DNA of 64,000 bases, from positions 735,142 through 799,141 of the forward strand of contig KL197711.1 of the NCBI GenBank assembly GCA_000697665.1. The letters are read 5' to 3'. The translations under genes were made by a program, and so were the position numbers. Shown one piece after another: positions 1 through 64,000 of the stretch. The notes under the pieces are model-generated. The model was not told the origin of the DNA. It searched no databases and saw only the letters and a program-made list of their open reading frames with translations. Within the stretch, counting starts at the first letter, position 1. Every line of letters begins with the position of its first letter. Source of the DNA: Jaapia argillacea MUCL 33604. Its lineage: Eukaryota; Basidiomycota; Agaricomycetes; Jaapiales; Jaapiaceae.

Positions 1-1787
1 GGTTGGTAAGCATCAAGAGTACTTCGCGGAAGGCTGAGCAAAGCGTCCCATATCGTTTCCCCCCGTCGTGGACCCTCAGTCTCGACGCCGCAGTTGAACT
101 CCGCGGGAGGATCATCCGACCTATTTTTGCCTTTACTGGGCGCTTTGCAGAGGCCAAATTCGGCGACGAAGGGGCCAAGTGTGCGGACGAGAAGATCAGT
201 ACGGTCTTCTCCTTCTAGCGTACCGAGTTGACCCTCCTCCCCACGTTCAACGTCTGGACTAGCCGTCAACTTGTCAGAGAAGATCTTCGTCAGTCGATTC
301 CCGTCTTTACTCTCCTCCTTCGCCTCCAAAGCCCCTTTCACTGCACACAAAGCTTTCCTAGCTAGCTTGATGTGGGCTGCCTCTAACCGTTTTAGAACAT
401 CCTCTCGTCGCTCGAGCAGCGAGGACAACTCCGTCATTTTCCTCGCAATCACTACACGGTCGATGACTGGAGCATCGGTGGTGGTAGTGGTAGCCCCGGC
501 ATTTCCTTCCTCACCGCTCTGATCACTCGGAGCATCCTCGGTTGAGTCCTGTGCGCTACCTGGTCGGGGTACAAGAGTGGTGGGTAGCTTGGAGGGAATT
601 TGTTTGGCTCGATTGAATAAGAATGCCGCCATCTTGTTGAAAAATCCCGGGTGTGTGAATGCAGTCACGCCCATAGATGGTTTGTCGACAGGTCTTGATA
701 GGTAATACTCGAAGTACTCCTTCAGTTCCTTTTCACTACGAAGCTGTGGCGGTAAATTGGTAACCATGACGGTACGCAGACGCAATCCGCGATTCCATCC
801 CTCGTGGTCGAGTGCTGGAAGAGCATAAAAGGGGTACTGTGGGTGAGGGTGGGGGTAGTATTGAGAATCCTTCTCGGCCTTAGCATCGGATGCCGCGCGA
901 ATCGCTGCGGCCTCGATGTTGCTTGCACGAAACCGGAAGGCGCCAGTACTGATCCAGTAGAGAGTGATCATCCAAGTCAGCGTCACCCAGAACAGTAAGC
1001 ATATGTGGATCCATAATAGTGAGAGGCCAGTGCCCGTCTGAACGAGAGATGATATTGAGGCCCGGGTCATCGAAGCTTCGTCGACCCATGAAGGGGAGAA
1101 CTTGATATGGATAGGTAACAGGATAGGCATGGTCGTCAGGGTGTGGAGCAGCACGAACCACCCTACAGGGTCAGAGGTTAACGAGGGGTGATGATAGAGT
1201 AGTCATAGACCCACAACAGCCTCGAACGAATCGGCAGTAAAGTGCTGCATCGACTCCCCGCAGTTCATTCAACTTCTCCTCTGGAAACTTGAGAACTTCT
1301 GGGACCCATGATAGAGGCCAACCTCGAGGATAAGGAGGTGAAGGTTTTCTATTATGATGACAATAAGGTCACGGCTGAACGCTAGAGAAGAAGGGAGTTG
1401 CTAACTTGGCCCAAGAACGACCCTGGTATAAGCTGTGAGGCAAAAGTCGTGAACATTGAACCTGAATCATGGACCTGAATCACTCTACCTACACCCGTCT
1501 CTAAGGCAGAACCTCGACGAGTGCAGGGGCCTGGTTCAGTGAGAGCTGGTACTCACTATCCAAATTGCCACGACTCAACGCTCCCCAAACGCTCTTCGCG
1601 ATGCTTGCCCCTCCGTTTCCTTGTCATAAATTCATGAGAAGCGACTGCCAAGACGATGATACAGACGGCTATGACCGATTGATTGACCAAACCGCTGGGA
1701 TAGTCTGGTCAGAGGAAGTTCCTACTGGCATGGACAACGTACCGACCTGTATTCCTTCGAGAAAGGACGGTCCTGTATCGTAGCCAT
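1..1787 (-). CDS. CSC1/OSCA/TMEM63-type osmosensitive cation channel, N-terminal part
   Basis: Predicted multi-pass membrane channel of the CSC1 (DUF221/TMEM63) family, which conducts cations on hyperosmotic or mechanical stress. Read on the minus strand, a first hydrophobic segment (SGLVNQSVIAVCIIVLAVAS) is followed by RKRRG, then YLYQGRSWA and SWVPEVLKFPEEKLNELRG, which are typical of the family's first loop. Two more membrane segments come next (the second near WIHICLLFWVTLTWMITLYW). The cytosolic domain opens with VTNLPPQLRSEKELKEYFEY, the usual start of the PHM7_cyt domain. I see four exons. The first encodes about 13 residues (MATIQDRPFSKEY), and a 52-base intron joins it in phase. The intron at about 1164-1213 precedes GWFVLLH. 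The gene runs off the window start at LPRSTLDAYQ, so the catalogue of pore helices is missing. A TATA-like TATATAA lies about 60 bases upstream of the start. Confidence 0.9.
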
Positions 1788-1845
1788 ATTATTGCGCTGC
1801 AGCCTCTGCTGAGGAGAAATAGCGGTACGCAGAGGTGGACAGAGC

Positions 1846-1852
1846 TTATATA
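1846..1852 (-). promoter_or_regulatory. candidate TATA box of the CSC1-type gene
   Basis: TATATAA on the minus strand, about 60 bases upstream of the start codon at 1787, within CTATATAAGC. The position suits a fungal TATA element with a short leader. No transcription start data are available. Confidence 0.4.
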
Positions 1853-2279
1853 GGTGGAGCTAGAGTAATGACGGACTGGAAGAAGTCAACATGGCGTGAA
1901 CTCGGCGCCAAACGGTGTGGCTAACTAGAACAAGCGGCCGCCGGTTCAAACCGTGTGGTGCGACATCATTATGGCACAAATTCGAAAGAAAAACCACGTC
2001 TACATAGAGCTATGTGCTGCAAGTCAACCTGAATAGCAAACAATACTGGGGCAGATTGACGTTGATCATACTGGTGGCTCTTCTGATCGTCGGCACAAAT
2101 TTGGGATGCATCCTCGTTTGGATGACTTCCAAAAATATTGTCATATGGATCACATACAAGGGGAGGCGAGCTCCCAAACACGGCGCAAGATGTGGAGTCA
2201 TCAAGCGGAGCAACCACGAGGCAACGTATGTGCAAGGATTAGCATTTGATGAGGAGAAGGCGACCCCCCACAAATCTAT
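1853..2279. other. intergenic: 5' flank of CSC1 gene and 3' flank of NDUFS4
   Basis: No supported gene. Both strands have open frames of 80-100 codons between about 2010 and 2320, but none starts with a well-placed ATG or resembles a known family. They overlap the expected 3' UTR of NDUFS4. Confidence 0.5.
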
Positions 2280-3028
2280 CTACTTAGTGCGAGCAATGCG
2301 AAGTTTATTGGGCTTGTAGACATAGTTCTCCGCGTAGTTCTTTGGTGGGATCCTCTTGACGGTAGGTGGTTGCCTAAAAGATTGGTCAATTTGATGCACT
2401 GTTAACTCTCGAAGTGTACGAACACATAATAATCCCATCCTAGAGTGGCACACAGTAAGCGTCAGAAAAATGTTATTACATCGAGGGTACATACCTTGCT
2501 TCTCGGCGAAATGAACAGCGTCCTCTTTGGACCTGAAGGACATCCGGGTTCCCTGCATATAATCGGCACTGCGCCGAGGATTAACACGGTGGAAAGGGGT
2601 CGGGAAATGCGACGACTTACGAGCTAGCCCAGCCCATCAAAGGGTTCTCCCAACGGGCCCCTCCAGGTAGGATATCCCAGTCAATCCGCCATCGGTCAGA
2701 CTTCATTGTGCCACTTTGGGTGGTACCTCGGGTGGGTTGGAAAATTCGGACGACGCGGTGTCGTAGCTGTTCTTCAAATCCATAACTTTCAGAGGCACCT
2801 AAACATGTATGTAAAGCTGGATATACCTGGTGCTCCGCTGACCACATCAGCACTAACAACGTCTTTCTGAGGAAGAGGTGCGATTCCGGTTGCTTCCTGC
2901 TTCCGGATGTCGACAGTGTTACTTGTTGCTGAGCCAGCTTCAGTGCTCAAGCTACGAGCTGGAGCCACAAAGGACCTGAGAACAGTAGGTTTGGGCACTG
3001 CTTGCTGGCAAGCCCGTAGAATGGACAT
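2280..3028 (-). CDS. NADH:ubiquinone oxidoreductase subunit NDUFS4 (complex I 18/21 kDa subunit)
   Basis: Accessory subunit of the peripheral arm of mitochondrial complex I, involved in assembly and stability of the N-module. Exon 1 starts MSILRACQQAVPKPTVLRSF, a basic serine-rich presequence that fits import into mitochondria. The conserved core then reads RHRVVRIFQPTRGTTQSGT, RWENPLMGWASS, TRMSFRSKEDAVHFAEKQG, a short WDYYV and RIPPKNYAENYVYKPNKLR, in the usual order, and the protein ends ARTK. I place four introns. The first is 55 bases (2772-2826), and every join keeps phase. The family is about 170-210 residues and this gene fits. The presence of complex I argues against Saccharomyces-like yeasts. 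Confidence 0.93.
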
Positions 3029-3308
3029 GGTGGTAAAGGCCAAGTGATGTTGAACGTCGGGAAGGAGCGGCAATTACCTATTTGCGGTAGTGTGAGGTTT
3101 CAATAAGTTATCATGCTCTCAAGACGGCCTCTGATCAGCCTTGACCGTCGCCAGTAGTCATCTCCTCGCTTTCCACAGCGTGGGCCCTCATTTACTGCTC
3201 TGCTTTATCTCGCGGATTCGCGTTGTCTGAAAGTCCCCCCTTTCTTGGGCGCGCCAGACACAGGTTACTCGGGTTTCAAGGGAGTCTGTAAACATCCCGC
3301 TTGCAGCA

Positions 3309-6300
3309 ATGCCTCAACCAACTGCGGATAATCAAGGCGGTCTATCTGCGCAACGTCCCCCCACCGATTCAGGGTCTATTGGAAGCGCCACTTTGGCCGT
3401 ATCGCCTCCTGCTACGAATGGGACACCTGTTAGTGACACTAGCGCAATGACTGCCATGTTTGCGGACCTGGAAGGCAAGGAGTCCACTGTTCAAGTGAGG
3501 TTTATCTTATAGCCCGGTTACCGCAGGGCAGACCCCTTTTCTTATACCCTTTACTCCGCACCATAGCTTGAGATTCTGAACACATTGCTTGGGGTGGCGA
3601 ATCAAGTCAGGGATGGCGCGGAGGATTTGCTCCAGAAGCAGCCAATGACTGTCAGTCCATGCGCCAGATACCACTGACAGTGGATCTCATCCCGTCCATA
3701 GGAGAAGTTACGGGCTGACGTGGAATCTGAACTTCATGTGGCAAAGTCAAAGATTGACGCCATTACCAGGAGAATCGATCTGAGTGCGTTAGCAACCTTT
3801 ATCATCCCGGCTGCACCTCTCACATTCTCCCAGTACATTCATCTCGTAACCCTCGAAAGAGAAGTCACGGCTCTGGGTCTCTGCCTCTTATGACCAAGCG
3901 CAAGTTTCCGAGTCAAGGACTGCCCGGTGAGAGGCCGAGGGGCAATAGCGTTGAAAGAGGTGAGCTTCGATCCTCGCCAGTGGACAAGCACTCACTAAAC
4001 GACCAGACGACTTCCGTACTGCCCTACATCATGCCACGAGCTGTATCAAGACTCTCTTATCACTCGCGCGCCCTGTCACATTCCAACCTTCGACATCCCC
4101 GTCTTCATCATCGACCAAAACGGTTACAAATGAAGAGGACCTCGATGCAGCACGAATGGAATCTATCAATTTACTCACTTCCATCTTGGAGCGAAGTATG
4201 CGGGTTCGGTATGAGTTGAATGTTGGGGAATTAGTTCAAGCGTAAGTCATTGTTGGACGATACCGTCGGTTGTCCCGAAAGATCATGTGTCCAGTCTTAT
4301 TCCAGCGCTCTCCGATCGCTCAACAAAGGTCTGCCGAGCATCAGCATATCGATTACTCCGACAGGCGCTTGTCGACGCTGATTCCGTTGAACGGCTTCAG
4401 GAACAGTCCCTGGATTGGTGTATTGTAAAGTAAGTCTTTCAATGATACTTTATAGTCGGTAGTAGGTTCTCACATGTTGGGATTTCACAGGTCGTTGGCC
4501 CGCGACAATAAGCATGCCATCGAGAAGGAGCAGGTTATCAAACTGATCCGAGCAATTGTCGAGATTGGGTCCGAAAAACGAGATCCTCGTGGAACGGGAG
4601 CGAGATCTATTCCTCTTTCTGAACCAGTTATGAGAGCCTTCATTGCCATTGCTGAACAGCCAGACGACCCTTTCAAACCCATATGCGTTCAAACCCTGGC
4701 CGAAATATGTGAGTCGCCACCATATTCCCGTCCAAGGTGATGACTTACTTCAATAGTACTCATCGACATCGGGCTGATGGAGAGAACTGGTGGCATCCGC
4801 GTCTTGTTACATGCGCTTGCAGAAGGTCCTCTGGACATTGCCCCCATCCTTGCCTCGGTTTTTCTTCGTATCATCGATTCGCCCCATACGAGAATATTCT
4901 TGAGACCTGGGACTGACTTAGAGGCATGATGGCTTCCTTCGTTTTCCATGTATCCCCACGACTCAACTGATGTGGTAGATCGCTCTTTCTGGTGTGACGG
5001 ACGCCTACGGCAAAGGCTCTGATCACGATGAGCGGATGAGAAGCTGCTCCAAAATCATTGCTTTAATGTTACGTACCTGGAGCGGTTCGTGTTCGTTTTG
5101 TCACTAGGAGGTCTTGACTGACTTTTCCATGTTCTGACAGGGCTTATGTACTTTTGCATGAACGACATGCTCGCAATACGGACGATTATCGATACCCTTC
5201 GAATACCATCCCTGGAGTCGCGAGTGCGTGCCTACATCTGTGGCTCGGATGAAAGTTGCTGACTCTAATCTGTAGGAGATCATCCTCGATATGTTTTTCG
5301 ACCTTTTAAATATCAAAACTCACGAGTGGTACCAAACCTTCATCGACGGCAGACGATTGACAAGTGAGTTGGGCCTTTTGGAGATGGACTCAGCATCTAA
5401 AGTACTGGCTAGTGTACAGAAAGTCGCGGCAAGTTGGTGAATTGGTGGATGCAGCTCCAACGCACAAACGTACTCCGGAACCCGAGACACTGAAGTTGAC
5501 CGATCAGTATATTGCCCTCCTGGTTCTCGTGTTGACAAGAGCAGGACTCTTGGATGTTGGTCGTCCCTCGTTGTCCAACTCAGGAGGAGATATTCTGACC
5601 TATTGTCGTAATTCCCACCAGGCCCTCACCTCCATGCTTCAAGAATCCACAACAGGCTCTAACTTGACACGTAAAGCTACGTTACTAATGGCAGAAACTC
5701 TCCAAATGGCCAACAAAGTTCTGCCACTGTCTGTCGCAGCAAGCATACAGGTGAATTTTTCGCGTTGCCGGATTGTCATGGTGTTTCTCAATTTCTAGGT
5801 AGTCGATACCCGAAGTTTTCGATCTCGCCTCCGACTACAAACAGAACGAACATCGCATAATCGGATCTCTTGCCCTCTCAGCCATCGATAGTTTCAACCG
5901 CAATCGGGCTAGGCTCCATCCCACAACGAATACGAAGAATCCACGGCCAAGGTTTGTTTCTGTCTTGACTACAGATGGTCGCTGACGTGTTATCCGGTCC
6001 CAGAGCTAACTCCGCCGAGGATCCGGTGCGACGAGGTCAACGACAAGTCGAGCAGGTCAAAATCAAGATGGGTATGCAAATGGACGACAAAACGTTCCAG
6101 GCATCCCTATTAGAGACTCAGGTATCTGTGGCTTTCCCCGAAGTTTCATCAACCTTGCCTCATGGGCCCCCTATATGCAGGTAATGTTGACGAAAGACCA
6201 CAACAAGTGGAACTTTGAAACGTTGCAAGATCTCATCGAGGGTCCCCTCCTAAATCCCAAACGAATGGAAGAGGCTATCAAGGTTTCACGGTTTCTTCGA

Positions 6301-8773
6301 CGACTGATGTCCTTCTTCCATCCATTCAACCATCGTTTTTCGGACATGCCCAGGAACAAGGTGCGAGCCCACCTCCTCTGCTGTGAACGGCAAATCATGT
6401 GTGCATGTTTTTCTCAGGCAAACCAACGTTGGGTGCGATTGGGATGCACTCTCCTCACTACCCTCATGGCCAGTCAGGACGGGCAGCGATTCCTGTCATC
6501 GGAAGATGACTTCCTGAAACAGATCGTTAAGAGCTTTGCTCAGCTTGACCCTGTGAGTTTCTGGTTTATCTTCTTGATACGGCTCATACTCATTTAATCC
6601 AGTTTAATGGCACGCCCGACTCGGACCCGATCTTCTCAAAATCAAGAGTGCAGGACACGTTGACCTATGGCTATCTAGAGATGCTCGGCACCCTCAGCAA
6701 GCAAAAAGAAGGGATAGAGTATGTATTTTGATGATTTTTACTTGGTTAACGAGACTCTCATCTTTCCACAGATTGATGGAGAAATTCAAGGTCTTCACTG
6801 CCTTCTATCACTTGAGCGAACTTCGCAGCCGAGAAGATTTGATCAAGAGCATCATTCAAAACCTAGATTACAGCCAGTAAGCAATATCTTCCCCGACTCT
6901 GCGTTCCGTGGCTTACAAAAAGGTCTCCGTTCATAGCGACGGTCATCCAAGAATAGTTCTCTCGAAGGCTCTGACCTCGAGTTACAAGGTGGGCACTCCC
7001 TCTTATTAGCTTGTGGCAGGTCTCAACTTCCGTTGTAGCACATCCGTCTATTCGCAACAACTCATCTTGGTGACTTGATTCGCAACAATCCAAAAGCGAA
7101 CGCGTGGACTTTGCGTTTGCTCCTGACTCAGTTATATGACCCAGCACCTGAAGTGTGCGAGATGGCAGTACAATTTCTAGAAGAAGCCTGCGAGTCTATT
7201 GAGATTCTGCGTTTAGTCGTCGAGATGCAACCTACCCTAGATCACCTCGGGGAAGTCGGCCATCCCCTCTTGCTGAAGTGAACATCATGATAATCTGGTG
7301 CTTGTCACTTCGCTGATTCCATTTACAGATTCATGTCTACACCAATGGGCTTCCGATATCTTTTTGATGCAGGGTACATCGACAGGGAAATGGATATCTG
7401 GTTCCACGTAGGCAGACATCACTCAGTCCACCTCGGCACATTCACTTAACCTGTCACAGGAACGCAACATATATTATGTTGTTCAAATCGAAGTCTTCCT
7501 TTCCAAAGCCTTCAGTTTCACCTCCTCCACGGATGTGGACGAAGTTTTGTCTGTCGTCATCATATTAATTCTTGTAAGGTGGCTTGCTAATTCCCTGTTC
7601 AGAGCATTCGATGGTATCGTTCCCCGCCATTTCTACGGAGAATTGGCCAAGACCGAGCTTGGATGCCAAGTTCTCAACGAGAAGGGGCATTTTGCTGAAT
7701 TTGCACATTTTATCCGTCAACATGGCCATGAGGACGACGATGCTGACCTCATTCTGAAACTGAAAAGTATCCTATGGGCAGTGGTGAGTTGGTGTGGTTC
7801 CGGTTGAATTGCATAAGGCTAAATCAGACCATAGGGCAACATTGGAGCGACAGAAGGGGGGCTGCCGTTCCTCGAGGAGGAAGAGATTATTCCTACGATC
7901 CTGGAGATCGCGGAACAATCTTTGATTCTCTCAGTTCGTGGGTGAGCTTGTTCCCACTATGCTGAGTATCATCCTGTGCTCATTATCGTTTTAGGACTTG
8001 CTTCTTCGTTCTTGGACTTATATCTTCAACCCCTCAAGGGGCGGAGATCTTGGATGACTATCATTGGGAGGCTACTTTGTCCCCTCTGGGTTTACCAACA
8101 GGCCTGTGCGTCCCAACTGACTTGGAAAAGTTCGTCTATGTGAGTAGAGCTCCAGCTGTTTTGCCATTTTGCTAAACATAACGCTTGTGTAGATTCCACC
8201 ATGGGATGCAGCAACATCATCCGAGAAGGAGAAGCCCCGCCTCATCACCCCAACCTCGCAGCACGAGCTGGAGGTCATGACCGCGATACACAATCTGTCG
8301 AATACTGTCATCGCAAATGCGGCGTCACGATCTCTCACAAGGTACGAGTCTCCACCACCTGTAGCCTCAGTTGTTAAACATTCTCTTTTTCTAGAATGAA
8401 GTCCCGTCCGGAATATCGACACATCTTCACATCTCCCTCCATGCTATACCGCGCACTATACACGATGTCTACCAATCACTACCGACAACCTGTGCGCCGA
8501 TACATCCTCGATCTCTTTGACGTAGAGATGGATGCGGACGTGCTCAAGGCATTATTGGAATGTTCGTCAATTCTCCAAGCTCCTCCGTCCATCAAGACTT
8601 CCGAGGGCGGTGCTTTGCCTAAGCGTGTTGTCAGCATTCTGGGACGGCCACGGCGGGGGTCCGAGTCTGATGACGACGAGCTGGAACTGGATGGTGAGGA
8701 GAAGCCGAACTTTATTGAGAAGCCGGTGATGAGCCTTCGGCCAGTTAGCAGGATTGTTGGGTTTGACAGGTGA
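3309..8773 (+). CDS. Rictor/Ste20/AVO3 family, TORC2 complex subunit
   Basis: Scaffold subunit defining TOR complex 2, which phosphorylates AGC kinases and controls actin and membrane growth. The low-complexity N-terminus (MPQPTADNQGGL) leads to a helical segment (NTLLGVANQVRDGAEDLLQ, then AKSKIDAITRRIDL) that looks like an HR1-type coiled coil. A long helical-repeat body follows, including RSCSKIIALMLRTWSGLMYF, QMDDKTFQASLLETQV and NHRFSDMPRNKANQRWVRLG. The Rictor_V region is clear: TTHLGDLIRNNPK, GFRYLFDAGYIDREMDIWF, HFYGELAKTELGCQVL and RGTCFFVLGLISSTPQGAEIL. The C-terminus is acidic and ends SRIVGFDR. There are about twenty short introns. The product is roughly 1,250-1,300 residues, in the range of fungal Rictor proteins. 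The neighbours rpl17 and RasGEF are unrelated in structure. Confidence 0.93.
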
Positions 8774-9066
8774 TGTTTTTGGGTACTATGTAGTGATCTT
8801 GACGATGCTTTCAATGTTGCTTTCACATCTAGCTATGTACTTTGTCGCATACTTGTCCTTGCAATTGTACAACACAACAATCATCGTCGCCCTCGGCAAA
8901 CGCAAGCACATTGAGCTGCACAGTGTAAGCATCCGATTCCCGACACGGAAGGTGAAGCTGGCGGCAAATGCCGAAGAACTGTAACGTTTGCGCGGACAGA
9001 GTTCAGCCACTACAACTTGTGCTGGACATTGCACTGATCGGGCTGTAGACACTTCAAGACTTCAAG

Positions 9067-9907
9067 ATGGGTGCGTCGTATTGTTGATTCTGCGTCCTTG
9101 AAGATGCTCACTCCGTGTAGTTCGTTACGCCTCCGGATCCCTCCTCGCCAACCCTGAAAAGAGTGTGTAGTCATCACCCTCCAGACTGCTCCTTTCGTCT
9201 GATCCCCTGTTAGCCTCTCGCGCCCGCGGCGAGTACCTCCGCACACATTTCAAGAACATGCGGGAGGTCGCAGCAGCCCTTACAGGTGAAGAAACATCTA
9301 TTGAAACCGGATTGACTGGACCTGACTCTGCGGTTTTCAAGGCATGAAATTGACCAAGGCCTACTCCTACCTTGGCAATGTTCAGGAGCACAAACAATGC
9401 ATCCCTTTCAGACGGTTTGCAGGAGGTGTCGGTAGGACTGGTCAGGCGAAGCAGTTCAAGACCACCCAAGGTGCGCGAGTGTGCCCTATTTGACTCGTCC
9501 CTCTTCTGAGAGTCCTTCCGCTCAGGTCGCTGGCCCGAGAAGTCCGTCCGATTCATCTTACGGTTACTGAAGAATGCCGAGTCAAATGCCGATGCCAAGA
9601 ACATCGATGTTGAGGACCTTGCCATCAAAAACATCGTGGTTCAACAGGCCCCTGTATGCCAGTCTCCATTGACCTAACATGACACAACGACTGATTTTGC
9701 CAATAGAAAACTCGCCGTCGCACATACCGTGCACATGGTCGCATCAACCCTTACCTCGGACACCCCTGCCACATCGAAGTCATCCTTGCCGCCCGGGAGG
9801 AGGAGGTTGAACGGAGCAAGGACAAGGACGCCGTTGGCCCCAATCTCGCTGGTTTGAACAGGAGACAGGTTGCCCGGAAGCGGATTGAGGCTGCGAGGAC
9901 AACATGA
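9067..9907 (+). CDS. rpl17: 60S ribosomal protein L17 (uL22)
   Basis: Large-subunit ribosomal protein lining the peptide exit tunnel. The first exon carries only ATG plus one base (start at 9067). Splicing restores [15 protein letters not shown], and then [43 protein letters not shown]-type [47 protein letters not shown] and [20 protein letters not shown] follow in order. It ends KRIEAARTT. Five introns of roughly 50 bases are needed, one of them right after the start codon, which is common in fungal ribosomal protein genes and often boosts expression. The product is about 185 residues, the usual length. I saw no convincing snoRNA in the introns, but a box search was not possible. Confidence 0.95.
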
Positions 9908-10489
9908 TTGAGGGGAGCGGGATGATCAGTTTAACGGCTCTGGGTGGCGAAGAGTTGTATGCCTTACTCATGCTCATGGTGCAAAACTGACGGTGCCGGT
10001 TGGGGACCTCGATTGCTCTCCACCTTGTAATCATGCATATGTTATGCGACCATACTTGCGACTTTCTTGGATTCAATTAAGGATCTTGAGAGGACTAAGT
10101 GCGCAAGCGTAAGGATCAGGTGAAAGGTCCAATTGTGAGGGAATGACAGTGGTACCTATGCTACTGGCTAGGCATAAGATAGAAATAACGATAATCCTAT
10201 ATATGAACAGATGCACGAGACGGTGAAGTAAGGGAGTGTGGGGTGCTACTTGTAATTGTGGCTGAGAAACATAAAAAATAATGACAATAACCCGCAAAGA
10301 GTGGAAGGTGCTGACCAAAGACGACTGCAGTTGAAGACGAAATGATCTGCACAGCTGGATAAAGTTTGAGCAAAGGAATGTGGGGCCTCGTAGGGCCAAA
10401 TAATCAAGAAATAAGAAATGGGTACGACCAACATGGTCCTGCGAGCACTTCGCTTCGTCCATGACTGGCGTCGTGTGAACGCAAACGAA
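9908..10489. other. intergenic between convergent rpl17 and RasGEF genes
   Basis: This is the 3' flank of two genes that end towards each other. An open frame on the minus strand here (about 10073-10462) only reflects AT-poor sequence and has no recognisable product. Nothing else was seen. Confidence 0.5.
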
Positions 10490-13423
10490 CTAGGGGTCTC
10501 TGGTGGGAACGGGCTCATAATTTTTACTGGGGAAAAATCAGTATTGGGAAGGGGACGAAGGATGGCGCGAGCATACCTGCGTTTGACCAGGTCGCACATA
10601 TAGATTATGTGATCGGTACCATCCTGGCCGGGGTTGCGGGTACAAGGAAATTTGGATTTCATGGTGTCAATGGCGTCGGCGAGGAAGGACTGTACGCTGC
10701 CCACAGGAGCGAAAGGATAGAGAACTTGGGTTTGGTCAAGTACTGAAGAAGCGGCCAAAGTCAGTAATCTCGGCCGTAAAGGAGAATGAAAAACCAACAT
10801 CGGAGTACGCGTAGGTGGCAGGAATAACCCTTGAGGTGGATCATATCCGGCGGACAGACGATATCCTTCCTAGCACTCCCGTCTTGTGACTGTCTGAGAA
10901 ATTCAAGGATTGGGCCTAGTGGTGTTCCGAACATGTAGACTTGAGTAGGGCGTTACACGTGGCATCAAGAGAAGACTCACGGAACACAAAGGTAGCAGCC
11001 TGTACTAGTTCCTTACTGTCGCGGGCAATTTCTTCCATGCGAATGAAACCTCGTATGCCAGGCATCTGGCCCGTTAATTCTTTAAGTCGAAGGTCGAAAT
11101 CCGGAATAAACTAGAAAGCGTCAACGATGCTATTCTAATTCCCGGAACAAGAAGAACCGGACGTACACTGAAGCTCTCATGAAGGCGAGAAATACATTCA
11201 TGAGTGAGAGCATCCGTAATAGCCATCGCCGAGCAGAGGTCGCGCTGTTGTAGACAGATCTGGAAAGCAAACGAAAGGTCAGAAATCTTAAATGGACAAA
11301 GGCCATAAAATCTCACCATCCCCACATCGAGCATGAGCTCAATAACCATCCCTCGCTCGTTGGCGGTGGTCTTGTCCAGGATCAAGGTACATATCCAGAT
11401 CGTGAGACGAATGGGTAGGAGGGAGACTTCAATCTCCTGGGGGGTGGTGGGAAGTTTTTTCTCGCCGCTAGCATTCGAAAGAGAGCGCAGGATGTACTGT
11501 ATGGGGTCCACGGCGCGCTGAACGGCCGAGGTGATAAGGCTAAGCTGTTCAGCGAGTAGAATTCGTCCAACTGCCGAATCGAAAGCCAATATGTTGGTGA
11601 TATCGGCAAGGCTTGCGATACTGGGGTCGGTGCTCCTGGAGGCCTGAGGATTATTAGGCCGAGCAACCTTCTCAAGACTCGTTGTGAGGGAGGCGGAAAC
11701 AGCTGGGAAATCAACTGAGAGCGTCGTGGCGACGAAATAAAGCAGCCGCTCTCGGATAATGTCGTCACCAGGGCTATTCCAATACATCTCCACCCAGAGA
11801 CTCAACACCTTGGCCACCCATGTTTTTCTATCGTGCGACTCTATAGCTCGACGTTTCGCTTTAGTGGGCAGCGACTCCGCGGGAGGGCCTTCGTAACGCT
11901 GGAGGAGGAGGTCGAAGAATTCCTTCGGGGTCGAGTGCAACCGGCGGGCGAGGAATACAGACTCAGTCAGAGTCGGGTCGGCTTCGGCGGCTCCGGAGGT
12001 GACCAACCTGACCAAGGCAGGCCAGGTAGCAGCTAAGACGGTCTCAGGGTTACCTACATATTTCTTGAAATCTCCGTTCTTAATGACCGCGACGTCTGGC
12101 GCAGGCCGCAGGGCTAAACGGCAGTCTGGAAACAGAGCTAAGGATCTCCTAATCGCTTTCTGAAGGGCGGTTTCGCTGGCCTTAGTGGTTTCGCTGGTTT
12201 TGGGGGCCCTAAATCTTCTCACCAAGCTCGCGAGAGCAGGCGAAGAAGGGGATTTAGGAGTTGGCGTGGAAACAGTGCGCAGACGCGCAAGTACGTTTCT
12301 TTTTTTGCCCGAATCCTTTTCCTCGCTCGACGAAGTCAGGGAAGTATCGTAGGAGGAAGCCGAAATGGATGGGGCGACTGTGCGAGAGGGATACGGCAGA
12401 CCGGGGGGATGGGGTTGTGCCTTCGCGCCATCCTCAGCAGATCTGCGGTGGGTGGGATCGAGGGTCCTCCTTGCGACAGCAAACTGCGCAGCGGAGGTCG
12501 TGAGCCTCTCTTCTGCGGAGATTACCTCCGTGACATCTTCATCATCTTCGTCATGCAACTGGTTCGACTGGTCGTCGACAATCGCTTCGAGGACTGCTCG
12601 AAGACATTTTATGGCAGAGGCAGCGACGCTTTGAACCACCTCTATCGAGTCGTGCATGGGCGAGCTTGATCCACCAGGCTTCGGAAGTGTCTCGAGCGTT
12701 TCCATGATCACAGCCTGATAGAACTGCAGTTCCAAAATTCGCGACTGCACCGGCGTAGCGAACCGGGTGGCTCTCGGGAGACGGTTGAAGGCGTGAATGG
12801 CCCGCGACATGGTGCGGTGGAACGACGCGACAAGTGTCCCAAGCATGGTCAGTGAAATTGGGGAAGTCGGAGTGAGGGAGTGGATTTGTTCGTGAGCCTT
12901 GAGGACAGCAGTAACCTCTCTCTCAGAGTTGAATTCGAGAGATCTACTGAGGGTTCCGTGTTAGTCAGCTGGAACATCGCTCAGATAATGTGTCTTACGT
13001 TTCGGAGGAGGGAGAAGACGTCGGACTCTGATCAGGAGAGCTCTCTGCCTCCGAAGATACAGGTGATGCTGTAGTGGTAATAATGGAGATAGGGACTGGA
13101 CGTGGTGGGTGATAGTCTGGACCGACCAACGAGGTCGTGGAATCAGTGAAGGAAGGACCCCTCGGACGCTTTTTGTAGTCTTGTTGAGAGTTGAGCGGTC
13201 GGGTCACGAAGGGTACCACCGAAGTGGAGGAACTATTGATGGATGCGTGAGACGGCTTCCTGATCATCTGTGGGGGTCGACGCTTCAAGTCGCTCGTCGA
13301 CGAGCGAGAGGCTAGGATCGGCCGCTGGGCATATGAAGAGGGAGCGTAGGAAGCATGAGAGGCTTTCCGAGCCAATTGGCGCGGTTCTCCAATTTTGGAG
13401 GGATCGATAGTTCGATAGGACAT
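10490..13423 (-). CDS. Ras guanine-nucleotide exchange factor (RasGEF domain protein)
   Basis: Predicted to load GTP on a Ras-type GTPase. The first exon (from MSYRTIDPSKIGEPRQL at 13423) encodes about 140 residues rich in Ser, Pro and Arg. The long second exon then gives a helical region (ILELQFYQAVIMETLETL), an acidic stretch and a RasGEF_N-like part. The catalytic domain follows, recognised by FDSAVGRILLAEQLSLITSA, VQRAVDPIQYILRSL, LSLWVEMYWNSP and QQRDLCSAMAITDALTHEC. Later exons add FIPDFDLRLKELTGQMPGI and VLYPFAPVGSVQSFLADAI, and the last ends YEPVPTRDP at a stop at 10490-10492. No SH3 domain was seen, unlike yeast Cdc25. Length is roughly 850 residues. The exact partner (Ras1/2 or Rsr1) cannot be told from the sequence. 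Confidence 0.85.
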
Positions 13424-14303
13424 GGGTCGATGTAACAATGTAAGATGTAGGTGGGGAGAAAAGAAAGAAAGCGAAGGAGCAGGTTCATAGGCAGGTTTTA
13501 TGCCAGAGCGGGACACACAGTGGCTTTGGCAATCGATGTGGACTCGGCTGTGGAAGGAAGCAACATCCACATAGACACTGTCCACCAAGCGAGTCCATTG
13601 TCAGGTTGGAAATACCCAAAAGCCACAAAGCCTTAAGGCGGCAGACGCAGTGACCACCGGCAAAAATCGATGGCGGAGGTGTTGGCCCAAGCCAAGTCTG
13701 GCTCGTGGCGGATTTCGATTGCGGTCACCGTCAGAAAACGAGGCATGGTGACACTGTCTTTGCAGCAGAAAAGATATTTGGCGCAGTTACAGACATTCCA
13801 GAAACGGGCAACAGACACTCGAGTGGCAGGATATATGTTTGCTTGACAGGACAAGCGCTCCTGACCAACCGAGGGGGTCGAGGAAAACTTAGGCCAACTA
13901 TGGTTTCCGAGTATTATCTTCTATGACTTATTGGGGTTCAACGACCAGATTGAAAACAAAGCCAGTATGATAAATTGACTAGAGAGGGGGTGCTTTGCCT
14001 CTTCACAAGGGTCGAATCGAACCCTGCGGCTTTGCCTTGAAAGTCTGCCTCGTAAGCGGGCGTCCATGGTCAGATTCGGACAGCTTCCGTTTCCTGAGCA
14101 GAGAAGAACAGTTTAAGGAAACATGGCCCAAGGTTCCTAGTCGCTGCAGCCAAGTATCTGTAACAGGGCGGATCTCGTGAGGAGGGAGGAATCCAAACCT
14201 TCAACGGACAGTCCACCTCAACCAGGTTTATGGCGACGACCCCGGACACCTGCGGTCAGCGCTCCGCCTCTAGCGTTCGCAACTTGGTTGCCTCCTTGAC
14301 GCC
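13424..14303. other. divergent promoter region, RasGEF and EAF7
   Basis: An 880-base spacer between two genes read away from each other. Short open frames occur but none is supported. No named motif stands out by eye. Confidence 0.5.
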
Positions 14304-15201
14304 ATGACCATCCAAACCAATGAATCTTTCCTCGATACTGTCGAAGGAGAAGTCTCTTTTTTCCACTCTTTGATGAAATCAAGGCCTGTGGGCATTCATC
14401 GCTACTTCCATGTCATCACAATGCGCAACGCCATATTCCACGAAACAAACCGCTGGGTCGATCCAGACGACATATGGGCAAAACTGAGAAGTTGTTATGA
14501 TCTTGACGCTTTGGAAGGTCTTGTACGATCCATCGTTTGTTGTTTGCGATATTCCCTCGCGCCAGCTCACAGAACAGATTTTACACAGGAAACGGAAGGC
14601 TATGACTCTCCAACCTCCAACCAATCTGCAGGTCCCCTTCGCTCCCCATCCCCATCGGAGAATCTCTCTGGACATCCCTTCTTTCGTCAGGAATTCATCC
14701 TGCCTCAAGACGACTCCTTCGACGCCATGATTGCAGCTCGGAGAATGCGTGCAGGCTCGCTACCAGCTTCATCGCCTGCTCAATCGCCTGCACCTGTCGT
14801 AGTGTCTTCACGAAGAACAAGCGGGGCCGGAATTAGTGGAAAAGGTAGAGGGAAGAAGAGAACAAGGAGTGGGAGAACTGTTAGCATGGCGGGTTTGGTG
14901 GAGGGCAGCGATAGCAGTGCTTTGACTGAGGAGAGCGGTGGAGAAGAAAGTGTGGCTCCTACGCCAAGGGAAAGCGTGATGACTGGAACAGATGCGGGCA
15001 CAGACATTGTTGACGAGGAGGATGTAGAAGTTCAGGAGTCGCCAGGTATGGCTCGTCGCATCCTCCGTTACCTGTTCCTATCATGCTGATATTATTTCGG
15101 TAGGCGGTCCCGCAAAGCCTACCCGCAACAGGGCCCCATCAAAGAAGAAAGGGAAAGGTCGAACATCGACCTCTCGCCCGACGAAGAAGCGCAAAAGATG
15201 A
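14304..15201 (+). CDS. Eaf7/MRGBP (CT20 family), NuA4 histone acetyltransferase subunit
   Basis: Subunit of the NuA4/TINTIN module that works with the chromodomain protein Eaf3 in histone acetylation and transcription elongation. The N-terminal 70 residues carry the CT20 signature: FLDTVEGEVSFFHSLMKSRP, VGIHRYFHVITMRNAIF, DDIWAKLRSCYDLDALEGL. The rest is Ser/Pro-rich and acidic (SDSSALTEESGGEESV), as in fungal Eaf7. One intron near 15049-15105 splits ESP and GGPAKPTRNRA. The tail RPTKKRKR is a likely nuclear localisation signal. Length is about 280 residues. The ATG at 14304 is the first in frame and sits directly before the conserved domain. Confidence 0.88.
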
Positions 15202-15615
15202 CCTCCGCTATCGCCTTTTTTTCGGATGATAACTCTCATCCCCATTGTGTGCCATTCATTGTCGAGGCCGTCGTTTTTGCCCATGTCGCAGATATTGGGC
15301 AGTCACAATTTCCCTAGCCGCGACCCTAACCTCGTTTCGGGCTTATCACGGGCGATTCATAGTCATCTCATATGCACAGTGCTACTGTACCATCAAGTTG
15401 TATCATAAGGTTGCCTCACCTGCACGTTCACACATCTCAGAATCACAGTCCACTCGAGGAATCCAGCTTTCAAGATACGATTGATCACCCCCATTACGGC
15501 TTTCCTGCATACCATTGGGGTCGAGCATGACCCTCAGAACATTACTCCTGTGCAACTTCTGGTCATGCGGCGACTACTCCTGCGCCTCTGGTACAACAAA
15601 ATACATAATCTACAC
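15202..15615. other. intergenic between convergent EAF7 and PPWD1
   Basis: Both genes end here. Frames that look open on the plus strand after about 15480 are shadows of the PPWD1 last exon or of 3' UTR sequence. Nothing else was seen. Confidence 0.5.
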
Positions 15616-18288
15616 CTACTCTATATCAACGTTGGTAATCTTGATATCTTCGTACGGTTTATCCATCTTATCAGCCTTGGCATTCTCTATTGCGTGTATT
15701 ACCTCCAAACCACTCAATGCCCGCCCAAATATGGTGTGCTTCTTGTCGAGCCACGGCGTTGCAGTTGTCGTAATGAAGAATTGCGATCCGTTGGTGTTGG
15801 GTCCCGCATTCGCCATGCTAACAGTATACGGTCTATCCAGAAATAAAAGACCGTTAAGAACGTCACTTCGGGGAGGTGGCAGATATAGAAACCTACCGAT
15901 CATGTTTCAACTCGTCCGTAAACTCATCCTCAAATTCCCTATCCCATATGCTAGTCCCTCCAGTCCCATCTCCAAGCGGATCACCCGTCTGGATCATAAA
16001 CTTCGGAATAACCCTATGAAACACGATCCCTTCAAAGTATCCGCTCCTCGCATGACCAACAAAGTTCTCAACGGCTTTGGGCGCGAATTGGGGGAAAAGA
16101 CGCATGTGGATGTCACCCACTGTGGTGTGGATTGTGGCCGCGTTCGCAAGTTTGTGGGAGGAGGAGAGCGATTGAGTAGGTGCCGAGGTGAAGAGGGACT
16201 GTTCGGCGAGGGTTGGACGTTCGTTGAACACGTCTCGGTCGCCTGATTTCTCATCCCTGCAGACGGTAAGGTTAGGTCTCAACTAGATAAATAGGAGGAG
16301 GACAGACGCACTCAGGCTCTGAGCGTGTAAATAAGTAGAATCGTTGGCGTTTGTATCCAGTGGCTACTAGCGTAGGGTCTCTTATCGCCTTCTCAGCCAA
16401 CAAGGGATTATCTGACGCAGCCATTGCCTGACCAGAAGAAAACACTAAGTTCTTGGCGAGTAAGTAGAGCCAATGTACCAACGTACTGCAGTCGTTCGCC
16501 CCTTCTTCGCTGGAGCTCCTTGATACAAAGTCAAGTTCAACCATCGAACAGTCTCATCCTTCCCCAGTAATCTTACGACCCGATTGGTAACCGTATTCAC
16601 AACTGCACAATTCGGATGTCAAACACCCCCTTCAAACTCAAGGAAATCGCTACTCACCTTTGATCCCAAGCAAAGTCGGATAAATGACAAATGCCCCACT
16701 TTCGTCCCAAACCGCGTTAATCCACCTCCCAGCCACTCCCCCAGACTCACTTTCCACCTCCAACTCTCTCTCCATAGCCAACCTTCTCCCAAACTCCATG
16801 TCCTCAACCTTCCAAACCGCAGTCCCAGCTTGCTGCATCTCTTGGATGGCAGACAGACTCTCGTCGTATTTTCGGGTGAGTTTCCCGGAAAGGAAGTTGA
16901 AGATACGGATTTGGCGGTCGGGTAGGGAGAAAGTGGCTAGGGAGGAGGAGTTGGGTGAGAGGGTTAGGCAGGTGGGGGTTGACCTTGCCTGAAACTTGGT
17001 AAAGCGAGTGTAAGGATATGGAGCCAAGGGAGGGGGACGAACCTTCTTAAACTCGTAGAGATCAGTTTCGGACTTGAAAGACCATAGGCCAGGTACATTC
17101 TTTGGCTTGTCAAATGGTTCCAAAGGTTGCCAATATTCGATGAAACCACCTTCGTCAGCCGAAACCACAGTATCATATCTATCACTATACTGCACTCCCC
17201 CGTGAGTTCATCCCTCACAGTTTGCCACGATCGAACAAGGACTCACGGTCATGAGATGCACGGGGAACTTGTGCAGCTTCTCAATCGTTTCGAGAGGTTG
17301 ACCATCCCCTCGCCCGTCGTACAACCGAATAATACCGGACTGCTTGTCAGAACTACCACCATCATTAACACATCCGCAACTCCGACGCGATGGAATGACT
17401 TACACAGCTAAAAGACCTTGAGCTTGGCCACGTCGATGGACCCAACAACAAGCATGAGGTGTGTATCCGAGTTTAATCATATTGATCATATCTGAGCCAC
17501 AAAGAGGAGGTGATGAGTGATGGGGAAGGAATGATTGAGGATGCGACAGACCGAAATTGACCACATCAAACACCTTTGCACTGCCATCCTCGGCGACGCT
17601 TGCGAACAACTGACCGTCCGCACTTGCGGATACTGAAGTGACGGAAGCGAGGTGTGCACGGTAGTGTTTCACGAATTCGATGCCTTGGTCTTGCTTTTTC
17701 CAGAACTTGATGTGGCCGTCAATGGATGTCGTTATCAGGAATTCGGTGCTGTGTCGTCGCATAAGGCCAATTTATAAAATGAAAGCGAAGGATGTTGAAG
17801 GGGTAAGAGGGTCCGACAAACGAAGAGTGAGAACGGTGAAGCACGGGAAGCTACAGGGAGGTAGACGAACATGGTGAAGATACTGAAATTGACGGTGTCT
17901 CGGTGCATGAAACTCTTGTAGTACCGGTCGGCATTGGGTAGATGATCCAGATACAGCTTCTCGTTCGGTAACACTGTAACACACGATCAGCATCCTCTTG
18001 CGAACTCTGCATAAGAAAATTCGCCACCGCCGTGACAACATCAACGGCGGACGGAACGAAATGAAACCCAAAACTCGGAGAAAGTGACAAACCTTTTCGT
18101 TTTTTCTTGACCCCTGCACCAGCAGGCATAGGCATAGGCCCAACGTCATCCTCGTCCTCATCTTCGTCTTCTTCAACCTGAGGAACGCGATCGCTCACAG
18201 CTGCCACGGCCGCTCGAGCTTCAGGTGAGTCCATTGTATCATCCCCATCTCGTGGGCGTTTCCCAAGGCTAGTCGTAGGGTCAGTCAT
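15616..18288 (-). CDS. PPWD1/Cyp15: WD40-repeat peptidyl-prolyl cis-trans isomerase
   Basis: Nuclear cyclophilin linked to spliceosomes, with N-terminal WD40 repeats and a C-terminal isomerase domain. The start gives [16 protein letters not shown] and an acidic stretch. WD repeats follow: [69 protein letters not shown]. The cyclophilin domain keeps its catalytic residues: [15 protein letters not shown] (Arg and Phe), [19 protein letters not shown] (Trp and His). It ends ITNVDIE. About nine short introns are needed, one between KHDR and [11 protein letters not shown]. An in-frame ATG at 18366 would add 26 residues; I prefer 18288 because homologues start close to GKRPRD. Length is about 640 residues, as in the family. 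Confidence 0.93.
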
Positions 18289-18663
18289 TTTAATAGAGTA
18301 GGTGGTCGACGAATGATAAAGAGCTCGAGGTCCAACTAACGGTGTCGATGGAATGTTGGAAAGCACAAGTGAGCAACTTGCCTTTGTTACATGAAACCAA
18401 ATTTGGATGTTGACATCCTGGCAATGAAAGTGGCGCTTGTCCCTCGACCATTTCCGCTCAGAATTCTTTCTGACTCCTGGCGCAATGGTATGCGGATTTG
18501 GCTTCGATCGCCGAGCGTATGTACATCAACGGAGCCCAGTTGGTGTAGCGGATCCAAAATTTATTCGATTTTATCCCACCCACGAATTCAATGATCACAA
18601 GCTGCAGTCATCGAGGTGGAGGAGCGGTGTCGCCAAAATCGTAAACTTGGCCGCATCTACCAT
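18289..18663. other. intergenic, PPWD1 promoter and 3' flank of the next gene
   Basis: Both flanking genes are on the minus strand. Open frames on the plus strand here are not supported. No motif was seen. Confidence 0.4.
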
Positions 18664-19682
18664 TCAAAGTGCAACCCTATCCAAAACCTCGACCCTATGT
18701 CCGATCTCAACGTCACCCCCATTCCCACCTCCCACCATCGCCTCCAACCTCGCTCTGAACCTTTCCCTCAGCCTCTCTTTCAAACGATCCGAACTCAACC
18801 TCTCAGGATAATCCATCCCAACAGACGCAGGACACGAGAACTTCATCATCACATGCCTAACACCCGACGAGAGTGATAGAGTAACTTCGTAAACGTCCAA
18901 AGGAACGCCGCTGAGAAAAGGGGTCGGATGTGGGGTGTGCATTGGGACGTAGGCAATTGGGTATTCGAGGACGATTGCTGCAAGTGGGATCGTTAGCGTG
19001 AAATCCAAAGGCGACAAGTCTTGTCCACGTTGGGAGAGGGAGTGGGAAGTCATGATATCGGGTAGTTGGAGCACCCCCTTCATGGTAGAAGCGAGGTGGG
19101 GTAGGGGCGATGACACCTAAGCGAGGTTAAGATCGAAATCTATCAGATAATTTCGTGGGCAGCAAACACGAGACCTACAAGAGTCGGAGGGTCGGTCAAA
19201 GCCACAAATTCCACCCGCTGGTCATCCATGTCCAGGGACAAGGGATCATTACAGAGTGTTTGAAATCTCTCACGCAAAAGAGATATATTGACGAAGAATG
19301 ACTGATCGGATTGAGGGTCATATAGGTGCCTCAAGTCCTTGAACGAATCTGATGCCTGTTCGACAATGTTGGAGATGAGCGGATGGGAGATAGATGACTT
19401 ACCTTAAATAGAGCCTGGACGAGGGAGGGGAATACTTCGAGAGGGTTCGAAACGCAGAAGGCGTCGACCAGATACCCTGTCCTGTGAAACGTCAGGAAAA
19501 CGGCACCGTGAAGTTGTGAGTCAGCGAATTGTTTACCGGATAGCAAGTGCAACGATAGATACGTCTAAGCAGAATGGATCTAGCCGGTGTTTCGACACTT
19601 TCCGTAGTGCGGGGATCCCCCTGACTATATCGTACACTGTCCTCGATAATGCATCGAACTTAGAGGAGGAGAAGTGTGACAT
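18664..19682 (-). CDS. uncharacterised protein, possibly C1orf74/UPF0739-like (DUF4504)
   Basis: Five exons join in phase from ATG at 19682 (MSHFSSSKFDALSRTVYDIV). The first intron is 55 bases and leads from LDVSIVALAIR into TGYLVDAFCVSNPLEVFPSL. Later parts read DQSFFVNISLLRERFQTLCN, VEFVALTDPPTLVGLVFAAH, IVLEYPIAYVPMHTPHPTP, VYEVTLSLSSGVRHVMMKFS. The protein ends with a basic helix (RLKERLRERFRARLEAM). The order of YLVDAF, FFVN, a proline-rich turn and EYPIAY resembles what I recall of the C1orf74 family, but I could not align it. No membrane segment or catalytic motif is obvious. Length is about 260 residues. The function is unknown. The gene is divergent from the glutathione transferase, with only 130 bases between the starts. 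Confidence 0.6.
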
Positions 19683-19812
19683 GCTGAATGTGACAGGTTG
19701 TCACTTGATAACGTTGCTCGATCATTTTGAAATGTGACGCCCAATTTCAACTTCTTAGGTCACCGTTCGCCGACTTCAAGTCTTCAACTCGAACAATCCT
19801 ATTTCCAACACC

Positions 19813-20587
19813 ATGTCGGATGATGCCCAAATCACCCTGTATTGGTTGGAAGACTCTAAAGCCCAACGTATTCTCTGGCTGCTCGAAGAACTTAGCGTCA
19901 AGTATGACATCAAAATGTACAAGCGCGTCGAGGGGCTCGCTCCTCCCGAGCTCAAAGAGGTACGTTGCTGCCCTTACCCTCGTACGGGGCGCAAGTTGAC
20001 CTAAATCTTTGCAGATAAATGGCCTTGGGAAAATTCCCATAGTCACAATCACCCGCGCCGGCGAGCCCACGTTGACCCTCTTCGAATCAGCCTTAATAAC
20101 AGAGTACCTCATCGACCTCTACGGTCCCCAACTGAAACCCCCTCCCTCCGACACCGTCGGAACCCTCAAGTATAAGCTCCACTTGTACTACTCTGAAGGC
20201 GGTTTCCTTCAACCCATGATAATTCACTTCATCTTCCGCAAGATGCACGAAGCAAGTCCCTTCTTCATAAAACCATTGATTACCGCTATGCTCGGACAAC
20301 TCAGGAAGAGGTGGATTGACAAGGCTTATGATGACCATTTTGGGTGGTTGGAGGGAGAGTTGGCACCGGTAGAGGGTGGAGGAGAGCGGTGGTTAGCGAG
20401 CGAGCAGTTTACGGGCGCTGACGTCATTCATGGGTTCAACTGGGACATGGCGGATGACCTGGGAATATTGGATGGTAAGAAATGGCCGAGGTTGGTGGCA
20501 TACATTGCACGGTGTCGGGATAGGGAAGCGTACAAGAAGGCCGGGGAGATCGCCAACGGTTTCACGTCGAAGCCTGCTAAGAAATGA
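19813..20587 (+). CDS. glutathione S-transferase, GTT1-like
   Basis: Cytosolic glutathione transferase involved in detoxification and redox balance. The thioredoxin-fold N-domain starts QITLYWLEDSKAQRILWLLE, as in GTT1-type enzymes. One intron (about 59 bases) splits APPELKE from INGLGKIPIVTI. The cis-Pro of KIPIV and the glutathione-contacting ESALITEYLIDLYG follow. The all-helical C-domain includes HLYYSEGGFLQPMIIHFIF and FTGADVIHGFNWDMADDLG. It ends TSKPAKK. Length is about 239 residues, normal for the class. It is divergent from the gene at 18664-19682. Confidence 0.92.
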
Positions 20588-20724
20588 GTTTGGTTTGTTA
20601 GTGTGGGAATTTGTTTGTATGTGTGGGACTTTTGACTTGTACTCGGTTTTTGCTCTACACGAGTCACGACGTGGGTCAACTCTTGCTTGTCCTTGATTCT
20701 TGCTAGGCTTTATTGCGCAACGAA

Positions 20725-22017
20725 ATGGCTCAATATTTCCCTCGTCCTCGAGCTCGCCCATCATTCTTCCAATCTGCAGAGTCCAATAGTCACCCCACTA
20801 CGTTCACTTCAACCGCCCACCCCGCACAACGAGAACCCCAACAGGAGGCTGCGGTGCCACAACCGCTTACCCTCTCTCTTACATCTCTCGATCAATCAAT
20901 ATACATATTTCCCAACCCTCCATCTGCCTCCTCACCCGATGCATTGCACTCAAGAAGCTCAAGCTTGACTCCGTCATCATTATTCTCGGCGCCTAGTGAG
21001 TTCACCTTCAGCGGTTTTGACGATGAGGGTGGCGAGGTCCTTGGAAGGGATATGAGCAGGAGTAGGAGTGGAAGTAGAGTCAGTGCAATTAGTAGGAGTA
21101 GGAGTACCGGGAGCAGTGGCATTGAGGTTGAGGTTTGGGATCCTGATTGGACGGGGGAGGAGGATGAAGGGGATATATTGGTTGAAGAGGGCGAGGAAGA
21201 TCTTGAAAGGACGAGTCGATGGCATGTTTACCATCCATTCCCATCACAACCTCTGCCTCGCGACGACGATCTAATGAGGACGATGCGACCACGAACCATC
21301 TCTCGACATCCGCTCGATCCAACTCGAATACCGAATCCAATATCGAACTCAAACTACGCTTACACACTCTCCCTCTCCCGCCGTCACCATAACCAACAAA
21401 TGCGTAGTCGCACACAATCGCAGTCCCTCTCGCCACTTCGTCTTCGAACCCAATCTCAGGTCTCCTACGCCTCTCTCTCAAGTTCTCGTTCACAACCTCC
21501 ACCGCCACCGCACCCGTCACTCCACCTCAAACTTCCCCTCCTCTCTTTCATCACCTCACTCCTATCAATAGACGAATCCACCATCCACCTCATCACAACC
21601 ACCCCAGCGACTGCCACAACTTGCGGGAAAGGTGAAAAGAGGGACAGTGTGCTATTCGACGGAGCAGAGTTGCATTCGGGTTCGTTGTTCTTGGATGATG
21701 AGAGTGACGACGTCTCGACTACCTCATCCGAGGGGGAGAACCCCCCAACCCATGGTCTCTTGAAATTCTTCCACTTTGCGGGAACGTCAGAGACAAAGTC
21801 TCTCCTCACCACCATCCGCCACAATGCAGGAGGGTCATCAGAATCGGATGAGGCGAGTGCTGAGACCGATCGCGAGAGACCGAATTTGCTGGTGGTGCCC
21901 AATATTGATTTGTTTGGGCTTTGGGGGCTCGTTAGTGGGATGTTCGGCGTGAGTGGGAAGGCTTGGAGGGAGGTCTGGGCTACAAGCGAGAGGACGACCA
22001 CAGTGGTTGATGTTTGA
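20725..22017 (+). CDS. uncharacterised intronless low-complexity protein
   Basis: A single open frame of about 430 codons without introns, which is unusual among its neighbours. It starts MAQYFPRPRARPSFF, with 138 bases after the GST stop codon. The protein is Ser/Pro/Thr rich, with an RS-like stretch (SRSRSGSRVSAISRSRSTGS), an acidic part (DWTGEEDEGDILVEEGEEDL) and a proline run (SQPPPPPHPSLHLKLPLL). The best-folded part seems to be the last 60 residues, with NLLVVPNIDLFGLWGLVSGM. No domain is recognised. It is probably a disordered scaffold or regulatory protein. A TTG 12 bases upstream is in frame but the ATG is the natural start. Confidence 0.6.
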   Translation: MAQYFPRPRARPSFFQSAESNSHPTTFTSTAHPAQREPQQEAAVPQPLTLSLTSLDQSIYIFPNPPSASSPDALHSRSSSLTPSSLFSAPSEFTFSGFDDEGGEVLGRDMSRSRSGSRVSAISRSRSTGSSGIEVEVWDPDWTGEEDEGDILVEEGEEDLERTSRWHVYHPFPSQPLPRDDDLMRTMRPRTISRHPLDPTRIPNPISNSNYAYTLSLSRRHHNQQMRSRTQSQSLSPLRLRTQSQVSYASLSSSRSQPPPPPHPSLHLKLPLLSFITSLLSIDESTIHLITTTPATATTCGKGEKRDSVLFDGAELHSGSLFLDDESDDVSTTSSEGENPPTHGLLKFFHFAGTSETKSLLTTIRHNAGGSSESDEASAETDRERPNLLVVPNIDLFGLWGLVSGMFGVSGKAWREVWATSERTTTVVDV

Positions 22018-22406
22018 TCGGGGTGACCGTTACGACGGCACTATTTTCCTATGAAGAGGTCGCGGGTGATGGTTTGGCAAGGGACACTAGGATGTAAGGG
22101 AATGATGTAACACTAATCTTGGATATTGTAGGTCTCAGGCAACTTTCATGTTTGTATTGTAAGTGTCCACGATTTCTTGGCTTGATAATGACGATGTAGA
22201 TGTACACGAGACACGATAATTATGCTTAGACTTAGATACCCTCACTAATGACACAAGTTCAATGGATTGCGGGAAACGCTACTCAAATACAGAAGTGATG
22301 AGAGGCCAACATGATTTCAACGTACCGACTGACGGTGAAGAAATTTTGACCTACCGACTACTTACCGTCCCTTTCCGCAGCCGTTCCGAGCCAGCTTAAT
22401 ACCACC
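22018..22406. other. intergenic between convergent orphan gene and rvt gene
   Basis: 3' flanks of two genes ending towards each other. Nothing recognised. Confidence 0.5.
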
Positions 22407-25268
22407 TCACTGGTCCCACTTTATCCTAGCACTCCTCACGACTTCCACCATCCCTACAGGCACCAAATCTTCATTCGGGACGATCTTCATCCCACCTACC
22501 CCAAACTCACCAAATACTCCCTTCATCTCCTCCTGGAAGATCTCACCGACGTACCCATCATACCAATTCGTCCATCCAGCTATGGCAACAGGTGGAGGAG
22601 CCTTGAGCAGAGCAAGATACTTATCTGACCATGCTGTTAACCTAGTTTCACGCCGAGAGACATACTCGTCGAACGATGGAAAGTAGGGGGGATTGAATTG
22701 TGATAATACTCGAGAGTAAGTGGTGTCCATGCGGTCTCGCAGATCACGATAGGTCTCCACATCTCCCTGGGTCAATTGTTTGCGGAAACGTTCTTCGGGG
22801 TCGATCGGGATACTGTTCATTACACCGACGAGATGGGCAATAGGGTTGCTCAAACCTAAGCCACCTTTCTCGAGAGGGAGATAGAACCATCCTTGAGGGA
22901 AGGTATTGACCTTCGCGGCAAAAGGACGGTCACGGATCATCTTCTTTAGCAAACCTACCACGCTTCCAGCATCTTGTGCGCCGGCCGGATAAAACAATCC
23001 TACGGTCTCCCTCTCCACTCGACCCAGAGTCTCAACGATCTCACCAACGAGGTTCCTTCCAACACACTCCCCAACCAGCCCAAGTCCTCCGCCGAAATTC
23101 CTCTCGAAGAACCCCATATATCGGTTCCAAACCCCTTGCCATCCCAACAGGCTTTTCATGTTGCTGAGTTGGCGATGAAACTCGACAATGTGAGGGTTGA
23201 CAATCCCTTGGTCAAGGATAAAATGACCACCGGAGGCGGTGTCGAATTTGAGGAAACCCCAGCGGACTGGGCCTACTGGAAGCACGTCACTCTGGGTGGT
23301 TGGGGCTTCTTCCGAGTGCTCGCCAGTGTTCCACTTGACGAAAGCGGATCCCGTCTTGCTAAAGTTTATGTGAATGCCCACCAATTCCGCGTACCTCAAA
23401 ATCTCTTTCCAACCATCCTCGCACTTGCTGAGATCATGGTCCCAGAACCAGACATCGTCGTGCATCCGATACAGGAATAGACCAGACGCCTTTTGGTTCA
23501 CTGCGAAATCCATCGCGAAGAGTATGACCTCGCCACACAAGGCTGAAAGGGCGTATGAGATCGGTACTCCACGTCTCCGGATTCGGGTACCAGATTCACC
23601 TGCAAAACGAAGTGGAGCAGATAGGAACGCCTGGAAAAAGTCGAGCCATTGTTGGGGGACACCAAAGAATGCGAGGAGAATGAGAATCGAAGAGTGGGGT
23701 AAGGACGGACCGAACCATTCGAAATCAGTGCAAACGATGGTATGCTGTCCGTGGAGCGTCTTGTCCAGATACGTGTCCGTCATCATGAGGTGCAACAGTT
23801 TCTGCTTCACGGCCGTCACGGAGAAATGAGAGGTGTTTGACGTGTCGTTATCTATCTCCATCATTTCTTGGTCGAACATACCTTCATCAGCGCCGTGATA
23901 TCGGACAACCTGCTCCACTCGGCTGGGCAACTGGCTGGCTAGGAAATTGTCCACCCGGATCGATGTTTTCAGGCTCTCTAGACCGTACACGCCAACATCT
24001 TCCTCACAAAAATACGTTCGACGCCTCTCAGTCTCTGCCTTGGTCAAAGGAGAGAACGGAGATTTCCAAAGTGGGCTTTTGAATAGCATCTGGAAAGTCC
24101 TTTTGAACTGGACCTGCCACTTCACCCCGATATACTGCAAAAACAAGCCATCGAGGAGGCTCGGGTCCATGTATGCTCGATACTTCCCGCTGAGATGACG
24201 GCGCATATCTACAGTGATACCCTCTGGAGGCCACGACCACGAAGCGATGTTGGCGAGACGAAGGGTAAGAACGCTTGCGAGGTCTTCGACGGAGGTTGGG
24301 TTAGAGTAGAGTTCGCGAAGGGTGCTGCGTTTGGATTCGTCCATGAGGTCTGATGCAAGGAGAGACTGAATGGTCCAGCGAACATCATACACGGTAACGC
24401 GACCTGCGAGCAGCTGCTCTGCGTGACCTCGGATCTTGAGACGTGCGACGGATATGGCGGATTGCCCCTCTTCAGACGCAAAGAGTTCCTCAAGATATGC
24501 GATCAATGCGGAGGTATCGATGGGTTTATCGTCGAATATGATGGACTCGAGCTTCTCTTTTTGCTCATAGGATTCCTTCCTCTCCAGTTTCACAAACTCG
24601 ACATCTGCCTCGCGTTCCCGAGGTGTGTTGACACTCGGAAAGGCTGTCAAAGCATCTCCACTTTCCGCCCATTCCTTCAACAAGTTACCGAACAACTTGG
24701 TAAACTCAAATCTCGTCTGGAGATGGCGGACCTGAGCTTCAAGGGTCTGGATCCAGCCTCTGAGGATATCCTTACTGAAGCTAGGATCCATCTTCGCCTG
24801 CATCAACCAGACATCCATGTTTGCCAAGTCGAGCTTGCCGTCGATCTGGGTGCCTCCGCTCAGAGATGACGAAGAGGGAAACGTGCCCGAGCCGGACCAA
24901 GAGCGAACGGCCTGAAGGAGGGTTTCGATTTTACCCACAAGATCGTCCTCATCCATGGCATGGACGATATCGAGGACTTTTGCGTGCTCTTCATAAACAA
25001 GACACTGTTTTTCTATTTCCTGCACCTTGATGGAGGTGATGAATTGGAGAGTCTGAGTGTATGCAACGGAGGGGCGGGAATCGGTGACTGACCTGCCATG
25101 AATCGGTGTTCAGTGAATGATCTGAGGAAAACATAATGACGAAAGAGACCTTGCTTCTACACCACGAACAGAACGACGCGATACTTGTCCAAAAAGTCTG
25201 CTTTGACTCGGAAGGCCACGACCGCGCCCACCACGGCCTCGAAGAGGGTATGGTACACCACGTTGCAT
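22407..25268 (-). CDS. reverse-transcriptase-related cellular gene (rvt type)
   Basis: Predicted single-copy, non-mobile reverse-transcriptase-like polymerase of the rvt group described in fungi, rotifers and plants. The CDS is 2,805 bases (934 residues) after removing one 57-base intron (25093-25149), and it stays in frame. The N-terminus is Arg/Gly-rich (RGRGGRGRG), followed by helices with coiled-coil character. Polymerase motifs are visible: motif A TDFEWFGPSLPHSS with D496, motif B RRGVPISYALSALCGEV, motif C RMHDDVWFW with D585 and D586, and a motif D-like ELVGIHINFSKTGSA. The Asp triad is therefore intact, with MHDD in place of YxDD. The long C-terminal part after motif D ends SARIKWDQ. 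There is no endonuclease, integrase, RNase H, terminal repeat or poly-A tail next to it, so it is a cellular gene and not a retroelement. It is divergent from EMC2, with 173 bases between start codons. Confidence 0.88.
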
Positions 25269-25441
25269 GCTTGGAGTAGAGGAGAAAATGGACAATGATA
25301 GACGAGAACAAGGAGGTTCGGGTTCTTATATGCTGAGCCCTGGCAGTCAGTCAAAGCGAGTCAGAGAACTCACACCGACTCCATGTCCGGTTGCGGAACC
25401 GCGACAGCTCTGTGATCAGACACCACGTGGCTTGCTCTGAG
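25269..25441. promoter_or_regulatory. shared divergent promoter of rvt and EMC2
   Basis: Only 173 bases separate the two start codons, so leaders and promoter elements of both genes must lie here or overlap the coding ends. No TATA box or named operator was seen. Confidence 0.5.
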
Positions 25442-26606
25442 ATGGACCTGCCTTCCGCTCTCCAAAGATTATCCGCATATCGTGCTCGTAGCACTCGAGC
25501 GTCCCAGGATATATTCGACAAGGGCCTAGTGGTATTGAACAGCAAGTCCGCCTCGAAATTGGGAGACGATAGTGAGCTACAAGCCGTTCATTCGTGGTTC
25601 TCGCTGACCGCGTAATATCCAGGCTGGGAGTTTCTTGAACAGCTGGCTCTGGCAGCCATTGATGTCGGAAGGATAGATATCGCAGACGTCAGTTGCATTT
25701 CGCCCGGTGGTCTACTTTTTCGTTCTCGCACTGACGCGTTGGACTCGGCTAGCAATGCCTCCAACAATTAATCGACAAGTTCCCTGGATCACCTCGGGTT
25801 GACTGCCTCGAAGGCATCAGGATAGAGGCGACAGAGTCCCCAGAAATGGCATTGAAGTTCTATGAGGAGTTGCTGGACGCCGACCCCGTGAATGCGGTGA
25901 GCAGACGTTCTGTGATTTATGGCGGCAACAACTAAATGACGTGGCCTCCACCAGGCTTTCTGGAAGAGAAAGATATCCGTACTCCGGCGAATGGGCAAGA
26001 TTGAACGAGCGGTGGAAGCCCTTGTTGAATACCTTGACACCTTCTACACCGATGTAGAGGCCTGGGCTGAACTTGCCGACATTTATTCTTCATGTAACCA
26101 GTACGCGTCAATCCTTCCATGTTTGCCTCACATCTCTTATCCCATTCCCCAGATATACATCTGCCATGCAGTCGCTCAGCCATGTTCTTCTCTTGTCTCC
26201 CCAGAACCCATTCTATGTGCTACTATTCGCAGAAACTGCGTACACGTCAGGAGATGTCCCCCTTGCTCTCAAGATGTTCTTGAATACAATCGACATGGCC
26301 GATACGGATGAAGATTCGCTCCCACCCACTGGAATGCTAATCCGTGCCTGGTATGGAGTGAAACTGGTGGGTTGCATAGCTCCCATACTCTAGCCTCGTC
26401 AAATGACATTCACACTTTGATGGTAGTGCACGCGTCGACTCCTCAAGGACACTCGCCTTTCCTCAAAATCCGCCTCGCATACCCCTGTCCCAGGGAGTCT
26501 GTCTCTAATCGACAGCCTCGCAAAGGAGCGGTTAGATGCAGCGTATCAAGATGCGCAGGACGGGCCCTGTGCCAAACTTGTTCCCAGTTGGCTTGTACAA
26601 GTTTGA
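25442..26606 (+). CDS. EMC2 (TTC35), ER membrane protein complex subunit 2
   Basis: Soluble TPR subunit on the cytosolic side of the ER membrane complex, which inserts tail-anchored and multipass proteins. The protein starts MDLPSALQRLSAYRA and then carries TPR-like helices: WEFLEQLALAAIDVGRIDIA, LIDKFPGSPRVDCLEGIRIE, VEALVEYLDTFYTDVEAWAE, LSHVLLLSPQNPFYVLLFAE. The C-terminal exon gives SLIDSLAKERLDAAYQD and ends KLVPSWLVQV. Six or so short introns, all in phase. Length is about 295 residues, normal for EMC2. It converges with BTN1, whose stop codon is 303 bases away. Confidence 0.93.
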
Positions 26607-26908
26607 TTTACCTGTGATATGCAATGCCACATTTGACCGTTCCATTTTGGTCCGACCTGTCAAGTTCTCTCTTTCTTCGAATTGGCGGTGGATTTCTTTG
26701 AACCCACGCTTTTGAAACTTTTGCGCAGGTGTATCGCAGGTGGGGGTCTCCATTGAATCTCAACCGGGTTTCACGACAGTCGTTCTCGTGTTTCCCTCCA
26801 AGGTGGGGTTCAGAGCCAACATGATCGTCAGCCATGGAGAAGCTCCACTCGGAAGTCAACCATGGTACATCGCGCATCATGCCAGACTGGGAGGCAAGCA
26901 TTGGAATA
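26607..26908. other. intergenic between convergent EMC2 and BTN1
   Basis: About 300 bases of 3' flanks. Nothing recognised. Confidence 0.5.
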
Positions 26909-29163
26909 TCATAAACCTCTACACAAAGTTTTACCCCTCCCAACCTGCGCCTTGCACAACTCAACCTCCGTCGGCACAGCTACGATAGATGCACACAAGA
27001 TTCCAAAAGAATCAGCGAACCCGATCGACCCAATACGAAACTCTCGCTCCTGTTTCTCTCTCTCGGGGTCATCAGGTGGCGAGGGTGATGTTTCTTGGTT
27101 CACACGATAGAAAACATTGACACTGGACGTGCAAGGAGATCAGTATGACGACGACGTATCATGTGCGAGGATGTTAGACATACTAAGCCAAGCCTCCACA
27201 TAACCCCTCCAACGAAATCAACAAGAACACCAAGAGTGCACTTAAGCCCTCTGATCCTTCCTCATCGCTGCCACTTCCACCAAAGATTCCCCGAGCTGAC
27301 TCAAATCCCAGAGTGATCAGCACGAAGAATTGAAGCACAGCTGGGAGAGGGAGGAGACGGGCAGGAAGAGGCGGGATGCCGAGCGAGATGGAGGAGCGAG
27401 AGACGAAGACAGTCGTTTGGTAGACTAGCTGCAAGTATGGGATCCCAGCATCAGTACAATCGTAGGTCGAGGAAGATGGCAGGGGGCGAACGGACCTGCC
27501 ACAATGGATAGTAGTCGCGAACTGAGTGGATGATCTTGCTCATTAGCGGATGCCTATCCGCGGAGGGTACAGGATACAATAGAGTGGGAGCGATGCCCTT
27601 TTTTCTCGAGGTGAACAATACAAATGGCATCAGGGTCGCACTCGACACTTACCTGATTAATAGTATACTCAAACTATGAATTCCACCATCAGCAAAGTGC
27701 ACAGTTTGCCATAGATGTGATAGGCCTATGGGCGCGAACTCACTAGATAAACGCAAACTATCCGTGGGCCGTCAGCTACGTGAATACACACTCACTCCTG
27801 AACGGGAAAATGCTCACACAGTGGTAGCATATACTTTGCCAGTAGGGGCTTTACAAGTCGCCACTTATCTTCTGCAGAAAGTGAGATGTGTGCCTTCCCT
27901 TGCACCTCGCTGTCCCTTTCTATGGGCTCGTCGGTGTCATCTTCTTCACCGGTAGCGACTGGGGTATAAGATGCCGTCAGTGGAGCGCCGATATCTTCGT
28001 CGTCGTATGACTCCGGCAAGGATAATGAGGCAAAAGCGGGAGGATGTGGGAGGAGGAAAAAATATGTGAGAGGGATGACGAATGGCATCACCTATGTCGG
28101 TCAATTCGGAAGGATGCGCGATGAGGGTTAGTTGCAGTTGGAAGGTGGAGTACGTACCGAGGAGAGACCAACTCCAGTCCGAACACCTAGGCCTCGAACT
28201 TCCCACCAAATAAACGCGCCAACAAGACCTGCAGCTCCTGTTCCAGAAGCAAAATAGCTATGAAGATAGAGTTCAGAGGGATCATATGAACAACCTGGAT
28301 CGAATGGCGTACCCAACCCCGTGTCCAGCAACGGAAGGTGGATGATACGTTGTTGACAGTTGCAGGAATGTCAACTCGCCGAGGCCTGCGAAAGGGCGGG
28401 GGGGAGAAGCGTGAATGAAACATCAGATTAGACATATTGGAGAACGAACCAGAGGAGAATGAAGCGAGACTGATGCCCAACAATCTCATAAATAGGCTAT
28501 CAAATGCCGCGACGACCTGAGATTCAAGATATGTGAATCGTGGAGACCGCGGCTACAACCTATGGCTGTTGCAGAGACAGAGAGGGATTCACTCACAACC
28601 ATACCGAAGGCACTGAGCAAGCAACATCCCACCAAGCGTTTCTGATATCTTATGCGACCCTTCAAGACATATGGCCAGCCCACTTTCGCCACTAGCGCAG
28701 GAGCGATGTTGCAAAAGGCTATGATTCCTTTTGGAGTGGATGGTGGGACGAGGTCAAGAGCTGCTGAAAGGATGATGACATAGAGGACTAATGAAATGTC
28801 ATCCTGAGGGTCAATTACCACATATTTAAGATATCGAATATATTCACCATTGTTTATCAGGCCAAAGAGAAAGAATGAGAGTCCCAGTCTGAGAAGGAGC
28901 CTCTTGCGATCGTCTGAGCAAAGTGATCAGTCGGCTATCATGAGACATTAGGTGTGAGGATATGAACCTTTCACCGCAGAAGCCGAATCATCATCTCTCA
29001 ATGGTAGAGACTCGTGGACCCTCTGATCTTCGTTGTCGTGATCCATGTTGGCAGGTGGTACGAAACGGTTCCCACTGTAGGAGTCTGAACGGAGGTTGGT
29101 GGCTGTCGTTTGCAGTTCGTAACGTTCGGCGTCAGGATGTGATAAGCTGGAATGATCTACCAT
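26909..29163 (-). CDS. BTN1, CLN3/battenin family lysosome/vacuole membrane protein
   Basis: Multi-pass vacuolar membrane protein of the CLN3 family, involved in vacuolar pH and amino acid balance. The soluble N-terminus (MVDHSSLSHPDAERYELQ to DDDSASAVK) is followed by membrane segments: LLLRLGLSFFLFGLINN, ALVAKVGWPYVLKGRIRYQK, RLLGISLASFSSG with a following Thr/Phe-rich part, YFASGTGAAGLVGAFIWWEV, LPFVIPLTYFFLLP, and later YQTTVFVSRSSISLGIPPLP, FLLISLEGLCGGLAYVNVFY. These blocks are characteristic of CLN3. The end is KTLCRGL. About ten short introns. The C-terminal exon (27103-26909) continues well past the last helix into a hydrophilic tail. Start at the ATG at 29163. I estimate 450-500 residues. 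Confidence 0.9.
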
Positions 29164-29597
29164 TCAGAACCGCATAGCAATGTCCTAAGTCGGATGAGAT
29201 AAGTGCTTGGAGGACAAGCTGAATCAAGCAGTGTGTGGGGTAGGAGCAGCGCACGTTGTGCATGTGACCGCGTGACCCGACACACCCCCATACACTGTAC
29301 AGCATGTTAACGCGACTGCTAGCATCTTGCAAGTCCGTTAAAGGGACAGTTTGTCGATTCTATAAAATACTTGCTACACACGTTCTCCAGGAACCCTTCC
29401 CTGTCAAGGATACTACTGTTCACGTACAGCGATTCAGGAGTCAGAACGAATCACTTTTTTGTGATGGTGGTTGTACTAAGTACTATATAACTCTTTACAA
29501 AATAAACATGTAGGGAGAGGATGAGAAGTGGACTTGAATGGAAGGGAATGAATACCACAGGAAAGCATAGGAATGGCGCCGAATCACTCGAGCTCGG
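29164..29597. other. intergenic: BTN1 promoter and 3' flank of P450
   Basis: Both flanking genes are on the minus strand. Short A/T-richer sequence near 29490-29520. No supported gene. Confidence 0.5.
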
Positions 29598-31827
29598 TTA
29601 TCCAATGAGGACTTCGTCAATTCCAGTTTCACGGATCAGTTGTTCAGCGGCTTTCGACCTAGGCTTAATGGTACACTTGAAGGGGAGCGGCGTACTGGCG
29701 TCGCGGAGAATTTCCGTACGTTGGGGTAAGAGGAAAGTAAGTAAACATGGTGTCATTTGTTGAGTCGAGGAACGAAAGAAAGCAAATCTCACGATAAAAC
29801 TCCCGCGGACATTTGAGGTATCACCGGGATGGGTTCGCCTCGTTCATTAAGAGGTGGCCCAATGTCGAAAACGGAGAGAAGTGAGGAGGCGGCGCTGTAA
29901 AGGGCTTCGTCACTGAGATGTCTTCCTGGGCAAATCCTAGTGTTCAATTTCCATCCCGTACTGTGAGCTAAGTTGGGTGATGAAGCTAATGGGGGGCTGA
30001 CCTGCGACCAAAACCGAATGCAGCCATACGAGGATCTCTGACCTCCGGGTTCAATTTTCCATCCTTCAAGAATCTCTCGGGTTTGAACTTCTCGGGTTCA
30101 GGATAAGCGACAGGATCTTGGAGGATCGACCTGAGGCACGAGGACGGGAAACGAGTTAACAACATTGCGAGTCTCTGACAAAGTACTGTACCAAGTAAGG
30201 CCGAAAACTACGGCTCCTTTTGGAATGAAATACCCGTTGATCACGTCGTCCTCAGACGCGACATGGGGAACCCCTGTGCAGTGGATTTCAGGTAACTCGA
30301 GTAGATCAGTAATCGGTGAAAAAACTGACCCATAGGCGCGACGGGTAGCCAGCGCAATGTTTCTTTGATCACGGCCTCAAGGTATGGTAGTTGGGGTCGG
30401 TCAGAGAAGTCTGGTAGGCGCGAGTTTCCAACCACAGCGTCTAACTCTGCTTGAGCACGCTTCTGAACTTCTGGTTGGGCAACCAAGGCAAGGAACAAGA
30501 TCCGGATGGCCGAAGCGGTCTGGGCGACATGAATGAGTACGTTTCTGAACCTTCATATTACAGACAACTCTCACAGAATCAGCACCAGCTGTGAAGAGGG
30601 AAACTCAGAGATAATTCAAAGCACAAAACCTCCGGCTTACCAATATATGCAATGGCAGTCACGTTTCTTGCCAGGAGCTCCGCTTCTTCTGCACCATCTA
30701 GGGGTAGATTTTCCAAAAGGGAGCCCGCAACGGATGTTGGCATCACCAAGCCTTTGTGCTAAGACAGGAATTGGTTGGATATCAGAGGAAGAAAGATGAG
30801 TTAACACACCAACGCCTCCTTCGTGGCGTCGAAAGGTTCGTTTATGAACCTATCTTTCAAAAGCCTCCATTCCTCTGCCTTCCTCTTGAACCCGGCCCCA
30901 GGAAACCATGCAGGAATATATTTCACTAAGAGAGACACAGCACGAGACACATCAAATTCTGAGGAAAGCAGAGCTAAGACTGAACCAACTCACGAATGGG
31001 AACGAAGTCAACCAGAAAAGCGCCAGGTACGACAGCGAGATTGACGCTCTCAACAGCCGCTTCTGAAACAGTCACGAGCTTATCATTTTTATCCGTAACG
31101 TTGATGCCATAAGTGATGGCTATGATAGTGGTGATGAAGGCGCTGGAAAGCGACGTCACAAGGTGAATGCAAAGAAGAAAGGGTGAACGTGCAGTCGAAT
31201 ATGATCATAGAAATCTTCCGGTTGTTCCAATAGTCTGCGTAGTAAGGCTCGCGATTCCCTGACGTGGATGTGCCGGTACTTATGCACGGCCAACTGGTTG
31301 AAGTGCTGATGGAAAGCCCTTCTGTATTGCCGCCATTGGGGACCATACGGCATCAGAGAAAATGTACGGTCCCAACCCATCCTGATACAAAATCAGATCG
31401 TGGAATCACATGTCCTGTAAGAAAAGCCTCACAGTTCGACTACCATTGGCAATCTCACTCGATCAGAATAGATGGAAGACCTCTTCTCAAGTAGCTCGGA
31501 TGCTAACTCGGCGGAGCGGATTAGAATCATAGTTTTGTCCAATATGCGGAGAGAGACCAGATCTCCTGCAGTGAGAAAGCAATAAGTCTGAATCAGCCAG
31601 TGATATAAAAGTGGTTGGAAAGCCCAAGTACCATAAGTCTGACAGTGTTCTTCGAACTTCAACCACATATTGTCCCTCGGAACATCCAACAGATTGCCTA
31701 TTAATGGCAAGCCGGGGGGACCAGGGGGAAGAGGGAAATCATTTCGGCGTCGTTTGGGGATGCAAAGGTAGGTGAAGTACATTGACAGGCCAACGCAGGC
31801 CAACGCCACGGGATTGGAGAGGGGCAT
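29598..31827 (-). CDS. cytochrome P450 monooxygenase
   Basis: ER-anchored P450, heme-thiolate monooxygenase of unknown substrate. The N-terminal anchor reads MPLSNPVALACVGLSMYFTY, followed by the proline hinge LPPGPPGLPLIGNLLDVP. Key motifs are present: the oxygen-binding I-helix AGADSTA, the K-helix ExxR in KETLRW, and the heme loop FGFGRRICPGR with its Cys ligand. The end is ETGIDEVLIG. About ten short introns. The product is about 505 residues, normal for class II P450s. The PPGPP hinge and heme-loop context resemble basidiomycete O-methylsterigmatocystin oxidoreductase-like P450s, but the family cannot be assigned from this reading. No backbone biosynthetic gene lies near it, so it is not in an obvious metabolite cluster. 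Confidence 0.93.
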
Positions 31828-32594
31828 GTTGAGACAAGAGGAGGGAAACGACTGCAAGACAGGGAACTGGGGATATTAGGAATCGAACAGACATTTAACT
31901 ATGGCTCCGTGGCGGCAACAAAAAATACAGGGACCAATGAACCGGCGCCCATGTGCTGCGTTGGGTTGCATATCCCTACAACAAGTAACGCTGGCGACCT
32001 ATGGACCTAGGCGAAGAGAGTTACGTCTGTGAGAGTGTTCACACAAAGACCTGAAGAAGCCTGAAGAAACGTCGGTGTGAGAAACTAACAGGGAGGGGAC
32101 GTCGTACCGACCTGAAAGGGATCTCGCGTTATGCGTCAGCGTTGTAGTACCAGCTGAGTTGATGCCGTCCAGTGATGCACATCGCCTGCCTGCCCACCTC
32201 TGTGAGGTGGGTTGTCCACTCGAACCTGAGTGACAGGTGAATGCGGTACTAATACAGAACACGAACCGTGATTTGCAAAAAATTAGAACCCAATCATCCT
32301 TGCCCAAAAAAAACTACAAACCAATCTCCTCCACCATCGTTAGGCTTCACTTGGATGACGCTGAAATTCGAGAAGGATTTGTTACGGCGTCTCTCATAAA
32401 CAGAATCAATCAAAGACGAGCAACCTTTTCTTCGTGGAAGGTCGGGAGTAGCGTCGAAAGGTCCCACAGCGAACTTTCACTAGATTCTAACCTACTAAGC
32501 ATGGGACAGAGGATACCCAAGGCACAGGATAGTTGTCCTACTTAACTAGAAACTACAGCGACAATGGTTGAATTTGAAGTCCATTCGACTTGAA
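31828..32594. other. intergenic: P450 promoter and 3' flank of UFD2
   Basis: A 767-base spacer between two minus-strand genes. Short open frames on both strands lack recognisable products. No supported gene was seen. Confidence 0.4.
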
Positions 32595-35500
32595 TCAGTC
32601 CGCAGATGCATCCATGTGAACAATTTCCTCCGCCGGCATGTCCAAGGCCGTATTCTTTCGCCGCCTATCAGACATGAAAGTCTCAATCTTCTCCTTCAGT
32701 TCAGGATCTGTGTCGGACTTGAGCATGGCGACGAAGAAGACGATGAATAGTACCAAGCTTACTTGGTATGACATCCTCAATAGAAAGAGGTTGACGGTTA
32801 AAGGGATCTTTCGTATCTGAAAGCAGATGTGCCTTGATGGTGGAACGGTCGATGACTGTGTTTGAGGAGGGAAGGATAACTGGATCTCGCATGAGGGTGA
32901 ACATCAGGGGATCTGAAGGATCTAAGAGTGAGTACTCCGACGGATACGCAACTCGAGAAACCGCACCAAGGAATTCATCAGGAATCTCTCCAAGATCCTC
33001 TTCAGCCTCCAAAGTGGCCTTCATCTCCTCAACCTTCACGACGAACAGTCGCAACAGCTCAATCTCATCGTCTGTCTTCAAATGTAGCCTCCTACACAAT
33101 CCAGCAGCGCTCTCGAACAAGGACTTCCTGTAACTTCGTTCGTCCTCCGCTACCGCTCTAACAAAGTCCCCTTGGTCACTCAGGTTCAAGTAAACCTGAA
33201 CAATATCGCTCAGTAGCTTCTGAGGATCGAATCGGTACTTTTCTGGGTCCTTGACTTTCAGGTCGTTCTTACGTGGTCCAGCAAGCGCCTCGAGATTGTA
33301 ATCCAGCATGGCCGCCAATCGTCCAACGATCTCGGGCATCATGAATGGTACCTTGGCCTCGGCGGTGAAAATCTTCAACAAATCGACAGTCGATTTGCCC
33401 AACGTCGCATAGCCGCTCGCGTGCCGTTCCAGTGACCGCAAAGTTCCTTCGCGCTCCCGACGATGTTGAGCTGGTTTGGCTTCCCAGGCCGCTCGATCGG
33501 CCATTTCCATCTGGATATTGTGAATTTGCGATAGCTCGGAAAGAGACTCATCCATGAGATAGGTGACGTCGTTAATCATCAAGTTGACGAAACGGACGAA
33601 TTTCTCAATGTTAGTTCTGATAATAACAGTTAGCAAGCACTATCTGGCAGAAAAGGACCTTACTTGGATTCTCTCTTGAGGGCGTCCCTGTGCGCAGGGT
33701 TGTCCCAAATAGCCTTGAGGATGTAGGCGATATTCCGACTTTTTATGATTCAGATATCGGGTCCGGCAGCACGATTGAAAAACTCACCGGGCATCTGCGA
33801 AAACAAGTCAACGTCAGAAGAAGCTACCAGATAAAGAACAGCGGCACCTACTGAACTTGTCGTAGAACTGGGAGCTCGCACCAGTCTGTTCGACCTCTGT
33901 CCCATCATAAGCGACGGCCCAGGCTAGGTATGGATGCAGACAGCTCACCAATGTAGAAATGCATCAAAGCAGGCATAAGATGCTTCAACGCCATAGGATG
34001 AGTATTGAGCACTCCTCCAAGTACACCGGAACGTTCAGGGCCGTATTTCAGGATACCATAGAACACAGCCTACAGCGGCACAGTCAGAGGGATAACAAGG
34101 TAAGGAGGAAGCAAATACCTCATTGATCTTGGCCTTCAAGAAAGGGTTCTTAATGTACCACGTCGACGTCAAAAACGTGAGTGCAAAGATGAGTAACTCC
34201 GTCTTGCCCGACAAATCCAAACTCTGCGGTGAATTCCTGATCCAATCCATATATCAAATCTACACGCTACGATCAGGGTAGGGCAGAAAAAGCTTACCGC
34301 AGGATGAAGAGATGATACCCAATGATGTCGTCAAGAATATACTCTGGCAAGACCCGGAACGAAAGGGGAACTTCTTGCGGAAGCGGCAGTCTTTGAGATA
34401 CATCAATCAACACAATTCTCTAGTATAACATTCTCTGCTAGGACTCACTCGATTATAGGTGTGGGATGCAGCTTTTTGGGATCCACAAGCCGAATCAACC
34501 AAGTCGAAACAAAGTTCGTAAAACCAATCGACCTAAAAACAAGCTCAGGATCAAGAAGCTGTGTCTGAAACGCCAACTGTTGTGTATGTATTTTCGACAT
34601 TTGCACCTAGGAGTCCGACGTTAGCCATGCCTGAAGATCAAATCTCAGATTTAAACAACAGTCTATTCACCTTGACAGCGTTGATAGCAGCTTCGGTCCT
34701 GGCTTGGAATGGCGTCTATCAAACCGACCGAACACATCAATCCTGCGATCGAGTATAGCAAGATCGAGAAAACTCACACCCATCCAAGACCCATCCCCGT
34801 TCAACATATCCAAATGCCTCTGCAACTCATCAGTATGCTTCGCCAAGTCCTCGTACGTGTCCACCGTTTTCTGGTATCCATAGTGGTTCATCGCAATCGT
34901 CAAATAGAATATATCGGAGATGAAATTTGGTGCGGGTGCGTCTGGTTTTGATGTGCGAGTGAGTGAGTGTAAGGGAAAGGGTCCAAATGTCGACAAGAGT
35001 AGGTAAGAAACGTACCTGCCGGCGCCTGGTTAGCTTTCGCCCACTCCTCAGCTTCATCACTCGTAGCTTTGATCCTCGTCTCCTCCTTCAAGTCAATTCT
35101 CGACGAATGAGCATAATAACCAGTATCAATCCTGTCAATCTAACACCCGACAACGATGGGCAAAGCCGGATTCAGCTCTGACGAGACTGGACGAGATACA
35201 AACGGGCTGACCTTGGTGTACTTGGCGTCCATAAATGGTTCCGCAAACCTCAGCAAGATGGACTGTAAATTGACCATAAAACTATCCGAAGCAACGGTGT
35301 CAGGGTCGACCTGGGAAACACATGGGTCACGACTGTCGGCAAGATAAAGTGATGGAAAGCACGAACCTGCATACCAGCCCTCTTCCCATTCAACTGCACA
35401 ACTCTTGCGAAATACTGCAAGACCGCTTCTCGCGATTCGGGGGAAGCGCGAACCATAGTGTTGAATACCTGGAATAGACTGGACTGTTGTGGCGAACCAG

Positions 35501-37248
35501 TATATGGATCAGCACAGGGAAGATGGAAGATAGGAGAAGGAATCCCAAGAGACGATGGAGACGTACCTGTAAACTCTTCAACGTCCCTCTCAAACTCGCA
35601 AAAGAAGAATCCACGTCAGGCTTCGTCCTCTTCTCCGGTTCCGAGAAATACGATCTTGCCAACACTGGCTACTCCAAGAGAAGCACCCACACGGCCAAAA
35701 ACAATCAGATCCCCAAACAAATCACCGCGCTCATAAGGCACAATTTTTTCACTCACCCACTCCCTCTCCCCAATACCCAACCTAATCAAAGGTCCCAACA
35801 AACTAACCTTCTCAAACCTCTCCGCTCCGACATCTCCTTGGGGACACCATTCATCCATTCGAGTTATCAAAACAGCGATGGGTTTGACTGAGACTAGAGC
35901 TTCGAGACCTGCCAGAACTGCCCGCCAGGAGGCGTCAGCACCCCCAAGGCCTTCGGGGCGGAATAGAGAGGGATGGAAGAGAAGGAGACGAATCACATGG
36001 GCTGTTGAGGAGGTCCAAATCATCATCAGATCACCGTAGGATGAATGTGCGAGAGGGAGGCCGAAGAAATGGACGTACCTAAAATCCCATCCAACTCCTC
36101 GCCCTCAAACCTCCTCGCCAGATCCTGCAAGAATGGCTCCACATCCGCAGGACCCAGAGTCCCCGGTCCCGTACTCGTGAAAGATGACAGCGGCGATGAA
36201 AGCGACGATAACGTCAATAGTGGCGCGAGGAGTTCTTCTGGGCCTACGATTCGATTCGAAGGTTGTGGGAACATCTCTGGTTCTTGGAGGGTTAGTCCAG
36301 CATATGAGATTACAAGTTCGCGGAGTTTCTCTAGGGATGCTATTGCTTGTTGGGTTTCTAATGGTGGGTAACCCTAGGGTTGAATAGAATCAAGTGGTTG
36401 GTATGAGGGTTGAGGAGACAAACCTTCTTGAGGAGAGTAACTTTGGAAAGATTGAGACGTTTCCAGCACCCGACCAAGTACTCGAACGTTGTTTGTTGAG
36501 GTGGAAGGGAGGCAAGCACAGGCAGGAAGTCGAGATCATCTCTGCAGAGGCTTGAACGTTTGGCGGGGCAGGGGTGGAGACGTAGACTCACGACATGGAA
36601 GCTGGATCTAATTCTAATCTCGCAATAAGCAGACGGTCGATGATCTCCGAACCGAGTCGGGGAACTATAGTGGTTGTTCATTGATGTCGGGTCAGTTCCA
36701 CAAAGGTGAAAGGACCTACTAGGTCCCTCTGACTCAAGTTCAGCAGCGAGAGGTTTCAGCCAGACGATTTCATAATTAGACCTCTCCGCCACACTTTTCT
36801 ACGAACACCACGTACGGCCTCATTAAGTGTTCTGCACGATATACGATGGAACGGCGGATACTCACATCCAGCGTAACCTTCAATACCTCCCCAACCACCG
36901 CGTCCTCCCATGCTTCCAGGTCAAACTTGGCTGGTGCAGCAGCGGTCCTCTGCTTGAAGGGTACCGGTGACGGCGCCGGAGATTGTGTGGCAATAGGTCT
37001 CTTGGGTGATGGCGCAGGGATGGATTTGCTGATGGCCGGCGCTCGGGGTAGAGGTGTGGCTGGTGATGACGATGAAGAAGCGGGTGCAGGGGTCGAAGGC
37101 GATGAGGAAGAGGAGGATGGCGTTGATGATTGGAGTTTCGCCAGGCGTTTCAAACGAATCTGTGGAATCTGTCAGCATACGAACGACGAAAGAGTCGTGG
37201 GGAGGATGATCGTACCCTGTCGGCGTCTTCTTGAGGAGTACCGCTCAT
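32595..37248 (-). CDS. UFD2/UBE4, E4 ubiquitin conjugation factor with U-box
   Basis: Ubiquitin chain elongation factor that works with Cdc48 in the ubiquitin-fusion degradation and ERAD pathways. The start is [11 protein letters not shown], then [10 protein letters not shown] after a short intron, and a long Ser/Pro/Ala-rich stretch. The Ufd2 core includes [20 protein letters not shown], a helical part ending [12 protein letters not shown], and [40 protein letters not shown]. The U-box is clear: [49 protein letters not shown] and [13 protein letters not shown]. It ends VHMDASAD. About fifteen short introns. A 45-base intron just before DPSDPLMF is free of stop codons. I estimate about 1,080-1,100 residues, slightly above yeast Ufd2. 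Confidence 0.92.
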
Positions 37249-37727
37249 TTCTGAATCTTATTCAAGGTTGATCCAGCGCGTTTAAGTCCAAAATGCGCAG
37301 TGGATGAGGCGAAGTCGAACAAGCGCCGGTGGTGGAGGTAAGGGTAGCTAATTGATGCGATGACCAGATGCTCACTTACCTATGTTTTGATGAACTGTAG
37401 AGTCGATGTTTGGAGATTTTGTTTCCTGCAATTTCCCTGAACGCTCTTGATATCCGAGGGGGTTCCTTCAAACTTTCGTCAGGTTATGAACCACGCGCAT
37501 CGCGACTGATGCGTCCATGAAAGAGGGTATATTACAACTCAGTGCCGGTAAGATACTTAATGATACTACAACGCAGAGAGCTGGGGCAGGTCGTTCTGGG
37601 TCACAAAGATGAAGGATAAGTGACGGAGGGTGCCGCGAATATAGCGGAGACGGGCCAGAAATTTCAAGAAACCCAGATGGACTTCTCTCTGTGATACCCG
37701 ACTTGGGACACAGTATCCATCAACGAC
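37249..37727. other. intergenic: UFD2 promoter and 3' flank of paralogue 1
   Basis: No gene supported. The flanking genes are in tandem on the minus strand. Confidence 0.5.
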
Positions 37728-38928
37728 TTACCCAGCATATGCCCCAATAAACTCCTCCTCGTCCCATCCTTCAACCTCCCTCCCATCTTCCCCACCCCGA
37801 GTTTCCACCTCATCGTCTCCTACCACGCCTTCTAGCCTTCCCAAAGCCAGACCATACGCAACCCATCGCTCCCGCTGCTTCGTCTCCAACTCCAATGACT
37901 CCCGCATAACGTGATCCACCACCATCGGCAACAACAGTGGTCTTAACGGACTCATCCTTTTGGCAGCTCGTGACTCTTTGGCGTTCATGGGGGTTTCGTG
38001 ATTGAAGGTCGCAGGTCGAGAAGTTCTGGCAAGTTCTCTTCGGATCCGGATCCTTTCAGCTGGCGTAGGGATTCTGATCGAACGAGGCCGGAAGCCTGTA
38101 ACAGTGTGAGTTTTTATAAGGGCATGTGTAGCCATATCGGAGCACATACTGATGTACGGTGCTTCGCCGCCACCGGGTACTTCGGGGGTATCTGAGATTC
38201 GAGAATCCTCGCGGTCGCAATGGTCGGCGATACCACGATCAACACCATCACGGAGGTCGACACTCTGATTACTATGGATGAATGGATGTCGAAAATCGAC
38301 TGACGAGGCGGTGTATATGGCGGAGACATGCATTCTGTGGAAGACGAGTAACACGAGGAGGCCGATGCAGTCGGGGATACAGGATTCGTCTCCCTGTTCA
38401 CTGATGCGGAGTCAGATTTGGGTGCTGCAATGAGAGGAGAAGAACCCACTGTCGTAAGTGTTTGTGTCGTGCCACAGATCGTGGGAGTCAGGGGATAACG
38501 GCGTTGTACAAGCATCATCGAAATCAATTTCCGCGATACGATCCAAGAGCTGTTGGGCAGTATTTTTTCCCCCGTTGGTGGAGGGAGATCCTGCTTTACT
38601 CTGTTGGTCACGAAGAACCGGTATATGGACCTTCAAACCTTCAATGTACTTAGCCCAACACGAAAGTGAAAAGCAGGAAAAACATACCAGAACGCAGACG
38701 AGCCTCATCGTGATCATCTCGAGGCCCCTTCGAAGTGGTCAAGCCGACCAAGGTAGACTTGAAGAATACAAACTTCCTCGCTATCGAAACCACGATGGAG
38801 GAAGTGAGGCGAGCTGGAATCGAGGTAACACCACCCGCGATCCGGAACAAGCGATAAGAGACAATCCCAGTCCATGAACTGCGAGCCAAGTCGGTGATGG
38901 ACCCAAAGAACCTCTCAAAAAACATCAT
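37728..38928 (-). CDS. uncharacterised protein, tandem paralogue 1
   Basis: Not recognised. It starts MMFFERFFGSITDLARSSW at 38928, matching the start of the gene at 40181-41612. The first 80 residues are amphipathic/hydrophobic (ITDLARSSWTGIVSYRLFRI). A 49-base phase-1 intron (38639-38687) then leads to GLKVHIPVLRDQQSKAGSP and LLDRIAEIDFDDACTTP. The conserved C-terminal block reads RIPTPAERIRIRRELARTSR, LRPLLLPMVVDHVMRESLEL, RWVAYGLALGRLEGVVG and EEEFIGAYAG. The frame is also open upstream to an ATG at 39216, which would add 96 Pro/Arg-rich residues; I prefer 38928 because the paralogue starts there. The middle exons are tentative. No known domain is seen. Its role could be membrane-associated, but this is a guess. 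Confidence 0.65.
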
Positions 38929-40180
38929 GATCGTCGTGCACCAAGGATGACGAGACACAAAGGCCGTAGTAACAGGAAGTTTGAGGCATCGAGGCGGGGG
39001 TGTCGGCCGTCGCGAATAGATGGGCGAAGAAATCCTTCTGGTAGTTGCCATCCGCGCATCAGGCCTCACGACGTGAAAACCGGCTTCAATGGCTGAGCTA
39101 GGAATCTTTGGGGAACCTCGGAGGTCGTAGTGGGCAGAAGTGGAAGTGGAATTATCGTTGGTATCGAGTTGGCGTCGGGCTGGAGATATCGGATGGCCTG
39201 GATGAATCCATGACATATGTCATGTCTCCTCATGAGGGTTAAATGAGAATCTGAGTTAAGAAGACCGATTTTGCGACAGAGAGGCCTTGCGAGTAGCCCA
39301 GAATGCAAGAAATACGACCACGTCCAGTGGTAGATGTGACTGGTGACTAGTTGACTTGGTAAATAGAGCGGATGGGACAGACAGCGAGCTGTAGATCGTG
39401 GCGCACTGATTTGGGATGGTCAGGCCTCGGCCGTCGTGACGAAGTCATATTTCCCAGAAGCGACAATCAGGAACCTAGACCAATGGATCTGGGGTAGATT
39501 GGTCGGGTAAACGCTTCGATATCTCATCCTGCCAAATGAGGCAACCGCTGGGCGAACACCCTGCACTGGGTACAATGACCAAGGTTGGGTCCCCACAAAT
39601 CCTCCAAACATCCAATGGAATGAGAATTTGTTCTATCTCCTAACACCCAACGAACATTTCGTCAAACACTCTCCGAAAATTGAAGATCCAGGATGTCCTT
39701 TGTCTATTGGCTTAGTAATCAATGTTCGGGGGGTGCTTGGAAGCTATTCGTACAAAGACTGGGGCGCGATCAACCAATCTTTTGGGTGGCATGTTTGGAG
39801 CAGTGTTCGGTGTCGACACGGCGGTTATTGCACCCAGTGCTGCACACCGCCGTTTCGAGCCTGGTGCTCATGTTCTCGTATGCTTTGATGCATGGAGCAG
39901 GAGTAATTCTAGGGTGATGAACTAAATATATGTCGTGTTTGATACAGAGCTGCTACGGACGAGAATGCTGGTAACGATGCGATGCGAGCGAGAACCGAAA
40001 ACTAGAGACAAAAATAGTCACGGTCCTAAATGTTGCGAAAGGCCGGAGAAGTGATAAAAACAACCTCGAAGGGAAAAACAGGGTGGGATCATAACGAGAA
40101 CCACAAGAAGGAGAACCACATATCCAAGCAAACCCGACTTATCTTATTTCCGTTGCACAACAGCCACAACATTGAACGCC
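38929..40180. other. intergenic between the tandem paralogues
   Basis: A 1.25 kb spacer. An in-frame extension of paralogue 1 is open to 39216. Plus-strand open frames near 39628-39925 overlap each other in three frames and look like chance. No repeat or element boundary is visible that would show how the duplication arose. Confidence 0.4.
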
Positions 40181-41612
40181 TCATATAGCATAAGCTCCAA
40201 CGAATTCATCCTGTCCATAAGCCACAGCCACCTCTTCTTCCTCATCGCTTTCTCCTTCTTCGTCCTCCTCGCCCACCACAGCTTCCAAGCGCCCCAAAGC
40301 CAACCCCAACGCAATCCAACTCTCACGTTTATTCTTCTCCCTCCCCATCGACTCCTTCTCCATCACCCAACTCTCCCGCTTCTTCTCTAAATCGATCGAT
40401 TCTCGCCTCACCCGATCCAAAACCATCGGCAACAACAGCGGCTTCAGCTTGTTTAGCCTCTTCGTAGGTGCGCTAGCAGGGTGGTCGGCACCGGAATGGG
40501 AGAGGGGGAAATCATGGATAGAGGAGGGTCTATAAGTCTTGGAAAGCGACTTTTGAATACGAATTTTATCAGCCGCAGTGGGGATGGGGATGCGGGTGGG
40601 GGTGGGTTGAAATGCTGCGGCGGTCTTCGTGGCCTTGGTAATTTCGGTGATGACGTTGCCATCGGTGGGCTTGGTGGCTTGGGTTCCTTCCTTGCCGATA
40701 ATGGTGGGTATCGCTGAGGTGTAGTTTGCGATCTTGTTCTTTGCCTCGTTGGTAGCGAGGACTTCGGGAACATGAGAAATGAACTCCTTGCGATTGTAAT
40801 AGTCGGTTATATCGAGATCGTCTCCATATTGGAGGCTGGCGCTCGTCGTGATGCTGATTCTGGTAAATTCGAGAGATGTGGCCGGGGGAGAGGCCGGGGG
40901 AGAGGTATATCCGGTAGAAGTCGACGTAAAGGAAGCGGTGGATAGAGTTGGGGAGGGAGGGATACTCTCAATGGATGTATCCATCTGCATCTGTCCCATG
41001 TCTACACCACTGTCAGTCATTGTCGTACCAACTTAAATGAAGGAAATTACCCTCGCGTACATCTGCAATGTTCGAATCTGAGATAGAGCTGCAAAGAGGG
41101 CTAGCTAAATCTTCAACGTAGTCCAAAGATTCCACCGAAAATAGGACAGTGGAAGGACCAAAGAAGTCGATGTCGGAGAGACGGTTGATATATTGGTCGT
41201 TTGATGACTTGTTGGTGTTGGTGGATAAGTTTGATGACTCGTTGGCGTTGGTGGATGACACGGTTGAAACCCTCTTTGGGCGGTGAGGAACTGGACCGTA
41301 GAGTTCCGGAGCTTCCAAATAAATAATCAGCACGACATAAAGCACGAAATAAATGGACAAATAACTCGAAGGAATGCAAGCTTCGACATCACTTTCGATC
41401 CTCTTGGAAGTAGTGAACTTGATGAGGATGGACTTGAGTAGTGCAGTCACATTGAGCGGCGCAGAGAGAATGGCGACGGTAAAAGATATAGCAGGAGCAG
41501 GAAGAGAAGTAGCCTCTTCGGCTATGGCGATCCAGCAACGAGAGACGATAGAGGTCCAGGAGCTGCGAACCGAGTCGGCGATGGACATGAAGAACTTAGC
41601 AAAGGACATCAT
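40181..41612 (-). CDS. uncharacterised protein, tandem paralogue 2
   Basis: Not recognised. It starts MMSFAKFFMSIADSVRSSW. The hydrophobic N-terminal part (FTVAILSAPLNVTALLKSIL) is followed by FTTSKRIESDVEAC. A segment at 41312-41365 is either a 54-base stopless intron or coding; if coding it would give a membrane-like stretch. The middle part holds a Ser/Asn/Thr-rich run (SSTNANESSNLSTNTNKSSN) and NRLSDIDFFGPS. The C-terminal block reads RIPIPTAADKIRIQKSLSKT, LKPLLLPMVLDRVRRESIDL, SWIALGLALGRLEAVVGEED and DEFVGAYAI. This mirrors paralogue 1 in order, so the two are duplicates. Intron at about 41013-41060 leads to the second large exon. About 450 residues. Confidence 0.7.
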
Positions 41613-42141
41613 GGTTATCGATGGCTAAGAGCGATGGAGAGAGAGACAGCGCCAAAAAGTAGGTTTATATACCTTTGCTAGAGGTCAGCCATGGTAGAGA
41701 GCTCCTAGATGTTAGCCATGATAGAGAACTCAGAGGCGAGAGGCTGACACCCGATCACGATGAGGAAATCGAGGAGGTGAGACTCTGCGGCTGACTTCCT
41801 GGTCATGTCATTGTGTGATGTGAGGGAGGATTCTAGCATGATCTTGAGGCAGACCTAAGAGAAGTCTGATACGTCGCCATTTACGCCACATTCCATGGAT
41901 AGTCAAAAGAAGTGGTCTTCCATCGAGCGTGCATCCGTGAAGATTTCCACGAGATTGAAAGGACAGCCCAGCAGCAAAAGAATAAGAATCAAAGATTTCT
42001 CTTTGATAACCCTTCAGGATCGGCAAAGCCATGCACATCAAGATCTCATGGGCTGGGGTGAGGAGGAGGTGTGTGACACAACTGGGACCTTGTGACAACC
42101 CGAGTTTCCCAATGCTCGAATGACGAGTTGCTCACTTGATC
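41613..42141. other. divergent promoter region, paralogue 2 and bL35m
   Basis: Contains two 21-base imperfect direct repeats (41684-41704 and 41711-41731). An open frame at 41895-42095 of 66 codons starts MDSQKKWSSIERASV but has no known relative and is not counted as a gene. Confidence 0.4.
41684..41731. repeat. short imperfect direct repeat pair
   Basis: GTCAGCCATGGTAGAGAGCT(C) and GTTAGCCATGATAGAGAACT(C) start at 41684 and 41711. They agree at 18 of 21 positions and all three differences are transitions. They could be a duplicated regulatory site or a chance slip. Confidence 0.5.
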
Positions 42142-42508
42142 ATGTTTTCTTCAACGCTCATCTCCAGGCTATCCTCGTCCGCCCTGCTCCTCCCGACCCA
42201 GCGTCTCTTCTCGACATCCTCAGTCTCCCAATTCCCCAAGCTAAAGAGTCACAGTGGAGCAAAAAAGAGATGGAGATCAATAGCTAATGGAGCTTTCAAA
42301 CGCGTTCGTACCCTCCCAAAGCCCATCCGTTGACCTGACTTATAACGCCCCATTTACTGATACGTCGGACGTGCAGGCTCAAGCATGTCACTCCCATATG
42401 AACGTCCATAAAAGTCCAGCGAGGAAGAACAGACTCGGGAATACAGCTTACTCTTCTCCGACACAAACTTCCAGGTTGAACAAGATGTTACCTTACGGGT
42501 CGCCCTAA
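42142..42508 (+). CDS. mitochondrial ribosomal protein bL35 (MRPL35)
   Basis: Protein of the mitochondrial large ribosomal subunit. The start MFSSTLISRLSSSALLLPTQ is a typical mitochondrial presequence with a cleavage-like RLFSTSS. The mature part has the bL35 signature: KLKSHSGAKKRWRSIANGAF, then after one intron SHMNVHKSPARKNRLGNTAY and SRLNKMLPYGSP. The intron starts after FKR and ends GTGCAG; the join is in phase. The length is about 100 residues, normal for the family. It converges with the histidine phosphatase gene. Confidence 0.9.
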
Positions 42509-42943
42509 CTAGAGTGCACAGAGGTGTTGGGCAGTTGTACTGGAGTAATATTGGTTTCACGACAGTCTGATAGAGTGAGTGTCACGTTCATACCCATGTT
42601 AAACCACCGTCTGAAGTTCATAATTAGAAACGCCTTGGGTGCTGCCACACGGGAAGCTGATCTCTTGCTGTATGTCCCAGTGTAGCCTGACGAAGGGGGG
42701 AATTGATTGCACTATCCCATTGCATCGTTTGGTACAACCCTAGCCATGTGAGACCTGCTCCTGCAACTGTCCTCCTTCAATTCTCTCTTGGCCACGAAAT
42801 GGGTGAAGATCATGTGCAAGACGCCAGCCCAAGGTGCTAAGACCAGAATAATGGATGCGACGACCAAATGCCAATACAAATTTCGACGTATGATACAATC
42901 AAACTAACAGAACAACAAACCAAATACGATAACAGGAAGAATG
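42509..42943. other. intergenic between convergent bL35m and phosphatase genes
   Basis: 3' flanks of two genes. Nothing recognised. Confidence 0.5.
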
Positions 42944-44349
42944 TCAATTCTTAAGCCCAGTGGTATCCCTAACATTGCTCTCAGCATGTTCCTTCGCTTC
43001 CACGGGCGCAGTCACCCCATCTTTCTCCGAAGTCCCGCTCGCGGCAGCACCACCAAAGAAAGCTCGTATATCTTGCTGTTTAGGGTCGTGTGCTGCACTG
43101 CCTATACCTCCTTTCTGACGTTTCTGTCAATAAAAAGCGTGTCAGTATGGACGAAAGGAACAACGAGTAGACGTGAAGAACGTACCACTGTGTCAATGTG
43201 TTCGTGCCGATTCACATCCGTTACTCGGACAATAAGTGGTGGGATGTCCCCTTCAGGCCAAGCCAAACCCGAGTCACCATTCTGCTCGGCTTCGACCTCA
43301 GGTGCTCCCTACCCCCAAACCAACCCAGTCAGCATAATCCACTAACACTCCAAAGATACGCGCACTCACATTCCCCTCTCCACCCAAATCCACAGTCGTA
43401 TCAATCACAACCCTAGTCCAAGCAGTATTCATCAACCCCCTATACTTATTGCCAATCTCCCCGCTTCCCGATCTTCCCTGTCTCCTCATCAACGCAGCAA
43501 TCAACTCACTAATACATAATCCATGGCTAACAACAGCTACATGCTTCCCTCTTTGCTTATGCTTGATTGAATGCCGGATGTGAGGGATGAGGATTTCGTC
43601 GACAGCTGAATCTGCGCGTTGGGCTAGGTCTATCGATGATTCGCCGTTTGGGAAACGTTCGTGAGGGCCGGAGAGGACTGGGTAGACGCCCAGGGCGTAG
43701 TGGTCGTCGATGGTGAGGCCTGGTTCGGGATGCGTTACCCTACAAATCACATCCCATGAATGAATACCAACTCTGAGGCAAAAGCAGGGAGAGGAGAGAG
43801 GAGACTTACCACTTCTTTCCCTCAGCCTCTCCAAAATGCTGCTCCCGCAAACTCGCATGTTTGGTAAACGGTGGCTTTGGGTCTGGATGGGCGTCGTAGA
43901 CTGCTTGAGCTGTGCTATAAGCACGTTTGAGGTCCGAGGCGTGGATGTAGTGGAACTTTGTTTGGGAGGATGAGAGAGATTGACCGAGAGCTCGGGCTTG
44001 CTGCGAGCACCGGCAGAATAAATTATTGGTCGTAGGTGATAGAATGAGAAGGGACATACGTTCATGCCTGGGGCGAGTGTGAGATGACATGTATGCGTGT
44101 GGAGACGAGGGTGGCAGGCTTACCGTGGTTGGAGAGTGGTGCATCTTTCCACCCAGCCCAGATATCTTTCTGTGGGCTCAGGTCAACCCCGCTCTCACAT
44201 ACCTATCCCATCAAAATCGCTCACCAAGTTATCGACGCTCTCTCCATGCCGGATCTAGCGACAAACACCAATCATTTCAGTTCTCATCCCGACCCCCAAC
44301 AAAATGACTAGCTCACAAAAGTAACAGTAATCAAAGGTTCAGTCGACAT
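42944..44349 (-). CDS. histidine phosphatase (phosphoglycerate-mutase superfamily)
   Basis: Phosphohydrolase of the histidine-phosphatase superfamily. Six introns of 50-60 bases are needed. The start is MSTEPLITVTF, then IRHGESVDNL with the catalytic His of RHGE. KDIWAGWKDAPLSNHGMNQA and RALGQSLSSSQTKFHYIHAS follow, then DLKRAYSTAQAVYDAHPDPK, SLREQHFGEAEGKKW, NGESSIDLAQRADSAVDEIL and VAVVSHGLCISELIAALM with the second catalytic His. The C-terminal extension after the fold is about 100 residues and carries QQDIRAFF, a perfect PIP-box pattern, near the end (43055-43078). The last residues are TTGLKN. The substrate is unknown. About 380 residues. The SHG and RHG motifs are complete, so the enzyme is probably active. 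Confidence 0.88.
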
Positions 44350-45218
44350 CACCAGCACGGATTTGAATCTCGACAAGGCAAAACTGTGGTCGTTGTGAAG
44401 TAAAATCCCCGCGCATCGTGAGTTTATTAGGCTTGCCGCGGAAGGATGAGTCAAGGGATTCAAACGTGTGAGACGGGAGGTGATGGACGTCGCTAATTGG
44501 GACCGCATAAATGCTCTTGGTCAGCACTCAGGCAACCCCACTGCTCTCATCACTTCGCGCTCGGTCGTATATAAAGGTTGCGGGAATACCAAATGGTATT
44601 AGAAGTACATGAATGGATGGTACGAGAGCATGTCTGAAGTCAGGACGGATCCTGCATACAAGTCCCGTCAATCAGCCGGGATAATGGGGTTTCGACACTT
44701 TTCATGCGAGAATTTCTAGCACCTGATCACGGACCAAGGCTGGGCATTTCCATCTCAGAATATGGTGATGGTCATGAGAAGGAGCGAGGCAAGATGAATT
44801 CGTCGAGAGCCTCGGCAATTTAGGTGAACAAAGAGGTGAACTCAAAATGACCTCCCATTGGTCAACGTATCTCCAGAGGTTGCACACGACTGTCGAGTAC
44901 CAGAGTTTGATGAGATATCATAGCCCAGGGAAGAATATCTCGCCGAACTTGCAAGGACAAGGCCACAGTGGAATGGTCACAATCGCCGGATCGGGCATCG
45001 GACCACGCGACGGCCATGGCTTTGTCAGCGACCTACCACGGACCGCCAGAAACTTCGAGTTGACCAACACCTCCTCGTCAGCTTGTGCTGCTGGGCGCTT
45101 GCGTGTCCACCAGCTTACGCGTCCCCGACTTTCAATAAAACCCTTCAACTCTGCTACACTCTTTTCTCAGTCTTCCATCCAACCCTCTGCCAGTTCCTTG
45201 CTTTCAATACCCTCGACC
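44350..45218. other. divergent promoter region, phosphatase and AN1 gene
   Basis: An 869-base spacer. The frame of the AN1 gene is open far upstream, to about 44847, but the ATG at 45219 directly before the conserved part is the likely start. No other gene is supported. Confidence 0.4.
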
Positions 45219-46602
45219 ATGTCAAACACTTCTGAACGAGACACCACCCTCCTCTCCATCGGTACTAGGTGTTCCGACTCTCGCTGTGGCTTAGTCGACT
45301 TCCTCCCTTTCAAATGTCAACATTGCTCTCAGAGTTACTGTCAGGAGCATTACTTGCCCGACAAACATAGCTGTGAGAAGTATGATGAAGCCAAGGTCAA
45401 CAGGGTGGCTCCTTCCTGTAAGTACTGGTACTTCGACCTTCGTCAAGTGGGCACTAATAACCCGCGTCTAGGTCCGCTATGCAATACCCCAGTCGCTATT
45501 CCTCCTGGTCAAGATCCCAATATCAGGATGGAGAAACACATCAACACCGAATGTTCCGTCATGACTGGCAAATCTGGCAAGACAAAGTCATCTCCCACTT
45601 GTGATAGAGCGAGGTGTGGGAAGATCTTGTTCGCGCCTATCCGTTGCGATGTACGTCCCTCTTATAACGATTGAAGGGAAAACGGAGGCTGATCAATTAT
45701 GGTAATAGAAATGTGCACATCAGTTTTGCCCGTCCCACCGATTCCCCAAAGACCACAACTGCTCCTCCCTCTCAACACCTTCGACATCGAAACCCTCTGC
45801 TTCGAATTCTTCTACTTCCCTCCCCCCAAATCCTTTGGCTGGAGCTTCGGCAGCTAGCGCAGCAGCAATGGCCGCAATCAAGCGATCCATCGCACCTTCT
45901 CCGTCCACCTCAAGTCCATCTCGCAGACAACCTCAATCTCCAACCACATCGACTTCCGCTTCTGGGTCCGGTTCGCAAGCAAAGTCAGGTCCCAGTAACC
46001 CGTTCTCGGGCATGAAGCAGGACAGGTGAGTAATTCTTGTTGAGATTGTCACAGTATTCGCTCATGACATTGCAGTCTTCCTCGCCTCACCACCACCAAC
46101 GCCTCGACTAAACCTAACCTCGCATCTAATGATAATGATCCTCCTGCTCGTTGTTCGCCCAAATCGCCGACTTCGTCATCATCGGGCAACCCGTTCATCA
46201 ATGCGGCGTCGTTCATCCCCCCTCCGCTCTTTGCTTCTGTTTGATCACACATTCATGACTATCTATTCCCACCTAATTATTTTACCACCTTCATCTCGTT
46301 CATCGAACCCACTTAATGTTCCCTAACTATACTCATTGTATCTATATCCATGTTCGCTTCCTTGTATTTGTAATCTAGACGGGCAAAGGCGGAGAGGGAG
46401 AGTAAGAGGAAGGCGTTGATGGAACGTGCTCGTAAAGGAGTAAGTTCGGCTTGTCTTGCGACTTTGAGGATGGAGGCTGATGATATGATGATTATAGCTG
46501 CTTTCTGAACAAGAGAAGGCTATGCTTGCAGCTGAGGAGGAGGAAGAGAAGAATGGAGGAAGGAAGGAAGATAGGAAGGATAAGGAGTGTGTTGTTATGT
46601 AG
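45219..46602 (+). CDS. AN1-type zinc-finger protein (ZFAND2-like) with CaaX C-terminus
   Basis: Protein with two AN1 zinc fingers, a family that binds the proteasome or Cdc48 under stress. Finger 1: CSDSRCGLVDFLPFKCQHCS, SYCQEHYLPDKHSC. Finger 2: CDRARCGKILFAPIRCD then CAHQFCPSHRFPKDHNC after an intron. The middle is low-complexity Ser/Thr. The last two exons give RRAKAERESKRKALMERARK, LLSEQEKAMLAAEEEEEK and end KECVVM, a CaaX prenylation signal, as in ZFAND2B. An alternative splice at 46026-46075 gives a different end (SLPRLTTTNASTK to FASV) and skips the CaaX. About 270-300 residues. The upstream frame is open to 44847 but lacks relatives. Confidence 0.85.
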
Positions 46603-46951
46603 CGTTGGTATGAGGCGTGGTTGTACCATATTTCTCATCGTTGGATGGACGGTTTGCGGGGACGTGGATTGTATATAATGCACGGAATATTGGAGCAAGT
46701 TATATGACTGCGACACTTGAGAGCTTGACCTTAGGTGCAATTGTTTGGCCTTCGTTTCTGTGGATGAAAATTTGTCGAATTTGCTGGGATCTTGAAGTGC
46801 TGAAATGCTCAGATCGTGAGAAGCTTACAATCGCAATCGCGTGCTCGTCACGTGCGTCGGGGCGAAGAAAAGCTGTGCTCGACAGGATGCCTCGATAATC
46901 TCTTCTTCATCCTCGGACAAAGCTCAAGTCCAAACCACCACCACCACCACC
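46603..46951. other. intergenic: 3' flank of AN1 gene and ADE2 promoter
   Basis: Contains a short (ACC)n run of six units just before the ADE2 start codon (about 46934-46951), which lies in the leader. No gene seen. Confidence 0.5.
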
Positions 46952-48948
46952 ATGGACAAGACAGTAGGAGTTCTAGGTAGGAGTGGGTCCTCCATCTTCG
47001 CTAGATCTCGAAACCGCAACTCATCTCACTAGCGCACAGATGATTTCTCCACCTTCGAAGGTTCTGAAATGAAGGTCCCTCTTAGGCGGAGGCCAATTAG
47101 GTCGTATGCTCGGCGCAGCTGCATCCCTCCTAAACGTCAAAGTCGTAATCCTCGACGTAGGAGATAACGCCCCAGCAAAACAAGTCATCTCTCATCACGC
47201 AACATCCACTCTATCCCACATCGACGGCTCTTTCACCGATCCCGACAAGATTCGTGAACTTGCTTCGCAAGTTGACATACTGACGGTTGAGATCGAACAT
47301 GTCGATGTGAATGTGTTGGAGGAGGTTCAAAAATCTAGGGGCCTCGCTGTTCATCCTGGTCCGTCGACGATTAGGATCATCCAAGACAAATTCCTCCAAA
47401 AAAAGCACTTGTTATCGAAAAGTTTGCCCGTTTCAGAGTTTTTGCAGGTCGATTCGACTGTGGAGTCTATTCACGCCGCCGCTCACACCCTTGGGCTGCC
47501 TCTGATGCTGAAGAGTCGAACCCTCGCTTACGACGGACGAGGAAATTTCGTGCTTCGCGACCTATCACAAGCCCAAGCTGCTTTAGAGTTCCTCAATAAC
47601 AGACCTCTATACGCAGAGAAGTGGGTTCAGTTCATCAAGGAGATTGCAGTCATGGTTGTGCGAAATACTGCGGGGGAGGTTATATCGTATCCTGTGGTGG
47701 AAACCGTTCATAAGGACAATATTTGCCATTTGGTCTTTGCTCCCCTCCGGTCTGCAGATCCCGGTCTTCCTGCTAGGGCTCGTGCAGTTGCAGAAGCTGC
47801 CATTCGATCGTTTGAAGGTGCGGGCGTCTTTGGGGTGGAGATGTTTCTACTCTCGGATGGTAAGTGCATCGTTTCCTGAACAGTGTATGAAGATTCTTGA
47901 CCTGCAGTAGGCACGATATATGTGAACGAAATTGCCCCTCGACCTCACAACTCGGGCCACTACACCATTGAAGCTTGTGAAACCTCCCAATACGAGAACC
48001 ACCTCCGCGCAATTCTCTCTCTCCCCCTCGGCTCTACAGCTCTAAAAGTCCCCTCCTCAGCAATGCTCAACCTTATCGGAGTCTCATCAAACATCGCCGA
48101 CCTCAACCCAGTCCTTAACGCTGCACTCGCCACACCAGGAGCGAGCATACACCTATATGGTAAATCCGAATCTCGAAAAGGGAGAAAAATGGGCCATATC
48201 ACTATCGTAGCTGATTCTGACGCTCAACTCCGCGAACGTCTCCGACCTCTCCTCCAAACCCTCCCCTCCACCGAACCCACCGCCAACGCCAAAGAAGTAA
48301 CTTTATACACCCCTCTGCCCCCTTCTCCCTCCCATTCCCACCCTTTCCCTCTAGTGGGAGTGATAATGGGTTCCGACTCTGACCTCCCTACAATGCGCGC
48401 GGGAGCCGAGATTCTCAACCGATTCAAGATTCCGTATGAGTTGACTATCGTTTCGGCGCATCGGACACCGGATAGGATGGTGGCTTATGCCAAGGGTGCG
48501 ACATCGAGGGGTTTAAGGGTTATTATTGCGGGGGCGGGCGGGGCGGCGCATTTACCGGGGATGGTGGCTGCGTTGACTCCTTTGCCTGTTGTGGGTGTGC
48601 CTGTGAAGGGGAGTTCTTTGGATGGGGTGGATTCGTTGTATAGTATTGTGCAGATGCCTGTATGTCCCCTCGCTTCGTTCGATGTTCCCCTCACTTCGCA
48701 GTTGTCTTTGGGGTTTGCTGACTCGGATTTTGGTTTTTTTGGTGCTGCAGAGGGGTATACCTGTTGCAACAGTTGCAATCAACAACAGCACCAACGCCGC
48801 TTTACTTGCTATCCGGATCTTGGCTGCTGGCATGCCCCACCTTGTCGACGCTATGGAGGCTTATCTGAATAGCTTGGAACACGAGGTTATGAACAAAGTG
48901 GACAAGTTGGGGGACTTGGGGTGGGAGAAATATGAGGTAAAGCGGTGA
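46952..48948 (+). CDS. ADE2: phosphoribosylaminoimidazole carboxylase (ADE2)
   Basis: Bifunctional purine enzyme converting AIR to CAIR. The start is MDKTVGVLG; a first intron of about 114 bases leads to [20 protein letters not shown]. The PurK-type ATP-grasp part has [63 protein letters not shown] and, after a short intron, [18 protein letters not shown]. The PurE part has [76 protein letters not shown] and after the last intron [20 protein letters not shown]. It ends EKYEVKR. Three introns. About 580 residues, the usual fungal length. Loss gives red adenine auxotrophs in yeasts. Confidence 0.96.
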
Positions 48949-50328
48949 TTAGGGGTTGAGGACGTGGTTTGACATGAGAAGAGGTTTATGATTTGTGTAA
49001 GTATCCCACTAGAAGTCAATCAAGATTTATTCGAGATGTCCCTCCGTATGGCTTGTGTGTGTTGCTTATGGCCTACTATTCCGAAAATCTTCGAGTCGGT
49101 GAATTGTATGTCCCTTTTGTCCCTTTTTGGCTGCATGGGTTTTAGCTGACATTTTCTCACCTCCAGAAGGGTATCTAGTCAGTTTGGCATGTCTCCCTCA
49201 CAAACCACCGTAAATTTCAACAAGTGTCATGACATCTGAACCACTGTTTACCCGTCTGCGTTCTGTCCGTCCTTGGCATCCAATCCTGATGCGTCTTTCC
49301 CACTGGGCGGACGCTTCTTGACGAGTATAACCCGTTTGTTAGCCCCTGTATGGGGCCATTCTACTCACCGCGGTCTGTATTTACAGGAGGTCTCATGGGT
49401 TCGGATATCCCAAGCAGTCAACCGAACTTCGCTCCATTACCATAACTTCGCCGGAGCTTCTCGGGGCTCATGGTCAATTCTGATAGCGGATTTGGTGAGA
49501 CACATGGGGACACATGTTGTCCTTCAGCATAAGGACCTTCTCTCCGAATGGCTAGAGCAGTTGCACGGGTCCCGCCAACTGCTCCCAGTCCCACTATTTG
49601 CCCTGATATGACGAAATGCGTCCTATTCCCGTACGAATGTTGGTGTGGATCGGACCACGCCGAACTCATCACGCTGACAAGGTGGTTTTGCGGATGATGA
49701 GGGAGATGGGTCGGCGATATCCTCCACAGAAGACTATCTTGCGAGGCAAGTTTTATCCAACCCTCTCGGTTGACATTTCGCAGTCTCTCTCTCGACAATT
49801 AACGGAACAGATGGAGATTACGAGCCTCTCGGCAGAATGCAATGTGGGGTCTCCGCAGCGGTCAGCCTACATCCTTCCTGACTTCTATCATATGCCCAAG
49901 TTGGATATCCGTTCTCTGGTGGATGTCGTCCTCTAAGAACGTTGTAAAGATAGGCTTGTGATCACATCCGTGGCTATCCACGACCAACTTGAGAACCGAA
50001 CTTTTTCCTCGATGTCGAGAAGGAACCGACGGAAAGTCTTTGTGGACAACTTCGAATTCTTCTCCACCGCTATCTTACGATAATTAATACAAACACGTGT
50101 GGATCGACCACCAGCTACGTGACAGAAATAGACGCCTCAATGGTTCTTCTCTGCGGCATCACAGTATCTCTTTTTGGCGTAATCCTCGATGATGCTACCG
50201 GGTAGCGTGTTTGTTGCGTGGGTTGTAATGCCGGTTTCACACTAGCGGGCGCATGGTCGAGGCTCATATACAGAAATGCGTCGATTCTGTCCGTCCAAGT
50301 GGAGTTGACCATCCTTGTTTCGACCCTC
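48949..50328. other. 1.4 kb region without a recognised gene
   Basis: Open frames occur on both strands between 49273 and 49939, for example plus 49616-49939 (MRPIPVRMLVWIGPRRTHHA) and minus 49798-49418. None could be joined into a known protein, and codons differ from the neighbours by eye. A decayed gene or retroelement piece is possible. No terminal repeats were seen. Confidence 0.35.
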
Positions 50329-51693
50329 ATGCTTGAACAAGCTGTAGCGTATAAACCGCAGGACGGATATCCGTTGTGGATTACAGCCAAACGATACTGG
50401 TTGCCCGCATTCGAAGCGAACACGTCCGATGATGCCTTGACCCTGATTCTGCTGCATTCCACTAGCTTTCACAAGGAAACGTGGGAGCCTACAGTGCAGC
50501 GTCTGTTCCAGCTCGTAACAAATGCCGCTGACACTGGCGGTGGTGGTCTTCCCGTGAAGATTCGAGAGGCTTGGGTCATCGACTGCCCAAACCATGGCGT
50601 TTCCGCCAAGCTGAACGAGGTGGCACTACGTGAGCCAGAATTCTTCGATAATTGTGAGTCTATTCCTACTTGGAAGCGAAAATCTGAGTCTTGAATACCT
50701 GCAGTTACTTGTGAGAAGTACGCTCGGGCGGTCCATCACTTCCTATCGGCAGGACCAGAGCGAGGAGCTCGAGTCGACTTTCGATCGAGGAACCTCTTTG
50801 GCATTGGTCATTCCTTAGGTAGTGTCGCCATGTCGGTCCTTCAGGCTTGTGTGACGCCTTCGCATATACTCACAACGAAGTCACCCAGGACGATACTCCA
50901 ACACCTCAGCCCTCCCATCAAATTCTCAGCCATTATTCTGGTCGAACCTATGCTCAGTCCCGCCGGTCCGGAGTGGTTATATGGCCTACGTTCGAGGTTG
51001 GTAAAGTACGCCTACGAGCGCCGTGATGTCTGGGCTAGTCGAGAGCACGCTTTGGAGAGTTTGAAGAAGGGCAAGAGGACCGAAATATGGCACCCAAAAG
51101 TGCTCGAGCTCTTCGTTGTATGTTGAACCACTCATCCCAGTCTTTAACGTCCTGATTTTACGAAGGAATTTGCTCTACGCTCTCACCCAGGTTCTGACCA
51201 CGAGTTCACCCCATACAACGGCGTCACCCTAGCATGTACCCGCGAACAGGAGGCGGTTCGCAAAATATCCAACTGTTGACCCTTGCGTTGTATTGACTGA
51301 AAGCTCTGTAGGCAATGTATCGGGACGTCGAGGGTCCTACAAAACCTGTAACCGACTTGAACGAAGCTTGCACCCGAATGCCTGTTCACATTGTTTTTGG
51401 GGATGTGAACGATTTTTTGTGAGTCCGTCGCCCCCATCCATTGAGTTGCATCGAACATACCTTCCCATAGGCCAAGGGAAGTGCACGAAGCTGTTGTGGA
51501 CCCTTCGTCTGGACGACGTTTTGCATCGATTACTCGCATCCCGAAAGTGGGACATCTGGTACCACCATTATCTTCGTTGTTAGTTGATATGCCTGACCTA
51601 AACCCGTTGCAGGTACCCCAACAGGCTCCAGAACAGTTGGCAGAGGTCATTTTTCGTTGTTTGACAACTTCGTCGATGCGTAGCAAGCTATGA
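50329..51693 (+). CDS. alpha/beta hydrolase
   Basis: Serine hydrolase of the alpha/beta fold, substrate unknown. It starts MLEQAVAYKPQDGYPLWITA, leading to LTLILLHSTSFHKETWEPTV with the oxyanion-hole HSTSFHKE. REAWVIDCPNHGVSAKL precedes a first intron. The nucleophile elbow is GIGHSLGSVA. Then come FSAIILVEPMLSP, SRLVKYAYERRDVWASREHA and PVHIVFGDVNDFL, and the catalytic His is in RIPKVGHLVPP. The protein ends TTSSMRSKL. Four to six introns. About 370 residues. The Ser and His of the triad are visible and the Asp is probably in FGDVNDF. An upstream in-frame extension exists but the ATG at 50329 is close to the conserved part. Confidence 0.85.
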
Positions 51694-51834
51694 CTTATGC
51701 CCACATCACTGCGCAATGGCAATGATTCGCAAATTCAATATGATACAGCGGTGTGACAGCCAGAGTCGATAGCGAGAAAACAATATCCATATGAGAGAAC
51801 TCAAACTTATCATAGAGGGGGTTCAGCGAGGGGG
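51694..51834. other. 141-base spacer between convergent hydrolase and RAD50
   Basis: Both genes stop here, so their 3' UTRs must be short or overlap. No terminator motif was identified. Confidence 0.5.
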
Positions 51835-54800
51835 CTACCGGAATCGCTGCCGTTCGATGACAGATTTCTGCCTAGAATCCCTTGATACCCGCCTGCGTGG
51901 ATGCATGATAACTCAGTGGCTCTTTCGATGGCAAAACCAATCTTACCAGTAATATTCCATCACGTCACATTGACCGAGTTTGCGAAGGAAGTTCTCGTCA
52001 TGGGTGATTATGATCAACTGGAAGTTCGAGTGATTCTTGCGTTCATTGATTATGCTTGACAACCGTGAGTGCGATGATCCACCATGACCGTCAACGACTT
52101 ACTCCACTAAACTGGCTGCGAGGGCGTCGATATTTTCAATATCGAGGGCATTGGTCGGTTCGTCCAACGCCAGGATGCCACAATTTTGGCCAAAGGAATC
52201 CGACAGGGCCAGTCGGATAATGATAGAAGCCAACATCTTTTGCCCAGCAGAGCAACGACCGCGCATATCCATCTCAACCTGGTCTTTCGTCATTACGACC
52301 TGGTCAAGAATGAGTTCGACCTCCTTCCAAGGAAACGGAGAGTTGACTTACTCGGTAATTATAGGAGGTCCTCTTCGTAGTTCCTCCTTCATTGTCGGAC
52401 CGAATCTTGATTCCATCAATGTCTGAAACAGAGAGAATATGAAAACTGGTCATTCACGGCATCGGCGGTCTGACCTGTGCCCTGATAAGTTTTATTCCAC
52501 AGATGCCGCATTGTGTCGTTGACTTCTTCCATCTTGAGAGAGTGGTACTTCATGATAGCGCTAAATCAGGGAATTAGTGAAAGGGTCAAAGATAAGCCAT
52601 ATTCATTTACTTGTCGAGGGCTTTGGCATATTTCTCTAGGTCGCTGTTCGCCATGTCGGACATCTGGCGAGAACATACACGTCAAGTGTCCGCCGTGGCT
52701 CTTGGATCCAAGTTGCATACCTTGACTTTCACTAGTTGGTCAGTGTACTTCTTATTGACGTTCTTGAATTCCTTCAGGTCAGTTTCGAGAGTCTTCAGTT
52801 GGGATTTGTGAGAGCTCAGCTCGCCACCGATGTGGGCGTACTGATGGTACAATATTCAGAGGGGCCACACAGAAGCTTGATCGAGCGTCTGACCTTGCTC
52901 TGCATGTTTGCTTCTCGCTCTTTCTCTCCCTTGTACTTGTCATCAAACAGTCTTCGGGATTTTGCCGCGGCTTCCATATCGAACGAGTCGATTTCCGCCT
53001 GCGCCTCAGCAATATCTCGGACAAGCCGGCGAATACGGTCATTTTCACGAAGATTTGCCAGAACGGCTGCGCTTTCGCCGAGCTCTTTGTCGATATTGGA
53101 AATCGAATCGCGAACTTCTTCAACGGATTTGACCAGTTCTTGGATGCGAGCTTGGAAACCTTCAATCTTTCCCTCACAATCCATTAAATATCGACCGCGT
53201 TTGTCCCTCACGTATCTAGAGGGGTTTCATAAGCTTTGCAGGATGAGGTCGCGAGTGTCCTCAAACGCACCGATCAACGGCTTTGCTGATGCTTTCCAGC
53301 TTATCAGAGCTCATGTTCAGATCTTGAGAAACTTGTTGAGCGCGGGTGAGTTTCTCGTGAAGGTTCTTCTGATTGAGCTGATGGTCTGATTCCAGCTGAT
53401 CCACAGGGGCTTGAGCTGCAGAGATTTTGTCGTCCATTTCCTGAAAAAATGATAAGAACGGTTGCAACATGACGTCTGTGTGTTACATACCTTCAATCTA
53501 GCCGAAATATGCTCAATTTCCTTTTTCATTCCTTGAGTGCGTGCTTCCAGCCCTTCTTTTTCTCGAAGCTGACTTCTCAGCTCGCTCTCCTCCAATTGCA
53601 TCGAGTGCAAACCACTTTCGTGGCTGCGGAGGGCGGTTTGCTGTCGTTCCTTCTCAGCCATGAGAGTTTGCCGCTCCCTCTCGTTTGCCCGGCTGACTTG
53701 GCGTGAGGGGGGAGAAGCAGTTCGGAGATCGATAAACTCACAGAGAAGTGCTCAGAGAATCGAGTTCTGCTTGAACGTCATCAGGGGTCTTGGTCGAACC
53801 TGTGGACGAAAGGCTATCCTCGATTGCGGCAATTTCACGCCTCAGTCGATCAACGTCTTTCTGATTTCGGGACACATGAGTGGCTTGCTGCTTCATTGTT
53901 GCCAGTTCTCGGAGCTCCCTCTTGACTTCGTTCAATCTTTGCAAGCTCTAGGTGCGTCGCGTCAAGGTAAAGTAGCAAAGGGATTGGGACCGGAATGTCT
54001 CACCGCCTCCACTTTCGCACTCATGGGTGGGACTTCGGCCTCTTGCTCCTTGATCTGTCGCTCTAACTTGGGCAACTCTACGTCTTTCAGGCGATTTCTC
54101 GAGGCTTCTGCAGGTGCGAGGGCTTGAAGCCTTTTAACTTCGGCATCCCATTCGGCCATCTCGTCCCTGTTGTTCGCGATTGACTCGGGTGACGTCTTCT
54201 TCATCTGATCTTTCACCTAGATAATGCAACCAGGTGTCTCTATCAAGAGTTGAAAATAATTATAGAAATTACACACATATTTCTCGAAGGCGGGCATCTC
54301 GTGATCGTCCAGATCTCGGTTGCAAGCCTTGCAGATCTTCTTGGTCTTTCCTGTCTTCAAGAACATGTCCCAGACCTGGCTGGTGGCCGACATCGTACCA
54401 CTCATTCTAGTGAGAGTGAGTGAGGCGTATAAGCATTGGGGACTTTTGTGGACGAAGAGACGACGGCGTACTCCTTACGAAGGTTCAGCTCTTCAGAGGC
54501 CTCCTTCATTGCCTCCTCAACAGATGGATGCAAGTCTAACCCCTCTTTGAGTTTCTTCTCGAGCCCTAAACATCAAAGATCGCGGCTCGATAAAAAGTCA
54601 CTGAGAAGGAATAGAGATGCACTTGCCCTTGAGCTCCTCTTGTTTGGCCTTCAGCTGTGAGTTCAGAGTGGAAAGTGTCGTTTCCGCCTTCTGTAACAGA
54701 CCATTGGCCTCCTGTGAGTCGCCTTCCTGTTCCACATGCTCTCGTTCCTTCTCGCTAATAAAGAGTTTAGCGGGCGAAGGCGAGTCAGTCAACCAAATAA

Positions 54801-56952
54801 CCACCTTAGAGCCCGGTCTACTTCTCGCTCCATGGTGTCCGCCTTCGCATCAACACCAGTCAGCTTTCGAAACTTTGCGTTATTCACCTCCAACCTTGAA
54901 TAAAAATTCGTCAGCCACGAGAGAATGCATGTGATGAAGAATGAAATCAAGACGACTGACACGTTCTTGACATCAGTTTCCTTTGTTTTCATCTCTGTCC
55001 TCTTGATGTCCAACCGGGCTCTGGAATCAGCTTGCAAGCTGAGGGACCTGAGTTCAGCATTCAAGGCCTCTCTCTGGTCCTCCAGTGTGCGAGCATTCTT
55101 CGACTTTTCAGACATGCGCTCGTCATAGTTTGCTGCCCTGATCTCCTGCCTGAGTTTCTCCAAGCGAGACTTCTTCTCCTCGATATCTCCAATCACAGTC
55201 CGAAGCTTTCCGGCGAGTGATTGGGAGGCGTCTAGAATAGACTCATTGCTGCTAATTGATGATTGAAGGCTCGACTAGGCAGAAGAACTTAGACGAGAGT
55301 TAGCAAGTAACAAAAAGCAGGGGCATACAATCTGATTTCGGAAGGACGATTTCTCTTGCTTGAGACGCTCAACCTCGGCTACCAACTGTTTCGACTTGAT
55401 CTGATATTCTTTGTTCTGAGAGGCCACTTCGCTCTGAGAACGGTTTTAGCGTTATTTTCGGCCAGATTGTGGAGGTCGAATATCACCTACCTGAAGCTTC
55501 TCAGTTTCCGACGCCTTTTGCCTGACCAGATCTTCCAATCGAGATATAAAGTCCGCGACCTTCTCTTTCTCCAAAGGAGAGTGATCATATCCTTTCATCT
55601 GATACTTTCCAGCAATGGTGCGGATCAGCTCTTCACGGTCCGACACGCGTTGCTCATGTGCCTGGGTACAACCAAATCATTAGCTGTTATAAGAATTAGT
55701 GCTGGAGAGTCGCAACCTTCTGTTCGGCAGACAAACGCCCGTGCTCATTCACAAGGTCGACATGCGACTTTCGAGCAGACCTCAAATCATCCTCTAGGTC
55801 TTGCCTTGTCGATTCTTCTTGTCGCCGCTTCTGCTTTTGCACGCCTAGATGCTTCTCAAAGTTCGCAAGTCGCTCCTTCAGTTGATCGTCAGTACCTGAG
55901 AAACCACGTCAATGAAAATGTCGCAAGGAAGGGAATATGGGGTCCAACCTTCAAACTCCTGGCAGTTTTCTCTCGCCTCCTCCAGGTCCTTGTTAAATCG
56001 TGCTTTGGTTTCTTCCAACGATCCGATTTTGGCATACATCTCTCGGAACTTGGTAGCGCCATCATAAAACTTCTTGTTCGCGACCACCAGCTCTTCGTAT
56101 GCCCTCTTCGTCTCTTCATACTCAATTTCTTTCGAAGCAATAGTTGAGTTGAGGTCAGAAATACGACTCTTGAGTTTGTCCGCATGAGCCTTCTCCCTGG
56201 AGAGAGACTCTAGTCTCTCCTTCTCAGCCTTCAACTCGGCGACTCGGTCCTTACGGAGAGATTTGATTGCGTCTAGCGCCTTGGTGTATCTGAATGCAAG
56301 CATAAGCCGATATAGACAAAAAAGAGCTTCTTATACTACCTTGTGGCCTCGAAAATGTCGTCAAACTTCTTCTTCAATACTGAAGGCTCCGCCAAGGGCC
56401 AATAGGAGTCTTCTTGATGGCAGAATATGACATTCTCGAGGACGGACTTTGATACTCCTAGCAAGTGAGGAATCTCCGTATCTATCTCTGCACACTTCGT
56501 CGAGATCACACCTCTCTGATAATGTTCAGTCAGCATCTCCAAACATCGTGCCACTGTCGACTCACCTTCCCTCCCTTGTCCGTGTTACCGTCTGCTAGAG
56601 CGAGAATGCTTTCCAATGTCTTCATAGTCATAGCATTGTTCTTCTTCATCGTAACAGACAGATTGCGGACAGCCAACATCCGCTGTCCATTGGCTGCGTG
56701 AAACCGTAGCTTGACTTGAGCCTTGACTTCCTTCTCGTTCGCCATCTTGGGGTCATGAACGAAGGCACCTCCTCGAGTGTTTGGCGGTTGATCGCCAGTC
56801 GTAGCATACTTCAAGCACTCGATTACAGTCGTCTTGCCTGATCCATTTGGACCCACGATAACCGTCACGGGAGTGAAGAACTCGATGACAGAGATTTGTT
56901 TGTCGTCGAAGGAACGAATGCCACGAATGGCAAGTTTGTTGAGACAGGCCAT
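51835..56952 (-). CDS. RAD50: RAD50, ATPase subunit of the MRN/MRX repair complex
   Basis: SMC-like ATPase of the Mre11 complex for double-strand break ends and telomeres. The N-terminus [20 protein letters not shown] holds the lobe-I Walker [20 protein letters not shown]-loop region ([14 protein letters not shown]) and a long coiled coil follow. The zinc hook is [14 protein letters not shown] with CxxC. The C-lobe has the signature [20 protein letters not shown] and Walker [18 protein letters not shown]. The last exon, after an intron inside the Trp codon, gives [19 protein letters not shown], the standard end. Stop at 51835-51837. Around twenty introns, most of them about 50-60 bases. The product is about 1,300 residues, as in fungi. 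Confidence 0.95.
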
Positions 56953-57476
56953 TTCAGTGTGGGAAACAAGCTAGGAGCTGTACGATTCGTCTAGCACCAC
57001 GCCGGGTGCTTTGTGTCAGTTGTCGACCCTTGGTGTCGCCGGGACCGACGCGCCCATTGTCACGAGCACGCGTTGATTCAGACGTGACGTGACATCCGGT
57101 CACACTCCCTGTGAGTCAGTGATTCAAAAGTGTCTCAAAGTGTGCCAGCAAGAGATAAATTCCACTGGAAATGAATATGTGATAGACATCCTCCACGGTG
57201 CTACGGAGCTTATAACCGACCTCCATTCAAACGTATGCACACAAAACCTCCATACGGAGAGTGACTCAACCACTCCAGTGATCACGTAGTACTTGTCGAA
57301 ATGAAGGGCAGAAGGGAGGCAAGTGCCGTCTCAGCACGGGGTTTGATTCAATGAGTCATCCCGACCACCAGGGCTTCTATGAGAACGATCAAATCGAATG
57401 ATACAGGATACACGGTCAGGGTCGAGAAGTTTGAGAGGCGTGGCCATGTTACCCACCTCCGTCGCCTTGCGAAGAC
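56953..57476. other. intergenic: RAD50 promoter and 3' flank of F-box gene
   Basis: No gene recognised. CpG-rich stretch near 57030-57080. Not a tRNA by eye. Confidence 0.4.
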
Positions 57477-58738
57477 TCAAGAGAGAAATCTCCAGGATTC
57501 GAAGTCAAGAGGCTCGTTCAGTTCCTCCTCGATCTGACCACCCGGCAATTTTGCGTAGGTATCGAAGGGTAATGGTTTACAAGCCCAAATCGAGCCACCC
57601 TGGGAAATGGAGACGCGACGGAGGGTTGAAGATCCATCCAACATCGCGCTTGCAGCGGGATGGATGGACCCGCGTGGCGTCCGTAACAATGCGTTGGGTT
57701 TTGGGGGGGCATAAGTAAATGTTACGAGGTTCTTGAAACCGGATATCGCGTCTACAAAGACATCACTGCTAAAGTCCTGTTCATAAATCTGTGTGGCTGT
57801 GTCAACTATCGCATGGCAACGACATACGAAGCACAAAAACGCACTCGACTCCGATTATCATCCAGAAGGGCAAAGTGCTTCAGAGAGGGAACTTCCCTCG
57901 CAACCCTCTCCACGAAGAATATGTCTGATGTTTCACAGGAGGAGTGGGATGCATCAATCATCAGGCTAACGAGAGTATCTCGGACGTAGCGCAGATCTCG
58001 CAAAAACGCGTGACAAGCGTCTTCATCGATCTCAAAGATGCGGAGTCGCGCATGGGTCACGGGTCTAGAACCTCGAAACGCACTAAGGAGCTCGGCGTCG
58101 ATATTGACGACCAGTAGGCGAGGAAGAAATTGTTCATCGAGGGGTGGACTCCGGTTTTGCATAAAGGCATACTCGGAAGGTTCCAAGTGAGTCCATCCCT
58201 GGATATTCGGCTGGCTTGAAAGAAACTCCATAGTATCGGTAAATGCAAGGGGGAAATTGTGAAATGCTGCAAGTTGGAATGGGCAGTGCTCAAAAATCGG
58301 TGCATATCCCATTGGAAGGGATTGGAGGTTTGATTTGATCGTGAGATGTTGTAGTTTAGGAAGACTAGAAAGTATTCGAGCCAACGGGTATGTATCCTCT
58401 GGGGAAGGTTCGAATACTGAAGAGCCCTCGATAGTGAGGAAGAGGGTGTGGACGCGCTCGCCGAGGGCAGGGCTCTGCACCATGGTTTCGGAGAAGGAAT
58501 CTGTCATCCGACGATTTGTCAATTCGACGCGACGATACAAGATTCGAGCTGCTTCGCCCCCCAGGGTTCGGGAATTGCAACAGACGCTGGCAAGGCTGTT
58601 TGCGTCTTGAACTCCGTTCAAGATAGTGGATAAGATCTCCACTGGCAGAGAGCAGCTCATATCAAAAACTGGCGACAATTATTGTGTAAATTCTGGAGCT
58701 CGATGGGATATATCGATATTCGACGTACCATTGGCCAT
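57477..58738 (-). CDS. F-box protein of agaricomycete type
   Basis: Probable substrate adaptor of an SCF ubiquitin ligase. The first exon carries only MAN plus one base; the next gives VFDMSCSLPVEILSTILNGV, the F-box, then SLASVCCNSRTLGGEAARIL. The rest has leucine-rich-repeat-like strings: LPKLQHLTIKSNLQSLPMGY, VRDTLVSLMIDASHSSCETS, VPSLKHFALLDDNRSR. A 56-base intron starting GTGCGT then leads to IYEQDFSSDVFVDAISGFKN and LVTFTYAPPKPNALLRTP, and the last exon ends SWRFLS. An alternative start upstream at 58927 is in frame. About 380 residues. The target is unknown; such F-box genes are numerous in Agaricomycetes. Confidence 0.78.
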
Positions 58739-58982
58739 GCAGGATAAAGATAAATCTTGGGACCGTTCAGTGCTCGAGGAGGATGGGATCGGCCAGTCAC
58801 TAGTGACTAGTGACCATGCGCAAAATTCAAAGTCAGCGAGGTTATTGTGGTCGGAGTCCGCGAATGGTCCGCGACCATCACCAGAACTTTTACCTCCAGC
58901 TTCAGCCTTTGTGAGTTCAATCATCACAGTCGTCGGCCTGGGTTACCCGTTCGTCTGTTGTGTGTCCCTCTCTCAGCCCTAC

Positions 58983-61242
58983 ATGATCTCTTCTCATCGG
59001 AATCCCGATCCGATCGAGACGCAGTTACGTGGACGCACGACCGTCTTGTTCTCTCTTTTGTCCTCGAAAACAAGGCGGTGGATGACTTGGAGACGTTTCC
59101 TTCAACTTTCTTAGTAATGAAGCCTCATGGTTTGCTGCCCCCTGTGTCTTTACGGCCAAATGTTCTCCTCGCATCATACGGGCGTTGGGTAAATTCCACT
59201 CACCGTCAGACAAGACAAGAACAACAAAGGTGAGTATCTACCCGTTACCGTATCCTCCCGTCGATGTGACAACTGGTTCTTGTAAAATCACGCCCCGAGT
59301 TGCTTTGGCGATTGGCGATAGTTGGCTGAGATGTGTTATTATCTCAGGTGTACCGGTGTGCCTCTGTCCATGGTCATCCCACGACAGTGACGATTCTGTG
59401 CGTGGTTGGATCCCGTAACCAGGAGGAATTCCCTTCGTTGGAGATTCCGGTCAATGCAACGGTATTGTGCATGTGCTTTGGGCTTTGTCGTGACAGCTAA
59501 CCTGTGTTTCTCGTGTAGGTCCCAAGGATCGGTGCCCTCCATTTCCAGCTTTCACATTCCGCGGATGTGCACTCAGATTACTTCACGGGAACCGGGCTGT
59601 GTCCGCCATCTTCAGGAACCTTCTCCATTGTCCATCCATTCAACGTCTTCCCGGCCTCTTGGGACATCTTGGACCCAGCCTTCGCTTTGGCGAACCCTGG
59701 GAAGAACGGACATGGTACTCTGCCTCCGTTGCAACTTCCGGAAATGCGACTCGACCTTTTGGACAATGCATTCTGGGCTTTGACTTCCCTCCTCCTGGGA
59801 ACAGATTACCTATGCTGTTCTTTCGTTGCTGAAGCCTTTGCCTCGGAGCCTGGTATCAACTCCACCTGCGCTGCTGTTTACTGTCAAGATAAGATGAAGA
59901 AGCTGTTTAATGAGTCGCTGGCTGTGCTTTGCTTTTCCCCCGGGCGCTGGTTAAAAGGAGTCTTCCTTCTCGTGACCCACCCACCCTTCTACTTCACCTC
60001 TCCAGGATGAACCCACCCTTCGTATCCTACACGCCGCCGGGGTCGTCCACCCCCCACAACCACACCTCTCCGATTCCTACCCTTCGACCCCCATCATTTT
60101 CCCAACACCCGCCTGTCAGTCCATCCGCGACCTTTCCCGAGATCATGCACTCTGCTCGGTTGAGAGATTGCATCCGTTACTGGAGAGCGATCGCCGTTCA
60201 GTACGGTCAGATACCACCTGGCCTCCAATTCTGGCGCAGCCATTACATCTTTTGTATGGCTCTAACCGGAAGTCACGGGTGGCAGGATGTAGGGGAGGAG
60301 GGCCAACAGATCTGGAGGCTGGCCTACGAGCAGGCTCAGGAAATCTTCCGCGACCCAACCTCCTCTCTGCTGGAGGACTTCCTTGCTGACACTCACCAAG
60401 TGCCACCCATGACTTTTCCCGGCATGGGTTCATCCAGCCAGCCGTCCTCTTCCAGAGCTCCAGCAACACTTGACCCGCCAGTCTTGGTCTCTGGAGCAGG
60501 ACCCAGTGGCCGCTGGAGAGGACGCTGTGATGGAGACTCGAGTAACCGGAGAGTGCAGCAGCAGTTGTCCTCCATTAACGATCCGAGGTCACTTGCCGCC
60601 ATGGGGTACGCGGTGTCTAACGCGGAGCCACCTGTGCAAGATTATCGTCAGACCAGCTCTCTCGACGGATCTCTGCCTTCTCCCCATTACCCTCATTACT
60701 CGTTCGAGCATGGCAGAGACGGGTTATCCCAGAGCCCTTTTCCCCCTGGAGGACTGTCCAATTACTCGTCGAACGTGACTTACCCCACCGACTTGGCGGA
60801 ACAACCCTTGGGTCACCTAGCACCCACCCTACAAACCGGCCAGTACATGGCCCAGTACGCGAATCCACCCTGGCCGGCTGCTGAGGTGAGTGGGTATAGT
60901 GTTCCCGCACAATTCCCACATCCAGGGACAATCGCGCTTTCGCCACCAGGTACGTATCTTCGACTTCTCAAGTGCTATCCCACGCTCTAATCCGGAACTA
61001 TATTAGACGGTGGGCATTACGCTTACAACGACCCCATGCATCCGGGAACTTTCTCCCTGGGCTCCGACTCTGATGCGATCGGCGAAGCGGGACAACAGTC
61101 GATACAGACTTCCTCCTTCAATTCCTGGGACATGTTGAACGACTGGTACCTCCTGGACCAGGAACCACGCGCCGAACAACTTCGTTCTCCCCCTTATCCA
61201 TACCAACCCTATGACCCCTGGGAGTCCCAGGCTCCTCAATAG
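58983..61242 (+). CDS. uncharacterised six-exon gene (orphan)
   Basis: Not recognised. Six exons join exactly in phase: 58983-59028, 59093-59229, 59348-59449, 59519-59949, 60006-60949, 61007-61242. They sum to 1,896 bases (631 residues), all with GT-AG borders. The protein starts MISSHRNPDPIETQLH and has NEASWFAAPCVFTAKCSPRI, RIIRALGKFHSPSDKTRTTK, TVTILCVVGSRNQEEFPSLE, PSSGTFSIVHPFNVFPASWD, MRLDLLDNAFWALTSLLLGT and CAAVYCQDKMKKLF. The second half is Pro/Ser/Tyr-rich with a folded block RDCIRYWRAIAVQYGQIPPG, QFWRSHYIFCMALTGSHGW. It ends DPWESQAPQ. It might be a DNA-binding or regulatory protein, but no domain is named. It diverges from the F-box gene with about 240 bases between starts. Confidence 0.6.
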
Positions 61243-61680
61243 GCATTATTGGTCGTGTCTACTCTTAGTCCCATCGGGCTGACTGTGGGATTAGGCAATT
61301 GTGCAATCATCTTGTTTTTGCTGGGCACTTGCGGATTGCATTCGCTCGAACATTATCGCAACGGACATCTAGTTTTCGCATTCATTATCCTTTTCAATTC
61401 ATCATCCTGGCGTTCTTCGAAGCATTCTCAACATTTGTACTTATACCCATAGCTGTAGAGCGACCAATTCATACCATCATGTACCAATCCTGAACCCGTC
61501 CTTCGATAAAGGAAGCCATCATAGAACCGCGAACCGGAAGAGGACAAGGTTCCGACCGTGCGCGATTTGTGTGCGCGACCACACAATCCAGAGACATTAC
61601 AACTAATACACGCACAAGTACACGCATATCAACGGGTATAGCAACAATCAGGAGGTAAGATCAAAAACTCCACCAACCCA
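61243..61680. other. intergenic between convergent orphan and membrane-protein genes
   Basis: 3' flanks of both genes. Open frames on the plus strand near 61249-61493 lack products. Nothing recognised. Confidence 0.5.
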
Positions 61681-62390
61681 CTATGCACCCCGAGCTACGT
61701 ATCTCATCTTCTCCAACTCCACGATGTTCTCGTTACCTGCCTCTAACCAGCCTTGTACTGTTTGAACAAGAAGTGATACTAGAATAGTGACACTCCACCA
61801 CCCTGTGGTCGCCCACGTCTTTCCTAGAATGACGCTCAAGATAGGCGCAATGGCGGACGCGAGCAACATGTGAGTATATGATGTGGGTAGACGAAATTGA
61901 CCAAGTTCGAGATCTTTGACCCAATTTTGGTCAAATAATAACGACAGTAGGAGGTTCGCGTGTATGAGAATGTGGAGGACGGTGAATGGCCTGGCGCCTG
62001 GGATCGCTGGTTCCGCTATATCTGAGGAAAAGATAGGCACAAATGGATGTTCCGTGGGTGGCTTCAACAGAGAGATGAACTGTCTGTGATCGCGATGAAT
62101 GAGCACGATGTGCCACTGCGGGATAGCTGTCGTCTTACAGAAGACAGGAGAGACCGACGACGAGAACTAAGGCAGAGGTATATTGCGAACTGGACTTCGA
62201 AATTTCACGCTTCAGCTCCTCGATGATTTCTTCTTGTTCTGCGCTGGGTTGGTGAGTTTGGGGATCCATGTGTGAATGGGAAACACCGTCGGGGCGAACC
62301 TTGCTCATCCAGGATACGGGTTTCTTCGAAGTTATCTCCACTTGAGTCAGAAGAGAGCTTGAATGGGACTCTTTTCCGTAGGGATTCCAT
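61681..62390 (-). CDS. uncharacterised small membrane protein
   Basis: Not recognised. It starts MESLRKRVPFKLSSDSSGDN and FEETRILDEQ. A 62-base intron joins it to EQEEIIEELKREISKSSSQY. The hydrophobic segments are TSALVLVVGLSCLL, FTVLHILIHANLLLSLLFDQ, HMLLASAIAPILSVILGKTW and WWSVTILVSLLVQTVQGWLE, so there are probably four membrane spans. The tail is NIVELEKMRYVARGA. Two introns, both joins in phase. About 195 residues. The acidic DEQEQEEIIEEL helix before the first span is the best handle. It diverges from RIO1 with 269 bases between starts. Confidence 0.7.
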
Positions 62391-62659
62391 AGTGTTTGTA
62401 GGCTGTCGTAGGGGTGCTTGCCAGGAGGCGAGTCAGTTGCCAGAACTCTGATGATGCCGAAAAAGGGAAGGAGTGGCTGAAGCTGCAGTTCCCTCTTTTA
62501 TTTTTTACTCACCAGCGCCTCCGCTGACAGCCTCCCGACCTTGCTCAAGGTTTAACTATTCTGCCTCTGACAGTGGTTGTGACTCCGATCTCTTCAAGAC
62601 CTGCTGCGACCCGGATATCAAGATCTGACCGATTCTTACCCGATCTTTGAACTATCTCC

Positions 62660-64000
62660 ATGGAACCCTCTGTTGAAGACGGACAGTTTGATGACGCTCT
62701 GGATATCTCTCCCGATAACCCGCCTCACCTGCAAAGTGCAGTTGTGACCAATGATTCTCGTCCAGGCCATCAATTCATTGACGACGAGATATTGGAGTGG
62801 TCGGAAGAGAGTGAAGATGAAGATGTAGACGATCTCGAGCCTACAGAATACGACGACCACAGGGCGGAGGACGAAGACTGGGAAATGGCAGAACGAGGTA
62901 CATTCCGTGTCCTCCATCGATGATCCTGTCTTTTTCAGAACAATGTTATCCTTAGATTTTACGAAGCAATACAATCGCCTAAAGCAACATGTTGCCGTCC
63001 GAACGGGACAGGTCCAAGGCGTCACCTCATCTACGGATCGCTCCTCAACTGTCGCATCTCTTCCTGCTGTGAATCGTCCAAGAAAAACGGCTGTCACTGA
63101 GCAGCGAGACAAAACCACAGATCAGCTTGCCGCTCTCTCAAAGTACTCATCACGTATATCGAAGATCGATCTGCCTTACGATATGGGAGTTGGGGTGAAT
63201 CGAAAAGGACCAAGCTCGCATGCCAATATGAAGGATAAATCCGATCGGGCAACAAATGAACAAGTCTTGGATCCTCGAACTCGGATTATCTTGTTCAAGA
63301 TGATAGGAAGGGAGTTGATTCAGGAAGTCAATGGATGTGTTAGCACCGGCAAAGAGGTATGTCCTATTGGAAGCTTTCCTCTGACCGTGATAAGGTTGTT
63401 AACTTGATTCTACGGCTAGGCAAACGTGTACCATGCTTTGACTCCCGCCGGTTCCCACTTGGCGTTGAAAATCTACAAGACATCGATCCTTGTGTTCAAA
63501 GATCGTGACAAGTACGTTTCTGGAGAACATAGATTTAGACGTGGTTACAGTCGCCATAATCCTCGCAAGATGGTTCGTCTTTGGGCCGAAAAAGAAGTGC
63601 GAAATCTAAAACGTTTGGCATCCGCTGGGATTCCTTGCCCAACACCCATCGAAGTCAGGGAGAACGTACTGGTTATGAGCTTCCTGGGGGACTCGGAGGG
63701 TTGGTGCGTTACGCGTTAATCTGGGCGACCCCGAGTTCTAAGATCACTCGCGAACCAGGGCATCTCCTCGTCTCAAGGACGCCCAAATCCCCTCCTCAGC
63801 ATATCCTGGTCTCTATGAAGAGCTGGTTTTGGCCGTCCGAAAGTTATACCATCAATGCAAATTGGTCCACGCTGATCTCTCAGAATACAACATCCTCTAT
63901 CACAACTCCCACCTCTATATCATAGATGTCTCTCAGAGCGTTGAACATGACCATCCGCACGCCTTCGATTTCCTGAGAAACGATATCAAAAACGTCGAGG
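62660..64000 (+). CDS. RIO1 atypical protein kinase, N-terminal and partial catalytic part
   Basis: Essential kinase for final maturation of the 40S ribosomal subunit. The start [16 protein letters not shown] begins an acidic, disordered region. The kinase domain then shows [40 protein letters not shown] (phosphate-binding loop), [59 protein letters not shown], the catalytic [20 protein letters not shown] and the [18 protein letters not shown] metal-binding part. These motifs are diagnostic of RIO1. Four short introns before the cut. The gene continues beyond the window end, so the C-terminus is missing. The 269-base gap to the minus-strand gene is its promoter. Confidence 0.94.

Follow-up and report, generated by a model that had tools for sequence, protein, structure and literature searches.

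The window analysed here is a 64,000-nt stretch of contig KL197711.1 from Jaapia argillacea MUCL 33604, and positions are counted within it unless another contig or locus is named. On the minus strand (25268 to 22407), the window encodes an rvt gene for a protein of 934 aa with one probable intron of 57 nt (Table 1). A 900-codon open frame (25109 to 22407) contains exon 2, and the chance expectation of such a frame at 52% GC is about 3e-18. Exon 2 has no methionine ahead of the conserved TLQFITSIK segment, and therefore an upstream exon is required. The original prediction for this DNA had proposed one gene with a 57-base intron. The gene itself is supported by the 900-codon frame and the ATG at 25268, but the exact intron is only probable: its donor (GTCTCT) is weak, and it is one of 10 listed frame-keeping GT-AG pairs of 40–120 nt with the same ATG. 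The Arg/Gly-rich N-terminus of the original prediction was confirmed, with 10 Arg and 8 Gly in 41 residues and six RG dipeptides against three in the other 893 residues. This N-terminus has no counterpart in the paralogue models or in the bacterial proteins described below.

The gene had also been placed between housekeeping genes. This is half shown, since the right neighbour covers part of EMC2 but Pfam gives no match for the 436-aa ORF on the left. Window positions 19000–29000 contained no repeat of 20 bases or longer, and the gene with its 7-kb surroundings matched only itself in a genome search that skipped very common words. As far as tested, these unique flanks agree with the earlier statement that no element features surround the gene.

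Table 1 Features of the window rvt gene, its neighbours and its paralogues. Positions refer to the window, except for those on contig C14.
Feature	Position	Strand	Remarks
Left neighbour, 436-aa ORF	20707..22017	+	Without Pfam match; outside the rvt gene
Exon 2	22407..25092	-	Remainder of the rvt protein including the stop codon; single open frame
F892	22536..22538	-	Tyr in 12/12 bacterial rvts and both C14 paralogues
Y884	22560..22562	-	C-terminal Tyr in 12/12 bacterial rvts and both C14 paralogues
Y865	22617..22619	-	Tyr in 12/12 bacterial rvts and both C14 paralogues
Motif D region, N616..K619	23355..23366	-	Invariant in 15/15 sequences
Motif C, R582-M-H-D585-D586	23454..23468	-	
Motif B core, G548-V-P550	23562..23570	-	
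Motif A	23712..23726	-	D496 (23726-23724); aromatic F500 at D+4 (23714-23712)
K343-x-R345, putative fingers motif 2	24177..24185	-	Invariant in 15/15 sequences
Probable intron, 57 nt	25093..25149	-	GTCTCT...TGGCAG; one of 10 frame-keeping choices
Exon 1, Arg/Gly-rich N-terminus	25150..25268	-	Start codon 25268-25266; splice site is a best guess
Right neighbour, ORF covering part of EMC2 (ER membrane complex subunit 2)	25940..26311	+	Divergently transcribed; TPR_EMC2 E 5.5e-9
rvt paralogues (L007, L008)	C14:334168-336578 and 344644-347039		Opposite orientation; inverted pair about 8 kb apart

Two profile comparisons had been proposed as a check of the reverse transcriptase (RT) assignment, and they gave different answers. 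The Pfam RVT_1 profile matched the window protein below threshold (E 9.2e-5; 22.7 bits against a cut-off of 29.6), and the rvt-family profile RT_UG37 of PADLOC (PDLC03776) matched residues 92–757 of the 900-aa ORF with an E-value of 8.8e-47. In Herpetosiphon aurantiacus, RT_UG37 matched a 786-aa ORF over its full length with 1234 bits, which was the only match at E 0.001. We take this gene (L024:1477-3837) to be the published, biochemically studied bacterial rvt; Yushenova and Arkhipova reportedly purified the rvt of this species in 2018. Because of the 1234-bit match and the reported source of the studied rvt, we consider RT_UG37 to be the bacterial rvt. By sequence, the defence-library profile and the rvt naming seem to describe one family. 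A limited literature look-up found no text equating the two, and we make no claim of priority.

The rvt identity was further borne out by direct comparison. The window protein is collinear with the Herpetosiphon protein, N- and C-terminal domains included, and they share motifs A, B and C, the KxR element and two C-terminal tyrosines. The stretch from KxR to motif A is 150 residues in the Herpetosiphon protein and 151 in the window protein. They differ in that identity is only about 21%, the RG-rich N-terminus is present in the window protein alone of the two, the motif C context is RMHDDVWFW in the window protein and RFVDDLTII in the Herpetosiphon protein, and the column of Herpetosiphon Y749 holds Phe in the window protein. 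In blastp, the window protein matched all of 10 full-length bacterial rvts with 20–22% identity (E 4e-38 to 1e-22); L037 and L039, also full-length, joined the alignments only and are outside this set of 10. No match to the window protein was found in NCBIfam, and none below E 0.19 in PHROGs. The RT_UG37 profile matched at 1e-20 in 15 of 400 sampled Chloroflexota genomes. Fourteen of these had one match and the other had two partial matches on one contig. As at most two candidates were scored per genome, this is only a crude indication that copy numbers are low. Judging from its sequence, the window gene is a new member of the known but poorly understood rvt class.

Outside these genomes, relatives were sought in several collections. 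No viral or phage relative was found in three viral contig scans or by phage tblastn at E 1. Plasmids yielded no relative at E 0.01, and the eight records obtained at E 10 were chance matches to sulfite reductases. A near-mode search of E. coli genomes found no relative. A scan of genome contigs with the three-sequence alignment returned 88 stretches, none of them a relative; the patterns were perhaps too fungal. The Fusarium virguliforme proteins named RVT were set aside as a comparison, as they are described among transposons (PMC4920403).

Motifs A (TDFEWF, D496), B (RRGVPISYALS) and C (RMHDD, D585-D586) and the D-like GIHINFSKTGS, all of which had been read from the translation, are present with this residue numbering. 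We aligned 15 sequences, namely the window protein, the two C14 paralogues and 12 full-length bacterial rvts, excluding four partial loci. The three catalytic aspartates that were said to be kept (D496, D585 and D586) are invariant in 15/15 sequences. Forty columns were invariant across the alignment, including K343, R345, D496, G548, P550, R582, D585, D586, N616 and K619, as well as W775, G783 and G784 in the C-terminal domain; this count was made with provisional joins of the C14 proteins, and the columns for K, R, D and DD recurred once these joins were corrected. The original prediction regarded the MHDD variant as an argument for selection. However, the family element is R582-x-x-D585-D586, and the residue before DD varies within the family (H or Y in the rvts of the Jaapia genome; V, M or I among the 12 bacterial rvts). 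MHDD is therefore an ordinary variant and no special sign of selection. The spacing from R345 to D496 is 151 residues in the window protein and 140–166 in the other 14 sequences. It is known that rvts carry a big insertion called 2a, as described in PMC5718144. If KxR is motif 2, the 151-residue stretch before D496 would hold this insertion.

The window protein alone matched no solved structure below E 0.22, and a three-sequence profile (A1) matched none below 0.02. A profile of the window protein and the 12 bacterial rvts (A2; 13 members) found the solved bacterial RTs 5hhj and 6ar1 at 2e-10 to 3e-10 with motifs A–D aligned, which brought D (motif A), G-x-P (motif B) and R-x-x-D-D (motif C) into register. 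The former is listed as retron-type, although we presume that it is a group II intron RT; 6ar1 is the GsI-IIC group II intron RT. The likeness to both is confined to motifs A–D, and the window gene lacks a surrounding element. An hhalign comparison of A2 with one Herpetosiphon group II intron RT gave an E-value of 3.4e-5 and a probability of 72%, and RVT_1 matched 13/13 members of A2 (best 6.1e-16). A single-sequence AlphaFold model of the 900-aa ORF had a mean pLDDT of 34.2 and, as regards an N-terminal coiled coil, showed only a helix of very low confidence. The predicted palm fold of the window protein is thus based on the A2 alignment to solved RTs.

Genes of the rvt class had been presented as single-copy, and one rvt gene per genome is indeed the usual description (PMC10680173). 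This does not hold here: a search of the genome (43.7 Mb in 95 contigs) found at least three rvt genes, one in the window and a pair on contig C14, and these counts are lower bounds. Only one of the three is of the window lineage. One gene per genome is a habit of the family, while filing a gene as rvt follows homology. Between the two C14 copies, identity is 90% in DNA over 3.4 kb and 92% in protein, and they share 41% identity with the window protein. Their dS is 0.32 and dN 0.042, giving a dN/dS of 0.131 (bootstrap 0.098–0.174), and their intron divergence is 0.157. The C14 pair is under purifying selection, a result that covers this pair alone. The dN/dS check suggested earlier was carried out for the C14 pair; at 41% identity the C14 copies are too far from the window gene to give a figure for it. 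A multi-copy, stop-ridden distribution, named earlier as evidence against a cellular gene, is not what the genome holds, because the frames of the two extra copies are broken by nothing but introns and the pair is under purifying selection.

The C14 paralogues resemble the window copy in domain order and catalytic residues. They differ from it by having Tyr for Phe, by lacking an RG-rich N-terminus and by having, in our models, ten introns each, two of them near the start and eight within the body; the window gene has a single intron. The body of the window gene (22407-25092) is free of introns where the paralogues have eight. Intron loss through a cDNA intermediate could be one reason for this intron-free body. 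As a possible mark of a retrocopy, direct repeats were looked for near the window gene, and none as long as 20 bases was found. At the other end of the protein, C14B, one of the C14 copies, carries an RG-rich tail; its DNA similarity to the other copy (C14A) breaks off just ahead of this tail, at the point where C14A ends.

The window copy is a diverged, intron-poor rvt paralogue. Otherwise invariant sites are kept at 46 of 60 positions in the window protein and at 48/55 and 46/55 in the two C14 copies. The sites lost from the window protein include W695, where all 14 other aligned sequences have Tyr, and F892. The 2018 paper is said to describe conserved C-terminal tyrosines in rvts and to tie them to protein priming. 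With Phe instead of Tyr at 892, another residue must serve if the window protein primes on itself. In the phylogenetic tree, the window branch (1.31) was longer than that of the C14 copies (0.33 plus 0.01–0.06), and the program issued a long-branch warning. A relative-rate count with the 12 bacterial outgroups gave 61–75 changes only in the window protein against 40–54 only in C14A. The p values ranged from 0.009 to 0.36 and were below 0.05 with 4/12 outgroups, which are not independent of each other. Judged from these sequence comparisons, any acceleration of the window copy would be mild at most.

Taken jointly, these results make it likely that this is a cellular rvt-class gene rather than part of a mobile element, and that it encodes a template-independent polymerase helping the cell under stress. 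The conserved residues suggest that the protein is probably active as such a polymerase. Its mechanism and role may be sketched by analogy. Two-metal nucleotidyl transfer would take place at D496 and D585, as the catalytic residues imply. If the window protein behaves like other rvts, it would work as a multimer, need no external primer-template, start from either a hydroxyl group on a protein or the 3′ end of a nucleic acid and add nucleotides in a non-templated, terminal-transferase-like manner; such an activity might help the cell through protein-synthesis stress. Protein priming by the bacterial rvt was reportedly described in 2018, together with an N-terminal coiled coil and multimerisation. 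According to PMC10680173, rvts are widespread in free-living organisms and polymerise without a template, and their catalytic residues are needed for stress relief. The RVT of Neurospora crassa is reported as non-essential, induced on inhibition of protein synthesis and active as a terminal transferase in vitro (PMC3520738). It is a fungal rvt by the literature, and we liken it to the window protein by description; activity and induction are reported for the Neurospora protein.

Other readings of the gene have to be weighed against this one. The gene has a negligible probability of being a retroelement RT (LINE, LTR, Penelope or group II type), whether complete or as a remnant. One could appeal to the weak RVT_1 match (E 9.2e-5, 22.7 bits, cut-off 29.6) and to a genome rich in such matches: RVT_1 gave at least 150 of them among 178 candidates, and all 150 that were scored exceeded the cut-off. 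But the window gene is absent from these 150, its flanks are unique and hold no repeats of 20 bases or more, and the bacterial rvt match extends across all domains. We rejected a retroelement origin on its sub-threshold RVT_1 score, its absence from the 150 matches, the unique flanks and the lack of repeats. With unique flanks around the window copy, and with three rvt genes found where RVT_1 matches number at least 150, the rvts of this genome have the look of genes, though there is more than one. It is improbable that the gene descends from a bacterial antiviral RT and still works in defence. PADLOC files RT_UG37, the same bacterial family, under DRT, and 12 of the 13 A2 members match other UG/DRT profiles (best RT_UG17, 1.5e-18). 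The label implies phage defence, but nothing here supports that: the window protein at E 0.001 matches, besides RT_UG37, only Drt6 (6.9e-5), and the literature searched yielded no defence function for UG37/rvt. The role reported for rvts is stress tolerance (PMC10680173).

The divergence of the window copy allows two further readings. It might be a decaying duplicate that drifts while the C14 genes carry the function. The long branch and the change of 14/60 otherwise invariant sites would fit such drift. However, 934 codons have stayed open after divergence to 41% identity, the named catalytic residues are kept and 8/14 of the changes read as conservative (L/I, L/V, three E/D, Y/W, W/Y and Y/F), so that we regard decay as very improbable. 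Alternatively, the window copy could have shifted in function: having lost self-priming at the C-terminal Tyr, it would act as a polymerase only on nucleic-acid ends with its RG-rich N-terminus binding RNA, while the C14 pair keeps the ancestral job. Its F892 in place of the Tyr of 14/14 relatives, an RG-rich N-terminus that the remaining aligned sequences lack, a single intron where the C14 models have ten and the longer branch in the tree all point this way. Against this, the conserved Y865 and Y884 remain, the literature found names no priming Tyr in rvts, the rate difference is weak, and the window copy is not alone in its RG content, as C14B has an RG-rich tail. We consider such a shift unlikely, though with an appreciable chance. 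A bolder version is that two rvt systems coexist in the fungus: the C14 pair, ancestral, rich in introns and with all C-terminal tyrosines, and a diverged intron-poor window copy. The latter, with its new RG-rich N-terminus and F892, would have given up self-priming at that residue and would tail RNA or DNA ends; its introns would have been lost through a reverse-transcribed copy of an rvt transcript. We offer this as a speculation that is rather unlikely to hold in full.

In 2017, rvts were described as the sole RT group shared by bacteria and eukaryotes (PMC5718144). The J. argillacea genome has three open rvt genes, one of which naturally carries Phe at an otherwise conserved C-terminal Tyr, and thus offers a ready test of priming by Tyr. 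The same three-gene genome lets one ask whether rvt copies split roles.

The neighbourhoods of the bacterial rvts were also inspected. In six of the 12 bacterial loci (L024, L031, L032, L033, L034 and L035), a 341-aa ORF lies directly upstream of rvt on the same strand. In Herpetosiphon (L024), this ORF is HisG, ATP phosphoribosyltransferase, 28 bp from rvt; the other five were judged by length and place only. In these bacterial loci, rvt would adjoin histidine synthesis. As the six loci are close relatives, the arrangement may reflect one event. A protein that combines a TIR domain with a beta-helix region (L036:4002-5414) is encoded upstream of rvt, on the same strand, in a Chloroflexota genome.
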